Shown here: piece after piece, positions 1 to 64,000 of the stretch
Layout: each line of letters begins with the position of its first letter
Position numbering within the stretch: the stretch's first letter is position 1
Assembly (NCBI RefSeq): GCF_003711225.1
Contig: NZ_CP031030.1
Location: 5,332,001-5,396,000 of the forward strand
Direction of reading: 5' to 3'
From: Runella sp. SP2
GTDB taxonomy: Bacteria; Bacteroidota; Bacteroidia; Cytophagales; Spirosomataceae
Length of the DNA stretch: 64,000 nt
The notes under the pieces: generated by a model
The model's database searches: none
Seen by the model: the letters and a program-made list of their open reading frames with translations, nothing else
Told to the model about the DNA's origin: nothing
Made by a program: the position numbers and the translations under genes

Positions 1-307
1 GCGAACAAATCTCTAACTGTAACTCTTTGGCTTTGTCCAAAAACTGCTGGCGCACTTCTGGCTTAGCCAACTGACTATCAAAGGTTTCCCGATTACCCAA
101 ACCGCCCATGTCGATTTCTACTCCGTCGGCGCCAATCTCTTTGGTTAGCTGGAAAGCGCCTAATTTTTGGCGTTTCAAAATCATCAAATCCACCACCGCT
201 ACTTTGTAACGACGGTTTGAGCCAGCCCACCCACGCGCCCCTCCCAGTAGCATACTTGCGGCTAGTAAGCTAGTGTGTTTCAGGAATTGACGGCGATGGG
301 TGAGCAT
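1..307 (-). CDS. Exported sugar phosphate isomerase/epimerase-like TIM-barrel protein (3' part outside window)
   Basis: Only the first 102 codons are present; the gene runs off the left edge. The ATG is at 307. The N-terminus carries a twin-arginine-like signal (RRQFLK followed by a hydrophobic stretch LLAASMLLGG), so export by Tat is likely. The mature part begins with a strand (YKVAVVDLMILKR) and contains GADGVEIDMGGLG, the usual start of an AP-endonuclease-2-like/xylose-isomerase-like TIM barrel. It is the last visible gene of the pectin locus, 122 bp after the BNR protein gene. Two further Tat-exported members of this family lie near 54.5 and 58.8 kb. The substrate cannot be told. Confidence 0.75.
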   Translation of the reverse strand, partial: MLTHRRQFLKHTSLLAASMLLGGARGWAGSNRRYKVAVVDLMILKRQKLGAFQLTKEIGADGVEIDMGGLGNRETFDSQLAKPEVRQQFLDKAKELQLEICS

Positions 308-349
308 GGGTACTTTATTTATGGTTATTAGAGGACTCGGTTAATTGGG

Positions 350-428
350 TAATTTGAAAAATTAGCAAATTTGAAAATGGTGTAACTAAAATCATTTTCA
401 AATTGCCGAATTATCACATTTTCAAATT
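350..428. repeat. Imperfect inverted repeat built from AATTTGAAAA units
   Basis: Left arm about 350-379 and right arm about 392-428 are reverse complements with a few mismatches; both are made of the unit AATTTGAAAA(TG) repeated. A transcript would fold into a long AT-rich hairpin between the BNR gene and the TIM-barrel gene. It may act as a terminator or processing site; it carries no gene. Confidence 0.55.
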
Positions 429-429
429 A

Positions 430-1566
430 TTACTCTTTCGCAGCTTCAATTGGCTGGGGCGCTTTATAGCCTTCCAAAGCAGGCCATTGGCCGTCTTTGA
501 TGGGTACTAATTTTAGTTTTTTGGGGTTGACCACGGCATGTTTGATACGTTGGCGACGCCACGTATAAATCACGTGAATCATCCCGTCGGACGTCTGAAT
601 CACCGACGGATACGAATACTGGCTAATGGGCGAATCTTCCAAAATCACCGCCGCTGCCCATTCTTTGCCATCTTTCGAAATAGAGAGGTGCAAGGGTGTG
701 CGAGGGCCTTTGGCCAAATCACCTGGTGGCAATACGTGGTTGTAAACCAGCGCATGACGGCCGTCTTTGAGCGTCACGGCGTCGGTACCAGAGTTGTTAT
801 TGGGCAAACTTGATTTAGCCAATTCCGACCAAGTTTCGCCATTGTCATTTGACCATGCTTCCACTAATGCACGGTTTCGGCTGCGGGCCAAAATCTGCAA
901 TTTGCCTTTGCCATGGTCTAAAATGCTCGGTTGAATGGCGTTGAGGGTTTTGCCGTCGTTGATGGGGCCAATTTTTCGCCACGTTTTGCCAAAATCAGAA
1001 GTTACTTCAAAATGAATTTGCCAACCGCCTTTGCCTTCGGTGCTGGTCGGGCTCATCAAGTTTCCGTTGGAAAGCAACACAGGTTTATTTTTAATCGGAC
1101 CTAAAAATCCTTCGGGCAGGGCTTTAGCTGCTGACCACGTAAGGCCGCCGTCGGAAGAAGTTTTTAACCAGCCTTTCCAAGCCGATGGGCTTGGGCCAAT
1201 TTTGTAGAACAACATCAAATCTCCGTTCGGGATTTGGTACAAAACGGGATTCCAACACGCATAGCGAAGCTTCTCATCGACGATGCCGTCGGCTACATTT
1301 TGTGGAGCTGTCCACTTGCCATTTACTTGACGACTTACCCAAATACACACGTCGGGATTGCGTTCTTTGGTCCCCCCAAACCAAGCTGCGACCAACCCTT
1401 TGGGCGTTTCGGCGATGGTTGAGGCGTGGCTCTCAGGGAAAGGTGCTGTTTCAAAAACAAATTCATCTACCACTACCCCCGACTGCCATTTGGCCAATTG
1501 CGAAAAAGCAGCTTGAGTGACGACTAAGCAGAAGAAAAAGGGAATAAAAAAACGTTGGATTACCAT
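430..1566 (-). CDS. Secreted BNR-repeat (sialidase-fold) six-bladed propeller protein
   Basis: 378 residues with a signal peptide (about 1-22, ending AAFSQ). At least four Asp-box motifs are visible (SSDGGLTW, TSDFGKTW, SNDNGETW, SISKDGKEW), the mark of the BNR/sialidase propeller, probably PF13088. Databases usually call such proteins exo-alpha-sialidase, but its place behind pectin genes makes action on a pectic side chain or another uronate-rich glycan more likely. That is inference, and the true substrate is unknown. A terminator-like hairpin and about 390 bp separate it from the pectin esterase gene, so it may have its own promoter. ATG start at 1566. Confidence 0.75.
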   Translation of the reverse strand: MVIQRFFIPFFFCLVVTQAAFSQLAKWQSGVVVDEFVFETAPFPESHASTIAETPKGLVAAWFGGTKERNPDVCIWVSRQVNGKWTAPQNVADGIVDEKLRYACWNPVLYQIPNGDLMLFYKIGPSPSAWKGWLKTSSDGGLTWSAAKALPEGFLGPIKNKPVLLSNGNLMSPTSTEGKGGWQIHFEVTSDFGKTWRKIGPINDGKTLNAIQPSILDHGKGKLQILARSRNRALVEAWSNDNGETWSELAKSSLPNNNSGTDAVTLKDGRHALVYNHVLPPGDLAKGPRTPLHLSISKDGKEWAAAVILEDSPISQYSYPSVIQTSDGMIHVIYTWRRQRIKHAVVNPKKLKLVPIKDGQWPALEGYKAPQPIEAAKE

Positions 1567-1952
1567 GAAAACAAAAGCTAATTGTATTATTTTTTTTGTT
1601 AACCACCTCTGACAAACGAAGAAAAAAGCAATAAAAACAAAAGAAAGTGAAAGAATTTTCTTTTTTCTTTTCAGGACGCTTGTCCTTTTTCTTCGCCAAT
1701 GAACTCATCAGGACTTCATTGCGTTGAGGTAGATTCTTAAAAAAAGGCTTTTTGAGCCATTTTAAGGGGTTTTTGCAATTTTTCAAGAATTATCCACCAA
1801 AACCCGATGACAATTATACTTTTTTTTAAAAAACTAACCTTCCTGAACTGTCTGCTTGAATAGAACTTTAGCTTTATTTATTAGCAATAAAAAAGGGAAC
1901 AAACTGCTCCCTTTCTCGAAAAAATACGAAACTATGATTTGGTTAAAAAAGG
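1567..1952. other. Gene-free 386-bp gap in the pectin locus
   Basis: AT-rich and purine/pyrimidine-skewed (many A and T runs on the given strand). I see no convincing reading frame and no clear TAnnTTTG promoter for the BNR gene. The only structured element is the hairpin at 1892-1914, listed separately. Confidence 0.5.
1886..1914 (-). terminator. Rho-independent terminator after the pectin esterase gene
   Basis: Read on the minus strand, AAAGGGA (1914-1908) pairs with TCCCTTT (1898-1892) around a 9-nt loop and is followed by a T-rich tract. It lies about 40 bp past the stop codon of the pectin methylesterase fusion gene and would end the main pectin transcript there. Confidence 0.65.
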
Positions 1953-3854
1953 CTACCTTTCTTTCGTTTCAAAAACCTTGTTTAAGAACCGAACGCTGTG
2001 GTTTAAGACGGGTTCAAACCAAGGGTGAAACAGTACAAACGTATGCGGCGCGTCGGGAAAAGAATGGACCTCAGAATAGATATGAAGTGCATCAAGTTTT
2101 CGCCGCATGTCGTCACGACCAGCGTGCATACGCTCTACGGAGCTATTGACAAACAAAATAGGAGGCGTGTTTTTGTCCACGTGGTTAAGCGCACCTGCTT
2201 CGTGCCAAAGCTCAGGTTTTTGGGTTTTGTTGTAGCCAAACCAATACGTAGCCGCCGAAATCCCTCTGCTATCGTCACCTTCTCCCGATTCGGGATGAAT
2301 AAAGGCCAACGTTCCATCTAAATCAACAATGGCGTTGACGCGGCTTGAGAAAGCCATGTACTCGCCTTGACTTCCCTCAAAAGCAGGATTGTCGTTGGTT
2401 GTTCCTAACAAAGCCGCCAATTGTCCTCCCGCCGAAAAGCCTAAAGAGGCAATTTTATTGGGGTCGATGTTGTATTTTTTGGCATTGGCCCGCACCCAAC
2501 GTACCGCCGCTTTCAAGTCATGAACGGCAGCGGGGTACAAGGCTTCGGTCGAAAGGCGGTACTCCACTGTGACAGCCACAAAACCTTGTTCCGCCAGTTT
2601 TTGCGCCAAAGGAATGTGGTGCGTGCGGTCGCCCGAACGCCAGCCGCCACCATGAATCACCAACACCGCTGGACGAGGTTTCTTAGACTTGCTTTTGGGA
2701 TAAAACACATCCAACTGCAAATTGCGTGTACCCAACGCACAATAAGTCAGATTACGCTCTTCGGCCACCGTATTCGGCAGCGGAAACGCTACTTTAGAGG
2801 CTTTGGGATACTGTTTTTGAAGCTGAGAAAAAGCTTTGGGTACGTTAAACGAAGTATCAGGGACGTTGGTCAAGCCAAAGGTCAACAACGGCCCTTGCGG
2901 GTTCCAATTATCTTTACCTGCAAGCACCTTCCAAATCGTATATCTTTGAGCTTCGATTTCGGTCAACTGTTTTGACCAAGGCACTCGTTTTGAAGCCGTT
3001 GCACCCGCGCCTTTTGAGCCATATTCGGCATAAAAAGTAGTTTTTTCGGCATGGGTTTTATCCCAATTATGCCAACCTTCGGGCTTCACCACGTTGGACA
3101 TGGTACAGTTCAAAAAAACAGTCTGGGCATAATCTCGCCACGGCCGCCCTAAATACACACTCGCCTCTGGCGATTCGCCATCGAGCGTACATTCGTTAAA
3201 TACAAATCCGTGGGCTTGTCCTTGCGGCGTAGAGGCTGCCGTGTAGTAGCCACCTTGCAACTTTGAGCGTATGTGGCATTGCTGAAAGTAGGCCGTTGCC
3301 CACCCGAAAATAAAATCAACCGTTCCTTCAATGTAGCAGTTTTGGTAATATTGCCGCGTTCCTTCCCGCTTGGGATAGAGTGTATCTTGGCATCCTAAAA
3401 AGCGACAGTTGACAAAACGAGCACGGTCACCATCGACCAGCATAGCCACGGCCTGTCCAACGGGGCCTGCGGAGTTGGCAAAGGTGATATTGATGGCTGT
3501 AAAGTCGTTGGCTACAATGCGCGTAGAGGTCGAAGTGGTCGTGCCTAATTTAACACCTTGTGGGTTTATTTTTCCCGAAAAATCATCGTACGTTAGAACC
3601 GTATTTTCGGGGTCTTCGCCCATGATAGTCACGTGGTTTTTGGTCGAATCGAGCGTCAGTTTTTCTTTGTAAATCCCCTTTTTGATACGAATGAGCACGT
3701 CTTTCATATTGTTGAGCGGGATAGCATTAAATGCTGCCTGCACCGTTGTAAAGTCCCCCGAACCGTCTTGGGCCACAATCAGCAGATTTTTAGGCGCAGT
3801 TTGGGCAAATAACGACCCCGCCAACAAAAGGCCTACAAAAAAGATTTGTTTCAT
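1953..3854 (-). CDS. Secreted two-domain pectin esterase: CE8 pectin methylesterase fused to alpha/beta-hydrolase
   Basis: 633 residues with a signal peptide (about 1-18). Residues about 25-330 are a CE8 pectin methylesterase with the family landmarks QAVAM, QDTLY, VDFIFG and LGRPW, which contain the catalytic Asp pair and Arg. Residues about 365-630 are an alpha/beta-hydrolase of the BD-FAE/acetyl-esterase type: oxyanion motif HGGGW, nucleophile elbow GFSAGG and a late His in DAPHTF. The first domain would remove methyl groups from homogalacturonan. The second probably removes acetyl groups, which is inference. Both actions make pectin accessible to the PL10 lyase encoded just upstream. ATG start at 3854; a terminator follows the gene. 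Confidence 0.9.
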   Translation of the reverse strand: MKQIFFVGLLLAGSLFAQTAPKNLLIVAQDGSGDFTTVQAAFNAIPLNNMKDVLIRIKKGIYKEKLTLDSTKNHVTIMGEDPENTVLTYDDFSGKINPQGVKLGTTTSTSTRIVANDFTAINITFANSAGPVGQAVAMLVDGDRARFVNCRFLGCQDTLYPKREGTRQYYQNCYIEGTVDFIFGWATAYFQQCHIRSKLQGGYYTAASTPQGQAHGFVFNECTLDGESPEASVYLGRPWRDYAQTVFLNCTMSNVVKPEGWHNWDKTHAEKTTFYAEYGSKGAGATASKRVPWSKQLTEIEAQRYTIWKVLAGKDNWNPQGPLLTFGLTNVPDTSFNVPKAFSQLQKQYPKASKVAFPLPNTVAEERNLTYCALGTRNLQLDVFYPKSKSKKPRPAVLVIHGGGWRSGDRTHHIPLAQKLAEQGFVAVTVEYRLSTEALYPAAVHDLKAAVRWVRANAKKYNIDPNKIASLGFSAGGQLAALLGTTNDNPAFEGSQGEYMAFSSRVNAIVDLDGTLAFIHPESGEGDDSRGISAATYWFGYNKTQKPELWHEAGALNHVDKNTPPILFVNSSVERMHAGRDDMRRKLDALHIYSEVHSFPDAPHTFVLFHPWFEPVLNHSVRFLNKVFETKER

Positions 3855-3964
3855 ACTTCACTTTTTAAATCACGAAAAGCCGCAGAGTTTCAAAGAATTT
3901 AAAGACAAATTACTGCTATTATTCAAACTGTAAACAGTAAACTCAAAAACCCTAAACTTAAACT

Positions 3965-5068
3965 CTACTTTCCCCATTTTTGAACCCAATTTGGGTACTC
4001 CGTTGATAAAAGCTTAGCAGGCCAATTTCCATAATAGGCATAGCCAACACGGCGTTCGTTTTCGATTTCGGCCAAGGTTGCCCTTGGGACACTATCTCGC
4101 CCCGTAAAAAAGGGTTTATTGGTATCGAGGTTGTAAAAACGCGCCCACAAGGTCGAGTTAGGGTCGGCGACCACGATACGGTCTTTCCCTTTTGGCTGCG
4201 ACGCATCCACGATGGTATCCACCCGAATTCCAACGATTTTTACGGATTCCAACCACGCCACCGCTGCTTGAATGGCTCTTTTAATTTCGGGCGAAGGGTT
4301 GTCGATGGCCATTAAAAACTGAACAATTCCAACGCTTTCATTCCCACTCAGTGAAGCCAACTCAAACGCCCTCGCCTTGGCTGGGAGTAAGGTTTTACGG
4401 TCGTGTTGGGCACACCAAGCCGTCAGTTTCCCGTGCTGAACGTACTGGGTTTTCAGGATGCAGTCGATTCCCTTCGCCATTGCGGCTTTGGCTTGGGGAA
4501 TCAAGGTTTTTACTGCATCAAAATCGTTTTTTCCCTCAGTAATGTTTTTAAAAACCCACATCACATCTATCATCGCTTGGTCGTTGTACGTGATGTGTTT
4601 ATGGTATCCACTGGTATCTGGGAAGAACTGTCCCCAGCCTCCTGCAGCATTTTGCGCTGTCAACAAGTACTTTACTCCATTTTCAGCGGCTCTCAAATAG
4701 GTGGTATTTTGGGTCTTTTTGTAGGCCAACACCAGCGCATTGATTTCGCGCGTGGTTGCTTTATCGTCGATGGTCGCGTCAAGTTTACCTTTTTCGGAAA
4801 GCAGTGCCGCTTTTTGTCCATCCGTTAGGCTGAGGTTATAATTAATAGGATCTCCCCCTGGCTGAGGCCAACCACCGTTGTTTCGTTGGTATAACAACAT
4901 CCGCTCAGCGACCGAGTCTTTCACAACTTCAACTTCCCGAAAGCTTTGAGCTTTGTCTTTAGGAACTCCAACTTCCCGAAAGCTTTGAGCTTTCGGGAAG
5001 TTAGTTCCTGCTTTGCACCCCATAATGAAGCCGCAAAGTAGTAAGAAAACAAAAGATAATACCCTCAT
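3965..5068 (-). CDS. Pectate lyase, family PL10, lipoprotein
   Basis: 367 residues. A lipoprotein signal (FLLLCGFIMGC, lipid Cys at residue 18) suggests anchoring to a membrane. The catalytic domain matches PL10 (Pel-15-like): NNGGWPQPG, DDKATTREI, NAAGGWGQFFPD and TYNDQAM are typical of the alpha/alpha toroid of this family. It cleaves polygalacturonate by beta-elimination, giving unsaturated ends that KduI and KduD process. The start is 2 bp from the susD stop, so the two are co-transcribed. Between the lipid Cys and the domain sits a linker with the octapeptide KAQSFREV twice, encoded by a palindromic repeat at 4931-5002. Confidence 0.9.
   Translation of the reverse strand: MRVLSFVFLLLCGFIMGCKAGTNFPKAQSFREVGVPKDKAQSFREVEVVKDSVAERMLLYQRNNGGWPQPGGDPINYNLSLTDGQKAALLSEKGKLDATIDDKATTREINALVLAYKKTQNTTYLRAAENGVKYLLTAQNAAGGWGQFFPDTSGYHKHITYNDQAMIDVMWVFKNITEGKNDFDAVKTLIPQAKAAMAKGIDCILKTQYVQHGKLTAWCAQHDRKTLLPAKARAFELASLSGNESVGIVQFLMAIDNPSPEIKRAIQAAVAWLESVKIVGIRVDTIVDASQPKGKDRIVVADPNSTLWARFYNLDTNKPFFTGRDSVPRATLAEIENERRVGYAYYGNWPAKLLSTEYPNWVQKWGK
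4931..5002. repeat. 1.5 copies of a 33-bp palindrome inside the pectate lyase gene
   Basis: A complete palindrome at 4970-5002 (arm AACTTCCCGAAAGCT, 3-bp centre, exact inverse arm) and a truncated copy at 4931-4954. The same 33-bp design occurs at 23709-23741 and 61238-61270 between genes. Here it lies in frame in the linker just after the lipoprotein Cys, so it adds residues without breaking the gene. Confidence 0.85.
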
Positions 5069-5070
5069 TA

Positions 5071-6861
5071 TTAATACCCTGGATTTTGCTTCAACTTACC
5101 TTGATAAGCATCCACCGTTGCTTGGTCGTACGGGAACAATTCGCTTTTACCCGTCACGAAGAAACGAGCAATACCCGCGTGCAATTGCACTCCATCAATG
5201 AGGTTAGTTGTTAGGTGCTGACGCCAATCCAGGCGCGTCCAGCCCGTAGGGGCGGTTGTTAGCGTAGTTGGTTGGTAGAAAGAATTCATCCACTGAATTT
5301 CTTCACCGTTGTTTTTCCAAAAAATATACCGAGGAACGTTGGCATAAGCCCCTTTGGCATCCCGAATGTCTTGAATTTTTTGGCGGGTTTCGGCGATTTT
5401 TTGGGCCAATAAATTCCAACGAATTAGGTCAAATTTACGAATTCCTTCGCTACCAAACTCAAGATAACGCTCATTAACAATGGCATTAAAGAAGCCATCT
5501 TTGTCGGTAGGGGTTTTTCCAATTTTGCTTTCGTTTCCTTTGTACGCTCTCTTACGAACCTCCTCAAAGGCTGAAATCGCGGCCGCTGTAGGCCCACCAT
5601 TCAATTCATTTTCTGCCTCCGCAAACATCAATAGTACATCTGCAAAACGAATCAACGGCCAGTTGTAGCCAGGATTGAGAGCTGTACCTGGCAACAAAGG
5701 CACCCGCCAATCTTTACGGAATTTACCATCCGTGATTTCCCCCAAACGGCGCGGCGACTTAACATTGGTAGCAGCCACAGCATACAACGTTGTCGTTACA
5801 TCGCGGCGCGTATCGGTAGAGTCAAAGGCATAAAAATAGTTAGGCAACACCAACAAACCTCCTCCTCCTGAACCATATCGTGAGGCTGCATTGACCGATG
5901 GGCCATTATAATTACCCATACGACTATCAGAATTGGAGTTTGAACCTCCCGCACCCACTTCAAAGATGATTTCGCCGAAAGGATCGTAAGTAAATGAAGT
6001 CAACTTACGCCAAATATCTTCAAAACTTGGATTAAGTGTATGTTCTCCCCGCTTGGCCAATAGGTCGGCGCATTCATCACGCGCAATTTTGATGTAGGTT
6101 TGGTAATCGGCATTACGCTCAATTTTACCATTGCTACGCAACGAATACCCGCCGCGAAACATGGCTAACTTCGCTCGAAGCGCTTTTACCGCCCCTTTCG
6201 TCACGCGTTCGTTGCGCACGGGAATTTCGGTTCTCCAAGGCACAAGGTCGGTGGCTACTTTGAGGTCATCAATGAGTTTTTTGTATGTCTCATCACGGTC
6301 TGACTGCGGAATAAACAAATCGGTTTGTTTATAAGCTGGCGTAAACGGCGCAGGCACATCGCCCCAGTTGCGAAGCAATTCAAACATAAATTGGGCACGA
6401 AGCGTCAGCACTTCTCCGTGCAAACGACGTAGTTCTTTTTTTTCGGCCTCGCTCCCGTTGTTATAGAGCGCCATTTGTGGAATCTGTTCAATGCACAAAT
6501 TGGCTTTTTCAATACCACGGTACAATTGCAAAAACGGGTTACGAATTTCGGTATTGGTCAACAACAACTGATAACGGCCAATGCCACGGCGGCCGTTGTC
6601 GATGTTTCCCGACACAATCATTTCGTCCGAATCGTACGGATAATACATGTTGATACGAATTCCGTAACCGTTGTCACCCATCAGTTCGTCATAGACGCCA
6701 ATCACGGCGTTGGTGGCATTGGCAAGGTTAGAAAACGCGTCCGAAATGCTAATTTGGGACTTTGGTTGTACCTCCAAGTACTCCTTACAGCCCGTCACCG
6801 TCATCATCGTTACGGCAAACGGGAGACCCAAAGTGGCTATTTTTTTAAGTAATTTATTCAT
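5071..6861 (-). CDS. SusD/RagB-family glycan-binding outer-membrane lipoprotein
   Basis: 596 residues from the ATG at 6861; an in-frame TTG at 6870 is less likely. Lipobox MTVTGC puts the lipid Cys near residue 25. The mature N-terminus (CKEYLEVQPKSQIS) and the C-terminal part (NWPLIRFADVLLMFAEAENE, then NERYLEFGSEGIRKFDLIRW) are hallmarks of SusD-like proteins with TPR-type helices. It should sit on the cell surface as the lid of the SusC channel encoded just upstream and bind pectic oligosaccharides. Gap to susC is 47 bp and to the pectate lyase gene 2 bp, which supports a single operon. Confidence 0.95.
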   Translation of the reverse strand: MNKLLKKIATLGLPFAVTMMTVTGCKEYLEVQPKSQISISDAFSNLANATNAVIGVYDELMGDNGYGIRINMYYPYDSDEMIVSGNIDNGRRGIGRYQLLLTNTEIRNPFLQLYRGIEKANLCIEQIPQMALYNNGSEAEKKELRRLHGEVLTLRAQFMFELLRNWGDVPAPFTPAYKQTDLFIPQSDRDETYKKLIDDLKVATDLVPWRTEIPVRNERVTKGAVKALRAKLAMFRGGYSLRSNGKIERNADYQTYIKIARDECADLLAKRGEHTLNPSFEDIWRKLTSFTYDPFGEIIFEVGAGGSNSNSDSRMGNYNGPSVNAASRYGSGGGGLLVLPNYFYAFDSTDTRRDVTTTLYAVAATNVKSPRRLGEITDGKFRKDWRVPLLPGTALNPGYNWPLIRFADVLLMFAEAENELNGGPTAAAISAFEEVRKRAYKGNESKIGKTPTDKDGFFNAIVNERYLEFGSEGIRKFDLIRWNLLAQKIAETRQKIQDIRDAKGAYANVPRYIFWKNNGEEIQWMNSFYQPTTLTTAPTGWTRLDWRQHLTTNLIDGVQLHAGIARFFVTGKSELFPYDQATVDAYQGKLKQNPGY

Positions 6862-6908
6862 TTCTATCAAAAGTTAGAATGTCTTGAAAATCGGTTTTTT
6901 AGTGCCTA

Positions 6909-9900
6909 CTAGAAGGTTACATTAACGCCTACTACCCACGTTTTTGCCCGAGGATACCCAGCAAAATCAACCCCTTGAGTCAATGGATCGGCACGGCGCG
7001 TGTTTACTTCTGGGTCATAGCCTGTATATTTCGTAAAAGTGGCTAAGTTGTTGACCGTTGCATACGCTCTAAAACGCGAAATCTTGATTTTTTTCAACCA
7101 GTCGTTTGGCAATGAATAGCCTACCGTTAGGTTGTTGACCCGTAAAAATGAGCCATCTTCGACCGCCCATGAGTGCAACCAATAACGCTGAACCCGCACT
7201 GGCGACCAGATAGTGGCATTGGCATTGATTGCAGCCAATTCGGTTGGATCTGTTACCACCGCACCTTGGTCGTTGATGTTGGTCCAACGGTTTTTCATAA
7301 ATGACAACATATTCAAGTTTGGAAACGCCCCATCGGTCATTTCAATTTTGTTGGCGTTATAAATGTCATTGCCTACGACCCAGTTTAAGAACAAGCTCAA
7401 GTCAAAGTTTTTATAGACGACTTGGTTGTTCCATCCGCCGATAAACTTCGGATTCGCATTGCCAATCACCGTACGGTCTTTATCTGCTGTAATCAAGCCA
7501 TCGCCGTCGATGTCTTTCCATTTCAACATCCCTGGCTGCGGCGTTCCGTACACCGAGTTAACAGGAACGCCTGGTTTGATGGTGTACGCTTTAGTGGTTT
7601 CGTTGTAAGTAAAGTCGTCAATTTTATAATAGCCGTCCGTTACAAAACCGTACATTAAACCCACAGGCTCGCCCACTTTCACCAAGTAATCGTCGGTACC
7701 GTCGGAGCCTTGCCATCCTGAGTTACGTGTCAGTTGGGTTACTGTTCCAAGGCTTGTTACGGTGTTTTTATTGGTAGAAATGTTAAAATTCGAGTTCCAA
7801 GTAATATCTTTTTTCTGGATGATATATGCACTTAGTTGCAATTCAACCCCTTTGTTGGTGGTCGAGCCTAAGTTCTTGATTTGCGAGGAATACCCCGACA
7901 TTGGCGGAATGGCTACGGCCAAAAGAAGGTTATTCCCCGAGTTTTTGTAGGCATCAATCGACACTTGGAAGCGGTTGTTCAAAAACGAAAGGTCAAGACC
8001 TACGTTTTGCGACACGTTTGACTCCCACTTCAAATCTTCGTTGGCCAACGCTACGGGTGCATAGCCTGGCACGACAGTGTGGTTCAGCGCGTATTCGCCC
8101 GTCACGCCGTATAATTGTTGGTATAACAAATCACCAATGCGGTTATTTCCTGCTACTCCGTAGCCAAGGCGCAATTTACCATCGGTCAAAATTTGGTTAT
8201 TTTTCAAGAAATCTTCTTTCGTAAAGCGCCACGCCAACGTACCCGAAGGGAATACCAGCGCACCGTTTTCGTACTTGAATTTCGTCGAACGGTCGGAACG
8301 CAACGAGACCGTCGCCAAGTATTTGTCGTTGTACCCGTAGCTCACGCGTCCAAACAACGAAAACAAGCGGTTAGGCGGCGTTTCGTTCGAGCTTGGGCGT
8401 GGCTGTGCCGCCCCCGTGGGTGCCGAGCCTAAGCCCATGTTGGCCAACGCTTGTTCTGCCGAAATATCAGCTGGGAAATAGCGGGTTTCCATCAAGGTAC
8501 TTTTCGATGCGTTGTGGAAAATTTCCTGTCCCACAATCACGTTCAAATCGTGCTTATTGTCAAACTTCTTGGCGTACTGCAAGGTGTTTGAATTATTGAT
8601 GGTAACGGCGTCTTGTTGTAAAATCGACGCTACGGGCTGCGACGCGAAGTTGCGAGCTGTTCCCGTGATTTTGCTCCAAAAAGAGTTCGTTTGCACATCG
8701 TTGTTATCAATACCAACGGTTGTTTTGAAGGTCAAATTCTTTAAAATAGCATAGCTTGCGTACCCACTCAAGTTGATGGCTTTGGTATAAGCTTTGCGGT
8801 ATTCAGCTTGGGTCATCAAGATAGGATTCACCAAGTTTCCTGACGAGATATAGAGGTTTTCGTCGAAGTCATCGACCTCTGGCTGAGCCGCTACCAACAA
8901 TGGACGGTACTGCACCGAGTGACGCAAACGGTTGGTAGATTTTGTACCACTTGCCGATGTTCCTGCCCCATTCACAGTCTGGTTCAAATAACGAACGTTA
9001 AAGCCTAAACGTAACTTATCAGAAGCTTTGTGATCCATTTTGAAAGTAGCCAAATAACGGTCAAAGCCCGACTCTAACAACACGCCATCTTCGCGGTTGG
9101 CAGTCAAGCTTAAATTGTAATTAGTGCTTGCATTTCCGCCGTTTACGTTCAAGTTATGATTTTGGTACTGAGCTCTGCGCCCAAATACCTCTTCTTGCCA
9201 GTCGATAGGCGTTGCAGTTTTGTATTGATTGAGGTTTTCCCACGTTCCGTACATGTCCGAAAAGCTCTTTTCGGCAGTGGCATCGTTGCGGCTACGTTCG
9301 TATTGCCAACGCACAAAATCGTACGGACTCATAACGTCCAGCTTTTTAAAGATTTCGCGAAAACCTACCGAACCATTGTAACTAACGGTCGTCTTACCGT
9401 TTTTACCCGATTTGGTCGTGATAATGACTACCCCGTTGGCACCGCGTGCTCCGTAAATGGCGGTCGTTGAAGCATCTTTCAATACGTCAATGGTTTCGAT
9501 GTCTTGAGGAGATAAAAAACTAAGTGCGTTTTCTACCTGAATCCCGTCCACGATATAAATGGGAGAATTGTCTTGGGTAATCGAACCACCCCCACGAATA
9601 CGAATCTGAATATCGGCACCTGGTGCTCCTTCCGAAGTTGTTACGCGTACCCCAGCCAAGCGTCCTGTAAGGGCTTCAGCGGCGTTGGTCAACGGAATAT
9701 CTTTTAATTGTTTGGCCCCAACTGACGATACCGAACCCGTTAAATCGCGACGATTGATGGCATCCCCGTAACCGATCACTACCACCTCTTCGAGCATTTT
9801 TTGGTCGGTTTTTAAGGCAACAGAAACTTCCGAACGTGCGCCTAGAACCACCGTTTCAGGCAAATAGCCTACAAAACTGAGGATAAGCGCCGTTTCTTTT

Positions 9901-10100
9901 TTATCGGGAACGTTAATTGTAAATTTTCCGTCGGTATTGGTCGTCGTTCCTACCGACGAGCCTTTGACCAAGATACTTACCCCTGGCAGGGTTTCTCCTG
10001 TATTGCCGTCGGTCACAGTCCCCGTTACACGACGGTTTTGCGACCATACCACCGACATGCAGCTAAAAAGCAGCAGTAGGGTAAATAGTTGTTTTTTCAT
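6909..10100 (-). CDS. SusC/RagA-family TonB-linked outer-membrane channel
   Basis: 1063 residues: signal peptide (1-20, ending VVWSQ), a carboxypeptidase-regulatory-like beta domain (about 22-105; GTVTDGNTGETLPGVSILVKG), plug domain (about 110-230; RIRGGGSITQDNSPIYIVDG and the SusC signature YGARGANGVVIITTKSGK), then a beta barrel ending in RAKTWVVGVNVTF. It imports oligosaccharides with TonB energy, paired with the SusD-like protein. It lies 32 bp after kduI on the same strand, so import and cytoplasmic uronate conversion are coupled. No extracellular sensor domain (STN) is visible, so anti-sigma signalling through this protein is not expected. Confidence 0.97.
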   Translation of the reverse strand: MKKQLFTLLLLFSCMSVVWSQNRRVTGTVTDGNTGETLPGVSILVKGSSVGTTTNTDGKFTINVPDKKETALILSFVGYLPETVVLGARSEVSVALKTDQKMLEEVVVIGYGDAINRRDLTGSVSSVGAKQLKDIPLTNAAEALTGRLAGVRVTTSEGAPGADIQIRIRGGGSITQDNSPIYIVDGIQVENALSFLSPQDIETIDVLKDASTTAIYGARGANGVVIITTKSGKNGKTTVSYNGSVGFREIFKKLDVMSPYDFVRWQYERSRNDATAEKSFSDMYGTWENLNQYKTATPIDWQEEVFGRRAQYQNHNLNVNGGNASTNYNLSLTANREDGVLLESGFDRYLATFKMDHKASDKLRLGFNVRYLNQTVNGAGTSASGTKSTNRLRHSVQYRPLLVAAQPEVDDFDENLYISSGNLVNPILMTQAEYRKAYTKAINLSGYASYAILKNLTFKTTVGIDNNDVQTNSFWSKITGTARNFASQPVASILQQDAVTINNSNTLQYAKKFDNKHDLNVIVGQEIFHNASKSTLMETRYFPADISAEQALANMGLGSAPTGAAQPRPSSNETPPNRLFSLFGRVSYGYNDKYLATVSLRSDRSTKFKYENGALVFPSGTLAWRFTKEDFLKNNQILTDGKLRLGYGVAGNNRIGDLLYQQLYGVTGEYALNHTVVPGYAPVALANEDLKWESNVSQNVGLDLSFLNNRFQVSIDAYKNSGNNLLLAVAIPPMSGYSSQIKNLGSTTNKGVELQLSAYIIQKKDITWNSNFNISTNKNTVTSLGTVTQLTRNSGWQGSDGTDDYLVKVGEPVGLMYGFVTDGYYKIDDFTYNETTKAYTIKPGVPVNSVYGTPQPGMLKWKDIDGDGLITADKDRTVIGNANPKFIGGWNNQVVYKNFDLSLFLNWVVGNDIYNANKIEMTDGAFPNLNMLSFMKNRWTNINDQGAVVTDPTELAAINANATIWSPVRVQRYWLHSWAVEDGSFLRVNNLTVGYSLPNDWLKKIKISRFRAYATVNNLATFTKYTGYDPEVNTRRADPLTQGVDFAGYPRAKTWVVGVNVTF

Positions 10101-10125
10101 ACAAGTGTTAGTTAATATAAGTGTG

Positions 10126-10135
10126 TAAACGTTTA
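10126..10135. promoter_or_regulatory. Perfect palindrome TAAACGTTTA at the kduI-susC junction
   Basis: A 10-bp perfect palindrome with a CG centre overlaps the kduI stop codon and the short gap before susC. LacI-family operators are often CG-centred palindromes, and a LacI-type gene flanks the locus. An internal operator is therefore possible, though a 10-bp palindrome can arise by chance. Confidence 0.3.
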
Positions 10136-10963
10136 GCGTAAAGAAAGAATGGGTACTCCGTCCATATCGGTAAAGTCTTTGTTTTCACCCGCCATGCCCC
10201 AAATAAACGAGTAGCTCGACGTACCACAGCCCGAGTGTACCGACCACGGCGGCGAAATAATAGCCTGGTGGTTGGCTACCCACAAGTGACGCGTCTGGGT
10301 AGGTTCGCCCATCAAATGCAACACCGCATGGTTTTCAGGAATATCAAAATAGCAGTACACTTCCATACGGCGGTCGTGGGTGTGCGACGGCATTGTGTTC
10401 CAAACACTGCCTGGCTGAAGCACCGTAAGCCCCATCACCAACTGACAGCTTTGAATCCCGCCCTCGTGGATGTATTTGTAAATGGTACGATGATTAGAAG
10501 TTTCTAGCGCCCCCAACGTCACGGGTGATGCCTCCTCTTTAGTAAAGGCGCGGTTGGGGTACGTATGATGCGCAGGCGACGAAAGCAGGAAAAAGCGCGC
10601 AGGGTTTTCGCTATCTTCGCTTTGAAAACTCACTTGCTGAGTACCTTTTCCAAGATACAAACAGCCTAGCTTATCCAATTCAAACGTTTGTCCATCAGCC
10701 ACTACCGAACCTTTCCCTGCCACATTGATGATACCCAACTCGCGGCGTTCCAAGAAAAAGTTCGCTTTGAGCGCATCGTGGGTTTCGAGTGTCACGGCCG
10801 ATTGCACTGGCATCACTCCTCCCGACAATACGCGGTCGTAGTGCGAGTACACCCACGTGATTTGGTCGGGCGCAAACAAGGTTTCAATCAAGAAGTTATC
10901 GCGCAACTCCTCGGTGTTCATTTGGGCTACTTCCTTACGGCTACTTTCGTGTCTGATTTGCAT
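10133..10963 (-). CDS. kduI: 5-dehydro-4-deoxy-D-glucuronate isomerase KduI
   Basis: 276 residues, the usual KduI length, cytoplasmic, no signal. Cupin-type metal-binding histidines are visible in PSHTHDRRMEVYCYFD and further on in HQAIISPPWSVHSGCG. It isomerises 4-deoxy-L-threo-5-hexosulose uronate, the product from unsaturated galacturonate released by pectate lyases, to 2,5-diketo-3-deoxygluconate. kduD, 44 bp upstream, performs the next step. ATG start at 10963. Confidence 0.96.
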   Translation of the reverse strand: MQIRHESSRKEVAQMNTEELRDNFLIETLFAPDQITWVYSHYDRVLSGGVMPVQSAVTLETHDALKANFFLERRELGIINVAGKGSVVADGQTFELDKLGCLYLGKGTQQVSFQSEDSENPARFFLLSSPAHHTYPNRAFTKEEASPVTLGALETSNHRTIYKYIHEGGIQSCQLVMGLTVLQPGSVWNTMPSHTHDRRMEVYCYFDIPENHAVLHLMGEPTQTRHLWVANHQAIISPPWSVHSGCGTSSYSFIWGMAGENKDFTDMDGVPILSLR

Positions 10964-11007
10964 TAGGTTCTTTATTTTTCAGTCGATACGTTAGTTTAAC
11001 AAATAGA

Positions 11008-11769
11008 CTAGCGGCCCATCCAGCCACCATCCACGGTCAGGATGGTTCCGTGGACATAGTCCGAAGCCGACGATGCCAAAAACACCGCAGGCCCTTTGAA
11101 GTCTTCGGGCTGCCCCCAGCGTCCCGCAGGAATACGACCCAAAATTGCCGCACTTCGGTCTTCATCAGCGCGCAGTGCCTCGGTGTTGGCTGTAGCGATG
11201 TAGCCTGGTGCAATGGCGTTGACGTTGACTCCTTTGGAAGCCCACTCGTTGGCCAGTGCTTTCACCAAGCTTCCAATAGCGCCTTTGCTCGCTGCATAGC
11301 TTGGCACATTGATACCGCCTTGAAAAGTGAGCATCGAAGCCGTAAAAACGATTTTTCCGTAACCCCGCTCTAGCATCTCTTTTCCAAATTCTCTCGCCAA
11401 AATGAATTGAGCGTCCAAGTTCACCGAAAGAACTTGATCCCAATATTCATCCGAGTGCTCCGCTGCTGGATTTCTCAAAATAATACCCGCGTTGTTGAAT
11501 AGAATATCAATGTGTGCAAAGTCTTCTTTGACTTGTTTGATAAAACGGAACAACGACTCTCGGTTTCCTAAATCTGCTTGGTACGGTTTAAATCGTCTCC
11601 CCAAAGCAGTTACGGCCTTCTCAACTCCGCTTTCTTGCAAAGGCATTGAACGCGATACACCCACAATATCAGCCCCTGCTTCGGCCAAACCCACCGCCAT
11701 GGCCAGGCCGATGCCACTATCGCAACCCGAAACCAACGCCACTTTGCCCGTCAAGCTAAAGTTGTTCAT
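11008..11769 (-). CDS. kduD: 2-dehydro-3-deoxy-D-gluconate 5-dehydrogenase KduD (SDR family)
   Basis: 253 residues of the classical short-chain dehydrogenase fold. The cofactor motif is SGCDSGIGLAMA, followed by NNAG, the catalytic YAASK, and a C-terminus ending VDGGWMGR, typical of KduD. It reduces 2,5-diketo-3-deoxygluconate to 2-keto-3-deoxygluconate with NAD(P)H. It is the first gene of the pectin operon. The next enzymes of the pathway (KdgK, KdgA) are not in the window. ATG start at 11769. Confidence 0.92.
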   Translation of the reverse strand: MNNFSLTGKVALVSGCDSGIGLAMAVGLAEAGADIVGVSRSMPLQESGVEKAVTALGRRFKPYQADLGNRESLFRFIKQVKEDFAHIDILFNNAGIILRNPAAEHSDEYWDQVLSVNLDAQFILAREFGKEMLERGYGKIVFTASMLTFQGGINVPSYAASKGAIGSLVKALANEWASKGVNVNAIAPGYIATANTEALRADEDRSAAILGRIPAGRWGQPEDFKGPAVFLASSASDYVHGTILTVDGGWMGR

Positions 11770-11840
11770 TCGTATTAAATTTTAATTTTTTTTAGAAATT
11801 GAACTATGGTTACTCCAGCTCTTTTTTGGGAAGCTGTATT

Positions 11841-11873
11841 CAAGTTTATGACTGCTTTATAGTACATTACAAA
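11841..11873 (-). promoter_or_regulatory. Candidate promoter of the kduD-kduI-susCD operon
   Basis: On the minus strand TTTG (11873-11870), 21 bp, then TAAACTTG (11848-11841), which matches the Bacteroidetes consensus TTTG-N19-21-TAnnTTTG in all but one base. It would give a leader of about 65 nt before the kduD ATG. Confidence 0.55.
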
Positions 11874-11906
11874 TAAATTGTTGACTTTTTTTATGCAATC
11901 GTTGTC

Positions 11907-11918
11907 GGTAACGTTGCC
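11907..11918. promoter_or_regulatory. Candidate LacI-type operator GGTAACGTTGCC
   Basis: A 12-bp palindrome with one mismatched pair and a CG centre lies between the divergent kduD and lacI-type genes, upstream of the kduD promoter candidate and about 30 bp before the regulator's own. The form and place fit an operator of the adjacent LacI-family protein. No binding data are available. Confidence 0.45.
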
Positions 11919-11950
11919 AAAAAGAGCCGTTTTTACTTTTAAGGATTTTT

Positions 11951-11982
11951 TTTGAGTTACTTTACAAAAAAGTGTATCTTCA
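11951..11982 (+). promoter_or_regulatory. Candidate promoter of the LacI-family regulator
   Basis: TTTG at 11951-11954, 20 bp, then TATCTTCA at 11975-11982, which matches TAnnTTTG in six of eight positions. The GTG start of the regulator is about 60 bp downstream. Confidence 0.4.
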
Positions 11983-12045
11983 CCTCTCCAAATTATTCCC
12001 GTTATTATATGAGGGATAAATTGTACAAAACCAACATTTAGGACT

Positions 12046-13074
12046 GTGGAAGTGATTACTATAAAAGACATAGCGAAAGCGCTCAACCTTTCGACCTCTA
12101 CTGTTTCGAGGGCCTTGCGGGGGAGTTATGAAATTAACCCCGAAACCAAGCGCCTTGTCATGGAGTATGCCGAACGAATGAACTATCGCCCTAACCCTAT
12201 CGCGCTTAGCCTGAAAGAAAACCGAAGTCGCTCCATCGGAATTATTATTCCAGAGATTGCCAACAACTTCTTTTCGCAGGCTATTAATGGCATGGAGTCG
12301 ATTGCCTATAACCGAGGCTACCACGTTGTTATTTCTCAAAACCATGAATCGTACGAACGCGAACTCGTCAATACGCAGTACCTTGCCCAACGCCGCGTCG
12401 ATGGACTCATCGTATCCCTTTCGGGAGAAAGCAATGATTTAGAGCACTTCAAAGAATTGCAATCCAAAGGGCTTCCGATTGTTTTTTTTGACCGCGTTCC
12501 GCAAGATTACATTACCCATAAAGTAAGCGCCGACAACTTTGTGGGTGCCTACGAAGCCACCGCACATTTGATTCAACAAGGTTTTAGACGAATCGCCCAC
12601 CTGACCAGTCCCTCTTGGTTATCAATCACTTACGAGCGGCTTGAAGGCTACAAAAAAGCACTACAAAACCACGGCATACCAATTGATGAATCGTACATCA
12701 AGTACTGTAGCCACGGTGGGATGAACCCTGACGAAGTGGAAAAAGCTGTCCTCGAACTCATTCATCATCCCGAACGCCCCGACGCAATTTTTTCCGCAGG
12801 CGACCGTCTTACTACTTCGTCGATGTCGCTCATCAAACGCGAAGGCTTGCGCATCCCCGAAGACATTGCCATCGTCGGGTTTACCAACCTCATTTCGGCG
12901 CATTTGCTTAGTCCTGCGCTCAGTGCCGTCACGCAGCCTGCCTACGAAATGGGGCAACTAGCCACGGAGTTTTTGATTGATTTAATCGAACGCCCCAAAA
13001 GTACCATCCGTTTCGAAACCAAGCGTTTGGAAACCAAATTGGTCATTCGGGAATCGTCGCTGAAACCTGCCTAA
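12046..13074 (+). CDS. LacI-family transcriptional regulator of the pectin locus
   Basis: 342 residues starting with GTG at 12046 (a second GTG two codons later is possible). An N-terminal helix-turn-helix (TIKDIAKALNLSTSTVSRAL) and hinge are followed by a periplasmic-binding-protein-like effector domain from about residue 60 (RSIGIIIPEIANNFFSQAI). It is divergent from kduD with about 275 bp between, which contains promoter candidates for both directions and a palindromic operator candidate. I infer that it controls the pectin genes in response to a uronate intermediate; the ligand is not evident from sequence. Confidence 0.92.
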   Translation: MEVITIKDIAKALNLSTSTVSRALRGSYEINPETKRLVMEYAERMNYRPNPIALSLKENRSRSIGIIIPEIANNFFSQAINGMESIAYNRGYHVVISQNHESYERELVNTQYLAQRRVDGLIVSLSGESNDLEHFKELQSKGLPIVFFDRVPQDYITHKVSADNFVGAYEATAHLIQQGFRRIAHLTSPSWLSITYERLEGYKKALQNHGIPIDESYIKYCSHGGMNPDEVEKAVLELIHHPERPDAIFSAGDRLTTSSMSLIKREGLRIPEDIAIVGFTNLISAHLLSPALSAVTQPAYEMGQLATEFLIDLIERPKSTIRFETKRLETKLVIRESSLKPA

Positions 13075-13094
13075 TGGTATCTTCCTTTTTATTT

Positions 13095-13133
13095 GGAGTA
13101 AGATTTTGCGTACTTTTAGCCAAATCTTACTCC
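13095..13133. promoter_or_regulatory. Perfect 12-bp inverted repeat touching the amidase start codon
   Basis: GGAGTAAGATTT (13095-13106) and its exact reverse complement (13122-13133) enclose a 15-bp centre; the amidase ATG begins at 13135. There is no T-tract, so it is not an ordinary terminator for the preceding regulator gene. It could be an operator or an RNA hairpin that hides the start codon. Confidence 0.5.
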
Positions 13134-13134
13134 C

Positions 13135-14352
13135 ATGCCCCGTCTGTTTTCTAGCCTATTTCTTGTCTTTTTTTACTGCTCAAGTTTCGCCCAGCTCCGC
13201 GATACACTTTACCAATTTCGCCCCGACTCAGCCGTTTTTGTCCGTACCAAAGGGCCGTTGGCTTACCTCAATTATGGCCTGGGTGAAGACCGCCTGGGAG
13301 GCGCTAAAATGGGGTATTTGGATTCACTGATTTTGCTGAAAGTCACAGGACGTTACAAAGACCAATACCGCGTTCGACTGACTTCTACGCTGTCGGCTTG
13401 GATTCCGCAAAACCTTACCCGTCGCGATACCGTCGCCAAACCACCAATTCAGTATTTAACAACTTCGTGGAGAACGTGGGGCGATGACCGCTTCGACTAC
13501 ATTTCTATTCCGCTCACGGAGCGCCTTCCGTACCGGAGTTGGCAAGAAATGAATCCTTCGCGGATTGTCGTTGATATTTTTGGGGCAACCACCAACACCA
13601 ACTGGATTACGCAGTTTAAGTCAGCCACCGAGATCAAGAACGTTGATTATGAACAACTTGCCGATGAACATTTGCGCGTAACCATCCAACTAGCCCACGG
13701 CCAGCATTGGGGGTATCGGATTGGGTACGAAGGGCGTCGCCTTGTGATTCGCGTCAAACACCAACCCGACAAACTCAAACTCGGCGAGCTTACTGTAGCC
13801 ATTGACGCAGGCCACGGGGGTAGTAATTTGGGCGCGCGTGGTTTGCGCTCGAAGCAATGGGAAAAAGACCTGAATTTGAGCATCGCTTTACACCTCAAAA
13901 AAGAACTGGAAGACAAAGGCGCACGCGTGCTTATGACCCGAACGAACGATACACTCTTCAATAATACAGACCGAATTGTGCACTTCCGCGCACTTCAACC
14001 CGATTTGTTGATTAGTATTCATAACAATGCCGCAGGCGATACCATCAAAACGCGCGGAACTAGCACGTATTATAAGCACATTGGCTACCGACCGCTAAGC
14101 CAGGCAGTTTTAGAGCGGTTGCTTGATATGGGACTGGTGGAGTATGGCAATATTGGGCGGTTCAATTTTGCCCTAAATAGCCCCGTCGAATATCCCAATA
14201 TACTCGTAGAAGGAGCATTTATGAGTCATCCCGACGACGAAGCACTGTTGACCGACGATGATTTTCGCAAAAAAATGGCGAAGCAAATTCGTAAAGGCGT
14301 AGAAGATTGGTTAAAAGCTATCAAACGTAGCGACAAAAAAGAAGGGTTGTGA
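13135..14352 (+). CDS. N-acetylmuramoyl-L-alanine amidase (Amidase_3), exported
   Basis: 405 residues with a signal peptide (1-20, ending SSFAQ). Residues about 20-215 hold an SH3-like and AMIN-like portion. The catalytic Amidase_3 domain is about 218-400: the zinc ligands appear as His in IDAGHGG, Glu in QWEKDLN and His in ISIHNN, with the late Glu in LVEGAFMSH. It cleaves the amide bond between MurNAc and the stem peptide, for cell separation or turnover. The last two sense codons and the stop (GGG TTG TGA) lie within a palindromic repeat, so the C-terminus may have been altered by that element. Confidence 0.93.
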   Translation: MPRLFSSLFLVFFYCSSFAQLRDTLYQFRPDSAVFVRTKGPLAYLNYGLGEDRLGGAKMGYLDSLILLKVTGRYKDQYRVRLTSTLSAWIPQNLTRRDTVAKPPIQYLTTSWRTWGDDRFDYISIPLTERLPYRSWQEMNPSRIVVDIFGATTNTNWITQFKSATEIKNVDYEQLADEHLRVTIQLAHGQHWGYRIGYEGRRLVIRVKHQPDKLKLGELTVAIDAGHGGSNLGARGLRSKQWEKDLNLSIALHLKKELEDKGARVLMTRTNDTLFNNTDRIVHFRALQPDLLISIHNNAAGDTIKTRGTSTYYKHIGYRPLSQAVLERLLDMGLVEYGNIGRFNFALNSPVEYPNILVEGAFMSHPDDEALLTDDDFRKKMAKQIRKGVEDWLKAIKRSDKKEGL

Positions 14353-14391
14353 GCAACCCTCCCCACGGTGAGTCGGGTTGCTCACAACCCG
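14344..14391. repeat. Pair of GGGTTGTGAGCAACCC palindromes at the amidase 3' end
   Basis: GGGTTGTGAGCAACCC at 14344-14359 overlaps the amidase stop codon, and its reverse complement lies at 14375-14390. Each folds on itself, and the two can pair with each other. The same core GGTTGTGAGCAACC occurs three times at 26006-26086. Confidence 0.8.
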
Positions 14392-14459
14392 ACGCTTACT
14401 GTTAAGTAACAGAGCAAAAGCTTTAGGGCTTTTTTTTTGATGTAACTCTTTGATTTTAA

Positions 14460-14491
14460 ACGGATAACAATTAACAGACAACGGTTAACTT
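14460..14491. repeat. Short repeat AACAATTAACAGACAAC with flanking GTTAAC
   Basis: The reverse complement of much of this stretch recurs at 41121-41148 between nuoK and nuoL (TGTCCGTTAATTGTTAATTG). It is an intergenic repeat of unknown role, in the convergent gap between the amidase and the acyltransferase genes. Confidence 0.45.
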
Positions 14492-14503
14492 GTGCTTTAG
14501 CAC

Positions 14504-15688
14504 TTAAATCATCGGATGGCGTTTGAACTCTTTGGTACGGTCAAAAAGATAACGATAGGTCGTATGAATTTTATGAGGTACACCTCCCAAAAGCTCCGCA
14601 AAGCGCACCATTTTAGGATTAAAGTCGCCAATCCAGTTAAATTCGAGTTCGGTATATTGATAATTGGGACGCCAAGCCACGCGTGTTGAAGCGAGCGCCA
14701 TGGCCGATTCCACTCCTCGGCCTTGATATTCAGGAATAACGCCAAAAATTACCCCGAAGGCTTTGTAGTTTTTCTTGCGTAGTTTGTGGTATAAAAACTT
14801 GATTTTCCCTATCAAATCTAATTTACCATTGACGTGTTTAAAGATTTGATTCAGTTCAGGAAGCATAATAAAAAACGCTACGGGTTCGCCATCTCGGTAG
14901 CCAAACCACATCATTTCTTCGTCCATGATGGGCTTCATCCGCTGCATGATGGCTTTTGCCTTTTCGGGAGTCATGTCGTCGGTACCGAGGTGCTTTGCCC
15001 AGGCTTTGTTATAGACCGTCCGAAAATCTTCGGCAAACTGCCCCAACTGCTTTTTGTCGATGTGTTTAAAAGAAAACTCTGGATTGTTTAAAATCCGCTC
15101 CGCTCGTTCAAAAAACATCATGTTTACCCGTTCCATAAACTTCTCTTTGAACATGTGCAAAAAGAACGTAAGCTGGTTGAAATAGGTCTGAAATCCGTAG
15201 GCTTCAAAGAATGTTTGATAGTAAGGAAAATGATACCCCATTCCGTAAAGAGGTTCTTTGTCAAAACCTTCGGTCAAAAGTCCCCAAAAACGGTCGCGTT
15301 CGCCAAAGTTAATCGGGCCATCCATGGCTTCCATACCTTGTTCTTGCAACCATTTTTTACAAGTATCAAAAAGGGCAAACGCTGCTGCTTGGTCTTCGAT
15401 GCACTCAAAAAAACCCATTCCGCCCGTCGGTTGGTCATTTCCTTTCAAAACCGTTCCTTGATTGACAAAAGCCGCCACCCTTCCGATGGTCTGCCCTTGG
15501 TCGTCCACGGCAATCCACCGAACGCAAGCCCCTCCCTTAAAATATTTATTTTTATCGGGGTTAAACGTATCCTCCACGTCTTTGTCAAGCGGACGAATCC
15601 AATAGGAATTATTTTTATAAAGCCGCACGGGTAACATCAAAAACTCGCGCTGACGGGCAGCATCAGTGCCTACTTCAAGAATTTGCAT
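14504..15688 (-). CDS. GNAT-fold acyltransferase-like protein of unknown substrate
   Basis: 394 residues, soluble, no signal peptide. The C-terminal half shows an acyl-CoA-binding-like loop (IPEYQGRGVESAMALAST) as in GNAT enzymes; the N-terminal half (SYWIRPLDKDVEDTFNP) is conserved in a family of uncharacterised bacterial proteins of about 380-400 residues. The length suggests two GNAT-like lobes. It stands alone, convergent with the amidase gene and divergent from purN, so context gives no function. Confidence 0.65.
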   Translation of the reverse strand: MQILEVGTDAARQREFLMLPVRLYKNNSYWIRPLDKDVEDTFNPDKNKYFKGGACVRWIAVDDQGQTIGRVAAFVNQGTVLKGNDQPTGGMGFFECIEDQAAAFALFDTCKKWLQEQGMEAMDGPINFGERDRFWGLLTEGFDKEPLYGMGYHFPYYQTFFEAYGFQTYFNQLTFFLHMFKEKFMERVNMMFFERAERILNNPEFSFKHIDKKQLGQFAEDFRTVYNKAWAKHLGTDDMTPEKAKAIMQRMKPIMDEEMMWFGYRDGEPVAFFIMLPELNQIFKHVNGKLDLIGKIKFLYHKLRKKNYKAFGVIFGVIPEYQGRGVESAMALASTRVAWRPNYQYTELEFNWIGDFNPKMVRFAELLGGVPHKIHTTYRYLFDRTKEFKRHPMI

Positions 15689-15775
15689 AGTGTCTAAAAA
15701 TCAATCAAAACTAACAACTGAAAGCGAAATTAGGCGATTCTAGGGGATAATAGCGCATCAACCCCCACAAAAAGC

Positions 15776-15783
15776 TAACTTTG
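15776..15783 (+). promoter_or_regulatory. Candidate -7 element TAACTTTG of purN
   Basis: TAACTTTG matches TAnnTTTG exactly and lies 30 bp before the purN ATG. No good TTTG is found at the usual distance upstream, so the call rests on the -7 element alone. Confidence 0.4.
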
Positions 15784-15813
15784 CCCCCGCAAGTACCTCA
15801 AAACTCACCTCCC

Positions 15814-16389
15814 ATGACCAAAAAACGTATTGCCATTTTTGCTTCGGGCTCGGGTTCTAATGCCGAAAAAATCGCGGAGCACTTTGCTTCCGATAGCCAA
15901 GTCGAAATCTCGTTGATTCTTACCAACAACCCTCAAGCGGGTGTCATTGCCCGCGCACGGCGTTTGCATATTCCAGTGGTAGTGTTCGACCGTACCACTT
16001 TTTACGAGTCGGCTCGCATCGTTGAACTTCTCCAAGGACAGGCCATTGACCTTGTTGTTTTGGCAGGTTTTATGATGCTGATTCCCGAAAGCATGGTGCA
16101 GGCATTTCCCAACAAAATTGTCAATATTCACCCTGCCCTTCTTCCCAAATACGGCGGGAAAGGCATGTACGGGCATTTTGTCCACGAAGCCGTGGTCGCC
16201 GCCCAAGAGACGGAGTCGGGCATTACAATTCACTACGTCAACGAGCGCTACGACGAAGGAACCATTATTTTCCAAGCCTCTTGCCCCGTAGTTTCCACCG
16301 ATACACCCGAGGACGTTGCTAAAAAAGTGCAAGTATTGGAACACAAATATTTTCCCGAAGTGGTGGAAAAGTTGTTGTTAAACGCATAA
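15814..16389 (+). CDS. purN: Phosphoribosylglycinamide formyltransferase PurN
   Basis: 191 residues from the ATG at 15814 (an upstream TTG lies inside the promoter element). N-terminal nucleotide-binding motif SGSGSNAEKI; catalytic Asn and His in NIHPALLPKYGG; catalytic Asp in the DEGTIIFQ region. It transfers the formyl group from 10-formyltetrahydrofolate to GAR in purine synthesis. It is somewhat shorter than E. coli PurN (212 residues), as is common in this phylum. It is a single gene ending in a hairpin shared with the convergent acyl-CoA dehydrogenase gene. Confidence 0.96.
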   Translation: MTKKRIAIFASGSGSNAEKIAEHFASDSQVEISLILTNNPQAGVIARARRLHIPVVVFDRTTFYESARIVELLQGQAIDLVVLAGFMMLIPESMVQAFPNKIVNIHPALLPKYGGKGMYGHFVHEAVVAAQETESGITIHYVNERYDEGTIIFQASCPVVSTDTPEDVAKKVQVLEHKYFPEVVEKLLLNA

Positions 16390-16390
16390 A

Positions 16391-16420
16391 AAAAGCCGTG
16401 CTTCAATCGAAGCACGGCTT
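16391..16420 (-). terminator. Strong hairpin terminator between purN and the acyl-CoA dehydrogenase gene
   Basis: AAGCCGTGCTTC (16393-16404) and its exact inverse (16409-16420) form a 12-bp stem with a 4-nt loop. On the minus strand it is followed by eight T residues, so it best ends the acyl-CoA dehydrogenase transcript; it may also stop purN transcripts. Confidence 0.85.
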
Positions 16421-16466
16421 GGTCAACTACTTGGTTCTTAGCTTAAAGTGTAACTATGTTTATTGA

Positions 16467-18278
16467 TTAAAAAACGTATTTGTTCTCCGCAATCATCGCA
16501 TCAGCAATACGACGACGTGCATTTTTGGTATTGAACGGCTCAATTTTCGTGAAACGTTTCAAGCCCATGAGCATCACGCGAAGTTCGTCGCCTTCTGCAA
16601 ACGACATAATCGCCGATTTTCCTGCGCTGTTTACTTTTTCAACAGCCTCGTGCAAGTAGCACATCGCCAAGTCTTTTTGCAACGCACAGGCCGCCTCACC
16701 TTTGATTCCTATTAGCTTTTCGGTGCGCAAAACGGCTGATTCTGCCGCGTAAATCTCGATGGCCATATCGGCTACGTTCATCAAAATTTCTTGCTCTTCC
16801 GAAAGCTTCATCATAAACTTCTGCACCGCCGCCCCCGCTACCATCAAGGCCGCTTTTTTCAAGTTTTTAATCACTTTTTTCTCGGCGGCAAACGGCACTT
16901 CATCGTCGGTACTGCTAAAATCAGGAATCGACATGATTTCTTTGGCCACCGCCATCGCAGGCCCCATCAAATCAAGTTCACCTTTCATGGCACGCTTGAG
17001 CAGCATATCAACCGTCAACATACGGTTGATTTCATTAGTCCCTTCAAAAATGCGGTTGATGCGGCTATCACGGTACGCACGATCCATAGGCGCATCGGCC
17101 GAAAAGCCCATACCACCATATACCTGCACACCTTCATCCACCACATAATCAAGCACTTCCGAGCCGTGTACTTTCATCATGGCGCACTCAATCGCAAATT
17201 GTTCCAAAGCTTTCAACTTGGCTTCGGCGTCGTTTACACCCTTTGCTTTGAGGTCTTCAATGGCATCGTCGATGTTTTGACCTGCGCGGTACGAAGCCGA
17301 CTCCGTAGCGTACAATTTCACGGCCATTTCGCCCAATTTGTGCTTAATAGCGCCAAAATTGCTAATCGCCGTTCCAAATTGTTTGCGTTCGTTGGCGTAT
17401 TGTACTGCTTGAGTCGTTACTTGCTTGGCTCCACCCATGGTAGCCGCCGCTAATTTGATACGGCCAATGTTGAGGATATTTACCGCAATCTTAAACCCAT
17501 TTCCACGGTCAGAAAGCATATTTTCAACGGGTACGTGGCAGTCATTGAAGAAAACTTGGCGTGTGTCCGAGCCTTTGATACCCATTTTGTGCTCAGGCTC
17601 GTTCATCGTAATGCCACCAAATGTCTTTTCAACAATGAAAGCTGTTAAATTTTTATCGGTCTTTCCGCCTTCTTCTATTTTGGCAAATACAATAAATACG
17701 TCGGCAAAGCCACCGTTGGTTATCCACATTTTCTGGCCATTGAGCACGTAGCTCTTTCCGTCTTCGCTCAATACCGCCTTGGTTTTACCCGAATTGGCAT
17801 CCGAGCCCGAATCGGGTTCGGTCAAGCAATACGCCGCTTTCCATTCGCCAGAAGCTAACTTTGGTAAGTAGTTCGATTTTTGTGTTTCGTTTCCGTAATA
17901 CACGATGGGCAATGTGCCAATCCCCGTGTGTGCCGATAAGGCCACTGAGAACGAGTTTCCCGCTCCTGTCGCTTCGGCTACGAGCATCGATGTATTAAAG
18001 TTCATTCCAAATCCGCCGTACTCTTCAGGAACTGCCGTTCCTAACAAGCCAAGCTCTCCCGCTTTATCGAGCAGCGACGACATCAGCTCAGGAGACTTCG
18101 CCTTGTCGATTTCTTCGACGCGTGGCCAAATTTCAGTCGCCAAAAAGTCACGGCACGATTGCGCAATCATCAACTGTTCTTCGGTAAACTCTTCGGGAAT
18201 AAACACTTGAGATGCCTCCGTATCTTTAATCAAGAATTCTCCACCTTTGATACTAGCGCGATTTTCTACGGTTGTCAT
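16467..18278 (-). CDS. Acyl-CoA dehydrogenase (long, VLCAD/ACAD9-like form)
   Basis: 603 residues, cytoplasmic, FAD enzyme of fatty-acid beta-oxidation. N-terminal helical domain from about residue 27 (EEFTEEQLMIAQSCRDFLA); FAD/substrate motifs YCLTEPDSGSD and MWITNGG; C-terminal helical domain with the catalytic Glu expected in RIFEGTNEINR. About 180 residues extend past the usual dehydrogenase end, as in the membrane-associated VLCAD-like group. The promoter is embedded in two palindromic operators (18306-18356). ATG start at 18278. Confidence 0.92.
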   Translation of the reverse strand: MTTVENRASIKGGEFLIKDTEASQVFIPEEFTEEQLMIAQSCRDFLATEIWPRVEEIDKAKSPELMSSLLDKAGELGLLGTAVPEEYGGFGMNFNTSMLVAEATGAGNSFSVALSAHTGIGTLPIVYYGNETQKSNYLPKLASGEWKAAYCLTEPDSGSDANSGKTKAVLSEDGKSYVLNGQKMWITNGGFADVFIVFAKIEEGGKTDKNLTAFIVEKTFGGITMNEPEHKMGIKGSDTRQVFFNDCHVPVENMLSDRGNGFKIAVNILNIGRIKLAAATMGGAKQVTTQAVQYANERKQFGTAISNFGAIKHKLGEMAVKLYATESASYRAGQNIDDAIEDLKAKGVNDAEAKLKALEQFAIECAMMKVHGSEVLDYVVDEGVQVYGGMGFSADAPMDRAYRDSRINRIFEGTNEINRMLTVDMLLKRAMKGELDLMGPAMAVAKEIMSIPDFSSTDDEVPFAAEKKVIKNLKKAALMVAGAAVQKFMMKLSEEQEILMNVADMAIEIYAAESAVLRTEKLIGIKGEAACALQKDLAMCYLHEAVEKVNSAGKSAIMSFAEGDELRVMLMGLKRFTKIEPFNTKNARRRIADAMIAENKYVF

Positions 18279-18305
18279 GGTTTTTCAGGAATTTTTAAAT
18301 AGTGT

Positions 18306-18356
18306 TATGCTTGCATACAAAATTAGAACAAACAAAAATAGTATGCAAGCATACTA
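18306..18356 (-). promoter_or_regulatory. Acyl-CoA dehydrogenase promoter flanked by twin palindromic operators
   Basis: On the minus strand TTG (18348-18346), 20 bp, TAATTTTG (18325-18318) makes a full Bacteroidetes promoter. The palindrome TAGTATGCAAGCATACTA (18339-18356) covers the -33 element, and a second copy, TATGCTTGCATAC (18306-18318), covers the presumed transcription start. Two identical sites around the core promoter argue for repression, most simply by a TetR-type acyl-CoA-responsive regulator. The regulator's identity is inference; no such gene is in the window. Confidence 0.7.
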
Positions 18357-18382
18357 TTGAAAATTTTTACATCCTGAATCAC

Positions 18383-18390
18383 TATCTTTG
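18383..18390 (+). promoter_or_regulatory. Candidate -7 element TATCTTTG of the small gene-gatB unit
   Basis: TATCTTTG fits TAnnTTTG exactly, 18 bp before the ATG of the 54-residue gene. A TTG lies 23 bp upstream (18357-18359), slightly further than usual and next to the right-hand operator of the divergent promoter. Confidence 0.45.
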
Positions 18391-18408
18391 TAAAAAAATC
18401 CAACGAAC

Positions 18409-18573
18409 ATGGAAACTATCGCAAAAACAGAGGAGCAGTTGCGCCAAGAGCGGGCAGTAGCCTGGGCGAAAAGATTGTTGGCAAGCAAACGTGAATTGGA
18501 GAAAAAAATGGACGACGATATTAAAAACAACCCTAAAGTCAGGGAATTGGTGAGCCAAATTCGTAAAATGTAA
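18409..18573 (+). CDS. Small helical hypothetical protein (54 residues)
   Basis: ATG at 18409, stop at 18571-18573. The protein (METIAKTEEQLRQERAVAW...) is highly charged and predicted helical throughout, without signal or membrane segment. A TAnnTTTG promoter element lies 18 bp upstream of its ATG. The next reading frame and gatB follow in the same direction, so all three may be one transcript. Family not recognised. It might be one half of a single protein whose second half is in the +1 frame. Confidence 0.55.
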   Translation: METIAKTEEQLRQERAVAWAKRLLASKRELEKKMDDDIKNNPKVRELVSQIRKM

Positions 18574-18574
18574 T

Positions 18575-18766
18575 ATTTCAAGGAAATTTGGAGCATGGTT
18601 TGAAGAATTTAAACATGGCCAATTTGTTAAAGTAGATGCCACTATTGATGACTATTCTGATATAGTTTATCTGAACTCTCTAATTTTGCATACAGATAAT
18701 CTCCACTTTGTAGAAATCATCGACGCCTTCCGAAAAGTGACGGGAGGCTATTCTGAAGATAAATGA
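18575..18766 (+). CDS. Small reading frame without ATG/GTG/TTG start, overlapping gatB
   Basis: An open frame (opened by a stop at 18551-18553) ends with the TGA at 18764-18766, which overlaps the gatB ATG as ATGA. It holds a protein-like sequence (KFGAWFEEFKHGQFVKVDA, then DNLHFVEIIDAFRKVTGG) of about 60 residues but no standard start codon. The only start-like codon is ATT at 18575. It could be made from an AUU start, by reinitiation, or by a +1 frameshift from the preceding 54-residue gene. Otherwise it is the remnant of a gene that lost its start. Function unknown. Confidence 0.4.
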   Translation: MSRKFGAWFEEFKHGQFVKVDATIDDYSDIVYLNSLILHTDNLHFVEIIDAFRKVTGGYSEDK

Positions 18767-20250
18767 CCGAAACGCTTACACTATCGCCCGAAGTACTTGC
18801 CAAATACGAAATCGTGATTGGCCTAGAAGTACACTGTCAGTTACAGACCCAAACCAAGATTTTTGCGGCCGACGCTAACCAATTTGGAAGCGAGCCCAAT
18901 ACCAATATTAGTGTCATTACGTTGGCCCATCCAGGTACACTTCCCAAATTGAACAAAAAAGCCGTTGAATACGCTGTTCGGATGGGGATTGCGTGTGGAT
19001 GTGAAATCACTCGCCACACGATTTTTGACCGCAAAAACTACTTCTATCCCGACCTACCAAAAGGCTATCAGTTGTCGCAAGACAAAGCACCTATCTGCGT
19101 AGGCGGAGGGATTCCTGTTTCGTTCAAAGACAAATCAGGCAAAACCGTAGAACGAACGGTTAAAATCCACCACATTCACTTGGAAGAAGACGCGGGAAAG
19201 TCGGTACACGACGGCGCCGCTACGGACACCTTGCTCGACTACAACCGCGCTGGAACACCCCTGATTGAAATGGTTACTGACCCTTGCATTGGTTCGGCCG
19301 AAGAAGCAGGTGCGTTTTTGACGGCCGTTCGTCAACTTGTTCGTTTTATTGACATTTGCGACGGCAACATGGAAGAAGGTTCGCTCCGCTGCGATTTGAA
19401 TATTTCGGTGCGTTTGAAAGGGGCCACTGAATTTGGTACAAAGGTGGAAGTCAAAAACATGAACTCCATCCGAAACGTCATGAAAGCCGTGGAGACCGAG
19501 TTTCCTCGTCAAGTACAAATGGTCGAAAACGGTGAGACGATTTTGCAAGAAACGCGGATGTTTGACCCCGAAACGGGCGAAACTTCGGGAATGCGGATGA
19601 AGGAAACCATGAACGACTATCGTTATTTTCCCGAACCTGATTTGGCTCCCGTCTTTATTTCGGACGAATGGATGAACCAAATCCAAGCCGAAATGCCTCC
19701 GTTGCCGCGCGTTTTGTTCGAAAAATTCACCAATCGATACGGGCTTTCGGCAGGCCATGCCACTACCCTCGTTGATACCAAAGACGTAGCGTTTTATTTT
19801 GAAGCACTCGGAGCCGCTTGTGGCAACTACCAAGCGGCGGCCAACTGGGTGTTAGGCCCCGTAAAGACTTTTCTTAACGAAAACAACGACGCTACTGCCG
19901 AACAGTTCCCGCTTTCGCCTGCCCAATTGGCGGAAGTTATTAAGTTGGTGGAGAGCAATCAAGTAAGTCATACTACCGCTTCACAAAAACTACTTCCCGT
20001 GTTGCTCGAAAATCCGTCGCTATCACCACTTGATGTAGCCCAACAAAACAATTGGCTACAAAATAGCGATGCAGGCGCGTTGGAAGCGATTGTGGATGAG
20101 GTTTTGGCCGCCATGCCTGATAAAGTAAAAGAATTCAAAAAAGGCAAAAAAGGCTTAATGGGCTTGTTTGTAGGCGAAGTCATGAAAAAATCAAAAGGAA
20201 GCGCCGACCCTAAAGTTGTCAATCAGTTGTTGGGGCAAAAGCTCGCCTAG
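18763..20250 (+). CDS. gatB: Aspartyl/glutamyl-tRNA amidotransferase subunit B
   Basis: 495 residues. Conserved motifs: GLEVHCQLQTQTKIF near the N-terminus, HHIHLEEDAGKS, DYNRAGTPLIEMV and MEEGSLRCDLNISV; the C-terminal helical tail and YqeY-like domain end in VNQLLGQKLA. With GatA and GatC it converts mis-acylated Glu-tRNA(Gln) or Asp-tRNA(Asn) to the amide form; this subunit holds the kinase and tRNA-binding parts. gatA and gatC are not adjacent. The ATG overlaps the stop of the preceding small frame (ATGA), suggesting coupled translation. A terminator follows. Confidence 0.97.
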   Translation: MTETLTLSPEVLAKYEIVIGLEVHCQLQTQTKIFAADANQFGSEPNTNISVITLAHPGTLPKLNKKAVEYAVRMGIACGCEITRHTIFDRKNYFYPDLPKGYQLSQDKAPICVGGGIPVSFKDKSGKTVERTVKIHHIHLEEDAGKSVHDGAATDTLLDYNRAGTPLIEMVTDPCIGSAEEAGAFLTAVRQLVRFIDICDGNMEEGSLRCDLNISVRLKGATEFGTKVEVKNMNSIRNVMKAVETEFPRQVQMVENGETILQETRMFDPETGETSGMRMKETMNDYRYFPEPDLAPVFISDEWMNQIQAEMPPLPRVLFEKFTNRYGLSAGHATTLVDTKDVAFYFEALGAACGNYQAAANWVLGPVKTFLNENNDATAEQFPLSPAQLAEVIKLVESNQVSHTTASQKLLPVLLENPSLSPLDVAQQNNWLQNSDAGALEAIVDEVLAAMPDKVKEFKKGKKGLMGLFVGEVMKKSKGSADPKVVNQLLGQKLA

Positions 20251-20255
20251 TCTCT

Positions 20256-20308
20256 GTCGCAATTGTTGCCTAGTTAGAAGCTACGCGACAATTGCGGCTT
20301 TTTTTTCT
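20256..20308 (+). terminator. Terminator of gatB
   Basis: GTCGCAATTGT (20256-20266) pairs with ACAATTGCGGC (20288-20298, one wobble pair) and is followed directly by a run of T from 20299. Confidence 0.75.
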
Positions 20309-20389
20309 TTGGCTAAAACTTTACCAACTAAAAACACACTAACTTCTAATATTCAGGCGTTTAAATAGAAACTCTATCTACATAACGCC

Positions 20390-21493
20390 ATGAAAAAACT
20401 GTCTATCTTCTTCCTTTTTTGGGGTATCGTTTCTACTTCTTATGCCACTCATGTCAAAGGTGGGACCATTCGAGTCGCCCGAGCTACATCCACGGGCTTA
20501 ACTTATTCCATGACGGTTTACTTATTGATAGATGAACGTAGTAGTTCTGCTGCCGCGGAAGGGCAAAGTAGCGTCAGCATTTGCACGGGAGAAAACGGCC
20601 AAACAATAACGGCTTTTCGCCAAGCTCGACGGCTTTTATCGCAAGGGGCGGTTTCACTGAATACGTACCAAGCCCAATACACCTATGCCACTCCCAACAC
20701 ATTTACGGTATCGGTAGCCCTCGAAAATCGCGGTGACAATATTTCTAATTTCAACGCCATAAATAGCCCGTTTTACATTCAAACGACTTTTTCGGCCAAC
20801 TTAGTTAATTCTACACCTACCTTCAATGAAGCCATTGGAACATATTTTGCCGCTACTCGGCAAGTATTTACGGGCGACTTCCAAGCTACTGATACAGATG
20901 GAGATAGCCTTGTATATCGGATAGACAAAAGTAAAACCACCCGCTCAGGCACTTGTTCGGCTCAACCCATCGATGCGTATCTTTACCCAAATGAAGTAAC
21001 CCGCGAGGGTACATTTAGTATTCAATCCAGAACGGGTATTTTGACATGGAATGCTCCTACTCAAATTGGCCAATATACCTTTGTGGTAAAGGTCGAAGAA
21101 TGGAGAAATGGGCTACGTATCAGCGAATCTCAGTTCGAAACTACGCTGCCTGTCGGTGATTTTGGGGGTACCCCCATTAGCATTCCCCCTTTTGAACTCC
21201 CTGAAACTTCCAGTGGCCCCATTACGGGCATTGACCGTATGCCAACGAGTCAGCTTCTTGTCATTCCTTCCATAGCTCACCAACGAATCAATGTCGTTTG
21301 GCGGGGCTTGGTGTCTTCAACAGCCGTATTTCAGCTTATAGATATGACGGGAAGGGTACTTTCTGAATATCGTTCTTTCGCTTATTCTCCGATACACGAA
21401 CACAGTTTTGACACGACACAGCTCTCTGCGGGCACTTATTTGGTTCGAATAAATGCCGACAGAGTCGCTACGGGTAAATTTGTTAAACAGTAA
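20390..21493 (+). CDS. Secreted protein with type IX secretion C-terminal sorting domain
   Basis: 367 residues. Signal peptide about 1-19 (ending SYA); the mature start THVKGGTIRV is typical of a Bacteroidota surface-protein module that often precedes gliding/adhesion repeats. Residues about 160-185 (DTDGDSLVYRI) resemble a calcium-binding beta-sandwich loop. The last 80 residues, with LVIPSIAHQRINVVWRG and ending GTYLVRINADRVATGKFVKQ, are a Por secretion (type A) sorting domain, so export by T9SS and attachment or release at the surface are expected. The function of the passenger is unknown. Confidence 0.8.
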   Translation: MKKLSIFFLFWGIVSTSYATHVKGGTIRVARATSTGLTYSMTVYLLIDERSSSAAAEGQSSVSICTGENGQTITAFRQARRLLSQGAVSLNTYQAQYTYATPNTFTVSVALENRGDNISNFNAINSPFYIQTTFSANLVNSTPTFNEAIGTYFAATRQVFTGDFQATDTDGDSLVYRIDKSKTTRSGTCSAQPIDAYLYPNEVTREGTFSIQSRTGILTWNAPTQIGQYTFVVKVEEWRNGLRISESQFETTLPVGDFGGTPISIPPFELPETSSGPITGIDRMPTSQLLVIPSIAHQRINVVWRGLVSSTAVFQLIDMTGRVLSEYRSFAYSPIHEHSFDTTQLSAGTYLVRINADRVATGKFVKQ

Positions 21494-21505
21494 TCACTAG
21501 GTCGG

Positions 21506-23692
21506 TTACTCCACTGTAAACCACGTATAACTCTCAGGGTCAATCATTACGGTTAACGCAACTTCGTAGTTGCGGTTGAGGGTGTATTTTTTGCCAACTG
21601 TTCCTTTTTCTTTAAACGTGGCAGCCGACGTTAAGCCTGTGTAATACAGCGGAACATTAATCGTCCGCGTGATTCGCACTTTCGTCGGGTTGTATAGCAT
21701 CAAAAATCCCTTTTGCTTCTGCTGAGGGTCCACGTGAATAAAACCATCCCAGTCGCGGCCATCGGCGCGGCGCAGGTGAATCATGTCGGCGTTCAGAATG
21801 TCGCGGTATTGCTTGTACCACGCCACCGTTTTCGACACCAGTTGGCGCGTAGTTTCGGTATCGTACAGACGCGGGCCACGGTAACAAGCTTGTACACCCG
21901 CTCCGTAGTACTGCACCATCAGTTGTTCGTAGTCCGTGAGGTGTTCGCTTAACGGCTCAAGTACCGCCTCAGGCCCACCGCCCTGATAGCGGGTCAGCGG
22001 GACAAAGCCCCAGCTCATGGCCGCCGTTTTTTCCATCGTCCCGTCGTGAATGTTTTGACGGTTCAGAATCCGCTGCTGCTCGCGCGACAACGAGAAATTC
22101 ACCTCCCGATACCCGATAGCGATTTTGTGCGTACCGTCCAGAAAATACCAGTCGGGGGCATTGATATACACCCCGCGTTCATTTAGCCAGCGGTACAGTT
22201 CCTTCTGAATTTCCATTTGCCGCCACTGTGAATCATCCAGCCCTTTGTGCCCCGGATGTACGGTTGACCCGCACACATCGCCCGGATAAGGGCCGTCGTT
22301 TTCCCAGATGTCAAACCCTGTTTTTGCAAAGAAGTACTTGATTTTGTTGCGGTAAGCCAGTCCCCATTTACTGCCGAAGCAAGGCGCATGGCCAAAAAAC
22401 GCGCCGCCCGGTTTGCCCGTTTTCGGGTCAACCACGTCGTCTTCGTCGCTGATGCGTCGGCTACTGAACAGCGAATAACCGCCCAGCAAAATATTTTTGC
22501 TATGCGCATAATCGGCCAGTTCTTTCCAGCGGCTAATGTTTTTAGCGGTGCTGTCTTCCATGTTGAGGTGGCTCCCAAAACTCAGAATCACGGCTTCGTA
22601 ACCCGTTGCCGCGCATTGGTCGATACAACTTTTTACCTCCTGATCGTTTTTACTCACAAGATGCATAAAAATCGGATTTTGGGTCGTCCACGGCGCCACG
22701 GTTCGGTACATTTTCCGAATCATCAGCCCCCGTCGCTGACGGTCATAACTGTCCATCAGCAACTCGTGCGTCCGCACCGATTTGAACACTTCATTGGGCT
22801 GGAGGTCGATGCCTGGTGCTTTTTCGGGATACACTTCCAGCAAGCAAGGTGTTTCAAAATTGTAGTTGACCTGCGAGGTATAAGTCGAATCAATTTTCCA
22901 GTGCGTAGTCTGGTCGCTGATGTCGTAGCGCATGGCGTTGTTGAAAGCGTAGTTGGTTTCTACGTAAATCCCATGCTGTTTTTTCATCTCCTCGGGTTTG
23001 CCCACCACGGCGCTTTCCTCTTCCACCAACGCCAATACTTCGTTTACTACGCGGTTCAGTTTCAGTTCAGCACTTTGTTTATTTTCAACAGACACCCATT
23101 TGACAATCAACGGAATACCGTCGTAAAGCTCGTAGTTAACCGTCACTTCCAGCCCTTTCACGGCTTCGGCCTGTGCTTTGTAGCGAAAGGTCAGTACCTT
23201 ACCAGACGGCGCTTTTGTCTTCGCAGCCCATGAGTTGGCTTTCCAGTTCACAAACGGCTTTATGTCCGACACCGAATGACCCGTTGCCACAAAATCGTCC
23301 TTACCGACAGTAAATTTATCGACCCATTCGGGCAACAGATAGGCATTTTCTTTTTGCCCCATCAGCCCGCCAATGTTGTACGTTTTGCCGTTGACCACAA
23401 TTCTGGCTTCGGGCTTAACGGCCCGTAAAAGCTGTTGACCGTTCGACAGGTTTTTATAATCAATACAAACCACGTTGGGTTCGAGGCGAAACACGCGTTT
23501 GACCAAACCGTTGTATAAAATGATGTTTTTGCCTTCGGTAATGACTTCGGCCTTTTGGGTAACGGGCGTTACCAGCCAATCAACGGTAGCGGGCTGGTTG
23601 TAACGGGGTTGGGTTTGGGCATGGGCTGACAGGGCAGCGAAAATCACGTAGAGCTGCAATATCTTGCGGCTTAGTTTGGAAAGGTTTTTCAT
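21506..23692 (-). CDS. Secreted glycoside hydrolase, alpha-galactosidase-like (clan GH-D type)
   Basis: 728 residues from the ATG at 23692; earlier in-frame starts lie in or next to a palindromic repeat and are less likely. Signal peptide about 1-26 (ending SAHAQ). Residues about 30-290 form an N-terminal beta-sandwich; about 310-620 look like a TIM barrel with a candidate nucleophile region FDIWENDGPYPGDVC; a C-terminal beta domain follows. The layout resembles GH36/GH27 alpha-galactosidases, but I cannot place it in a numbered family with certainty. It lies 54 bp after the GH31 gene on the same strand, so the two are probably one transcript. Confidence 0.6.
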   Translation of the reverse strand: MKNLSKLSRKILQLYVIFAALSAHAQTQPRYNQPATVDWLVTPVTQKAEVITEGKNIILYNGLVKRVFRLEPNVVCIDYKNLSNGQQLLRAVKPEARIVVNGKTYNIGGLMGQKENAYLLPEWVDKFTVGKDDFVATGHSVSDIKPFVNWKANSWAAKTKAPSGKVLTFRYKAQAEAVKGLEVTVNYELYDGIPLIVKWVSVENKQSAELKLNRVVNEVLALVEEESAVVGKPEEMKKQHGIYVETNYAFNNAMRYDISDQTTHWKIDSTYTSQVNYNFETPCLLEVYPEKAPGIDLQPNEVFKSVRTHELLMDSYDRQRRGLMIRKMYRTVAPWTTQNPIFMHLVSKNDQEVKSCIDQCAATGYEAVILSFGSHLNMEDSTAKNISRWKELADYAHSKNILLGGYSLFSSRRISDEDDVVDPKTGKPGGAFFGHAPCFGSKWGLAYRNKIKYFFAKTGFDIWENDGPYPGDVCGSTVHPGHKGLDDSQWRQMEIQKELYRWLNERGVYINAPDWYFLDGTHKIAIGYREVNFSLSREQQRILNRQNIHDGTMEKTAAMSWGFVPLTRYQGGGPEAVLEPLSEHLTDYEQLMVQYYGAGVQACYRGPRLYDTETTRQLVSKTVAWYKQYRDILNADMIHLRRADGRDWDGFIHVDPQQKQKGFLMLYNPTKVRITRTINVPLYYTGLTSAATFKEKGTVGKKYTLNRNYEVALTVMIDPESYTWFTVE

Positions 23693-23708
23693 TGGAAAAG
23701 GCATTTTC

Positions 23709-23741
23709 AACATCCCGAAAGTTCAAAACTTTCGGGATGTT
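23709..23741. repeat. 33-bp palindrome (AACATCCCGAAAGTT-CAA-inverse)
   Basis: A perfect 15-bp arm and its inverse around CAA, in the 54-bp gap between the GH31 gene and the next hydrolase gene. Same size and design as 4970-5002 and 61238-61270. Confidence 0.9.
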
Positions 23742-23746
23742 AGATT

Positions 23747-25900
23747 TTACGGAGTCATAAACTCCCATTTAATTTCTTTAGAATAGCCAAAAGGTTTGCT
23801 GTTGACAGGAGCGGCCATATCGCCCCTGAGTTTACCATCGGCCGTTTTGGAGACGGTTAATCGGGTAAAGGAGTAGGTCCCTTTTTCAAAGTCAAAGGTC
23901 GTTCCATCATCATCATACAACTGAAAACTGCCCGATGCTGTGCCGTAATGCCGAACGGTCAGGGGAAGCGTTTCGCCCGCTTTCGGCGCTTGTCGGTGCG
24001 GTGGCACCATCGGAATCAGGGCTCCGTCTTTCACGAACAACGGAATTTTGTCCAGCGCAGGCGTAACGGTAATCAGCTGATTTTCGCCAACTTCTTTCCC
24101 CGTGTAAAAATCGTACCATTTGCCTTGCGGCAGATAGACTTCGCGGCTTTTTTCGCCCGCAAACATCGGCGCCACCAACAGGTAATCGCCCATCATGTAC
24201 TGGTCTTTGATGTCTTTTTTCAGGCTCATGGCGTACGGATTGGCCGTCGCGTCAAACGTTCCTGCCACCGTCACCGATTTAAAGCCGAAACCTTCGACCA
24301 AATTCATGGCCCGAAACGGTGGTTTTCCTTCAAAGCGATACTGCGCAAAGGTTGAATACAAGTACGGCAGCAGTTGCATCCGTAGGTTGGCGACATCGCT
24401 CACAGCCTGCTCCACATCGGGAAACGACCACGGTTTGGTGCCATCGGCCCACGCATTGAGCATGGCCATGGGCGAAAAACAGACCGACTGCATCCGCCGT
24501 ACCCATTCTTCGGCCGTTTTGGACGCACGAACCTCTGGCGTCCAGAGCACCCCGATAAAACTGCTGTTGACCAGTGCCGTTATAAAGTCCTTGTGGCTGT
24601 AATAATCGTTGTAAATCACGTACGGAAAGCTGCTCGCTCCTGCGTTTGATGCCCGCACCAGCCCGTAGGTGCGTTTGTTGATTTCCCTGAACCAGCTACC
24701 TGTCATCTGCTGCACCATCAGGCCGTAGGTTTGCCGCATTTGCTCGGCACTCGTTCCCGACGGGAAGGTTGCCACATCGGGCCAAATCCAGTTGTCGTAC
24801 CCGTCCACCTCGTCGATTTTATAGCCGCCCACCCCGATGTTCAGGTGCTGACTCATAAAATGTTCCTTGAACAGTTGTCGGGCTTGCGGCATGGTAAAAT
24901 CAGGCACAATGCCGTTCCACACGGTGTGCGAACCAGTAAACGGTTTGATTTTAGGATACAACGACCCGACGGGCGACACGTACGGGTTCATCCAGAGGTT
25001 AGCGCTGATGCCCTTATCGGCCAGTTTTTTCAAGAAACCTTTGGGGTCGGGAAAACGCGTTTTTTCCCATTCAAACGTACACGGATAGGCCATGCTGTGC
25101 CAGCCTGGCTCAACGCCGATGAAGTCCAGCGGAAAGTTGTGCTCTTCAAAGCTCTGTACTTCTTTCAGAATATCGTCTTGTGAATACAGCGTCGGGACGC
25201 GCTGGGTGAAGCCCAAACCCCATTTCGGGGGCAAATACCCGCCGCCGTTCATGAGGTTGTAGCGCTGCACCACGTTCATCGGCGTTGGCCCCGCAAAAAC
25301 GTACAAGGTCGCGCCTTCGGCAGGCACCAGCATTTCGACAGCGTCAGAATACGGCTGAGCTTCCCATTTTTTATCGGTGTTGCGGTCGCGCAGCACGGGC
25401 GGGTGCTTGGCGTCGGTCCGCACGGCCGTGCCCGCATAAACCGTGATGTAACGGGCGGCATCCACCAGCACGCCGTAGCCTTTGGACGACACATAAAACG
25501 GCACGGGGGCATGGGTACGGCCATTGTCTTTCCCGCCGTAGTGGTCAACGTGCAGCTCCATGATTCGTCCGCGCTGATTGACGGTCTGGAAATTCAGGCC
25601 CAGCCCAAACAGCTGTTCACCTTCCTCCAGCGGAAAGCGCAGGTAGGTTTTGCCGTCGATGACGCGCACGCTGATGTCGGTTTTTGATAGTGGGAACGGC
25701 GATTTGGGTAAAGCTGCCAGTGCTGTCAGGTTGGGTTTGGCACCCGCCGCGCCTAGCAAGCTAATTTTTTCAGGCTTGCCTGCCGTGGCTTTCCAGATGC
25801 CAGGCTGCACTTCCTGCCACTGGGGCAGAGCCTGGGCTCGGGAATAATGAAATACTGTAAAGAATAGAAATGTGAGGAACAGACGTCGTTGGTATTGCAT
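23747..25900 (-). CDS. Secreted family GH31 alpha-glycosidase
   Basis: 717 residues; signal peptide about 1-22. An N-terminal GH31 beta-sandwich is followed by the barrel: LPPKWGLGFTQR, FPLDFIGVEPGW, the nucleophile region GGYKIDEVDG and a later YNDYYSHKDF near the acid/base. Distal beta domains end the protein (LYDDDGTTFDFEKG). GH31 contains alpha-glucosidases, alpha-xylosidases and some alpha-galactosidases; the exact specificity cannot be read here. The neighbour downstream is an alpha-galactosidase-like enzyme, which would fit shared attack on alpha-linked side chains. The DNA here is visibly GC-richer than the surroundings. Confidence 0.85.
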   Translation of the reverse strand: MQYQRRLFLTFLFFTVFHYSRAQALPQWQEVQPGIWKATAGKPEKISLLGAAGAKPNLTALAALPKSPFPLSKTDISVRVIDGKTYLRFPLEEGEQLFGLGLNFQTVNQRGRIMELHVDHYGGKDNGRTHAPVPFYVSSKGYGVLVDAARYITVYAGTAVRTDAKHPPVLRDRNTDKKWEAQPYSDAVEMLVPAEGATLYVFAGPTPMNVVQRYNLMNGGGYLPPKWGLGFTQRVPTLYSQDDILKEVQSFEEHNFPLDFIGVEPGWHSMAYPCTFEWEKTRFPDPKGFLKKLADKGISANLWMNPYVSPVGSLYPKIKPFTGSHTVWNGIVPDFTMPQARQLFKEHFMSQHLNIGVGGYKIDEVDGYDNWIWPDVATFPSGTSAEQMRQTYGLMVQQMTGSWFREINKRTYGLVRASNAGASSFPYVIYNDYYSHKDFITALVNSSFIGVLWTPEVRASKTAEEWVRRMQSVCFSPMAMLNAWADGTKPWSFPDVEQAVSDVANLRMQLLPYLYSTFAQYRFEGKPPFRAMNLVEGFGFKSVTVAGTFDATANPYAMSLKKDIKDQYMMGDYLLVAPMFAGEKSREVYLPQGKWYDFYTGKEVGENQLITVTPALDKIPLFVKDGALIPMVPPHRQAPKAGETLPLTVRHYGTASGSFQLYDDDGTTFDFEKGTYSFTRLTVSKTADGKLRGDMAAPVNSKPFGYSKEIKWEFMTP

Positions 25901-26005
25901 GAATTGAGGAAGTTAGCAATTATCCCAATAGAATATTAGGGACAAAAGTCAACTCCTTTGCCAAACTCATCATGTTTGGAGCAACTACTTTTGCAAAAAA
26001 AACGC

Positions 26006-26086
26006 GGTTGTAAGCAACCACTTTCACCAAGAAGCGCGGTTGTGAGCAACCGCTGACACGTTTTCCGTGGTTGTGAGCAACCACGG
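26006..26086. repeat. Cluster of three GGTTGT(A/G)AGCAACC palindromes
   Basis: GGTTGTAAGCAACC at 26006-26019, GGTTGTGAGCAACC inside 26036-26053, and again inside 26065-26086, where the flanks extend the stem to 9 bp. The copies are 15-20 bp apart with unlike spacers. A degraded fourth copy may follow at about 26094. The cluster fills the gap between the hemH 3' end and the GH31 gene. Confidence 0.85.
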
Positions 26087-26116
26087 GCACCGAACGGCAA
26101 CCACGAACACGAGGCG

Positions 26117-27199
26117 TTAACACGTTTTGACCAAATCTACTAACGTTTCTACCCAAATTGGGCTATCGTTGAGGCTTTCGACCAAATCCCAATGTTCGCC
26201 ACCTTCTTTTTCAAATACTTCTTTGTATTCCTCGCCCACTTCGAGGGTGGTTTCGAGGCAATCGGCTACAAAAGCAGGAGAAAAAGCTAAAACGCTTTTG
26301 AGTCCTTTCTTGGGAAGCTCTTTGATAACGTCTTCTGTGTAGGGCTTAATCCACGGGTCATTGCCCAACCGTGATTGGAAACAGGTCGTATATTTTCCTT
26401 CGGGAATGTTGAGAGCTTTTACTAGTAGTCGAGTCGTTTCAAAACACTGAGCGCGGTAGCAGTGTTGGTTCATCGCGTGCAGGGTATCGCAGCAGCTGCC
26501 CAATTTGCAGACTTCTTTGGTACAATCTCCCTTACGAATTTGACGTTCAGGTAAACCGTGATAACTGAAGATAAAATGGTCGTAATTATTGGCTTGCAGG
26601 TATTTTTGAGCATTTTGGACAAATCCTTGCAAAAACTTAGGATGCGATAAAAACTGATTGACAAACTTTACCGAAGGCATTACTTGCCACTTAGACAACA
26701 CTCGCATTACTTCTTCGTAAACCGAACCCGTCGTGGCGGAAGCATATTGAGGGAAGAATGGAATGACGATGATTTCGGTCAAACCCATTTTTTGGAACTC
26801 CATCAATCGTGATTCAATGCTTGGGCTTTGATAACGCATCCCTAATTTGACCACGTAATCGTCGCCCAGTGCTTCTTGCAGCATTTTTTCTACCGCCAAT
26901 CCATACACTTTCAGCGGCGAGCCTTCGGGAAGCCATACTTCTTTGTACGTTTTGGCTGACTTAGGCGCACGAAAGGGAGCAATGATGCCGTTGACCAACA
27001 AAAAACGAGGGATAAACGGAATATCTATCACCCGCCCATCCATCAAAAATTCACGCAAATATTTGCGAACATCGGGTGTGTTGGGGCTATCAGGCGTACC
27101 GAGGTTTACAATAAAAACCCCCGTTTTGCCAATATTTTTGGAAGTACTCGAACTAGGTTGCGACACAGATTGATTCATATTCATTAAAATACCTATCAT
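26117..27199 (-). CDS. hemH: Ferrochelatase HemH
   Basis: 360 residues, no signal. N-terminal VFIVNLGTPDSP, catalytic His in YHGLPERQIRKGD, and the conserved acidic region ETTLEVGEEYKE. A Cys-rich loop (CTKEVCKLGSCC) may hold an iron-sulphur cluster as in some bacterial ferrochelatases; this is inference. It inserts Fe(II) into protoporphyrin IX in the last step of haem synthesis. ATG at 27199, with ATGs five and seven codons in as alternatives. It is divergent from the glycan operon; no other hem gene is near. Confidence 0.96.
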   Translation of the reverse strand: MIGILMNMNQSVSQPSSSTSKNIGKTGVFIVNLGTPDSPNTPDVRKYLREFLMDGRVIDIPFIPRFLLVNGIIAPFRAPKSAKTYKEVWLPEGSPLKVYGLAVEKMLQEALGDDYVVKLGMRYQSPSIESRLMEFQKMGLTEIIVIPFFPQYASATTGSVYEEVMRVLSKWQVMPSVKFVNQFLSHPKFLQGFVQNAQKYLQANNYDHFIFSYHGLPERQIRKGDCTKEVCKLGSCCDTLHAMNQHCYRAQCFETTRLLVKALNIPEGKYTTCFQSRLGNDPWIKPYTEDVIKELPKKGLKSVLAFSPAFVADCLETTLEVGEEYKEVFEKEGGEHWDLVESLNDSPIWVETLVDLVKTC

Positions 27200-27241
27200 T
27201 GTAACTGAATTCGAGGAAAAAAGTTCCTACGAATTTTTACG

Positions 27242-27249
27242 CAAATATA
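27242..27249 (-). promoter_or_regulatory. Candidate -7 element of hemH (TATATTTG)
   Basis: On the minus strand TATATTTG fits TAnnTTTG exactly, 43 bp before the hemH ATG. No TTTG was found at the standard distance upstream. Confidence 0.4.
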
Positions 27250-27305
27250 CGAGGTAACTAGCGCGGTGGATTGGAATACAATAGCCAAAACTCAAAATCA
27301 ACCGT

Positions 27306-27313
27306 TACCTTTG
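27306..27313 (+). promoter_or_regulatory. Candidate -7 element of the surface-glycan operon (TACCTTTG)
   Basis: Exact TAnnTTTG match 42 bp before the ATG of the nonulosonate synthase gene; the -33 element is not clear. Confidence 0.4.
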
Positions 27314-27355
27314 TGACCTTTTTGCTTCTAAAAACAAATCCAAATTGCACGTACT

Positions 27356-28258
27356 ATGGCATTCAAATTTGATTATCGTAAACCTTTGGTCATTTCCGAA
27401 ATTGGTTGTAACCACATGGGGGACTTTGAAATCGCTAAAGAACTTATCAAGTTGTCGAAAGACTGCGGTGCTGATTACGCCAAATTTCAGAAGCGAAATG
27501 CCCGCGAATTGCTCACCGACGAACAATACAATACCCCTCACCCCGTACCCTACAACGCGTATGGAAATACTTACGGCGCGCACCGCGAATTTTTAGAGTT
27601 TACGTGGGAACAACACGCCGACCTCAAAGAATACGCCGAGTCGATTGGCATCGGCTATGCTACCTCGGTATGGGACATCACTTCGGCCCGCGAAATCGCC
27701 GCCCTTCACCCCGATTTTATCAAGGTGCCGTCGGCTTGCAACAACCACTACGAAATGCTTCAATTGCTTCGCGACGAGTACGCTGGCGATATCCATATTT
27801 CTTCGGGAATGACGACGCTCGATGAAATCGAAGAACTGGTCAAGTTTTTTGAAGTAACCGACCAAGCCAAAAGTCGATTGGTATTATACAACTGTACATC
27901 GGGCTATCCTGTGCCTTTCAAAGACATTTGTTTACTGGAAATCAATCGTTTATACGAACATTACGATCACCGAGTCAAAGAAATTGGGTTTTCGGGGCAT
28001 CATTTGGGCATTGCCGCCGACGTTGCCGCTTATACTTTGGGCGCGCGCTGGATTGAACGCCATTTTACCAAAGACCGTACGTGGAAAGGAACTGACCACG
28101 CTGCCTCGCTTGAAGTCCCAGGTCTTCAAAAGCTGGTACGGGATTTGACCCAAATCCAACAAGCGCTTACGTTTAAAAACAAGGAAATTTTGGACATCGA
28201 AGCCGAACAACGCGATAAGCTCAAATATCGCAAAAACACAACTCCTATTGCCTCCTAA
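27356..28258 (+). CDS. Nonulosonate (sialic-acid/KDN type) synthase, 9-phosphate-like, without SAF domain
   Basis: 300 residues. NeuB-type TIM barrel: VISEIGCNHMGD, CGADYAKFQK, TYGAHREFLEF, HISSGM, YNCTSGYP, GFSGH and ERHFTKDRTWKGTDHAASLE. It condenses phosphoenolpyruvate with a six-carbon sugar. The TYGAHREFLEF and WKGTDH stretches resemble the animal 9-phosphate synthase (NANS) more than typical bacterial NeuB, by memory. The C-terminal antifreeze-like SAF domain of usual NeuB (about 345 residues) is absent. It is first in a seven-gene operon with a cytidylyltransferase and a HAD phosphatase; no NeuC epimerase or amino-sugar gene is present. The neutral product KDN is thus a plausible outcome. 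Confidence 0.85.
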   Translation: MAFKFDYRKPLVISEIGCNHMGDFEIAKELIKLSKDCGADYAKFQKRNARELLTDEQYNTPHPVPYNAYGNTYGAHREFLEFTWEQHADLKEYAESIGIGYATSVWDITSAREIAALHPDFIKVPSACNNHYEMLQLLRDEYAGDIHISSGMTTLDEIEELVKFFEVTDQAKSRLVLYNCTSGYPVPFKDICLLEINRLYEHYDHRVKEIGFSGHHLGIAADVAAYTLGARWIERHFTKDRTWKGTDHAASLEVPGLQKLVRDLTQIQQALTFKNKEILDIEAEQRDKLKYRKNTTPIAS

Positions 28259-28262
28259 TTTT

Positions 28263-28997
28263 ATGGCACAACCAAACGTTTTAGCTATTATTCAAGCCCG
28301 AGGCGGTAGCAAAGGGCTTCCCAATAAAAACTTATTACCACTGGCGGGGCATCCGTTGGTCGCTTACAGTGTCAAAGCCGCCCTCGAAACCCCGTCCATT
28401 ACGCGAACCATTATTTCAACCGATTCGCAAGCCATTGCCGACGCGGCTCAAAAGTACGGTGCAGAAGTACCTTTTATCCGCCCCGCCGAGTTTGCCCAAG
28501 ACTTGAGTACCGATTTTGACGTATTTAAGCACGCCCTCAACTGGTTTTGGGAAAACGAAGGTTATCGCCCCGACCTCGTGGTGCAATTGCGCCCCACGTC
28601 GCCCGTTCGGTCGGTTCGGCACATCGACGATGCCATTCAAACCCTTTGGAATACCCCTGAAGCTGATAGTATTCGAACTATTACACCGACCCCTATAACT
28701 CCTTACAAAATGTGGGTATATGACCCCGAAACGGCCACAATGCAGCCGCTTTTGAACCACCCTACCCTCCCTGAGTTTTATAATGAACCCCGTCAAAAAC
28801 TCCCGCCCGTACATTGGCATATTGGCAACCTCGATGTGATTCGGCCTCACGTTATTTTGGACAAAAAATCCATGTCAGGGTATCCTATTCTGCCTTATGT
28901 CCTGCCTTTTGAGTATGCCATCGACATCGACGACCTTGCTGGTTTTCGCAAAGCCGAAGAAACCATGAATCAGGTCGAATGTGTGCGATTTGAGTAA
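28263..28997 (+). CDS. CMP-nonulosonate (acylneuraminate/KDN) cytidylyltransferase
   Basis: 244 residues from the ATG at 28263, 4 bp after the synthase stop. Nucleotide-binding start AIIQARGGSKGLPNKNLLPLAGHPLVAYSV, then STDSQAIADAA and VQLRPTSPVRSVRHID, are typical of NeuA/CMP-sugar synthetases. It activates the nine-carbon sugar with CTP for transfer to a glycan. There is no extra C-terminal esterase domain. Confidence 0.9.
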   Translation: MAQPNVLAIIQARGGSKGLPNKNLLPLAGHPLVAYSVKAALETPSITRTIISTDSQAIADAAQKYGAEVPFIRPAEFAQDLSTDFDVFKHALNWFWENEGYRPDLVVQLRPTSPVRSVRHIDDAIQTLWNTPEADSIRTITPTPITPYKMWVYDPETATMQPLLNHPTLPEFYNEPRQKLPPVHWHIGNLDVIRPHVILDKKSMSGYPILPYVLPFEYAIDIDDLAGFRKAEETMNQVECVRFE

Positions 28998-29025
28998 CAC
29001 CTAGTTCCCAAAAACGTTATCCCTC

Positions 29026-30684
29026 ATGCTCAAAAAACTCGCCATTTTAGCCGCAGGTAGCCTCCCTGTTTTATTTTTCTTTTGGTACGCCTATCATTTT
29101 AGCACCCCTTTTCCCAACGAGGACGATATTCCAGCCATTTTGGCTTTTATCAATCGGGCTTTTCCGTTCACTTCCGAAGCAGGACGATTGCTCTTTGTGC
29201 CGTTTCGGGAACACGTGATTCTCCCTGCCAAACTCATTGCCTACCTCCAAGTGGTAGTCACGGGGCAAATGGATTTGAAAATGATGATTTTGTTGGGCAA
29301 TCTTTTTTGGGTGCGGGTTACATGGATTTTGTATCGTTTGTCCCAAGAAGCCAAGCTCCCAGCCTTGCTTTTCTTGCCCGTTCCTTTCATTCTTTTTCAG
29401 GTTCAATTTTCCGAAACAGCCCTCTGGCCGATGGCACTTTGGTCTAATCTCATTGTAGTTTGGCTAGCGGTTGAATCGTTCAACTTATTGATTTCGGAGA
29501 AAAAAGAATTTTGGCGCTTTGGCTTGGCCTTCTTCCTTGGACTCACCGCCACCTTTTCCAATGGAAATGGCCTTTTAGTCTTATTGATTGGATTCGGGAT
29601 ATTATTGTTCCAAAAAGCCGAGAAGAAACACCTTTTTGCATGGGGAGCAGCCAGCGTTTTGGTGGTTTTGGCTTACCAATGGGCCAAAGCACTCGGCGTG
29701 CCTGATACTTTCTACGGAGTTCAAAAAAATCCCCTAAAATGGCTGCTAGGAAGCATGATTTTCGTAGGAAACTACGGCGATTTTATTTCAGGAAGCCTCA
29801 AAAAAGTAGCGTTAGGGCTTGGGTTCGTGCTTACAGCTGCGCTTGTGGTGGTTAATTTGAGTCAATGGAAAAAGCCTTCGTACGGCACTTCTTTCCATTT
29901 TCGGATGCTTGTCTTCTTTTTGTTCATTCTCGCAACGGCGGGAGGCGTTTCCATTTTGCGCACCGAGCCCGTTGGGCTAGATGCCATGTATCTAGGGCGA
30001 TATCGGCATTACTCCGCCCTGGCAGTTGCGCTCGTGTATCTGAGCAGCGTTGTCTATTTGTACCCCAAACGCCAAGCAAACTGGCTTTTTGCGGGAACGA
30101 TGGTTGCTAGTCTTGTGGTGGGTATTTTCTCCTATTACCGCGACTGGGGCTATCGCTACATGGACAATCAGCGTTTTTTTACCGATGCCTACAACATGCA
30201 GCACAACAACGCTCTTTATCTTGAAATGCCCGCCCCTCAGGAATTTGCCAGTATTTTTCAAGAAACATTGGCCAAAAACATACTGAAAGCCGACCTCACT
30301 AGCTTTGAAGACCTTAAATGGCCTAGTTCTTGGGATAACCTACCTTTGGCACCCATCACTATTCATATTGATAAATCGGCAGATACGACTCGTTGCGTGG
30401 AAGTATATACCGTCAAATCAACAACGCCACAGTTTGAGCTTACGCCAAATGCCCTATGGTTTTGGGCCCTGAAGAGTGACCAACGTACTTTCTTATATCC
30501 AACCACTTCGCTCAAAACAAAGCCTGCGCAATTTGTGCGGCAACGAACGTACTTCCAACCTGGTTTCGTGGGGGAATTAGCCACTTGCCAGCTTCCTAAG
30601 GGCGAATACACCTTGTTTTTAGTGCATGTTGCCGAAAATAAGGAAGCACAGTTTTACACTACTAAACAAACGATACGGCCTTAG
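29026..30684 (+). CDS. Polytopic membrane protein, GT-C-like, paralogue A
   Basis: 552 residues with an N-terminal hydrophobic segment (5-25), an acidic first loop (PNEDDIP, residues 30-36), about nine to eleven further membrane segments up to about residue 370, then a soluble C-terminal domain of about 170 residues. Shared motifs with the gene at 31183 are FREHVI/HNEHII, ALW(P/A)MALWSN, ATF(S/A)NGNGL, GRYR(H/Q)YS(A/S)LAV and S(Y/F)YRD. The acidic pair in the first outer loop recalls GT-C glycosyltransferases that use lipid-linked sugars. A role as a sugar transferase for the operon's glycan is inference; no named family is recognised. Confidence 0.6.
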   Translation: MLKKLAILAAGSLPVLFFFWYAYHFSTPFPNEDDIPAILAFINRAFPFTSEAGRLLFVPFREHVILPAKLIAYLQVVVTGQMDLKMMILLGNLFWVRVTWILYRLSQEAKLPALLFLPVPFILFQVQFSETALWPMALWSNLIVVWLAVESFNLLISEKKEFWRFGLAFFLGLTATFSNGNGLLVLLIGFGILLFQKAEKKHLFAWGAASVLVVLAYQWAKALGVPDTFYGVQKNPLKWLLGSMIFVGNYGDFISGSLKKVALGLGFVLTAALVVVNLSQWKKPSYGTSFHFRMLVFFLFILATAGGVSILRTEPVGLDAMYLGRYRHYSALAVALVYLSSVVYLYPKRQANWLFAGTMVASLVVGIFSYYRDWGYRYMDNQRFFTDAYNMQHNNALYLEMPAPQEFASIFQETLAKNILKADLTSFEDLKWPSSWDNLPLAPITIHIDKSADTTRCVEVYTVKSTTPQFELTPNALWFWALKSDQRTFLYPTTSLKTKPAQFVRQRTYFQPGFVGELATCQLPKGEYTLFLVHVAENKEAQFYTTKQTIRP

Positions 30685-30713
30685 GTGGATAACATTTTAA
30701 ACTGAACGACCCA

Positions 30714-31190
30714 ATGGCGATAAAGCTCTTTTTAACCGATGTGGATGGCGTTATGACCGACGGCAGTATGTATTACACCGAAAGCGGCGACGAGTTCAAG
30801 CGGTTTCATACGCACGACGGAATGGCGTTTGAACTGCTCCGCAAAGCAGGGATTAAAACGGGGATTGTGACGTCGGAAGATACCCAAATCGTGGCAAGAC
30901 GAGCTGCTAAAATCAAAGCCGATTATATTTATCAGGGCAAACGCGACGGGGGTAAATTGGCCGCTGCCCAACAAATTTGCCAAGAACTTAACATCGGTCT
31001 TGAAGAAGTGGCTTACGTAGGCGACGACATCAATTGCCTTGAACTTCTGAGTGCAGTCGGCGTTGCGGCTTGTCCTGCCAATGCCGTCAAGGCCATCAAA
31101 CAAATTCCAAACATTATTTTACTTGAAAAAAAAGGCGGCGACGGTGCCGTGCGCGAGTTTGTGGAGTTTATTTTGAACAACAATGCCTAA
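30714..31190 (+). CDS. HAD phosphatase of the YrbI/C0 group, probable nonulosonate-9-phosphate phosphatase
   Basis: 158 residues, the usual size of tetrameric C0 HAD phosphatases. Motif I DVDGVMTDG (Asp9 nucleophile, Asp11 acid/base), motif II TS, motif IV GDDINCLELL. KDO-8-phosphate phosphatases have an Arg-containing loop after motif II, whereas this protein has Glu55 in TSED and Lys66. That matches my recollection of the Glu56/Lys67 pair that marks the KDN-9-phosphate phosphatase BT1713 of Bacteroides thetaiotaomicron. With the adjacent synthase and cytidylyltransferase genes this points to a 9-phosphate route. Its end overlaps the next gene by 8 bp. Confidence 0.85.
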   Translation: MAIKLFLTDVDGVMTDGSMYYTESGDEFKRFHTHDGMAFELLRKAGIKTGIVTSEDTQIVARRAAKIKADYIYQGKRDGGKLAAAQQICQELNIGLEEVAYVGDDINCLELLSAVGVAACPANAVKAIKQIPNIILLEKKGGDGAVREFVEFILNNNA

Positions 31191-32853
31191 AACAACTGCT
31201 GGATTAACAGGACTTCTTATCGGTGCAACTCTCTACGTAGCGTGGTATTTCTATTACGTCGCCCACTATGCCGTGGACATTCCCTACCTCGACGACTACG
31301 ACGCCATTTTAGATTATCTTCTTGCTTTTCGAGAAGCTACGTTTTGGGAAAAACTCCGTTCTATCTTACTTCCTCACAATGAGCACATTATTTCCATGAC
31401 TCGAATGGTAAGTTGGATTAATTACGGACTAACGGGGCATCTCAACATCTTTGCGTTGCTTCTTTGGGGAAATGCCCTGCTGTTGGTTCCACTGGCGGTA
31501 CTTTACTCCACCTTTGTCCCCACCGAACGTTATCCTGCGCCTTATTTTTTGTTGGTGATTCTTGTCTTTCTTAATCCTCAATATTCCGTTACGGCCTTGT
31601 GGGCAATGGCCTTGTGGTCCAATATTTGGGTATTTGTACCTGTTACACTCAGCATTTTACTGGTCACTCGCCCAAAACGATGGTACTGGTCAATACCCTT
31701 CGCCGTTGTTGCAACCTTCGCCAACGGCAACGGACTGATGATTTGGCCCATTGGCTTGCTAATGCTCTTCTTTGAACGTCGCCCTTTTTTGCAATGGGCA
31801 ATTTGGGCTGGCGCGGGAGTTTTTACCTGCGGAAGTTACTTTTATCTAATGCGTCAACAGCCTTCCGAAGGCTTATTTTTGTTGAGTAATTTACCACTTT
31901 TACCTTTCAACGTGCTCGCTTTTTTGGGTTCTTACGGGGCGTTGTTAGGGGGAAAAGCAGGGCAAATCATCGCGTTGGTTGTGGGAACTGGCGTTACTGC
32001 CATGACGTTGATTACGACCAAAAACTACCTCAAAAGCCGCCAACGTACCGACCTCATTCTTTTGGCGCTGGTTGCTTTTGTCGCACTGACGGCCTTGGCC
32101 GTTGGTTTGTTTCGGGCCGAGAAAGGCATGAGCATCATCATTGGAGGGCGTTATCGGCAATATAGCTCGTTGGCCGTGACAGTGAGCCTCTTAATGGCTT
32201 TCCGCCACCTACCTTTTCACCTGCCTCGCTGGGGACGCGTGTCGATTTGGGGAATGGTGGGATTGGTAACGGTGCTGAGTTTTTATCGTGACATTGGCTT
32301 GCGTAAAACCACCGAATGGCGCACCATTGTTGATTACCACAATCGACTTCACAATCGGCTCGATTTGCTTGCTACGACTCCAAACTCTCAGTATGGAGCG
32401 GATGTTGTTGAAGCTAAACAGATTGGGTTATTTACTGTTTCACCTCAATATAATTTATTAGCCCAACTCAACAACGCCACTCGCATTGATTTTACCAGCC
32501 AAGCTGTGGCCGAACGTTTTGAAGAGAAAAAACTCGACGGGGTTACTTGCGGAAATTATTGGCTCATTGAAGAACCGCAGCTCCAATTTCCAAGCCGTGA
32601 TGACGAGGCAATTTATTTGGTACTTTCCAAAGATAATCAGCACATTATATTTCCAACCGCTTCCAAGCGAAATGGTCTTTCGGCTATGATAAAACAGCGA
32701 AGTTATTTCCGAAAAGGGCTTGAAGCCGAAGTATATGACTGTTTGCAGTCGTTTGATGCGTACGAAATTAATTGGTTAAAAGTTGAAGAAAAACCGCTGT
32801 TATACACAACTCACAGCACGATTTCTCAATTTCGCATACGTTTCAAGCAGTAA
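31183..32853 (+). CDS. Polytopic membrane protein, GT-C-like, paralogue B
   Basis: 556 residues with the same plan as the gene at 29026: N-terminal membrane segment, acidic loop (PYLDDYD, residues 34-40), HNEHII, TALWAMALWSN, ATFANGNGLMI, GRYRQYSSLAV, SFYRD, then a soluble tail that also contains a conserved stretch around GVTCGNYWLIEEP. The start overlaps the phosphatase gene by 8 bp, which implies coupled translation. I infer two related transferases or polymerase-like proteins acting on the same glycan. Alternative: O-antigen polymerase-like proteins. Confidence 0.6.
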   Translation: MPKTTAGLTGLLIGATLYVAWYFYYVAHYAVDIPYLDDYDAILDYLLAFREATFWEKLRSILLPHNEHIISMTRMVSWINYGLTGHLNIFALLLWGNALLLVPLAVLYSTFVPTERYPAPYFLLVILVFLNPQYSVTALWAMALWSNIWVFVPVTLSILLVTRPKRWYWSIPFAVVATFANGNGLMIWPIGLLMLFFERRPFLQWAIWAGAGVFTCGSYFYLMRQQPSEGLFLLSNLPLLPFNVLAFLGSYGALLGGKAGQIIALVVGTGVTAMTLITTKNYLKSRQRTDLILLALVAFVALTALAVGLFRAEKGMSIIIGGRYRQYSSLAVTVSLLMAFRHLPFHLPRWGRVSIWGMVGLVTVLSFYRDIGLRKTTEWRTIVDYHNRLHNRLDLLATTPNSQYGADVVEAKQIGLFTVSPQYNLLAQLNNATRIDFTSQAVAERFEEKKLDGVTCGNYWLIEEPQLQFPSRDDEAIYLVLSKDNQHIIFPTASKRNGLSAMIKQRSYFRKGLEAEVYDCLQSFDAYEINWLKVEEKPLLYTTHSTISQFRIRFKQ

Positions 32854-32919
32854 ACACGTTGTTTTTACAACTATCTTTTACGCTTTTGTAAACAGGCTTG
32901 CCTCAGTTTCATCTAGCTT

Positions 32920-33906
32920 ATGACAAAAATTATTGATACATTTCTATTCAGTGAACCCCACGAAAAAGAAGCGCTACTGATTAAATTTATTCTGGGCGGA
33001 GAAGCCATTACGGAGTGGGTTATTGTTGAAAATGAATATACATTTCAAGGAGAACACAAGGGCGTTTTTGCCCAACAAGTACTTGACTCCGACGAGCGTT
33101 TTGCCCCGTTCCGCGACCGTATTCACCTCATATCGGCCTCGTTGCAGCACCCTCCTATTGATTACACGCGCAAAGACATTGATACCCAAGGGATGGATTC
33201 GGAGCGCCGTCAGCGTTCGCTGGCCCAGAAATATATCGTAGAAAAATACGGCCACGAAACCGACGTTTGGGTACTACTTTCGGATGCCGACGAAGTGATT
33301 GATTTCGATTCTTTTCCCGATAATTTTACATTTTTAACCACCAAACTCACCGCTGCCAACGACGGTTTGGTTCAAATTCCGCGTCGCCGATTTTGGTACG
33401 ACTACGACAACCTTTGGAATGCCGTTCGGGCTACGCCCATCGTGACGGTACAACGCCTCGCCCAAGCCACGGGCGACATGGGCATGGGGCTTCTTCGTTC
33501 TGATTACATCGGAGCCGTGCCCGAATGGGAGCGTACGCTGGTCTATGAGTATTCGTATTGCTATAATCGCGAAAGCATTTTACGAAAGTTTAGGACTTTT
33601 CCTCATGGTGGCATGACCGATGACGAAATTTCTCAAAGTATGCGATGTAACCACATACCTATTTCAAAATTCAGGAATAAGAAACTGGATTTACACCCAG
33701 AACTTTGGATGGAAAAAGTGGCTTTAGACAACCATAATGCGCCTCGTTATGTAAAAAACCACTTAAAAACCTTACGCACAAATGTGATAGATGACAATTA
33801 TTTAGCAAACCGCAAGACAGACTATCCTCATTTACACCGCCTTTCGCACCGTATAGGCTTTTTTGTGAAACAGCTAGGCAAAAAAATACTACGAACCTTC
33901 AAATGA
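32920..33906 (+). CDS. Glycosyltransferase family 17-like protein
   Basis: 328 residues, soluble. Opens with IIDTFLFSEPHEKEALLIKF and contains FRDRIHLIS, DVWVLLSDADEVIDFDSF and FWYDYDNLW, the pattern of GT17 (beta-1,4-GlcNAc transferase-like) proteins found in bacterial surface-glycan loci. LSDADE is the likely metal/nucleotide-sugar site. It probably adds a sugar in the cytoplasm to the glycan built by this operon. The stop overlaps the flippase start (ATGA). Confidence 0.8.
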   Translation: MTKIIDTFLFSEPHEKEALLIKFILGGEAITEWVIVENEYTFQGEHKGVFAQQVLDSDERFAPFRDRIHLISASLQHPPIDYTRKDIDTQGMDSERRQRSLAQKYIVEKYGHETDVWVLLSDADEVIDFDSFPDNFTFLTTKLTAANDGLVQIPRRRFWYDYDNLWNAVRATPIVTVQRLAQATGDMGMGLLRSDYIGAVPEWERTLVYEYSYCYNRESILRKFRTFPHGGMTDDEISQSMRCNHIPISKFRNKKLDLHPELWMEKVALDNHNAPRYVKNHLKTLRTNVIDDNYLANRKTDYPHLHRLSHRIGFFVKQLGKKILRTFK

Positions 33907-35447
33907 ATTTAGATTATCGTAACATAGCTACTTTACTCAGTCTCAACACCATCAATGTCATCCTGAACGTTGTCAACTCAACGCTCATGGTCTATTTTTT
34001 TGGTACTTCTGCCGAAGTAGAAGCTTTTTTTGCAGCCTCCGTTTTAGGGACGACCGTCTCCCGTTTTGTCAACGCAGGCCAGCTTGTCGAAGTAGTTGTA
34101 GCGCGTTACCACCGCATCAAATCTGAAGTAAATACCGCCGCCGCGATGTCGATTGTAGCAACGCTGGCCAATTACATCGTAGGCATCGCGTTTGTCTTGG
34201 TGCTTTTGTTTATTGCCAGCGGTACCGACGTCGTCAATCTGCTTGTTCCTGGCTTTAAACTAACGACCAAAGAGCAAGTGTGGCAAATTTTCTGTTTTAC
34301 GGGTTTTTTACTCCCAATTCAGATTGCCACCAACGTTTTCCAAGGCATGTTAAATGCCGAAAATATTTACGGAAAAACCGAGTTTACCAGCACAATTTCG
34401 CAACTCGTGCACGTACTGATTCTTTGTATTTGGGGAAGAGACGGCAATATCTGGAGCTTGGTGGCGGCCCTTTTTATCAGTGTTTTGGCCCAATTTGGCA
34501 CTGTGGTCTATTACTTACGGCAGATTCATTATCGCCACACATGGCTTTTCCGCAACCCTCACTTTCCCCTTCGTGAGCTGTCCAGTACGCTGATGGCGAC
34601 GTCCACCTATATGGGTGGCGTACAAGTCTATACGTTTATTTTTAACGCTGCACTTTCGCTTTTGCCATCGGGTACGTACGCGTTGTTTCGTTACGCCGAA
34701 CTTATCTACGGAAAAGTGGCCAACGTCTTTTTAATCCCCGTTAGCACCGTTTTTTTCAACGAAATCAACCGCCTACTTCACCAAAACAACGGACAGTTGA
34801 TTAAAGCTTTTGTCGCCAAAAACCTCAATTTTTCGTATTTCATCGGTTTTTTGGTACTAATTCCCTTTGTCGCGGGAGGCCAATATTTGATTTGGACGCT
34901 TTGGGGTGGTGTAAAATTCAACGCCCAAGACGTAGAAAGCGTTTATCAGCTTTTGTGCGTATTTTTTGCCGCCATGATTTGCACGGGGCCGTACATGATT
35001 TACCGCAAATTGGCCGTTTCGGTCACCAATCCAGAGTTGCAGTATTATTTCTGGAGTGTCGTTCACGTTCTGTCGGCTTTGTTCAGCTACTTTATCATCC
35101 AAACCTTCGGTTTTACGGGCGTTTTGATCCATCTGTTTACGCACAGTACGTTCATGGCGCTTGTTCCACTGCTTACGGTATGGACAAAGAAAAAAGCCTA
35201 TTTTGGCTTTTACGAAGGGGGCGAAGTGCTCAAAATTACCTTTGCTTTCTTAGTCAGCGTTAGCGTAGGTTGGTTGACCAAAGGCTATTGGCAAGACATC
35301 AGCCACTACAACAAACTGGCCAGTTTTTTTATTGGCGCTAGCCTTGCATGCGTAGCCATCCTCGTTTTCATCGGCATTTGCCTTTTACTAAAAGTAACTG
35401 ATTTACAAATCATTAGAGAAAAAATAAGCAAGCGTATTTCCAAGTAA
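33903..35447 (+). CDS. MurJ/MVF-type polysaccharide flippase
   Basis: 514 residues with about 12-14 membrane segments, opening with IATLLSLNTINVILNVVNSTLMVYFFG. The pattern (GTSAEVEAFFAA, then ETSTIS-like central region) fits the MOP superfamily, MurJ/Wzx group. A housekeeping MurJ is less likely because it is last in a glycan operon and translationally coupled to a glycosyltransferase. It should flip a lipid-linked oligosaccharide across the inner membrane. Confidence 0.8.
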   Translation: MNLDYRNIATLLSLNTINVILNVVNSTLMVYFFGTSAEVEAFFAASVLGTTVSRFVNAGQLVEVVVARYHRIKSEVNTAAAMSIVATLANYIVGIAFVLVLLFIASGTDVVNLLVPGFKLTTKEQVWQIFCFTGFLLPIQIATNVFQGMLNAENIYGKTEFTSTISQLVHVLILCIWGRDGNIWSLVAALFISVLAQFGTVVYYLRQIHYRHTWLFRNPHFPLRELSSTLMATSTYMGGVQVYTFIFNAALSLLPSGTYALFRYAELIYGKVANVFLIPVSTVFFNEINRLLHQNNGQLIKAFVAKNLNFSYFIGFLVLIPFVAGGQYLIWTLWGGVKFNAQDVESVYQLLCVFFAAMICTGPYMIYRKLAVSVTNPELQYYFWSVVHVLSALFSYFIIQTFGFTGVLIHLFTHSTFMALVPLLTVWTKKKAYFGFYEGGEVLKITFAFLVSVSVGWLTKGYWQDISHYNKLASFFIGASLACVAILVFIGICLLLKVTDLQIIREKISKRISK

Positions 35448-35448
35448 C

Positions 35449-35624
35449 ACCCTTTTTTTGTCATTTCGCACCCTTTTTGTCATTTCGGCGACAGGAGAAA
35501 TCCATAACGCTTGACCAGGCCTTTACTAGCCTCTTTTTTCCCAAACTAGGCTCGAATCCTTGGAATAGTCAGCACGAGCGGGGACGCTCTCGCTATCGGA
35601 AGCAGGGACGCTCGTGCTATCGGC
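35449..35624. repeat. Two short repeat units between the flippase and the BspA-like gene
   Basis: The unit CACCCTTTTT(TT)GTCATTTCG occurs twice in tandem at about 35449-35486. At 35571-35624 a stretch AGCACGAGCG / GGGACGCTCTCGCTATCGG / GGGACGCTCGTGCTATCGG contains direct copies and an inverted copy of the ACGAGCGT core. It lies in a convergent gap and could form terminator-like hairpins; no gene. Confidence 0.55.
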
Positions 35625-35626
35625 AA

Positions 35627-37630
35627 TTAGTTACAACCACCCCCAATTTGTGCTTTAAAGACCGTTTCCTCGGCTTTAAACCCAGGTAGTAATGTTACCG
35701 AACTCTCTCCTCTGTACTCTACGTTGGCATAGATGATTTGATTAGTCGCCGTTATGGCTGTAGCCCCGTAAAGGCCCGTCCCTGAACTGATATTGTTGGC
35801 AATCGAAAGCGATGCTCCACCGCAACCAATCCCCTGAATATCGAAATTGTAAGGATTTTCATCGGCATCGTCATTGGCGATACTAACGGTGGCTTTTCTC
35901 AATCCTCCCGCCGAAGGTATAAAGGCAATCTGAAAAGTAGTGCTGCCACTGCTAGCTGCTATGGGCGAAGCAGGTTGAACATTCACCGTAAAATCTGCGG
36001 CATGTGTTCCCGAAATAACCACTTTGTTGGGCGAACCCGTTAAGTTCAACACTCCTGCGCCCGTATTTTCAATGGTAAATGTTCGGACAACCGCCCCTGT
36101 TCCTAACGACTGAGTGCCAAAATCGGTGTGGTCATTTATTGAAGGAGTTATATCACCGTCTGCAATGGAAACATTGTTGCTTTTGAGGTTTATTTCAGAG
36201 TCAGATACACATAAAAAAGTATCTCCTATTATAGTCCAGCCCTTGCCGCCATCGGCTACGGGTTTTATTAAATTGGCTCTATCGGTGACAGAGGAACAGT
36301 ATTTACGGTTTACAGCCCCCAAAGTCCTCTCGGTTGCTGTACCCAAATTAAAACCCACTAGAGTAGCGTCATAATTGGCCAAACTCATCCCACAATTATC
36401 AAGAAATTTTTCCAAATTTATATTTGGGTGAAGTTTTGCTCCCCAAAGCGCTAGACTTTGATTAAAGGCAGTTGCTCCATAAAACATATATCGCATATCT
36501 ATCACCATCTCAATGTTCCAATCTCCAATATACTGATTAAAGGCTGTTGTTCCATAAAACATCCAAACCATATATTTTACCCCTGCCGTTGTAAAGCTAC
36601 TAGGAAACTGTTTGTTATAATAGAGACAACCGTAAAACATACCACTCATATTCGTTACTTTTCCCGTTATAAAGCTGCCAGGAAGAGGTTGGTTATAAAT
36701 ACTGCAACCACCAAACATACTACTCATATCCGTTACTGAAGAAGTATTAAAACTACTGGGTAGAGGTTGATTATAAACACTACAACCACCAAACATACTA
36801 CTCATATCCGTTACTGACGATGTATTAAAACTATTAGGTAGGGGTTGGTTGTAAGAAAAGCACCCAAAAAACATCATACTCATATTCTTTACTAAAGAAG
36901 TATTGAAGTTAATTGGTAAAGGTTGATTATATGAACTACAGTCATAAAACATACTATTCATATCAATAACCGATGATGTAATAAAGCTACTCGGTAAAGG
37001 TTGATTGTATCTGCTACAAACAGAAAACATATCGCTCATGTTCTTTACGTTTGAAGTATTAAAACTAATCGGTAGAGGTTGATTATAAGAACGACAACCA
37101 GCAAACATAGCACTCATATTCGTTACAGCCTCTGTGTTAAAGCCATTAGGTAAAGGTTGATTAAAAGAAAGGCAATCCCGAAACATCGAACTCATATCCA
37201 TTACAGCAGCGGTATTTGGTACATCCTTAGCATTGAGTACCATGTACTGACAACCATAAAAGGCACTGTTCATATTTTTCCAAGCCACATCGCCCCATTG
37301 TTCAATCGAAGTCAGGCGGTTTCTGTCATAACCATCATTTATTATAAATCTTTGAAAATTGGCTGGCCCAATTCTCAAATCAATAATCTTATTGGCAGGT
37401 AAGCCTGTAATTGTTGCAACTGAACCCGTAAACGTACCCGACCCACTCGTTCCTGAGGGAACGGTTTCCCAAGTATAATTAACTGTGCCAGAGGTCGCTA
37501 CTCCAAAACTCAACTGCGTAGTTCCCGAACCCGCCGTAGCCAAATTCCAGCGAGTGATGAAAGGTCGGTTTTGAGCCATCAACTGTTGGCTTATCAGCAA
37601 AGCCACGAAAAAGAAAAATAGTTGTTTCAT
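35627..37630 (-). CDS. Secreted BspA-like repeat protein (DUF285) with C-terminal 3-coathanger domain
   Basis: 667 residues; signal peptide about 1-19. Residues about 140-390 hold roughly nine 26-residue repeats of the form FNTSxVxxMSxMFxxCxxYNQPLPx, the DUF285/BspA surface-repeat type linked to adhesion. A beta-sandwich of the choice-of-anchor-D type follows ([21 protein letters not shown]) at about 490-590. The last 60 residues ([24 protein letters not shown]) fit the 3-coathanger stack domain. Two adjacent repeats are nearly identical, so the array has expanded recently. The repeat DNA is AT-rich: one 60-bp line counted by hand has 33% GC. Confidence 0.85.
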
Positions 37631-37968
37631 ACTAGTAACGAACCGCTATATTTTTGAGATGTTATTAAAAATAAAGGAACACAATATATACTATTTATAT
37701 AATTTAAAACATACCATTACTATACAAATAGTAAAATATGGTACGAAGTAAATTATTTCGAAGACAATATTCAGAAAATGTCTGGTATGGGCAAATGGTA
37801 AGCTGTTTTTTATTCTTTAGCGAATGTAGGGTTATCCTCAAAAAAGTACCCATCGACCTAAAACACCCGCTCGGGCTTCCTCAAACTTGCTAGAACGCAT
37901 ACGAAATAGCACCAAAACCCCTATTTTGCGTGCGAGTTGCTGTTATCCAAACTACGCTTTCTACAATT
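37631..37968. other. AT-rich 338-bp divergent intergenic region
   Basis: Lies between the BspA-like gene and the sensor kinase gene. Strongly AT-rich from 37660 to 37780. No reading frame is convincing. A weak TATTTTG at 37922-37928 could serve the kinase gene. I see no clear operator or hairpin. Confidence 0.4.
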
Positions 37969-39060
37969 ATGAGTAAAACGATAATGAGCAGGTGGGCTTG
38001 GGGGGTATTGTTACTTTTGGTACAAGCTTCAGTGGCACAAGTCGGCCCCAGCATTACTTCCATTTCTGCCAATGGAATAAAAAAGACGCTTTCGCCTTCC
38101 AATAGTTTACAATTAAACGCCCTCGACGATGAGCTCATGATCGAATGGAAACCCTGCGCTTGTCGGTACCGATACCGTTTGGAGGGCTTAAATGCCGATA
38201 CCGTGTCGTTGGCCTATCCTATCGCTATGTTTACCAACCTAGAAGGAGGCGATTACACCTTTTGGGTACAAACACAGCAAAACAACGTCTGGTCGAAGCC
38301 CACTCGCTTCTTCCTGCAAGTAGAAAAAAGCATCACCGAAGAATGGTGGTTTTGGCCTGCCGTTGCGGTCTATATTTTGTTGTTGCTTGGTGCTGCCATT
38401 TATTTCTTTTTGCTCTACAACTTTCGCCAAAAACTCAAACTCCACAGCCTTCGCAATCGCATCGCGGCCGATTTGCACGACGAAGTAGGCGCGACTTTGA
38501 GCAGCATTGTCATCGCTACTCGCTTGGTAGAAAAGAAAGTAGGAGCGCAAACCCCTGACGTCCTGCCCATTTTGCAACAAATCAAAACCGACTCCGAAGA
38601 AAGTATTCAGAGTATTCGTGATACGGTTTGGACCCTCAACCCCAACAACGACTCTGTCCATCAGCTTTTTGAAAAAATGCGTTCCTTGGCATTTCAACTG
38701 CTTACTCCCCAAGAAATTGCCCTAGATTTTGCTATTCAGCTCACCCCAGAACAAATCAATCAGCTCAAAATAAGCATGGAGCAGCGGCAAAATGTCTATC
38801 TCATTTTTAAAGAAGCCCTCAACAATATCCTCAAACACGCCGAAGCCAGTAAAGTATCAGTAAACTTAAGCATGACCAACGAAGGGGAACTTAGAATGCT
38901 TATTGGGGACAATGGCCGTGGCTTTGACGCAACGCAAGGCTACGAGGGAAACGGCCTCAAAAACTTCAAAAAGAGGGCGTTGGACAGCTTCATGAAGACC
39001 ACACTTACCTCAAAAATTGGCGAAGGAACTCGTTTGGAAGTCATCGTAGTGCCCGTTTAA
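37969..39060 (+). CDS. Sensor histidine kinase with Y_Y_Y-like outer domain and HisKA_3 core
   Basis: 363 residues from the ATG at 37969 (an in-frame GTG at 37930 is the other choice). Signal or anchor segment (about 7-22), a short periplasmic domain ending FTNLEGGDYTFWVQTQ like the Y_Y_Y module of hybrid glycan sensors but without their propeller blades, and one membrane segment (about 130-155, WFWPAVAVYILLLLGAA). The HisKA_3 core has the phosphorylated His in ADLHDEVGATLSSI. The ATPase domain has KEALNNILKHA and GDNGRGFD. Such kinases normally pair with NarL/LuxR-type regulators. The gene next to it encodes only a truncated receiver. Confidence 0.85.
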   Translation: MSKTIMSRWAWGVLLLLVQASVAQVGPSITSISANGIKKTLSPSNSLQLNALDDELMIEWKPCACRYRYRLEGLNADTVSLAYPIAMFTNLEGGDYTFWVQTQQNNVWSKPTRFFLQVEKSITEEWWFWPAVAVYILLLLGAAIYFFLLYNFRQKLKLHSLRNRIAADLHDEVGATLSSIVIATRLVEKKVGAQTPDVLPILQQIKTDSEESIQSIRDTVWTLNPNNDSVHQLFEKMRSLAFQLLTPQEIALDFAIQLTPEQINQLKISMEQRQNVYLIFKEALNNILKHAEASKVSVNLSMTNEGELRMLIGDNGRGFDATQGYEGNGLKNFKKRALDSFMKTTLTSKIGEGTRLEVIVVPV

Positions 39061-39152
39061 GGGTGGTTTTGCGCCTACCCGATTTGGGGGGATGACCGCA
39101 GGATAAATTTCGATTGTTTTGTATCGAAGTTTTGAGATAAAATAATCAATTT

Positions 39153-39177
39153 GGCGGTACCAAAACCTAATACCGCC
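39153..39177. promoter_or_regulatory. Hairpin GGCGGTA-N11-TACCGCC ahead of the response regulator
   Basis: Perfect 7-bp arms with an 11-nt loop, 18 bp before the regulator ATG. No T-tract follows. It could be an operator or a leader hairpin. Confidence 0.4.
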
Positions 39178-39194
39178 CCTAAACACTCTACTGC

Positions 39195-39542
39195 ATGATT
39201 CGTGTAGTTTTGTTTGAAGACAACAAAAGTTTTCGCCAAAATTTAGCCCTGTACTTGGCCAGTTCGGACGAGATTTTTATGTGTGCTTCGTTTGGTGATG
39301 CAGAAGGTTGTGTCAGCAAAATCCAACGGTACAAACACGACGTTGTTTTGATGGACATTCAGATGCCAGGCATATCAGGAATTGAGGCGTTGCAAGCTAT
39401 CAAAGCGACTCTTCCCGACACGGGTTCAAAGCCACTTCCCCCGAAGTGGTTTTTTGGTTTCTCTACTTTCGACAGAACCACCAAAATTGGGGGGACTACC
39501 CTCCCCAAACATTTGCCAATTTTACCTCGAACAAAAACGTGA
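39195..39542 (+). pseudogene. Truncated response regulator (receiver domain cut after alpha-3)
   Basis: Residues 1-76 (MIRVVLFEDNKSFRQNL to LQAIKATLPD) are a receiver domain: acidic pair Glu8-Asp9 and phosphoacceptor Asp in VVLMDIQMPG. The family then expects strand 4 with its Thr/Ser, strand 5 with Lys, and a LuxR-type DNA-binding domain. Instead about 39 residues of unrelated, low-complexity sequence (TGSKPLPPKWF...) follow, encoded by a stretch with inverted repeats such as CCACTTCccccGAAGTGG. I take it as a gene broken by deletion or repeat insertion; the coded stub is unlikely to bind DNA. Confidence 0.7.
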
Positions 39543-39563
39543 GAACACTATCCTCTTAAACGT

Positions 39564-39896
39564 ATGAATACATTTCCCAGTCCTCCTTCAACGCTGAGCA
39601 TTCTACGCAACAAAATACGGGTGCCGCTATCTAGTATTGTGCGTCTCGAAGCCGATAAAAACTACACGTACATCATCCTCAACGACGGTCGCCGCTTGAT
39701 GACTTCACGAAATCTGGGCTCGTACCAAACAGAACTACCCGAATCGTTTGTACGCGTCAATAAAGGATGCTTTCTCAATTTGTATTACTTGAATCGTCGG
39801 CAAGGTCGTCAATTATTGCTTAGCGATGGCAGTGTCATTCCATTGGCACGAAGAAAAATAAAACTCCTCAAATCACTCTCATCGTCCTTTGTTTAA
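39564..39896 (+). CDS. Stand-alone LytTR DNA-binding protein
   Basis: 110 residues, almost all LytTR domain: VPLSSIVRLEADKNYTYIILNDGRR, LGSYQTELPESFVRVNKGCFLN and DGSVIPLARRKIKLLK. No receiver domain. Similar orphan LytTR proteins are common in Cytophagales. It starts 21 bp after the truncated regulator and is followed 34 bp later by a secreted protein gene it may control. It is not the missing output domain of the truncated regulator, since it has its own start and complete fold. Confidence 0.85.
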   Translation: MNTFPSPPSTLSILRNKIRVPLSSIVRLEADKNYTYIILNDGRRLMTSRNLGSYQTELPESFVRVNKGCFLNLYYLNRRQGRQLLLSDGSVIPLARRKIKLLKSLSSSFV

Positions 39897-39930
39897 TCAA
39901 TTATCAATCACCTTACTATTTTCTATCGCT

Positions 39931-40518
39931 ATGAGACTTCTATCCCTTCTTTTACTTTTCTGCCTTTGCGCGTTTATGGCTGCGGCGCAACAAAGTATTG
40001 AAATCAAGCCTGGACAAATGACTTTCAAGGGGCAAGGGGCTGACCTTAATGACCGATTGACCTCCAACGCCAACGGGGTAGCCAATTTCAAAACCAAGCA
40101 AGAAGTAATAGTTTTACACAATTATTTTGCGCCAGGCGGGCCGCAAAGTTTCACTTCGGGAACTGCCACGAAAATGGACCTTGATGCTGTTTATCATGAG
40201 AAAAAAAATAATACAACTTCTAACGTAAACGTAACTGACAATACTATCCTAATAGAAGAAACAGGAACCTATCTTATTGACGTAAATACCTTCTGGCCAA
40301 CTACTTTTGCTGGTGAAATAATGATAAAAGTACTCTCGAGCGGTCTTTTTATGGAATCTTTTTATGCAAGACGCACTGCTGACGACCCTAATTATCAGCG
40401 ATTCGTAGGAACAGCAAAACTTACTGGGGGCGATCGCATCTATCTTGAACTAACCCAGACAAATAGTACTAACACCGCCAGAAGTGCCAATTTTTCTGTG
40501 AGCGTAACCAAATTATAA
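39931..40518 (+). CDS. Small secreted beta-rich protein, possibly C1q/TNF-like jelly roll
   Basis: 195 residues from the ATG at 39931; signal peptide about 1-20 (ending MAAAQ). The C-terminal half alternates strands in the pattern ETGTYLIDVNTFW...GDRIYLELTQTN...SVSVTKL, like C1q/TNF-type domains found in bacterial surface proteins. That reading is inference from pattern only. A terminator follows at 40552. Likely co-transcribed with the LytTR gene. Confidence 0.6.
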   Translation: MRLLSLLLLFCLCAFMAAAQQSIEIKPGQMTFKGQGADLNDRLTSNANGVANFKTKQEVIVLHNYFAPGGPQSFTSGTATKMDLDAVYHEKKNNTTSNVNVTDNTILIEETGTYLIDVNTFWPTTFAGEIMIKVLSSGLFMESFYARRTADDPNYQRFVGTAKLTGGDRIYLELTQTNSTNTARSANFSVSVTKL

Positions 40519-40551
40519 TAGGCCGTAAAGTAATTATCATATGCTTTCTCC

Positions 40552-40580
40552 ACGCCACTTCTACGAAGGTGGCGTTTTTT
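40552..40580 (+). terminator. Terminator after the small secreted protein gene
   Basis: ACGCCACTTC (40552-40561), 3-nt loop, GAAGGTGGCGT (40565-40575, one bulged G), then six T. Confidence 0.8.
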
Positions 40581-40676
40581 ATACTCCTTCTCCCCACCAA
40601 CACCCTGCGTAGCAGAAGGGTAACTCCAAAATTACCGAGGGACTTTTCCCAATATGCACAGTTTTTAGACTTCTAA

Positions 40677-40707
40677 TTTGGGCAACTACGATTATTCAGT
40701 AAATTTG
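40677..40707 (+). promoter_or_regulatory. Promoter of nuoKLMN
   Basis: TTTG (40677-40680), 19 bp, TAAATTTG (40700-40707): a full match to the Bacteroidetes promoter consensus, 55 bp before the nuoK ATG. Confidence 0.8.
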
Positions 40708-40762
40708 CCCCCGTTTTTGGGACTTATTTCACCAACAGACATCTTTTCGACCTAACTACTAT

Positions 40763-41107
40763 ATGTTTCCACAAGCTACACCGTCGATTCCTGGCGTAAT
40801 ACAGTCTATCCCTCTCCAAAACTACGTGTTGTTGGCGACAACACTGTTCGTGATAGGCATTCTGGGGGTGCTGACCCGTCGCAACGCGCTGATTATTTTT
40901 ATGAGCGTCGAACTGATGCTCAACGCCGTTAACCTCTTACTTATCGCCTTTTCAACCTACAAATCTGACCCCGTTGGCCAGGTTTTTGTGTTTTTTATCA
41001 TGGCGGTTGCCGCTGCCGAAGTGGCAGTAGGGTTGGCGATTATTGTGATGATCTATCGCAATACCCGAACCATCGACATTGGTTTCTTGAATAAATTGAA
41101 ATGGTAA
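40763..41107 (+). CDS. nuoK: NADH-quinone oxidoreductase subunit K
   Basis: 114 residues with three membrane segments. The conserved glutamates in [14 protein letters not shown] and in [17 protein letters not shown] are the two proton-path residues of NuoK. An N-terminal extension of about 14 residues ([14 protein letters not shown]) precedes the usual start. It has its own promoter; the gene upstream is not nuoJ. It acts in the membrane arm of complex I with NuoL, M and N. Confidence 0.95.
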
Positions 41108-41120
41108 TTAAAAGCTGTTA

Positions 41121-41180
41121 TTTGTTGTCCGTTAATTGTTAATTGTTGAACAGCTACCGCTTCTAAACAGTTAACAATTG
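41121..41180. repeat. Inverted TTAATTGTTAATTG / GTTAACAATTGAC repeat between nuoK and nuoL
   Basis: GTTAATTGTTAATTGTT (about 41130-41146) and GTTAACAATTGACCACTAAC (about 41170-41189) are partial inverse copies. Related to the repeat at 14460-14491 in the opposite orientation. Confidence 0.5.
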
Positions 41181-41202
41181 ACCACTAACGTTTCAAAAAT
41201 AT

Positions 41203-43113
41203 ATGTCTCCATCCTTACTTATTCTTATACCCTTGTTGCCACTGATTGGTTTTGCCATCAATGGCATAGGTTTTCGGCACGTTCCCAAGAGCCTAGTGGG
41301 GGTCATTGGTTCGGCCGCCACGTTGGGAGCTTTTATTATTTCCATCTTGGCATGGAACAGCTTCGACGGTCAGCCTCAAGTGGTAAAACTTTTTGATTGG
41401 ATTTCAATTGGGCAACTTACGATTCCTTTCTCGTTCCAAATTGACCAGCTATCGCTATTGATGCTGATGGTCGTGACGGGCGTGGGTTCGTTGATTCATA
41501 TTTATTCGATTGGCTACATGCACCACGACGAAGGCTTTGGAAAGTTTTTTGCCTTCCTTAACCTCTTCTTGTTCTTCATGTTGCTGTTGGTGATGGGTTC
41601 CAACTACGTCATCATGTTTATCGGATGGGAAGGCGTAGGGCTTTGTTCTTATTTGCTCATCGGTTTTTGGAACAAAGTAACCAACTACAACAACGCTGCC
41701 CGCAAAGCCTTCATTATGAACCGCATCGGGGACTTGGGCTTTTTGTTGGGTATTTTTATGATTATCCAACACTTCGGCTCGGTTGAGTACATCGAAGTAT
41801 TCAATAAAGCAGCCAACGGGGGTTTTGGCATCAATGATACGGTGATTGTAACCATCACGGCCTTGTTGTTTGTCGGTGCGATGGGAAAATCAGCCCAGAT
41901 TCCACTTTATACGTGGCTTCCTGACGCGATGGCGGGTCCAACGCCAGTATCGGCCCTTATCCACGCCGCAACGATGGTGACAGCGGGTATCTACATGGTG
42001 ATTCGCTCCAACGTGCTCTATTCGTTGGCACCTGCTACCCTTGGTTTCGTGGGAGGCATCGGCTTGGTGACAGCGCTCGTAGCGGCTTCGATTGGTTTGT
42101 ATCAAAACGACATTAAAAAAGTATTGGCTTACTCTACCGTAAGTCAGTTAGGATATATGTTTTTGGCGTTGGGCGTTGGGGCTTACACCTCAGCCATGTT
42201 CCACGTTATGACCCACGCTTTCTTTAAGGCGTTGTTGTTTTTGGGAGCGGGTAGTGTGATTCACGCCATGTCAGACGAGCAAGACATTCGCAACATGGGT
42301 GGTTTGCGGAAGCATTTGCCCGTTACCTTCTGGACATTTACGATTGCAACTTTTGCCATTGCGGGTATTTTCCCACTTTCAGGTTTCTTCTCGAAAGATG
42401 AAATTTTGGCGCACGTATTTGAGCACAACAAAATCATGTGGGCGCTAGGAATTGTAGGCGCGATGATGACGGCCTTTTATATGTTCCGTTTGTTGTTTGT
42501 AACGTTCTTTGGTAATTTCCGTGGAACGCACGAGCAAGAGCACCACTTGCACGAGTCTCCAGCTACCATGACCATTCCTTTGATGGTGTTGGCGGTATTG
42601 TCGGCCGTGGGTGGTTTAATGAACATTCCGCACGTATTGGGCGGCGGCGAAGCCTTGGGGCACTTTATGGCACCGTTGTTTGAAGGGTCAAAACAAGTAA
42701 ACCCTGCGCTTTTTGAAGGTCACCTTGACCATTCAACCGAATATATTTTGATGGGTGTGTCGGTAGGTGCAGCGGTGTTGGCCATTGGGTTTGCCTACAG
42801 CTTGTTTATCAGCAAGGCAGTGGTTCCTGCGGCCGACAAAGACGTGACAGGCTTCCCGAAAGTACTTCAAAACAAATACTACATCGACGAATTATACGAT
42901 TCGGTGTTTGTGAAGCCCATCAGCAAGCTTTCAGATATTCTTTACAGCTTCGGAGAGTTCTTGATTGATGTCATCGTCAATGGCTCGGGTCGTTTGGTAC
43001 AGTTTTTAGGCGGACGTCTTCGTTTGTTACAAACGGGCGAAACAGGCTTCTACGTATTTGCGATGGTGATTGGTATCGTCCTTGTTTTGGCTTGGAATTT
43101 CTTAATAAAGTAA
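41203..43113 (+). CDS. nuoL: NADH-quinone oxidoreductase subunit L
   Basis: 636 residues, about 16 membrane segments, with the Mrp-antiporter-like core: GWEGVGLCSYLLIGFW, NRIGDLGFLLG, the TWLPDAMAGPTPVSALIHAATMVTAGIYM motif with its key Lys/His neighbourhood, and the long C-terminal lateral helix region. It is a proton-pumping subunit of complex I. The loop after LLFVTFFGNFRG is His-rich (HEQEHHLHE), a usual variable loop. Confidence 0.97.
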   Translation: MSPSLLILIPLLPLIGFAINGIGFRHVPKSLVGVIGSAATLGAFIISILAWNSFDGQPQVVKLFDWISIGQLTIPFSFQIDQLSLLMLMVVTGVGSLIHIYSIGYMHHDEGFGKFFAFLNLFLFFMLLLVMGSNYVIMFIGWEGVGLCSYLLIGFWNKVTNYNNAARKAFIMNRIGDLGFLLGIFMIIQHFGSVEYIEVFNKAANGGFGINDTVIVTITALLFVGAMGKSAQIPLYTWLPDAMAGPTPVSALIHAATMVTAGIYMVIRSNVLYSLAPATLGFVGGIGLVTALVAASIGLYQNDIKKVLAYSTVSQLGYMFLALGVGAYTSAMFHVMTHAFFKALLFLGAGSVIHAMSDEQDIRNMGGLRKHLPVTFWTFTIATFAIAGIFPLSGFFSKDEILAHVFEHNKIMWALGIVGAMMTAFYMFRLLFVTFFGNFRGTHEQEHHLHESPATMTIPLMVLAVLSAVGGLMNIPHVLGGGEALGHFMAPLFEGSKQVNPALFEGHLDHSTEYILMGVSVGAAVLAIGFAYSLFISKAVVPAADKDVTGFPKVLQNKYYIDELYDSVFVKPISKLSDILYSFGEFLIDVIVNGSGRLVQFLGGRLRLLQTGETGFYVFAMVIGIVLVLAWNFLIK

Positions 43114-43170
43114 AGTGAAGGTTTTAATAGAAACTGAACTCTTTTAACATTCTGAAATCGACATTTTAAT

Positions 43171-44625
43171 ATGCTTACTCTTTCACTTATACTCATTCCG
43201 TTGATTGCAGGGGTGATTACATTAATTACCAAAAACAACAGCGCAAAGCAGTTGGCCCTGATTGGGGCGGCCATTGAGCTGGTTTTGGCAGTGGTAATTT
43301 ACTCGCAATTCCAGCCTACCGCTGCTCAGCAATTTGGTTTCAGCTACCCTTGGATTCAATCGGCAGGAATTTCGTTTGCAGGAGGTATCGATGGCATCAG
43401 CATTTTACTCGTGATGCTCACGGCTTTCCTAACGCCGCTTATTATTCTCTCGACTTTCCGTCAGCCTTACAAAAATGCTTCGACGTTTTATGCGCTTATC
43501 CTCTTCATGCAAGCGGCATTGATGGGGGTCTTTACCGCTGCCGACGCCTTCTTGTTTTATTTATTCTTTGAAGCTGCCCTTATCCCTGTCTATTTCCTGG
43601 CAGCCGTTTGGGGCGGAGAAGATCGTATCAAAGTCACGTTCAAGTTTTTTGTTTATACCATTTTCGGAAGTTTGTTTATGTTGGTAGCGTTGGTGTATTT
43701 GTACTACCAAACAACATCAGCACAGGGTCATACGTCAGAAATTTCGGCTTTCTATAAATTAGCCCTTGATGCCCAAAAACAAGGTTGGATTTTCTGGGCG
43801 TTCTTTATTGCTTTTGCCATTAAAATGCCCGTGTTTCCTTTCCACACTTGGCAGCCCGATACGTACACCGAGTCTCCAACACCTGCAACCATGCTTTTGG
43901 CGGGTATCATGCTTAAAATGGGGGTTTACGGGGTGATTCGCTTTGTGTTGCCAATCGTTCCGTTAGGTTTACAAACGTGGGGGACAACGGCCATCGTGTT
44001 GTCGGTCATCGGAATTGTGTACGGTTCTATCATCGCCATTCAGCAGCGCGACATGAAGCGCCTTATTGCGTACTCGTCATTTGCGCACGTCGGTTTGATG
44101 TCGGCGGGGGTGTTTTCCCAAACCCTCAGCGGCGTTCAAGGGGCACTAATTCAGATGTTGGCGCACGGAATCAACGTGGTAGGTTTGTTTTTCATCATCG
44201 AAATCATTTTCTCTCGTACCAAAACGCGTAACATTGAGCAATTGGGCGGCATTACCCAACGTACGCCTCATTTGACAGTTTACTTTATGATTCTGATGTT
44301 GGGAAGTGTTGCACTTCCGTTGACAAACGGTTTCGTAGGTGAGTTTTTATTGCTTCGTGGGGTATATGAGTCAAACATTTGGTTAGGGGCGATTGCGGGT
44401 ACTACCATCATTTTGGGGGCAGTTTACATGCTTCGTTTGTTCCAAAAGTCAATGTTTGGTGCTAAATCAACTTTTACAGAGCACTTTGCCGACTTGTCGT
44501 TCAGCGAGCGTGCGGTTTTGGTGCCGTTGGTTATCATGGTTTTCTGGATGGGGCTTTATCCAAACTCTTTCTTGAAACTAACCGAGCCTGCGGTAAGTAA
44601 CCTATTACAAATGATTCATTATTAA
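43171..44625 (+). CDS. nuoM: NADH-quinone oxidoreductase subunit M
   Basis: 484 residues, about 14 membrane segments: FEAALIPVYFLAAVWGGEDR with the key Glu, FPFHTWQPDTYTESPTPATMLLAGIMLKMGVYG, and YSSFAHVGLMSAG. A proton-pumping subunit. 57 bp after nuoL. Confidence 0.97.
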   Translation: MLTLSLILIPLIAGVITLITKNNSAKQLALIGAAIELVLAVVIYSQFQPTAAQQFGFSYPWIQSAGISFAGGIDGISILLVMLTAFLTPLIILSTFRQPYKNASTFYALILFMQAALMGVFTAADAFLFYLFFEAALIPVYFLAAVWGGEDRIKVTFKFFVYTIFGSLFMLVALVYLYYQTTSAQGHTSEISAFYKLALDAQKQGWIFWAFFIAFAIKMPVFPFHTWQPDTYTESPTPATMLLAGIMLKMGVYGVIRFVLPIVPLGLQTWGTTAIVLSVIGIVYGSIIAIQQRDMKRLIAYSSFAHVGLMSAGVFSQTLSGVQGALIQMLAHGINVVGLFFIIEIIFSRTKTRNIEQLGGITQRTPHLTVYFMILMLGSVALPLTNGFVGEFLLLRGVYESNIWLGAIAGTTIILGAVYMLRLFQKSMFGAKSTFTEHFADLSFSERAVLVPLVIMVFWMGLYPNSFLKLTEPAVSNLLQMIHY

Positions 44626-44644
44626 TTAGAGAATTATTTTAAGC

Positions 44645-44692
44645 GGTTCGCCGCACTGACATCTCATCGCACGGGCGTCGCAGCGGCGAACC
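44645..44692. repeat. Long-arm hairpin between nuoM and nuoN
   Basis: GGTTCGCCGC (44645-44654) and GCGGCGAACC (44683-44692) are exact inverses with a 28-nt GC-rich loop, in a 98-bp gap inside the operon. No T-tract; it may stabilise or process the mRNA. Confidence 0.65.
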
Positions 44693-44723
44693 GACCCTGT
44701 TTCAAATTGAAAAATTAAACAAA

Positions 44724-46118
44724 ATGCTTCCAATCATACTTCTTTCCATACTTGGCCTTTTGGTTTTGTTTTTGGGTTTTCAGAAATCGAAAAACTTGCT
44801 ACTACCTGCCACACTTTTGGTATTGGTTCTCACCTTGATTGCCAACTTTGCGAACTGGAACGATGCACCGTCGTTGTATTTCAAAGGAATGCTTTTCGAA
44901 AACAAACTTACGATGGCTTTTTCGGGCATTGTATTGCTTTCGGCACTGTTGATTGCGGCGCTTACGCGCGGTTTTATCGACGATGAGGCTGCCCAACCTG
45001 CAGAATACTACGCCATTATGTTGTTTTCGTTGGTAGGAGCGATTATGATGATTGGGTACGAAAACCTGCTCATGTTATTTGTAGGCGTCGAAATTCTTTC
45101 GGTTTCTATGTACGTTTTGACAGGTAGTGATAAGCGCAATTTACGTTCCAACGAAGCCGCGCTCAAATACCTTTTGATGGGTTCGTTTGCAACAGGTATT
45201 ATGCTTTTTGGGATGGCTTTGTTATACGGCTCAACGGGCTCGTTCAACCTCGCCGCTTTGAAATCCTACGTTTTGACCAACCCCTCTCCTTCCCCGATGT
45301 TGTACGTTGGGTTGTTGATGTTGTTGATTGGTATGCTTTTCAAAGTATCTGCTGCTCCTTTCCATTTTTGGACACCCGACGTCTATGACGGCGCACCAAC
45401 GGTGTTTACTGCTTTCATGTCAACCATCGTAAAAACTGCGGGTTTTGCCGCACTTTATCGTTTACTTTCGGGCTCGTTTTCGGGTGTATATACCTTTTGG
45501 TGGTCAACCCTCGCTGGCATTACGGTCTTGACGCTCTTGGCTGGAAACATTACGGCGGTTTATCAAAATAGCTTCAAACGCATGATGGCTTATTCGAGTA
45601 TTTCGCACGCGGGATACTTGCTTCTGAGCCTTACCGCGCTTAGCTCACAGTCTCAAGATGCGATTGTGTTCTACTCGTTGGCGTACTCATTAGCTACCAT
45701 CAGTGCTTTTGGCGTATTAATGATTGTTGGCAAAGAAACGGGGGTTCGTTCGCATGAAGTGAGCGAGAATTTCAATGTTTTCAATGGCTTAGGCAAGAAA
45801 AATCCTTTATTGGCTTTTGTTCTCACAGTTTCGATGCTTTCGTTGGCTGGAATTCCGCTTACGGCTGGGTTCTGGGGTAAGTTCTTTGTCTTCTCAAGCG
45901 TCGTAGAACGCGGTTTGACGTGGATTTTGGTGGTAGCCGTTTTGATGTCGGCAGTGGGTATTTACTACTACTTCAAAGCCGTGATTGCTGCTTACATGCG
46001 CGAAGGCGAAGCGGGGTCAATCAAAGTACCACAGTTCTATCGTTTAGTTCTTATTGCAACTACTATCATTACCCTTTTCTTTGGGCTACTTCCCGATTTG
46101 TTAAAAGGGTTGGTGTAA
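44724..46118 (+). CDS. nuoN: NADH-quinone oxidoreductase subunit N
   Basis: 464 residues, about 14 membrane segments: VGVEILSVSMYVLTGSDKRNLRSNEAALKYLLMGS, FHFWTPDVYDGAPTVFTAFMSTIVKTAGFAALYR and YSSISHAGYLLL are the NuoN signature regions. Last gene of the four-gene unit; followed by a hairpin at 46125-46153. No nuoA-J gene is in the window. Confidence 0.97.
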   Translation: MLPIILLSILGLLVLFLGFQKSKNLLLPATLLVLVLTLIANFANWNDAPSLYFKGMLFENKLTMAFSGIVLLSALLIAALTRGFIDDEAAQPAEYYAIMLFSLVGAIMMIGYENLLMLFVGVEILSVSMYVLTGSDKRNLRSNEAALKYLLMGSFATGIMLFGMALLYGSTGSFNLAALKSYVLTNPSPSPMLYVGLLMLLIGMLFKVSAAPFHFWTPDVYDGAPTVFTAFMSTIVKTAGFAALYRLLSGSFSGVYTFWWSTLAGITVLTLLAGNITAVYQNSFKRMMAYSSISHAGYLLLSLTALSSQSQDAIVFYSLAYSLATISAFGVLMIVGKETGVRSHEVSENFNVFNGLGKKNPLLAFVLTVSMLSLAGIPLTAGFWGKFFVFSSVVERGLTWILVVAVLMSAVGIYYYFKAVIAAYMREGEAGSIKVPQFYRLVLIATTIITLFFGLLPDLLKGLV

Positions 46119-46124
46119 AATATA

Positions 46125-46153
46125 AAGGGGAATTAGCTGAGCTAATTCCCCTT
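46125..46153. terminator. Bidirectional hairpin terminator between nuoN and the GntR gene
   Basis: AAGGGGAATTAGC (46125-46137), 3-nt loop, exact inverse (46141-46153). On the minus strand it is followed by TTTATATTTT, so it terminates the GntR-type gene and probably nuoN. Confidence 0.8.
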
Positions 46154-46179
46154 GGCACCCAACAGAGAATGCTTTTTCC

Positions 46180-47199
46180 TCAAAGGGACCCTCGCCGAAT
46201 CAATCCAAACGGATTTTTAACGTGCATTATTTTTCCCTTTAAAATCAACTCCGCGGCCGTACGCCCCATTTGGCTGTGGTTTGTCGAAATAACGGTGATT
46301 CCATTGGCCAAAACCTCTTTGAGGGGCGTATCATTAAAAGATACTATTCCTACCTCTTCACCCAAGACCAGGCTTTGTAGTCTGGTCTTTTTTACTAATT
46401 CGGCCAAATCCGAGTCTTCTAAAACCACATAGGCATGGCCTTTTAACTCTTCTTCGTCGGAAGCCTTGGCAATAATACGCCCTTGCTTGTGGTAGTGCGC
46501 ACAAAAATTGCGGAAGCCACGAACAATTTCGGGGGGGTATTTTACATCTTGTGGAAAAACAAGCACAATTTCTTCATACTTATCTAGTAAATCTACTCCC
46601 GACTGCAAAGCCCCGTAAATATCATCGGTGAAATCTTGGTAAACACTGGCATATTCTCCAGAAAAGTCAGAAAACTCACGGTCGAGGAGAATCAGTTCTT
46701 TGGGAGCAATCTTTTTCAGCATCGACAAAACCGCCACTCGATCGGCCTCATCATAAAAGTGCGGCATGATTACGTAGTAGTGATAATGCCCAAGGCTCTC
46801 TTTCATAATGTCATCAAAAACCCGAACATTCCCGTGGTGAATATGAAGCGTTACTGTGGCGCGGTCACCCAACGTACTTACAAAACCTTCGTACACGGCT
46901 TTTTTGTAGGCGCTGAGTTTATTCATCACCAACAACACCCGCATTTGCTTGGGCTTTTCATTTAGGATATAAAACCCTTTCCCGCGTACGGAGTCAATCA
47001 CCCCCAGTGCTTTGAGTTCTTTATAGGCTTTTTCGACAGTGTCGCGCGCTAAATAGTACTCTTCACTCAGTTCGTTGATGGAAGGAAGTTGGTCGTCCTG
47101 TTTTAAAACACCACGCTCAATCGAGCTAATCACCGATTTTACAATTTGCTTGTATTTAGGGGTTTTAGCGTCGTGGTCAAGATGTAGGGTAAAGCTCAT
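46180..47199 (-). CDS. GntR-family regulator with LacI-like ligand-binding domain
   Basis: 339 residues. N-terminal winged helix (TPKYKQIVKSVISSIERGVLKQDDQLPSINELSEEYYLARDTVEKAYKELKALGVIDS region, about 12-75) of the GntR type, then a periplasmic-binding-protein-like domain (RVLLVMNKLSAYKKAVYEGFV to TVISTNHSQMGRTAAELIL). This architecture in Bacteroidota often controls sugar or polyol uptake; the ligand here is unknown and no sugar gene is adjacent. An inverted repeat 25 bp upstream may be its own operator. Confidence 0.88.
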   Translation of the reverse strand: MSFTLHLDHDAKTPKYKQIVKSVISSIERGVLKQDDQLPSINELSEEYYLARDTVEKAYKELKALGVIDSVRGKGFYILNEKPKQMRVLLVMNKLSAYKKAVYEGFVSTLGDRATVTLHIHHGNVRVFDDIMKESLGHYHYYVIMPHFYDEADRVAVLSMLKKIAPKELILLDREFSDFSGEYASVYQDFTDDIYGALQSGVDLLDKYEEIVLVFPQDVKYPPEIVRGFRNFCAHYHKQGRIIAKASDEEELKGHAYVVLEDSDLAELVKKTRLQSLVLGEEVGIVSFNDTPLKEVLANGITVISTNHSQMGRTAAELILKGKIMHVKNPFGLIRRGSL

Positions 47200-47223
47200 G
47201 CAAAGTAAGGCTTATTGGCCATG

Positions 47224-47245
47224 TTACTGCCAATTTGGACAGTAA
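47224..47245. promoter_or_regulatory. Inverted repeat TTACTG-N10-CAGTAA upstream of the GntR-type gene
   Basis: Exact 6-bp arms 25 bp before the regulator start (47199), in the only non-coding gap on that side. Suits autoregulation; no binding data. Confidence 0.4.
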
Positions 47246-47279
47246 GTAATAGCTTTTGTGGGCTAGTCATTCATCAAAG

Positions 47280-48095
47280 TTACTTGTTTTGCGCTTTTTT
47301 CGCCTTTTTTTGCTGTTGTTTTTTCTTTATCTCTTTCAAAGGGTTCTTGTGCAATGGCACTTTTTGTCCCAACAATTCTCGAATAACAACAGAGGCACAA
47401 ACGCTTCCAAAAGTAGCGGGCAAGTACGAAATGGTTCCGTAGGCGGAACGTTTGAAGTTATTTCCATCCGTCAGCATCAACGAATCCTTTTGCACTTTTT
47501 CGGTCGAAAACACGGCCTTAATCCCTGACGTAATCCCGTATTTTTTGAGACGCTTACGAACGTAATGGGCTAAAAAGCACTCGTATGTATCAAACAAATC
47601 AGCTACTTTCAACTGCGTTGGGTCGTATTTCCCCCCCGCTCCCATCGAACTTACCAGCGGATAGTTATACTCGCGGGATGTCACCAAGAGGGTCAATTTT
47701 GGGGTAATACTGTCGATGCAATCCATCACGTAGTCGTACGAGGCTGCGCCGAGAATATCGCGTACTTTTTGGGGAGTCAAAAACTCTTTGATGACCGTTA
47801 GTTTCAATTCGGGATTAATAGCTAACAGGCGTTCGGCCATCAATTCGGCCTTCGACTGCCCGTGAGTGGTTGCAAGGGCGGGAAGTTGTCGGTTACGATT
47901 GGAAGGGTCAACCACGTCGCCATCGACAATCGTCATTGTGCCTACCCCTGAACGCGCAATAAATTCGGCAGCAAACGAACCGACGCCACCTAGCCCTACC
48001 ACCAACACGTGGGCTTGTTGAAGTTTATCTAATCCTTCGTCGCCCACCATAAGGCGCGTACGCGAAAGCCATCCTAAATCTGCCATTTCATTCAA
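47280..48095 (-). CDS. tcdA: tRNA threonylcarbamoyladenosine dehydratase TcdA-like (ThiF/E1 family)
   Basis: 271 residues. N-terminal SRTRLMVGDEGLDKLQQAHVLVVGLGGVGS (ATP-binding GxGGVGS) and DGDVVDPSNRNRQ, then CIDSITPKLTLL, match the E1-like TcdA (YgdL) group that cyclises t6A37 of tRNA. The C-terminus is a Lys-rich tail (KKKQQQKKAKKAQNK), unusual and perhaps RNA-binding, which is inference. It is 30 bp after the TatD-like gene and likely in the same transcript. Confidence 0.88.
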   Translation of the reverse strand: MNEMADLGWLSRTRLMVGDEGLDKLQQAHVLVVGLGGVGSFAAEFIARSGVGTMTIVDGDVVDPSNRNRQLPALATTHGQSKAELMAERLLAINPELKLTVIKEFLTPQKVRDILGAASYDYVMDCIDSITPKLTLLVTSREYNYPLVSSMGAGGKYDPTQLKVADLFDTYECFLAHYVRKRLKKYGITSGIKAVFSTEKVQKDSLMLTDGNNFKRSAYGTISYLPATFGSVCASVVIRELLGQKVPLHKNPLKEIKKKQQQKKAKKAQNK

Positions 48096-48125
48096 TTTCT
48101 TAAATACATAAAAGAGTAAGCAAAC

Positions 48126-48830
48126 TTACTTTTGCGAAAACAGTGCCACAAAGTTAGTCCAAATTTGGCTTTGTAAGTATCCTGTAGAACACTGTAAATG
48201 CGTTGCCGCTGCTTGATACACTTCTTCTATTGGAATAGGACGGTCATCGTTTTCAAGAAATAGCCGTTCTAAAGGGATTTCACGCACCAATGTAGAAGCG
48301 TTTGAGTCTGGACGCAATAACGCTCCCCCCAATGAAAAATAAAATCCTTTTTGCAGTAATTGCTGCGCTATTTGCGGTTGATTATTAAATCCATGAATAA
48401 TCAAAGGCACTTGCGTTCGGCGGCGCTTATGCCATTGCAACAATTCATTGAACGCCCGTACGCAGTGAATCACGACGGGTTTCTGTACCCGCTCGGCCAC
48501 TTGGACTTGTGCTTCAAATACCTTGAGCTGTATTTCTAACGAAAGTGGAATCAAACGGTCAAGGCCACATTCCCCTATCATTTTTACTTCTGGTTGGGTA
48601 GCCCATCGTTCTAATTCTACCAACTGAGTTTCCCATGTTTCAACATCAATATACCACGGATGTATGCCGACCGATACCCAGCGGCCTGGGTCAAAGCCAT
48701 ACGCAGCCATGTCTTGCCCGAGAATGTTTAAAATACTTCGTTCAGCGGGAAGTTCTGACACGTTATGTGTGTGAAAATTTAAAAATTGTTCCAATTTTGC
48801 CAAATCATTGTCCTTTGTCAAAGATAGCAA
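48126..48830 (-). CDS. TatD-family metal-dependent hydrolase
   Basis: 234 residues as drawn from a TTG at 48830. Metal-binding NFHTHN at the N-terminus, then GECGLDRL, VIHCVRAF and LFLENDDRP are TatD-family landmarks (DNase or amidohydrolase activity). The HTH motif normally lies within ten residues of the start, so a later TTG (48803 or 48794) may be the true one; no ATG exists. Consistent with that, TATCTTTG on the minus strand at about 48822-48815 resembles a promoter -7 element and lies inside the longer form. Confidence 0.8.
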   Translation of the reverse strand: MLSLTKDNDLAKLEQFLNFHTHNVSELPAERSILNILGQDMAAYGFDPGRWVSVGIHPWYIDVETWETQLVELERWATQPEVKMIGECGLDRLIPLSLEIQLKVFEAQVQVAERVQKPVVIHCVRAFNELLQWHKRRRTQVPLIIHGFNNQPQIAQQLLQKGFYFSLGGALLRPDSNASTLVREIPLERLFLENDDRPIPIEEVYQAAATHLQCSTGYLQSQIWTNFVALFSQK

Positions 48831-48844
48831 ACCTCCCGAAAATT

Positions 48845-49303
48845 ATGGCCGCCATCACGTTTCAATGCCTTCCCTTCGACCAACTCAGTTTACGCCAATT
48901 GTACGACCTGCTTGCCCTTCGGATTGATGTGTTTATTGTTGAACAAAATTGTCCTTTTCACGATGCCGACGGAAAGGATTTTTACGCTTGGCATTGCCTT
49001 GGCTACGACGACGACGGGGCATTAGTCGCTTATACCCGTTTGTTTGACTTAAATCTATCTTTTGAAGGCTTTACCTCAATTGGACGAGTAGCTACTTCCG
49101 ACAAGGTGCGCGGGCAAGGCGCAGGGAGACAGTTGATAGCGTACTCTATTGAGCAATGTGAAAAATTATTTGGGCACCAACCCATCAAGATTGGCGCCCA
49201 GCAATATTTGTTAAAGTTTTATGAGTCGTTTGGTTTCAAATCAACGGGCGAGGATTACCTCGAAGATGGGATTCCGCACACGATTATGATTCGGGAAGCT
49301 TAA
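48845..49303 (+). CDS. ElaA-like GNAT acetyltransferase
   Basis: 152 residues from the ATG at 48845. Motifs ALRIDVFIVEQNCPFHDADGKD and GRVATSDKVRGQGAGRQLI (acetyl-CoA loop RGQGAG) and a C-terminal EDGIPHTIM define the ElaA group. Substrate unknown. It is divergent from the TatD gene with 14 bp between the drawn starts and its end overlaps the convergent symporter gene by 4 bp. Confidence 0.9.
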   Translation: MAAITFQCLPFDQLSLRQLYDLLALRIDVFIVEQNCPFHDADGKDFYAWHCLGYDDDGALVAYTRLFDLNLSFEGFTSIGRVATSDKVRGQGAGRQLIAYSIEQCEKLFGHQPIKIGAQQYLLKFYESFGFKSTGEDYLEDGIPHTIMIREA

Positions 49304-50634
49304 TCGAGGTTATCGGTTTTGATGTCTTCAAACTGTTCGACGTTCCCAAACGCGTAGTGCATTTTCTGACGGTCAAATTCTTTTTCGTGGTTGGCCAACC
49401 ACACCGTTGCCACGGCATTTCCGATGAAGTTGGTAATGGCGCGGGCTTCGGACATAAAACGGTCAACGCCCAACAACAACGCCAACCCTTCTACGGGAAT
49501 GGCCTTGAGCGCCGTTAGCGTCGATGCCAATACGATGAAGCCGCTGCCCGTCACACCCGCTGCTCCTTTGGAAGTTACCATCAAAATACCGATAATGGTC
49601 AGCATTTGGGTCAAATCCAAGTGCACGTTAAACACTTGCGCCAAGAAAATAACGGCCATAGAAAGGTAAATCGTCGTTCCATCGAGGTTAAACGAATACC
49701 CCGCAGGGACAACGAGCCCCACGACCGACTTCGAGCAGCCCATTTTTTCTAGTTTTTCCATCAAAGAAGGCAACGCTGCTTCTGACGACGAAGTCCCGAG
49801 TACAATCAAAAGCTCTTCGCGGATGTAGCGCAAAAACTTAAACAAGTCCACCTTCGCAGTCCTGAGGATGTACCACAGCACCACGCACACAAAAATTCCC
49901 ATGGTAGTATAAACAGTCACCATCAGTTTTGCAAGGGGCACCAGCGTTTGAATTCCGTATTTTCCAATGGTGAAAGCCATTCCGCCGAACGCCCCAATCG
50001 GCGCAAGCATCATAACGCGGTGCAAGGCTTTGAAAATTACCTTGGAAATGGGCGCAAGGAAGTCGATTACTTTCTGCCGACCCGAATAATTACTTAGCAC
50101 CGCCCCAAGCACAATCGCTACCGCAAGGACTTGGAGGGTAGAGTTATCCATAAAAAACTTCCACCAGCTAAAGGCTTCGGCGCTTTTGGTGTATTTAGAA
50201 ATATCGCCTCCCTTGATTCCCTCCGTTGTTACACCATCACCTGGGCGGATGATATTGGCTACGATTATCCCAATAATCAGCGCAACGGTCGTTACGACCT
50301 CAAAGTACAACAACGCTTTGGCCCCCACTTTACCGACCTTCTTTAAATCACCCATCGAAATAATTCCCAACGTAATGGTGAGGAAAATAATGGGGTTAAT
50401 GAAGAGTTTGACAACGCTGATAAACGTTTTGCCCAACATTTCGCTAAAAGTGGCTCCAATTTCAAGTTCTTGACCCAAAAACTTCCCTTTGATGGGTGCG
50501 TCCAATACTTTCATCAACGCCAAATCGGGTCGAAAATGGCCCAATAAGATGCCAATTGTGATGGCCGTCAAAACCCAAAAGGTCAGATTGGTGAAGAGTT
50601 TAGCGAGTCCAGAACGAGATGAAGTCGTTTGCAT
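49300..50634 (-). CDS. Dicarboxylate/amino-acid:cation symporter (DAACS, GltP/DctA family)
   Basis: 444 residues with about eight membrane segments and two hairpin loops. Key motifs: TSSSEAALPSLMEKLEKMGC (first hairpin), GYSFNLDGTTIY (NxDGT) and the second hairpin TSKGAAGVTGSGF. Takes up C4-dicarboxylates or glutamate/aspartate with protons or Na+. The exact substrate is not decided by these motifs. ATG at 50634; the -33 region of the divergent Uma2-like gene lies inside its first codons. Confidence 0.92.
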   Translation of the reverse strand: MQTTSSRSGLAKLFTNLTFWVLTAITIGILLGHFRPDLALMKVLDAPIKGKFLGQELEIGATFSEMLGKTFISVVKLFINPIIFLTITLGIISMGDLKKVGKVGAKALLYFEVVTTVALIIGIIVANIIRPGDGVTTEGIKGGDISKYTKSAEAFSWWKFFMDNSTLQVLAVAIVLGAVLSNYSGRQKVIDFLAPISKVIFKALHRVMMLAPIGAFGGMAFTIGKYGIQTLVPLAKLMVTVYTTMGIFVCVVLWYILRTAKVDLFKFLRYIREELLIVLGTSSSEAALPSLMEKLEKMGCSKSVVGLVVPAGYSFNLDGTTIYLSMAVIFLAQVFNVHLDLTQMLTIIGILMVTSKGAAGVTGSGFIVLASTLTALKAIPVEGLALLLGVDRFMSEARAITNFIGNAVATVWLANHEKEFDRQKMHYAFGNVEQFEDIKTDNLD

Positions 50635-50659
50635 TGTAGATGTTTAGGGCTTATATTTG
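50628..50659 (+). promoter_or_regulatory. Promoter of the Uma2-like gene
   Basis: TTTG (50628-50631), 20 bp, TATATTTG (50652-50659): exact fit to the Bacteroidetes consensus, 18 bp before the ATG. It overlaps the first codons of the divergent symporter gene. Confidence 0.75.
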
Positions 50660-50677
50660 TTTAAAACTGATTATGTT

Positions 50678-51295
50678 ATGACTACTACTCAGAAAGTACC
50701 GCGTCGTAAACGAAAACTTGAAAAAATCCCTTCCTACTTGGTTTATGAAACCTTGAATGGGAAAGTATTGCCGTACAAAGGATACAGAGACGTGCTAGAA
50801 AAAAAGAAAAAAACGGCTGAAATTATGGGTTGTAGTTCATTGCAAGGCATTTTGGTTAGTATTATTCATGGTTTTTTATTCATGTCTATCAATCGAAAAC
50901 GGTATTTTTTGGCTACCAACGAGATTGGGATTCATATCAGTAAAAACACGAACCTAGCTAATGATATCGCTATTTTTGAAAAAGAAGGGTTGACGCTAAA
51001 CAACCGTTATTTTGAGGTAGCTCCCAAAGTGGTAGTAGAGATAGACATCAAAATAGATATTGATCCCGACGATCACGATGAAAACTTTAGCTATATCATT
51101 GAAAAAGCACAAAAAATGCTTGAGTTTGGCACCGAAAGGGTGATTTGGATTTCGACCCAAACCAAAATCATTTTTGTTTTTTCAAAAACCGAAACATGGA
51201 CCATGGTTCCGTTTGATACCAATATCCCCGTCTTGGACGATTGTATTCTCAACCTTGCTCAACTCATCAAAGAAGAAGGCATCGAAATCGAATAA
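50678..51295 (+). CDS. Uma2-like (DUF820) restriction-endonuclease-fold protein
   Basis: 205 residues from the ATG at 50678, just after its promoter. Contains YLVYETLNGKVLPYKGYRDVLEKKK, AIFEKEGLTLNNRYFEVAPKVVVEIDIKID and KMLEFGTERVIWISTQTKIIFVF; the E-I-D-I-K string takes the place of the usual catalytic (D/E)xK of the PD-(D/E)XK fold. These proteins are widespread and of unknown role; nuclease function has not been shown for most. Single-gene unit. Confidence 0.75.
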   Translation: MTTTQKVPRRKRKLEKIPSYLVYETLNGKVLPYKGYRDVLEKKKKTAEIMGCSSLQGILVSIIHGFLFMSINRKRYFLATNEIGIHISKNTNLANDIAIFEKEGLTLNNRYFEVAPKVVVEIDIKIDIDPDDHDENFSYIIEKAQKMLEFGTERVIWISTQTKIIFVFSKTETWTMVPFDTNIPVLDDCILNLAQLIKEEGIEIE

Positions 51296-51342
51296 AAATA
51301 GCTTATTTCTTCCCCCGTAGCCAAAGATAAAGAAAGATTTGA

Positions 51343-52386
51343 CTACCGAAACAAAAATTTATAGCCCGATACAATGGCGTGTAGATGTGCTGAATCGGCC
51401 ATCGGCGGAAAGGCAAAACGCGGTTGAGATAACATGACGGGGGAAAAGCTGGGTTGCTGCACATTCATCAAAGCCATGTGATACCCTGCCTCTTGCACAG
51501 CCTGTACGGTAGCTTGGTCGATTTCAGCCCTACTTCCGTAAGGATAAACAAAGAGCGATACCTCTTGCTTCAGTTCGGCTTCGAGGCGTTGTTTGGACAC
51601 TTCCAATTCCATTTTTTTTTCTTCTTGCCCCAAAAAACGCAACACGCGATGGGTCTGCGTATGGGATGCCACTCTATGCCCCTGGCCTACCAAAGCCCGA
51701 ATCTGCGACCAAGTCATAAAATCGTACCGAAGCCCGTCGGGTGAAGATACTTTATAGCTCCAGCCATTTTTTTGGCAGATTTCGCGCACAAGGCCATAAA
51801 TATCCGCCAATTGATGTTGGTAAATATACTGTTTAAGCTGCCGTGTCAAGGCATTTATCCCTGCGGACGTTTCAGGAACTAGAAGCGGCGTTTGATAGTC
51901 GTTGAGGGGGAGCCAAACTTCTTGCGAAATGGCTTGGTGTAACAGCAAAAACAGATGGTCACGCCAAATGTAAGGCAAGTCTCCATCGACCATGGCGGGG
52001 CAAATCGCAAACAGCGCCGACACGTCGTGCTTTGCTAAAATAGGCGCCAACACCTCATAGTTGTTACGCATCCCATCGTCAAAGGTCAAAAAGATGCCTT
52101 TGGCGTTTGGGTTTTCTAATTCCTGAATGGGCTGTACTCGAAAGTGTTTTTTTAAGAAATGGAGTTGTTTGTCGAAGATGGCTGCGGTCACGTCAACATT
52201 GTACGTATCAAACGCGGGTAAAACACTGACAGGTAGCACATTATGATACGAAATAATGCCTCGTTTTCGTCCCGCCAAAGCTTGGTAGAGGTGGCTCAGC
52301 CCCGTGTAGTACGAGGCTGTCAGCCAGCTATCTCTCACAAAATGTTTGATGCTTTTCAACGCCTTACTTACTCTTTGCTTTGTCAA
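51343..52386 (-). CDS. Polysaccharide deacetylase (NodB domain)
   Basis: 347 residues as drawn. N-terminal GRKRGIISYHNVLP, then NodB motif 1 FLTFDDGMRNN (metal Asp) and motif 2 VASHTQTHRVL (metal His pair), and YPYGSRAEI near motif 3. Removes acetyl or formyl groups from a sugar polymer. There is no ATG: possible starts are TTG at 52386 (23 bp overlap with the upstream esterase gene), TTG at 52359, or GTG at 52338. Last gene of a five-gene glycan-degrading unit, though it might have a separate envelope role. Confidence 0.82.
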   Translation of the reverse strand: MTKQRVSKALKSIKHFVRDSWLTASYYTGLSHLYQALAGRKRGIISYHNVLPVSVLPAFDTYNVDVTAAIFDKQLHFLKKHFRVQPIQELENPNAKGIFLTFDDGMRNNYEVLAPILAKHDVSALFAICPAMVDGDLPYIWRDHLFLLLHQAISQEVWLPLNDYQTPLLVPETSAGINALTRQLKQYIYQHQLADIYGLVREICQKNGWSYKVSSPDGLRYDFMTWSQIRALVGQGHRVASHTQTHRVLRFLGQEEKKMELEVSKQRLEAELKQEVSLFVYPYGSRAEIDQATVQAVQEAGYHMALMNVQQPSFSPVMLSQPRFAFPPMADSAHLHAIVSGYKFLFR

Positions 52387-53194
52387 AAAAGTTTCTCATA
52401 AAAAGCAGTTGGTAACTAATGGCGTTGTTCCAATAAGGCCAATTATGCCCCCCTGGACGAGAGATATAATCGTGCGGAATATTGCGTTCAAGCAATTTGT
52501 CGTGCAGGTTGTTGTTGACACGGTAAAAGAAGTCTTCGCTGCCGCAATCAATGATGAGTGCCAGCGAGTTGGGGGTGAGCAAATGTACCAAATTGATAAC
52601 GGTATTTTTTTCCCAAAGCTCGGGGGCTTCAGCGTATTTGCCCAAACGCTTGGCCATGTCCCAGTTGTTAGGAAAAGGACGAATGTCCACGCCTCCGCTC
52701 ATACTCCCTGCCGTTCCAAACACGTCTTGGTGTTTAAACGCCAAATAAAGTGCACCGTGTCCGCCCATGCTCAAGCCCGTAATTCCGCGCCCTTCGCGGC
52801 TTTTGATGGTTTTGTAGCGACCATCAATCCACGAAACCAGCTCGTTAGAAACATACGTTTCGTAACGCATTGTTGGGTCAACGGGGCTATCCCAGTACCA
52901 GCTCGAAAACGCGCCGTCGGGACATACAATAATCGTTTGATATACATCCGCCATACGCTGCATGACAGGGGCTTTTTTAATCCAATCGGCATAGTTACCG
53001 CTGTAACCGTGCAATAGGTAAACGACGGGAAACTCTTTGGCGCCATCGTACGAGTCGGGTGTGAGTACTACCGCTTTGATGTTTTTTTTCATCGAAGGAC
53101 TGTACGTTTCTACCGTATCAATTTTTTCGGCCCATGCAGACGTACTACACAAACCAATAACGAGAAAAAGTGCGATTTTTTTGAAAGGTATCAT
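52364..53194 (-). CDS. Secreted esterase, S-formylglutathione hydrolase/CE1-like
   Basis: 276 residues from the ATG at 53194 (the TTG at 53206 is less likely). Signal peptide about 1-22 (ending STSAWA). Motifs: VVYLLHGYSGNYADW (oxyanion), GLSMGGHGAL (nucleophile Ser), DCGSEDFF (acid), GGHNWPYW (His). CE1/esterase-D type enzymes cleave acetyl or feruloyl groups from plant polysaccharides. Its start is 12 bp after the CE15 gene stop, so it is co-transcribed. Confidence 0.88.
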   Translation of the reverse strand: MIPFKKIALFLVIGLCSTSAWAEKIDTVETYSPSMKKNIKAVVLTPDSYDGAKEFPVVYLLHGYSGNYADWIKKAPVMQRMADVYQTIIVCPDGAFSSWYWDSPVDPTMRYETYVSNELVSWIDGRYKTIKSREGRGITGLSMGGHGALYLAFKHQDVFGTAGSMSGGVDIRPFPNNWDMAKRLGKYAEAPELWEKNTVINLVHLLTPNSLALIIDCGSEDFFYRVNNNLHDKLLERNIPHDYISRPGGHNWPYWNNAISYQLLFMRNFFDKAKSK

Positions 53195-53206
53195 CAGGTT
53201 ATCCAA

Positions 53207-54457
53207 CTATTTGAAGTGTTTATCGGCAAAGTTCAGGTATTGTTTCCAATCATACAAGGTGACATCGTGCCCACCCTCACGAATATGATAGCCGATTTGT
53301 CCTTGCACCGACTGGTTCAGTGGGGGGATGGTTTGGGCAGGAAGTCCTGTTTTTCCCAAAAACAAATACACGGATTCAGCAGCTTTGGCGGCCGCAAATT
53401 CTCCTTGCGGGTCTGCACCTTTGTCGTCCACGGCACTGGCGATGTAAATAGGTCGCGGCGCGACGAGCGAAATCACTTGGTGCTGGTCGAAGGGCAACAA
53501 GGTATCTTTGTCCATGTATTTCTTAAAACTAGCAGCGTACCAGTGCGGAAAAACCGTACAAAGCCGACGAATATTTTCGCCTACGCCACGGTGGAATAAC
53601 TTGGCTCCTCCCGCGCCCGATTCGTTACTTATGACCATCGCAAAACGCTCGTCAGTAGCTCCTGCCCAAAGCGCCGCTTTTCCCAAACGCGACCAGCCAA
53701 ATACCGCCACGCGTTTGGCATCAATCGCTTTGTCGGTCACAACATAATCCATGGCACGGCTCAGTGCCCAAGCCCAAGCCGCAATCGTCCCAAAGTTATC
53801 CTCTCGGCCTTGGTAGTCGGGATAAATGGGGTGAATTCCCTTCTGAAAGCCCGTTTTAGGATCGTCAGAAGCAATGTCTTCGCGATAAGCTGTGATGAGG
53901 GCGTAGCCCCGCGCAATGATTGTATCAATCGGCCATTGAACGGCATTCACACCCCGACAAGCTTCGGTAGCGCGGTGGTCGGTTACACACGACAGCTTTA
54001 CATAGGGGTTTCCTTTGCCCGATTCCACCCAACTCGTCGTGATTCGAATAGCAGGATCGGGATGAACAGCGTGGTTTCCCCAGAAATTCAGTCCCAAAAT
54101 GGCGGGAGCAGGTCGTTTGCGGTGATTGGGAACATACATCAGCAAATCCATCCGTGGGCCATCGGCTTTTCCACTAAAATAGACCGCAATTTGCTTCCGA
54201 GTAGCTTTGCCATTCAGGGCGTTTTTATCCACGTCAAATACTTCAAACCGCATTTCTTTGGGACGCGGCGGGGCTTGCCCGTACATTTCTGAGGTAAACA
54301 TCCGAAACAGCTCGGGGCGGCGCTCGTTATGCCACTGTTTGGCATTTTTTACGCGTTTTCCGTTGGCCAAAACAAGCGGGTCTGGAAGTGCCTTTTGTGC
54401 CCAACCCAGACCCGTACTTACTACAAAAAATAGACTTAAAAATCGTGATTTTATCAT
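53207..54457 (-). CDS. Glucuronoyl esterase-like, family CE15, secreted
   Basis: 416 residues; signal peptide about 1-20. CE15 alpha/beta-hydrolase with VAVFGWSRLGKAALWAGATDERFAMVISNESGAGGA. The nucleophile motif is G-W-S-R-L-G-K, where characterised enzymes mostly have Cys or His before Ser. The His lies in EGGHDVTLYDW, and the GENIRRLCTVFPHWY stretch is usual. It cleaves ester bonds between 4-O-methyl-glucuronate of xylan and lignin alcohols, or methyl esters of glucuronate. Together with its neighbours this suggests attack on glucuronoxylan or other uronate-bearing hemicellulose. Confidence 0.88.
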   Translation of the reverse strand: MIKSRFLSLFFVVSTGLGWAQKALPDPLVLANGKRVKNAKQWHNERRPELFRMFTSEMYGQAPPRPKEMRFEVFDVDKNALNGKATRKQIAVYFSGKADGPRMDLLMYVPNHRKRPAPAILGLNFWGNHAVHPDPAIRITTSWVESGKGNPYVKLSCVTDHRATEACRGVNAVQWPIDTIIARGYALITAYREDIASDDPKTGFQKGIHPIYPDYQGREDNFGTIAAWAWALSRAMDYVVTDKAIDAKRVAVFGWSRLGKAALWAGATDERFAMVISNESGAGGAKLFHRGVGENIRRLCTVFPHWYAASFKKYMDKDTLLPFDQHQVISLVAPRPIYIASAVDDKGADPQGEFAAAKAAESVYLFLGKTGLPAQTIPPLNQSVQGQIGYHIREGGHDVTLYDWKQYLNFADKHFK

Positions 54458-54460
54458 GGT

Positions 54461-55375
54461 TTATACTTCTGACATTTGCTGCGTCAGCACTTCAAAGGCT
54501 TTTTTGGCTTCGCTATCAAAATTAGTCCAACGGCCTTCAATCGACAATCCGCCACGGTATTTAATTTTTTTCAATGCCTTGAAGTATTCTCTAAAATCAT
54601 CGCCTACGACCCCAGGAGCGGTACGGTTTTGTTTTTCGGCAATGTGGCAGTGTACGATGTATTTGCCATATTTAACAATTTGCTCAGGGCCTTCGTTGTC
54701 TTTGAGCATGTGGTAAATATCGCACAACAACCGAAAACGAGGGTGATTGACGGCTTCGATAATTTCAACTCCTTCGGCCAAGCTGTTAATGAAATTAGTC
54801 TCGCTGCGATTGAGGGGTTCTAAGGCCACCGTAATCCCGTGTTTTTCGGCCAACAGTGCCATTTTTTTGCTCACTTCTGTATGTTGTTCTTTGGCTTTCG
54901 CACGGTCAAAACCCTCGGGAATGGTGCGCGATGCACTACTTCCAAACACGACGTAAGGTGTACCACATTCTTTGGCGCGTTTAAATGCCAAATCAGCTCT
55001 TTCCAACAAAGCTTCGTGGTTGGCGTTAGGCCCTACTGATTTGATACTTCCTGGAATAAACGATACGTACGAGCGCAACGGTACACCCGTCGTTTTGAGG
55101 GCTTCTACGTTTTTGGCATATTGTTCGTCTCCCCCTTTGTCAGGAATCAAAAAACGACCGACGTTTTCTTCGACGTACGAATAACCAATGCTTTTGAGCA
55201 ACGCCGCTTTGTCGTACGACGTACAAATACCCAACGGCAGTGAAAGTTTGCGGCTTTCTTCCGCCCAAAGTGCCGCCTCGGCCAAAGAACTTGATGCAAG
55301 GATGCTTCCAACGGCTCCCGCGCCTAATTTTAAGAAATCTCGACGGCTACTCGTCGTGTGTTGTAGTGGTTTCAT
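54461..55375 (-). CDS. Tat-exported sugar phosphate isomerase/epimerase-like TIM barrel
   Basis: 304 residues from the ATG at 55375. Twin-arginine signal (SSRRDFLKLGAGAVGSILASS). Hydroxypyruvate-isomerase/xylose-isomerase-like barrel with metal-binding glutamate in VALEPLNRSETN, LLCDIYHM and a late Glu in GGLSIEGRW. Exported members of this family are common beside Bacteroidota glycan genes; many are now known to act on sugars outside the cytoplasm, substrate here unknown. 4 bp from the CE15 gene. Confidence 0.85.
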   Translation of the reverse strand: MKPLQHTTSSRRDFLKLGAGAVGSILASSSLAEAALWAEESRKLSLPLGICTSYDKAALLKSIGYSYVEENVGRFLIPDKGGDEQYAKNVEALKTTGVPLRSYVSFIPGSIKSVGPNANHEALLERADLAFKRAKECGTPYVVFGSSASRTIPEGFDRAKAKEQHTEVSKKMALLAEKHGITVALEPLNRSETNFINSLAEGVEIIEAVNHPRFRLLCDIYHMLKDNEGPEQIVKYGKYIVHCHIAEKQNRTAPGVVGDDFREYFKALKKIKYRGGLSIEGRWTNFDSEAKKAFEVLTQQMSEV

Positions 55376-55429
55376 TCGATGCAAGGGATTATAGGTAACA
55401 GAAGGCGCAAAGCCTGTTTTTTTTACTAC

Positions 55430-57724
55430 TTATTTCGACACAATTACATCCGACAAGCGCGATGCGGGGGTCACTTTCAGGTCTTCAATCACCCCGTTTT
55501 TGATACGCCCTTCAATCGTCGTTTGGTAGGGTGCGTGTAATTTAAACGTAGCATTCCAGTCTTTGGGCCATGCAGGGAGCAAAACTATTTTTCGACCGTT
55601 GGTTTGCAGCAGCATTTCTTGCAGCCCAATCATAGCTGAACCACCCCAATTATGGTCGGGCGTCCAGTCAAAACCTGGCCCCCAGAAAGTCGGGAAACGT
55701 AAGTCGGCATCTTTAAATTTGCTTCGAGTAAGTTCTGCGGCTTCTTCCACAAGCCCAAGTCGTGCCGCAAAAATGTTGTGTTGACGCCAGCCTACGTGGC
55801 TTTTATATTTCTGAACGTGCGGGTCGTGACGATAGGTGTTTTGGGCAACTTCCAACTCAGGCTTTCCTACCCCATACAGCCCCCACGGAAATACGGGATA
55901 CAACTGCGGCGCTTCGGAGTTTTGTACCCGCATCCACGCCACGGCGGGAGCCAGGGTTTTATGTCCGTCGATTTCCTGCAAAGGCAAGGGGGGCAAACGT
56001 TCCAACATCGTCGTCCACTTTTGGCGCTGCGAAGTGGATAAATAACGGTCGGGAAGCTCAAGCATACGCGTCAAAATCACTTTCAAAGCCGAAATCACCG
56101 TGGTAGAATTGTAGGTCATTTTGTACGTCTCGCAAGCCGAACTTGGGTAAAACACGTACTGACCTTTTTCATCAAATGCCTTGGTACCGCGTTGCTTGGC
56201 AAGCCCTTGGTAATGTTCATCAAAAAACGTCAGGCAGCTTTCGATAAAAGGCACGTACATTTCAATGTTTCGGTTTTCGTAGCGCTCCGTTTCGAGCATC
56301 ATCAGGCAAAATTCAAACACCGTATCCAATTGGTATTCGAGCCACGCGTTGTATTCCATTCCTGCATCGTAGCCTTCGGGGCGCTTGTAGCCGTACTCAA
56401 AGGGATTGGGCAAACCAAAATTTTCGATTTGCTCAGTAAAACACGCTCCATTGTGGTTCCAATACACTTTTGAACGCAGCTCGGCATTGGTCTGCGAACG
56501 TAAATAAAAGTCAAACTGGGGTTTCATCAACTCAAAATCGCCGCTTTTGAGCATCGGAAAATACACCAATCGCTGGTTTTGGGCGGTCATGGTTCCTCCG
56601 CCCCACAGGCGAAAATCGGGCGTATGGTTGTATTTTTTATCCACAAATTGTGGGTCAAATGTGAATAACCCACCGTTAAATTTCGTAGGCCACTGTCCAA
56701 ACGCGTTGCAGCCCAATTGATAGCGAAAAAGGTGGTAATTGCGCGAAATAGTACTGTCTTTTCCCTCAATAAAAATGTAGCTTCGTTCCCAAAACTGTTT
56801 CCACCAAGCACGGGTCTGCGCCAAGGCCGTTGGTTGAGTTTGGGTAACTTCTTGCTGTCGGCGAACTACCGTATTTTCCCATTCAGCGAGGGTGGAGGTG
56901 GGTGCTGTGTTCAACACCACTTCTAGGTGTTCGGCACGGACGGGACGCGAGGTTTCTAAGTTCCACGCTTTAAAATCAGTATCAAGGTACTTGCCCGTGG
57001 TAATGCCCGCGGGCCGCATGGTACGGGAACGCACCGCTCCCCCAAACGTATTGTTTTTGATGGGGTTATACAGTTGCGATTTTACGGACTCCATCCCTTC
57101 TAGCCGCACCGTAAAATCAAAAAGATTGGGTACGTCGTCGCGGTTTCGGTGGTAAAACCACAGTTCGTTGCCACGAAAAGCGATTTCGTCTTTGTACGTT
57201 TTTAGGTCAAATTTCTGGGGTGTTTTGTAGGAGTTTTCGCGAATGGCCGTTCCTTGCACCAAACGGTCTTCGTAACGCCACGATTCGTACGCGGCTTTGA
57301 CCTTGACGGGCTTGTCACTTTGCAACTCCGCGTGCACCACCGAACGAAACACATCCACCCACAAGTGCAAGCGCGTTTTCCCACCGCTTATGTACACCCC
57401 TCCGTCTTGAAGCCGAAGTTCTTGCTTAAAATCAGGGCCTGTAAACGGATTAGGAGACAGCCGAAGGCGTATCCGCCCCAGTTTGAGCATGGCGTTGTTT
57501 TCGTCGAACGTACCACTTTGGGAAAGGTAAAAAAAGACGTCGCCGTCTTCGACCCACACATTCAAGCCGACATCTCCCCCACCACAAGGCATGGATTCAG
57601 ACGAGTTTTTGCTCGGAGTTTTCCAAACAACGTTGTAATTAGAAAGTTTAGCTGGTTGGGCAAAGGTAGAAAGGCAAACTCCCCAGCCAAAAACGGACAA
57701 AAGTAGATGGGTTCGTAGCGTCAC
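55430..57724 (-). CDS. Secreted DUF5703/GH95-like large glycan-active protein
   Basis: 764 residues with a GTG start at 57724; no ATG is near. Signal peptide about 1-22. N-terminal DUF5703-like beta region (NVVWKTPSKNSSESMPCGGGDVGLNVWVEDGDVFFYLSQSG pattern, about 28-300), then an (alpha/alpha)6 barrel with WNHNGACFTEQIENFG and NWGGSAMIGLQEMLLQ like GH95 fucosidases, and a short beta tail. The GG(N/D)G start motif is shared with GH95. Substrate unknown. First gene of the five-gene unit; a group of palindromes lies upstream. Confidence 0.7.
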   Translation of the reverse strand: MTLRTHLLLSVFGWGVCLSTFAQPAKLSNYNVVWKTPSKNSSESMPCGGGDVGLNVWVEDGDVFFYLSQSGTFDENNAMLKLGRIRLRLSPNPFTGPDFKQELRLQDGGVYISGGKTRLHLWVDVFRSVVHAELQSDKPVKVKAAYESWRYEDRLVQGTAIRENSYKTPQKFDLKTYKDEIAFRGNELWFYHRNRDDVPNLFDFTVRLEGMESVKSQLYNPIKNNTFGGAVRSRTMRPAGITTGKYLDTDFKAWNLETSRPVRAEHLEVVLNTAPTSTLAEWENTVVRRQQEVTQTQPTALAQTRAWWKQFWERSYIFIEGKDSTISRNYHLFRYQLGCNAFGQWPTKFNGGLFTFDPQFVDKKYNHTPDFRLWGGGTMTAQNQRLVYFPMLKSGDFELMKPQFDFYLRSQTNAELRSKVYWNHNGACFTEQIENFGLPNPFEYGYKRPEGYDAGMEYNAWLEYQLDTVFEFCLMMLETERYENRNIEMYVPFIESCLTFFDEHYQGLAKQRGTKAFDEKGQYVFYPSSACETYKMTYNSTTVISALKVILTRMLELPDRYLSTSQRQKWTTMLERLPPLPLQEIDGHKTLAPAVAWMRVQNSEAPQLYPVFPWGLYGVGKPELEVAQNTYRHDPHVQKYKSHVGWRQHNIFAARLGLVEEAAELTRSKFKDADLRFPTFWGPGFDWTPDHNWGGSAMIGLQEMLLQTNGRKIVLLPAWPKDWNATFKLHAPYQTTIEGRIKNGVIEDLKVTPASRLSDVIVSK

Positions 57725-57855
57725 GATGAGAGGCAGGATTAAGAAATAACAAAGGTTGAGTCCAAAAATACCTCATTGGTTCTAGCCTCCCGTCCTGCTA
57801 CCTCCTGTATGGCGTCGGTTTCTCCACAAGTGTTGCGTTGGTTTTGAAACGTCGC

Positions 57856-57930
57856 GTCGGTTTTGAGAAACCGACATCACGAGCGTGCTGGTGGTTTCTC
57901 AAAACCACCACCGAGGTTTCTTAAAACCTC
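57856..57930. repeat. Three palindromes of the GGTTT(T/C)..AAACC type
   Basis: GTCGGTTTTGAGAAACCGAC (57856-57875), its near-inverse around GGTTTCTCAAAACC (57890-57909), and GAGGTTTCTTAAAACCTC (57913-57930). They fill the gap between the methyltransferase 3' end and the large hydrolase gene. A partial unit is also seen at 57814-57850. Confidence 0.8.
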
Positions 57931-57947
57931 GCTTCAAGACGCACCAA

Positions 57948-58709
57948 TTATTTTTTCCAACACACATACACGTTCTCATCCGCCATGAGTCCGTAGTGTT
58001 TCCAGTCGATTTCTTGCACGTAAGCACTTACCTCTACCCTAAAACCTGCGGCGGCAAGGCGGTCGGCATAGTCGCGGCCATAGCGGCGAACGTGCTGGTG
58101 AGCCCCCGCGATTCGTTTCCGCTCTTCGGGCGTCAGGTGCTGGGTTTCTACGGTTTTTTCCATCGAATTATTCACCGCACCTTGAATAATGGCGTAGCCG
58201 TTGGGTTTGAGCACCCGATAAATTTCCCGCATTCCTTGGGCATCGTCAGGCACAAGTTCAAAGACGTGATTACAAATCACGACGTCGAACGTGTTATCGG
58301 AAAATTGAATACCCGTCACCGACATAACGTGGTCGGGCAGTACCCCGATGGCGTCGATGTAGGTCGTCATCAAATCGGCCGTTTCGTACTGAAGTTGGGG
58401 GTGCTTACGGATTTGGTCGTGCAGGCATTTTTCGGGGGCAAAGTGCAGAATTCGTTTTTTCCCCGTAAAAAAATCGGTCTTATTTTTTAAATACAAATAC
58501 ACCAAACGGTGGCGTTCGAGCGACTTACAAGTATAACAAAGGGCATTGGGGCGATTGAAAGGCAAAAATTGGCTGTACGTACTTCCACAAATAGGACATT
58601 CAACGTCGTTGCCTAATCCATACACCGTGGCTCTCGCCGAAGCCTGTAATGCTCTTAATTGTTTACGGCCTGCGGGGCCAATCACCGACTTGAGAAATGC
58701 TTTCAACAC
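57948..58709 (-). CDS. SAM-dependent methyltransferase with N-terminal zinc-ribbon-like Cys motif
   Basis: 253 residues from GTG at 58709 (TTG at 58712 is adjacent; no ATG). CPICGSTYSQFLPF...CYTCKS is a four-Cys motif likely to bind zinc at about residues 38-62. The methyltransferase part (RILHFAPEKCL, SDNTFDVVICNHVFELVPDD, LKPNGYAIIQG) is class I. Similar proteins are found in surface-glycan loci, where they act on sugars. Flanked by unrelated palindromes on both sides and alone in orientation context; likely separately transcribed. Confidence 0.8.
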   Translation of the reverse strand: MLKAFLKSVIGPAGRKQLRALQASARATVYGLGNDVECPICGSTYSQFLPFNRPNALCYTCKSLERHRLVYLYLKNKTDFFTGKKRILHFAPEKCLHDQIRKHPQLQYETADLMTTYIDAIGVLPDHVMSVTGIQFSDNTFDVVICNHVFELVPDDAQGMREIYRVLKPNGYAIIQGAVNNSMEKTVETQHLTPEERKRIAGAHQHVRRYGRDYADRLAAAGFRVEVSAYVQEIDWKHYGLMADENVYVCWKK

Positions 58710-58738
58710 CAATAGTGGGTTTTGTTTTTAAATGAATA

Positions 58739-58806
58739 CGTCGGGGTATGAGTACCCCGACGCACTGTTTTGGTACCCCGATGAGTTTTTATACTACCCC
58801 GACGTA
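58739..58806. repeat. Palindrome GGGGTATGAGTACCCC plus degraded copies
   Basis: A 24-bp perfect-armed palindrome at 58739-58762, followed by TGGTACCCCGATGAG (58771-58785) and TACCCCGACGTA (58795-58806), partial copies. The loop is again TGAG-like. The element lies between the methyltransferase gene and the TIM-barrel gene. Confidence 0.8.
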
Positions 58807-58811
58807 TTTTT

Positions 58812-59738
58812 TTACACCGTAAAGCTATCCGACTCTAGGTAGGCTTTAATGAGTGCCTCTTCGCCTTCTTTGCCAGGTTTTGAGTTTCCGTGTTCCATTC
58901 CAAAAATAAAGTTTTGGTTGTTGGCCTTCATTTTGGTGTAAATATGTTTGAACACGTTTTTATAGTTGATTTCGCCCGTCGTTGGCTCTTTACGTCCTGG
59001 GTTATCGCCAATTTGAAAATAACCGATTTCGGACCAGCACCAGTCGATGTGCGGAATGATGTGCCCTTCGGTTTTTTGCATATGGTAAATATCAAACAAA
59101 ATCTTGCAAGCGGGACTATTTACGGCGCGGCAAATTTCGTAGGTCTGGTCAGACGTTTGCAAAAACAAATTAGGGCTGTCGCTCAAGGGTTCCAACACCA
59201 TCGTCAAACCGTGAGGCGCCAAAATATCTGCCCCTCGGCGAAGCGCATCAATCACGTGTCCCGTTTGAATTCCAATTGGAAGATTACGTTCAAAATCGCC
59301 CGGTACGACCGTCATCCACTTGGCATTGCAGCGTTTGGCGGTTTCTACGGCGCGCTTACAGCCGTCCAAGAAAATGTCAATGTGTGCTTGTTTGCCCGCC
59401 GCGAGGGTATTCTGAGAATTTCCTCCTTTGTCCACCACAAATACGCCCATGGTCATCCCCAACTTCGCCAAAGTTTCGCCGATTTTGGTTTGAATTTCCA
59501 CTGGACGCCCCATCATCCCGTTGTCTTCCAAGGCCGTGAAGCCATTGTCGGCCATGAACTTGAGTTGGTCGATAAGGTCTTTCCCTGCACTGTTTTGGAA
59601 CATGCCAAAGTGAGGGGCATAGGCCAATTTAAAATTATTTTTTGCTTTAGGAGTCATAGTATTAGCCGTGGCTACACCGCTCACTAGCGTAGCTGCCGAA
59701 GCCGTAACAGCCGTTTTTACAAAATCGCGACGAAACAT
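58812..59738 (-). CDS. Tat-exported hydroxypyruvate isomerase-like TIM barrel
   Basis: 308 residues. Twin-arginine signal (MFRRDFVKTAVTASAATLVSG). Barrel with MVLEPLSDSPN (metal Glu), KILFDIYHMQKTEG, IGYFQIGDNPGRKEPTTGEINYKNVF and FGMEHGNSKPG, close to the Hyi/xylose-isomerase-like family that takes part in sugar conversion. It is the third such exported protein in the window. ATG at 59738. Substrate unknown; no glycan gene is adjacent except by distance. Confidence 0.87.
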   Translation of the reverse strand: MFRRDFVKTAVTASAATLVSGVATANTMTPKAKNNFKLAYAPHFGMFQNSAGKDLIDQLKFMADNGFTALEDNGMMGRPVEIQTKIGETLAKLGMTMGVFVVDKGGNSQNTLAAGKQAHIDIFLDGCKRAVETAKRCNAKWMTVVPGDFERNLPIGIQTGHVIDALRRGADILAPHGLTMVLEPLSDSPNLFLQTSDQTYEICRAVNSPACKILFDIYHMQKTEGHIIPHIDWCWSEIGYFQIGDNPGRKEPTTGEINYKNVFKHIYTKMKANNQNFIFGMEHGNSKPGKEGEEALIKAYLESDSFTV

Positions 59739-59807
59739 AGTAGTTATAGATTATAAGGTGCTGTTTCCAAAAGCATGACAAGGTTTTTTTCTAATCTTTA
59801 CGAACTG

Positions 59808-61190
59808 CTAGACGTGCGGTAGAACTACTTCAAACGTACTTCCTGCCCCCAATTGGCTCACGACTTTTATAAATCCACGGTGCATGTCCACAATCCTACG
59901 GCATACCGACAACCCAATGCCGTATCCTCGAAAAGTAGTAGCGTTTTTGGCACGATAAAGTGGTTCAAAAATTCGCTGGGTTTCGTTTTCAGGGATGCCA
60001 ATGCCTCGGTCGGTGACTCGAATGTAGCAATTTTGTTCGTCAAAGCCGATTTTTACGTCGGCGCGTTTATCTGGCGAATATTTGCAGGCATTGTCCATTA
60101 GATTATTAAGCACCGTTTTCAGCAAAGGCGCGTTTCCAAGGACGGTAATGTCCTGCTCATTTTCGGGAATATCTTCAAAGTCAATGTGAATCTGGTAATC
60201 GGTGCGGAGGCTTTGAAGTTCTTCTTGGGTCTGAAACACCAGCTCATCCAAACGAATGGACTGAAAGCTCATCGTGCGTTCTTCTTTCTTTTCAGATTGC
60301 GCCAGCTGCAACAGGCTGTTAGTCAACTGAATTAGCCGTTGCGCATCGTTCAGAAGCGAGTCCAAGACTTTTTGATACTCTTCGGGTGTACGTTCTTTTT
60401 CGAGAGCGATTTGAATTTCTGATTTTAAGCCTGCCAATGGAGTTCGTAGCTCGTGCGAGGCGTTCGAGACAAAGCTCCGTTGAAAATCAAACGATTGCTC
60501 CAACCGTTGAAGCATTTGGTTGAAGTTAATAGCCAATTGGGCCAACTCGTCTTGGCGATTGCCTTCGTTCAATTGCTTTCGCAAGTTATAAGCCGTGATG
60601 GTACTAATCTCGCGGTTCATGGCCGACAATGGCTTGAGCGACTGTCCCGCAAAAATAAAGCCCAACACAATCGTGATGAGAATACCAAACAAAAAACTGT
60701 AAATCAACGAATCCCGCAGGCGCTGAAGCTGGGTATTCCCCAGTTCATCTTCCGCCGAAGTCATCAGTACCAGTTCGCCTTTTTCGGGGTGGGTGTACAT
60801 CAAACCTGCTACTAGCAACTTCCCGTTGGCGGTTTCAACGTATTTGTTTTTTCGAACAGATTTTAGCAAATCAGCATTGTAATAATAATTTTCGGCGCTG
60901 TCGGGGTCGTAGCTGGCATAGACGATTTTGTCTTCGTCGTTAAACATCAACACCTTTTCTCCGTACAGTTTTGACAAGGTTTCTTTGTCGAGGATTTTCA
61001 GAATTTTCTTGTTGTTCGCCGCTATTTTCACCAGCAAATCGGCCCGCGTGAGCGCGCGGTCACACAAGTTTTTGTAGAACTCGTCTTTACGGTTTTGCTC
61101 CGCCACGTAATAAAACGATACCGAAAATGTGGCCAAAATGGCGGCAATAATTACCGTAAATTGAAGGGCTATTTTGGTCCTGATTTTCAT
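59808..61190 (-). CDS. Orphan membrane sensor histidine kinase
   Basis: 460 residues. Membrane segments about 10-30 and about 165-185, an outer domain of about 135 residues, HAMP (about 187-240), HisKA with SHELRTPLAGLKSE, and the ATPase domain with NNLMDNACKYSPDKRADVK, DRGIGIPENE and RGYGIGLSVCRRI. Layout as in CusS/heavy-metal or cell-envelope sensors. Its response regulator normally lies directly upstream in the same operon, but there is only an unrelated gene behind a palindrome. Confidence 0.9.
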   Translation of the reverse strand: MKIRTKIALQFTVIIAAILATFSVSFYYVAEQNRKDEFYKNLCDRALTRADLLVKIAANNKKILKILDKETLSKLYGEKVLMFNDEDKIVYASYDPDSAENYYYNADLLKSVRKNKYVETANGKLLVAGLMYTHPEKGELVLMTSAEDELGNTQLQRLRDSLIYSFLFGILITIVLGFIFAGQSLKPLSAMNREISTITAYNLRKQLNEGNRQDELAQLAINFNQMLQRLEQSFDFQRSFVSNASHELRTPLAGLKSEIQIALEKERTPEEYQKVLDSLLNDAQRLIQLTNSLLQLAQSEKKEERTMSFQSIRLDELVFQTQEELQSLRTDYQIHIDFEDIPENEQDITVLGNAPLLKTVLNNLMDNACKYSPDKRADVKIGFDEQNCYIRVTDRGIGIPENETQRIFEPLYRAKNATTFRGYGIGLSVCRRIVDMHRGFIKVVSQLGAGSTFEVVLPHV

Positions 61191-61216
61191 TCGTTTATGC
61201 AGTTTTATGCCTTTAT

Positions 61217-61270
61217 AACCTCTCGAAAGTCTAATATAACCTCTCGAAAGTTTTGAACTTTCGAGAGGTT
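61217..61270. repeat. 33-bp palindrome AACCTCTCGAAAGTT-TTG-inverse with a half copy
   Basis: A full palindrome at 61238-61270 and a half unit (AACCTCTCGAAAGT) at 61217-61230, between the unknown gene and the sensor kinase gene. Same length and core CGAAAG...CTTTCG as at 4970-5002 and 23709-23741, with CTCTCG/CGAGAG in place of TCCCG/CGGGA. Confidence 0.9.
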
Positions 61271-61273
61271 GCT

Positions 61274-62038
61274 TTACCCAAACAACGTCGTTACAACATC
61301 TTTGAGTTTCGAGAGTGTTTTTGCGCCTTTACCAGGTTCTACGACTTGTTTTCCCCATTCGTACCACACGCCATCGCCTAGGTTAAAATATAGACCATTT
61401 CGCTTGGGTTTTTGACTTGAAGCATTGTCAGTAAGCCAGTTAGGCGCATATACAGTTTCCATCAACGAAGGCAGTTCTTGCCACGGATAAAAACGCAATG
61501 ATGTTTTTCCATCCACCACGCGTTTGACTTGTGCCGTCCTTGTGCGAAACGACGCCGTCAACTGTGCTTCTCTGGTCCCTTGCGAAGTCGCGTCAATGAT
61601 TTGCATTTCAAACGGGCGTTCTTTTTCCGATGTTTCATAAATCGCCTGAAGCAATTCTTGGGCAAAATAGAGCCAATCTTCGGTGTTTTTCGGCTGACCT
61701 TTTTTCGTCGTATCTGTTTCCCACTCTAGGGTCAGAAAGTCCAATTCTTCATCTTGAAGCATACTGCCTCCCATCTGGGTTTTCTTGAGAACTTTTTCAA
61801 GCTCGTCAGACCACACTTTTTCAAGTGTTCCTTTCCACTGATAATCATCATTATCGGTAAACCCTTCTGCTTCAATTTCATCGGCATCGAGTTCGTCGCG
61901 GTGGGTATATGTCAATTTTAAATCGACATTGATGGTTTGCTCAGTCGGAAGAATGCGCAATACGTAGCGATATGAGTAAGGTGGCGGAAGTTGCGCCGAA
62001 GTTTCAAATTGGATAGTCAGTTTACGAAAAGTTGCCAT
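61274..62038 (-). CDS. Hypothetical soluble protein
   Basis: 254 residues, no signal or membrane segment. Rich in Glu/Asp and Lys (DELDADEIEAEGFTDNDDYQWKG, EDWLYFAQELLQAIYETSEKERPFEMQ). Start is the base after the MenE-like stop, so it is coupled to that gene in a three-gene operon (Rieske-MenE-this). I do not recognise a family. Confidence 0.65.
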   Translation of the reverse strand: MATFRKLTIQFETSAQLPPPYSYRYVLRILPTEQTINVDLKLTYTHRDELDADEIEAEGFTDNDDYQWKGTLEKVWSDELEKVLKKTQMGGSMLQDEELDFLTLEWETDTTKKGQPKNTEDWLYFAQELLQAIYETSEKERPFEMQIIDATSQGTREAQLTASFRTRTAQVKRVVDGKTSLRFYPWQELPSLMETVYAPNWLTDNASSQKPKRNGLYFNLGDGVWYEWGKQVVEPGKGAKTLSKLKDVVTTLFG

Positions 62039-63085
62039 TTAGCGTATATTTTCCTCAAAGGTACGGCGCTTATCTACTTTGCCCGTGGGTGTTTCTACAA
62101 ATTTTTTAACAAAATACACCTTTTTAGGGAGTTCGTAGGTCAAAAGCTCAGGTATTAATCTCGTTTGAAGTAGTTCGCTATCAAGTTTTTTTTCACTTTC
62201 TACTACTAAAATCAGTTTTTGTCCTAAGCGTTCGTCGGATTCCGACCATGCAAAAAACCGCGAAGCAATCAGCTCCGTTTTTTCAACGGCACGTTCTACT
62301 TTCTCCAGCTGAATTTTGACTCCTCCCGAATTAATAATGTTATCAGCGCGCCCCACTATGATGAATTTTCGAGGCGCCAAAAACTCCACCACATCGTTGG
62401 TTTGAATCCATTGGTGGTTGGTTACTGCCCCGCGCAGACGAAGGCAGCGGCGTTCGTCGGTAGCGGCTTCAACTCCTTCCAAAAGCCGATAGCTATCTGT
62501 TGCCTCTACTCCGTTTAGTCTTCGCAGCGCCACGTGCGATACCGTTTCGGTCATGCCATAAGTACTAAATATGGGCACGCTAAGCCGCTGAATACCTTCG
62601 AGCAATTGTTGGGAAACAGGAGCTCCTCCCACAATGATAACGCCCAAGGTATTTAGAACCGAGGCTTGTCCTGCATCCAACATTGCTTGCAATTGGAGCG
62701 GCACTACCGCCACAAAATCTATTGATAAATCATGGGGCAGCGAGGCAAACGGCTGCGAAGAAGGCGCGACGATGTGCATCGTCAGGCCTAATTCCATTCC
62801 ACGCACGAGCATCATCGTTCCTGCAATGTAACCCACATTGAGGCACACCAAGGCTTGCTGACCCGTCCGCAAATCCAACGCACGCTGCGTAACGCGGGCA
62901 CTGGCTTGCATTTGGACGCGCGTCAAGGTAATAGGCTTAGGAGTGCCCGTCGAACCCGATGTATGCAGCACAAAAGTCTCTTGCCCCGAGGCGTACAAAC
63001 GACAAAACTCCCACGCCTGTCGAAAATAAGCATCCTCGGGCACGGGAGTTTCAAAAATATGTTGGGGTACTAAAGTATAGAACAT
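62039..63085 (-). CDS. menE: o-Succinylbenzoate-CoA ligase MenE-like (short AMP-forming ligase)
   Basis: 348 residues, the short MenE form of some Bacteroidota. Adenylation motifs: FVLHTSGSTGTPKPITLT, FSTYGMTETVSHVAL, FIIVGRADNIINSGGVKIQLEKVE, and the C-terminal Lys in TPTGKVDKRRTF. It would activate o-succinylbenzoate with CoA in menaquinone synthesis. No other men gene is near, so a different acid substrate is possible. 3 bp after the Rieske gene. Confidence 0.82.
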   Translation of the reverse strand: MFYTLVPQHIFETPVPEDAYFRQAWEFCRLYASGQETFVLHTSGSTGTPKPITLTRVQMQASARVTQRALDLRTGQQALVCLNVGYIAGTMMLVRGMELGLTMHIVAPSSQPFASLPHDLSIDFVAVVPLQLQAMLDAGQASVLNTLGVIIVGGAPVSQQLLEGIQRLSVPIFSTYGMTETVSHVALRRLNGVEATDSYRLLEGVEAATDERRCLRLRGAVTNHQWIQTNDVVEFLAPRKFIIVGRADNIINSGGVKIQLEKVERAVEKTELIASRFFAWSESDERLGQKLILVVESEKKLDSELLQTRLIPELLTYELPKKVYFVKKFVETPTGKVDKRRTFEENIR

Positions 63086-63088
63086 AGA

Positions 63089-63535
63089 CTATGGGTAAAT
63101 ACGAATATCGCCCGTCGATGGGTCGTACGAGGTTTTGTACCGCGTCAATGGCTTAGTGGCTGGCCCAGTTTGCACTTCTCCCTCGCTCGAAAACACTGAG
63201 CCGTGGTTAGGGCACAGAAAAGTATTGTTTGAGACAATGTAGTTGACCGCCGTTCCTTCGTGGGTACAGGCTTGCGAAACCGCGATAAACCCACCCTGCT
63301 GCGTACGTGCAATAATTACTCCATTGGTTCGGACAAAGCCTCCTGCATTGCGCAAAGCCGTAAATGTACCATTATTGATGTTCACAGAAAAATCAGTGGG
63401 AGTCGTCGGATTGGGGTCGGGACTAGCACCTGTATTACATCCCGACAAACACTGTTGAAGTACAATAGCTCCAAAACTTACCCCCACTAGGCGAAAAAAC
63501 TCTTTTCGGTCAATCGTCGTTGCTTCCGTTTCCAT
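63089..63535 (-). CDS. Exported Rieske [2Fe-2S] lipoprotein
   Basis: 148 residues. N-terminus with a twin-arginine-like start (DRKEFFRL), hydrophobic stretch and lipobox-like LSGC near residue 33, so the folded iron-sulphur protein may be exported and lipid-anchored. Rieske ligands are in CTHEGTAV (Cys, His) and CPNHGSVF (Cys, His). Family members pass electrons in small redox chains or arsenite oxidase-like complexes. It is not a cytochrome bc subunit by context; the next genes are MenE-like and unknown. Confidence 0.88.
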   Translation of the reverse strand: METEATTIDRKEFFRLVGVSFGAIVLQQCLSGCNTGASPDPNPTTPTDFSVNINNGTFTALRNAGGFVRTNGVIIARTQQGGFIAVSQACTHEGTAVNYIVSNNTFLCPNHGSVFSSEGEVQTGPATKPLTRYKTSYDPSTGDIRIYP

Positions 63536-63651
63536 AGCGTTATTGATATTTTTTTGTAGTTTTCAATGTTTTTTAATAATCGAACTTAGCATTATAAACG
63601 CTCACTTCCGTAGCTCTTTAAAAACGTAACTGAAACAAAAAGATTGTAACT

Positions 63652-64000
63652 ATGAGAACTTGGCTTGGGATGGTATTGAATTTATTTTTTTGTGCGGTGG
63701 TGTCGGCCCAAAACCTTGTGACTTCCAATTTGCCCCTTGTCATTATTGATACCCAAGGGCGGTTGATTGTGGATTCGCCCAAAATCAACGCGCAAATGAA
63801 AATTATTTACAACGGCCCTGCCCAACGAACAGCCCCCTCAGATGCAGCCAACGTTTATCAAGGCATCGCAGGAATTGAGTTTCGCGGGTCATCGTCTCAG
63901 CTTTTCCCAAAAAAATCGTACGGATTTGAATTTCGGGACGAAAAAGGCGACGGTAAAGAAGTTGCGCTGTGTGGGATGCCCAAGGAAGAAGACTGGCTTT
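63652..64000 (+). CDS. CotH-like kinase-family surface protein (5' part)
   Basis: The first 116 codons. ATG at 63652; signal peptide about 1-20 (ending VVSAQ). SNLPLVIIDTQGRLIVD, IAGIEFRGSSSQLFPKKSYGFEFRDEKG and GMPKEEDWL are the opening motifs of CotH-type secreted proteins, which often carry a T9SS domain at the missing end. Divergent from the Rieske gene. Confidence 0.85.
   Translation, partial: MRTWLGMVLNLFFCAVVSAQNLVTSNLPLVIIDTQGRLIVDSPKINAQMKIIYNGPAQRTAPSDAANVYQGIAGIEFRGSSSQLFPKKSYGFEFRDEKGDGKEVALCGMPKEEDWL

Follow-up and report, generated by a model that had tools for sequence, protein, structure and literature searches.

A seven-gene operon of Runella sp. SP2 with a SAF-less synthase and a proposed 9-phosphate route to CMP-KDN

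Results and discussion

A seven-gene operon of Runella sp. SP2 probably serves to make CMP-KDN by a 9-phosphate route and to incorporate it into a lipid-linked glycan of the cell surface. The operon is located in a 64,000-nucleotide stretch of contig NZ_CP031030.1 (positions 5,332,001 to 5,396,000), which was analysed whole and is called the window here. KDN is an acidic relative of sialic acid without nitrogen, and not the neutral nine-carbon sugar named in the original prediction. The KDN-like 9-phosphate route of that prediction is supported by the failure of the synthase to pass the NeuB and PseI models, by the synthase clade, and by the phosphatase, which passes the KDN-9-phosphate phosphatase model NF058599. 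Neither of the two groupings named beforehand as counter-evidence, synthase with NeuB and phosphatase with KDO-8-phosphate phosphatases, was observed.

In the proposed pathway, the synthase would join mannose-6-phosphate and phosphoenolpyruvate into KDN-9-phosphate, with the basic triad Lys46, Arg77 and Lys288 holding the sugar phosphate in the SAF-less enzyme. The HAD phosphatase would strip the 9-phosphate, and the cytidylyltransferase would convert KDN and CTP to CMP-KDN. The GT17-like enzyme is a possible cytoplasmic transferase. The MVF protein would flip the lipid-linked glycan, and the GT-C-like paired membrane proteins may lengthen it or pass it on in the periplasm. Families, gene order, clade, residues and the lack of epimerase families are read from sequence; the substrate, the triad's role, the product, the glycan and the parts played by the membrane proteins, the GT17-like protein and the flippase are deduced from them.

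Organization of the operon

Seven co-directional genes had been predicted at 27356-35447, and all seven reading frames are found there on the + strand with unchanged coordinates:

27356..28258, + strand: synthase of clade T1, proposed KDN-9-phosphate synthase (300 aa, without SAF)
28263..28997, + strand: CMP-sugar cytidylyltransferase, proposed CMP-KDN synthetase (PF02348)
29026..30684, + strand: membrane protein A (memA), paralogue of B (552 aa)
30714..31190, + strand: HAD phosphatase, proposed KDN-9-phosphate phosphatase (158 aa; NF058599)
31183..32853, + strand: membrane protein B (memB; 556 aa)
32920..33906, + strand: GT17-like glycosyltransferase (328 aa; just below the PF04724 cut-off)
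33903..35447, + strand: MVF/MurJ-family flippase (514 aa; PF03023)

The genes are tightly spaced, with 28 bp between the cytidylyltransferase gene and memA and 29 bp between memA and the phosphatase gene. memB overlaps the phosphatase gene by 8 bp and is separated by 66 bp from the GT17-like gene, which overlaps the flippase gene by 4 bp. The list of open reading frames starts the cytidylyltransferase at a TTG at 28248; the ATG at 28263, 4 bp past the synthase stop, is the likelier start. Scans for promoters (8 sites, 12.3 expected by chance) and terminators (15 against 11.6) were uninformative. Congeners share the gene order, with variation. Near relatives carry a Gfo/Idh-SDR pair in place of a window membrane gene.

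Synthase without a SAF domain

The only Pfam domain detected in the synthase is NeuB (PF03102, 224.7 bits). The protein scores below the cut-offs of the Neu5Ac synthase model NeuB (TIGR03569, 187.6 bits, cut-off 399.65) and of the pseudaminate synthase model PseI (TIGR03586, 135.7 bits, cut-off 340.25). The other NeuB-family gene of the genome is PseI (513.7 bits). The SAF domain is absent, as had been predicted: the 300-residue synthase covers TIGR03569 at model positions 2-274 of 329 only, and the C-terminal SAF part is unmatched. The predicted structure has a pLDDT of 92.3 and its best PDB match is 1xuu. Identity as a KDO-8-P synthase was rejected, since NeuB and PseI proteins match at E 1e-24 to 1e-18 and the first KDO-8-P synthase at 7e-9.

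The window synthase is placed by phylogeny outside the NeuB and PseI rows, group labels that were assigned from one scanned row each (L210 and L001). It belongs to a separate clade, T1, supported at 100/100 and borne on a long stem (1.65 changes per column). The tree omits L186, L048_7670, L201 and a Neisseria fragment and includes 21 of the 37 T1 rows. Among the 80 best matches out of 574 confirmed relatives, T1 synthases are 60-98% identical across several phyla and include at least six Saprospiraceae records. No assayed T1 enzyme was found.

The BT1714-type synthases form another clade, T3, also supported at 100/100. T3 is defined by its neighbours, BT1713-like phosphatases, and BT1714 itself is not among the rows. 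T3 members keep the SAF domain, as judged from length (about 344-355 aa) and from NeuB-model matches of single rows, such as that of L163, which extends to position 328 of 329. SAF loss is therefore not required for KDN.

The original prediction had likened the synthase to the animal 9-phosphate synthase. The likeness holds for the barrel, which is 36% identical to that of NANS, where the triad reads K/K/K (hand-entered NANS sequence). It is limited to the barrel, since the 359-residue NANS is described with an antifreeze/SAF-type domain (PMC13214540). NANS joins T1 at 97/87 in the synthase tree, with a long-branch warning and a bootstrap that has not settled. Close kinship of T1 and NANS was set aside and kept as a lead only, because NANS itself reaches 219 bits with its best match in group T2 and 209 with T3, against 199 with T1, and long branches meet.

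Basic triad of the synthase

Three basic residues distinguish the window synthase from NeuB- and PseI-group enzymes:

27491..27493, + strand: Lys46 codon, candidate substrate-phosphate ligand (alignment column)
27584..27586, + strand: Arg77 codon, candidate substrate-phosphate ligand (alignment column)
28217..28219, + strand: Lys288 codon, candidate substrate-phosphate ligand (conserved C-terminal tail)

Lys46 adjoins Gln45, which aligns with the active-site residue Gln55 of Neisseria meningitidis NeuB. Position 46 is lysine in all T1 (37/37), T2 (7/7) and T3 (14/14) rows and threonine in all PseI-group (11/11) and NeuB-group (4/4) rows. Every T1, T2 and T3 row has arginine or lysine at position 77, where the 11 PseI-group rows have tyrosine and the four NeuB-group rows leucine or alanine. 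The tail with Lys288 marks the point where longer enzymes run on towards SAF; the position is lysine or arginine in all T1, T2 and T3 rows and in none of the PseI- or NeuB-group rows, in a less certain part of the alignment. The complete triad is shared with 14 of 14 BT1714-type rows. In N. meningitidis NeuB, Arg314 of the antifreeze/SAF-like domain is described as contacting ManNAc and as needed (PMC6795526).

Of 103 synthases with a HAD of the phosphatase family within 4 kb, 102 carry the triad, counting any such HAD, including the two of 84 T1 HADs without a readable E/K pair. The one that lacks it is the second synthase of a locus in which a T1 gene is also present. Conversely, 25 of 26 long synthases (at least 330 aa) without a nearby HAD lack the triad. 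Three NeuB-profile reading frames (upstream genes of L171, L172 and L167) are outside the count. The three residues are common to the groups linked to a 9-phosphate route and missing from the NeuB and PseI groups, and from this distribution we infer that the triad may form a sugar-phosphate site.

Phosphatase and cytidylyltransferase

The phosphatase (Pfam HAD, 42.7 bits; best PDB match 3e81) exceeds the cut-off of NF058599, the KDN-9-phosphate phosphatase model (187.7 bits, cut-off 180). Like KdsC, it belongs to the HAD subfamily TIGR01670 (137 bits, cut-off 106.95), but it fails the KdsC equivalog NF007019 (123.3 bits, cut-off 208). It carries the predicted Glu55 and Lys66 where KdsC proteins have Q/Y, G/F or R/S:

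30876..30878, + strand: Glu55 codon, equivalent to E56 of BT1713 (alignment)
30909..30911, + strand: Lys66 codon, equivalent to K67 of BT1713 (alignment)

We take glutamate and lysine at BT1713 positions 56 and 67 to be the mark of the KDN-9-phosphate phosphatase family. The counts agree with such a mark: 82 of the 84 HADs from T1 loci, 6/6 from T2 loci and 15/15 from T3 loci carry the pair, and none of the 13 control HADs does; three of these controls have glutamate at the first position. In 17 of 101 T1 loci, the stretch covered holds no phosphatase. The T3 loci, L178 (T2) and L179-L182 (4 of the 101 T1 loci) were collected with the phosphatase as query and have a phosphatase neighbour by design, whereas the synthase was the query for the remaining 97 T1 loci.

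In a quick tree, the phosphatase groups with BT1713 (SH-aLRT 87), and the Pseudomonas KdsC stands apart on a long branch. The phosphatase lies outside the clade (100*) of five separate KdsC of related genomes. The T1 phosphatases need three changes on this tree and are not one clade; row L044 is badly filled.

The phosphatase might instead serve KDO synthesis, alone or additionally, and the link between operon and KDN would then be weaker than it appears. KdsA is above its cut-off in all 14 genomes analysed, and in nine of them, including that of the window, the operon-type phosphatase is the only HAD above the KdsC-family cut-off. We consider this reading unlikely, as the phosphatase passes the KDN-9-phosphate model and fails the KdsC equivalog, the five separate KdsC have Q/Y or G/F in place of E/K and group apart, and the relatives of the phosphatase are found beside or fused to nonulosonate genes. 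The phosphatase is nevertheless also the only KdsC-type protein of the genome, so that KDN is a probable rather than an established product.

The cytidylyltransferase matches CTP_transf_3 (PF02348, 91.2 bits) and stays below the cut-off of the PseF model TIGR03584 (122.6 bits, cut-off 205.7). It is separate from the phosphatase in the window and fused to the same HAD phosphatase type in 57 of 101 T1 loci, a count that took in 79 of the 80 named loci, L093 having yielded no synthase reading frame. In L178 (T2), a single reading frame fuses phosphatase and synthase. The fused T1 loci share their domain order, cytidylyltransferase then HAD, with vertebrate CMAS; phosphatase activity is reported absent in mouse CMAS and its HAD-like domain (PMC8636478).

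Substrate and product

NanE has no match in the window genome, and the NeuC equivalog is not above its cut-off in any of the 14 genomes, that of the window included. Mannose-6-phosphate is therefore the likeliest substrate of the synthase and CMP-KDN the likeliest product, as judged from gene content. The predicted absence of a NeuC-type epimerase stands for the equivalog only: the genome encodes two NeuC-family relatives that score 97.5 and 88.9 bits, below the cut-off of 235.9, and leave room for a ManNAc source. Neither type I nor PGI-type phosphomannose isomerase was found in the window genome; PF20511 and PF10432 each occur in one of the 14 genomes, in neither case that of the window. The best phosphomannose isomerase candidate is a PF01050 cupin (39.6 bits).

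The same route could use ManNAc-6-phosphate and yield CMP-Neu5Ac, as in animals. Human NANS, the closest match to the window synthase outside T1 among the rows compared (36%, 178 bits; hand-entered sequence), is reported to accept both ManNAc-6-phosphate and mannose-6-phosphate (PMC6200933), and the two NeuC relatives might supply the precursor. With the missing NanE and NeuC equivalog, a synthase that lacks the SAF arginine and a phosphatase that passes the KDN model, this outcome appears improbable.

Equally improbable is that another hexose-6-phosphate, or a later alteration, leads to an undescribed deaminated nonulosonate instead of KDN: the long T1 stem would suit it, and a Gfo/Idh and an SDR of one type (at least 44% identity), a pair suited to oxidation-reduction epimerisation, lie near the synthase in 13 of 148 loci (two being the query sources), but the window operon has neither, the sole match in the window is an SDR of 27-29% identity at 11020-11763, and mannose-6-phosphate is the reported substrate of the KDN-9-phosphate synthases of Bacteroides thetaiotaomicron and Prymnesium (PMC6200933).

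Comparison with known KDN pathways

The CMP-KDN route proposed here resembles the KDN pathway BT1713-BT1715 of B. thetaiotaomicron, which reportedly goes back to Wang et al. in 2008. That pathway, described in PMC6200933, relies on three enzymes of the types and roles proposed here, and its phosphatase BT1713 shares the group and the E/K pair of the window enzyme. The original prediction had drawn on studies of BT1713-BT1715; the enzyme types agree, and the synthase falls outside the BT1714-type clade. The Prymnesium parvum pathway is alike in its first and last steps. The synthase of this alga is reported to give product with mannose-6-phosphate only, and PMC6200933 describes no phosphatase found there.

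T1 synthases, which lack SAF, are about 31-35% identical to BT1714-type rows (BT1714 itself not being compared), a distance similar to that of ordinary NeuB, and a BT1714-type query would therefore not single T1 out. We take the B. thetaiotaomicron protein AAO76821 to be BT1714. AAO76821 is the KDN reference of a survey in which KDN ranked second in abundance among the nonulosonates of three out of four granular sludges, and whose authors state that database annotation cannot separate Neu5Ac from KDN synthases (PMC10483923). The cut-down T1 synthase, present in several unrelated bacterial groups, could help to separate KDN makers from sialic-acid makers. Together, the clade, the missing domain, the three-residue mark and the phosphatase mark would allow KDN producers to be predicted from sequence. 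Three small soluble enzymes make the prediction testable.

We tentatively speculate that T1 is a hitherto unrecognised, minimal, SAF-free KDN-9-phosphate synthase family that may have spread across phyla together with a CMP-transferase/phosphatase partner built like vertebrate CMAS. K46/R77/K288 would then be the 6-phosphate site by which phosphate-using synthases differ from free-sugar ones, and the Gfo/Idh-SDR form might make an undescribed KDN epimer.

Membrane proteins, GT17-like protein and flippase

The two membrane proteins are paralogous, as predicted (27% identical). memA has no match in Pfam, NCBIfam, PHROG or a PDB sequence search, and memB none in Pfam, NCBIfam or PHROG. memA contains 11 overlapping hydrophobic stretches, the first of which is followed by a DD motif; DD and an EH motif are invariant in all 15 aligned A/B proteins. 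A Pfam scan of these 15 gave single-member matches only, the best to DUF5058 (E 0.00095). The predicted structure of memB, from an alignment of the two window paralogues, has a pLDDT of 36 and is not interpretable. Topology and motifs suggest that memA and memB may be GT-C-like; acidic residues in the first outside loop are a mark of GT-C glycosyltransferases.

No CMP-nonulosonate transferase was recognised in the operon. The GT17-like protein scores 25.5 bits with PF04724 (cut-off 26), a cut-off exceeded in one of four scanned relatives (L121, 26.6 bits). The predicted flippase is confirmed by PF03023 (82.8 bits, cut-off 27.4), and it is below the cut-off of the MurJ equivalog TIGR01695 (89.7 bits, cut-off 235.55). 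The flippase, the GT17-like protein and the two unclassified membrane proteins are the additions of the window operon relative to BT1713-BT1715.

Operon and its distribution

The original prediction described the operon correctly. All seven genes at positions 27356-35447 of the window (G000:C1:5332001-5396000, from a 7.6 Mb genome) were found on the same strand at close spacing. They encode, in order, a NeuB-type synthase, a cytidylyltransferase, membrane protein A, a HAD phosphatase, membrane protein B, a GT17-like protein, and an MVF flippase. Membrane proteins A and B may be GT-C-like, to judge only from their topology and a DD/EH pattern. This type of pathway is established, and the synthase clade with its residue mark and the gene arrangement make the operon a new version of it. 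The product was predicted to be CMP-KDN or a related "neutral" sugar; this wording is corrected here, as KDN is acidic.

The gene order is conserved, with variation, in congeners. An intact synthase of this kind is present in ten of the 13 genus genomes searched, including that of the window; it is broken in G008, and none was found in G006 and G009. In the G008 locus (L131) the operon is decaying: the synthase match spans only 73 residues, membrane protein B is fragmented, and a search for the phosphatase gave no match. The following gene adjoins the operon on the opposite strand:
35627-37630, minus strand: DUF285 repeat protein with 78-bp tandem repeats

In locus L121 (G018), the GT17-like gene immediately adjoins a synthase related to that of the window, which hints that the two act together. 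No match to the cytidylyltransferase or phosphatase of the window was found in this 11.9 kb contig.

Synthase clade

The window synthase scores below the cut-offs of both curated synthase models. Its predicted structure is good (pLDDT 92.3), with NeuB and PseI as top matches and KDO-8-P and DAHP synthases much lower. SAF-less enzymes of the window type (T1) form one clade (100/100 in the careful tree, with the bootstrap unsettled), apart from the NeuB and PseI groups, each labelled from one scanned row, and also from a second SAF-less group (T2) and the BT1714-type synthases (T3). The KDN-type 9-phosphate route proposed originally is supported, with the synthase now placed in a separate SAF-free clade.

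A single search of genome contigs yielded at least 574 confirmed relatives, the best 80 of which are 60-74% identical to the window synthase. Records of these 80 are labelled Bacteroidota, Bacillota, Spirochaetota, Planctomycetota, Pseudomonadota, Bdellovibrionota, and Kaiserbacteria, though labels of metagenome-assembled records may be wrong. In an even draw from the phylum of the window, 11 of 395 genomes yield a match with E no higher than 1e-70.

The SAF domain of the Neisseria meningitidis enzyme contributes Arg314, reported to contact ManNAc (PMC6795526). Loss of SAF removes this arginine, as would fit a sugar substrate that lacks an N-acetyl group. The link is not a strict one, since T3 enzymes, which adjoin BT1713-like phosphatases, retain SAF.

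Basic triad

Column-by-column comparison of the groups makes three basic positions conspicuous: K46, R77, and K288. K46 adjoins Q45, which aligns with the active-site Gln55 of N. meningitidis NeuB. The three positions are K or R in T1, T2, T3, and a presumed sequence of human NANS, and are occupied otherwise in the PseI and NeuB groups. Among the synthases collected, the triad is present in 102 of 103 with a HAD of the window phosphatase family within 4 kb, and missing in 25 of the 26 long synthases (at least 330 aa) that have no such HAD nearby; this association is independent only in part, because the T3 loci and five others were retrieved via the phosphatase. Another 21 SAF-less synthases carry the triad with no such phosphatase within 4 kb. 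We infer that the triad would bind the phosphate. Searches of openly licensed papers found neither a SAF-free KDN-9-P synthase family nor the triad described.

Phosphatase

The window phosphatase exceeds the cut-off of the NCBI KDN-9-phosphate phosphatase equivalog model. It falls under the KdsC equivalog cut-off, yet over that of the wider KdsC-family model. Its closest PDB match is 3e81 (E 3.6e-45), titled acylneuraminate cytidylyltransferase, which we take to be BT1713. The predicted Glu55/Lys66 pair is present and aligns to E56 and K67 of 3e81; PDB sequences 4hgq and 4hgr have other residues there in the aligned stretch. The pair occurs in 82 of 84 HAD domains of T1 loci (the exceptions being one E/I and one gap), 6/6 of T2 loci, and 15/15 of T3 loci. 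The controls were 13 HADs: five separate KdsC from related genomes, a Pseudomonas KdsC, four further relatives, and three weak matches. Both letters occur together in none of them; the three weak matches have the first-place E.

In a quick tree, the window enzyme lies outside the clade of the five separate KdsC (support 100) and groups with BT1713-type enzymes and further T1 phosphatases (SH-aLRT 87). The Pseudomonas KdsC forms a separate long branch. T1 phosphatases are not one clade in this tree, as Flavobacterium-type and some other members fall outside the group.

KdsA exceeds its cut-off in all 14 T1-synthase genomes searched, including that of the window:
G000:C1:2108633-2109397: KDO-8-P synthase

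Each of these genomes has at least one KdsC-family protein with the Glu/Lys pair, and in nine (that of the window and eight others) this is the sole HAD over the KdsC-family cut-off. The phosphatase may act in KDO synthesis as well as in the proposed KDN route, or KdsC may have been replaced by a different enzyme.

Substrate supply

The window genome has no NanE match and no NeuC equivalog over the cut-off of 235.9 (two relatives score 97.5 and 88.9 bits), so ManNAc-6-P has no evident source. Mannose-6-phosphate is reported as the substrate of the Bacteroides thetaiotaomicron and Prymnesium synthases, and the other sugars tried with the latter gave no product (PMC6200933). Searches of the window genome for type I and PGI-type phosphomannose isomerases found neither. 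The best candidate for making mannose-6-phosphate is a cupin that matches PF01050 (39.6 bits against a cut-off of 23.6) and, by our own motif reading, contains the stretches HHRRAE and RVQDDFGR.

KDN has been reported from Streptomyces, Sinorhizobium fredii, and a Klebsiella (PMC7845648), and from granular sludge, where KDN and Neu5Ac synthases are described as indistinguishable by annotation (PMC10483923).

Gene fusions and variant loci

Among 101 T1 loci, cytidylyltransferase and phosphatase are fused in 57 and separate genes in 22; nine have the cytidylyltransferase alone, four the phosphatase alone, and nine neither within 6 kb. Vertebrate CMP-sialic acid synthetase has the same domain order as the fusion; the HAD-like part of the mouse enzyme is reported to lack phosphatase activity (PMC8636478).

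Variant loci carry a Gfo/Idh oxidoreductase and an SDR downstream of the cytidylyltransferase. Both occur at 44% identity or more in 13 of 148 loci searched, two of which supplied the queries; the phosphatase accompanies the pair in 11 of these 13. These loci belong to the genus and family of the window organism and a few named records, including a Cytophagales MAG and two Dyadobacter. Membrane protein A occupies the place of the Gfo/Idh and SDR genes in the window and its nearest kin (L113, L114, L119, L120, and L131). On the simplest reading, the variant relatives make a modified (e.g. epimerised) KDN, and the window organism plain KDN.

A protein of about 465 aa is encoded near T1 synthases in 18 loci (one or two genes past the synthase in 17 of these), including:
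L064:11698-13092: weak CDP-glycerol glycerophosphotransferase match (24 bits vs 22.1)

It is a candidate KDN transferase.

Further proteins were observed in T2 and T3 loci:
L178:4811-6238, minus strand: single 475-aa ORF fusing a phosphatase domain with the Glu/Lys pair to a T2 synthase
L171:7051-8811, minus strand; L172:638-2302, plus strand; L167:2040-3713, plus strand: NeuB-profile matches of 554-586 aa directly upstream of BT1714-type synthases

The L171 protein, the sole one of the three scanned, contains NeuB and cytidylyltransferase domains.
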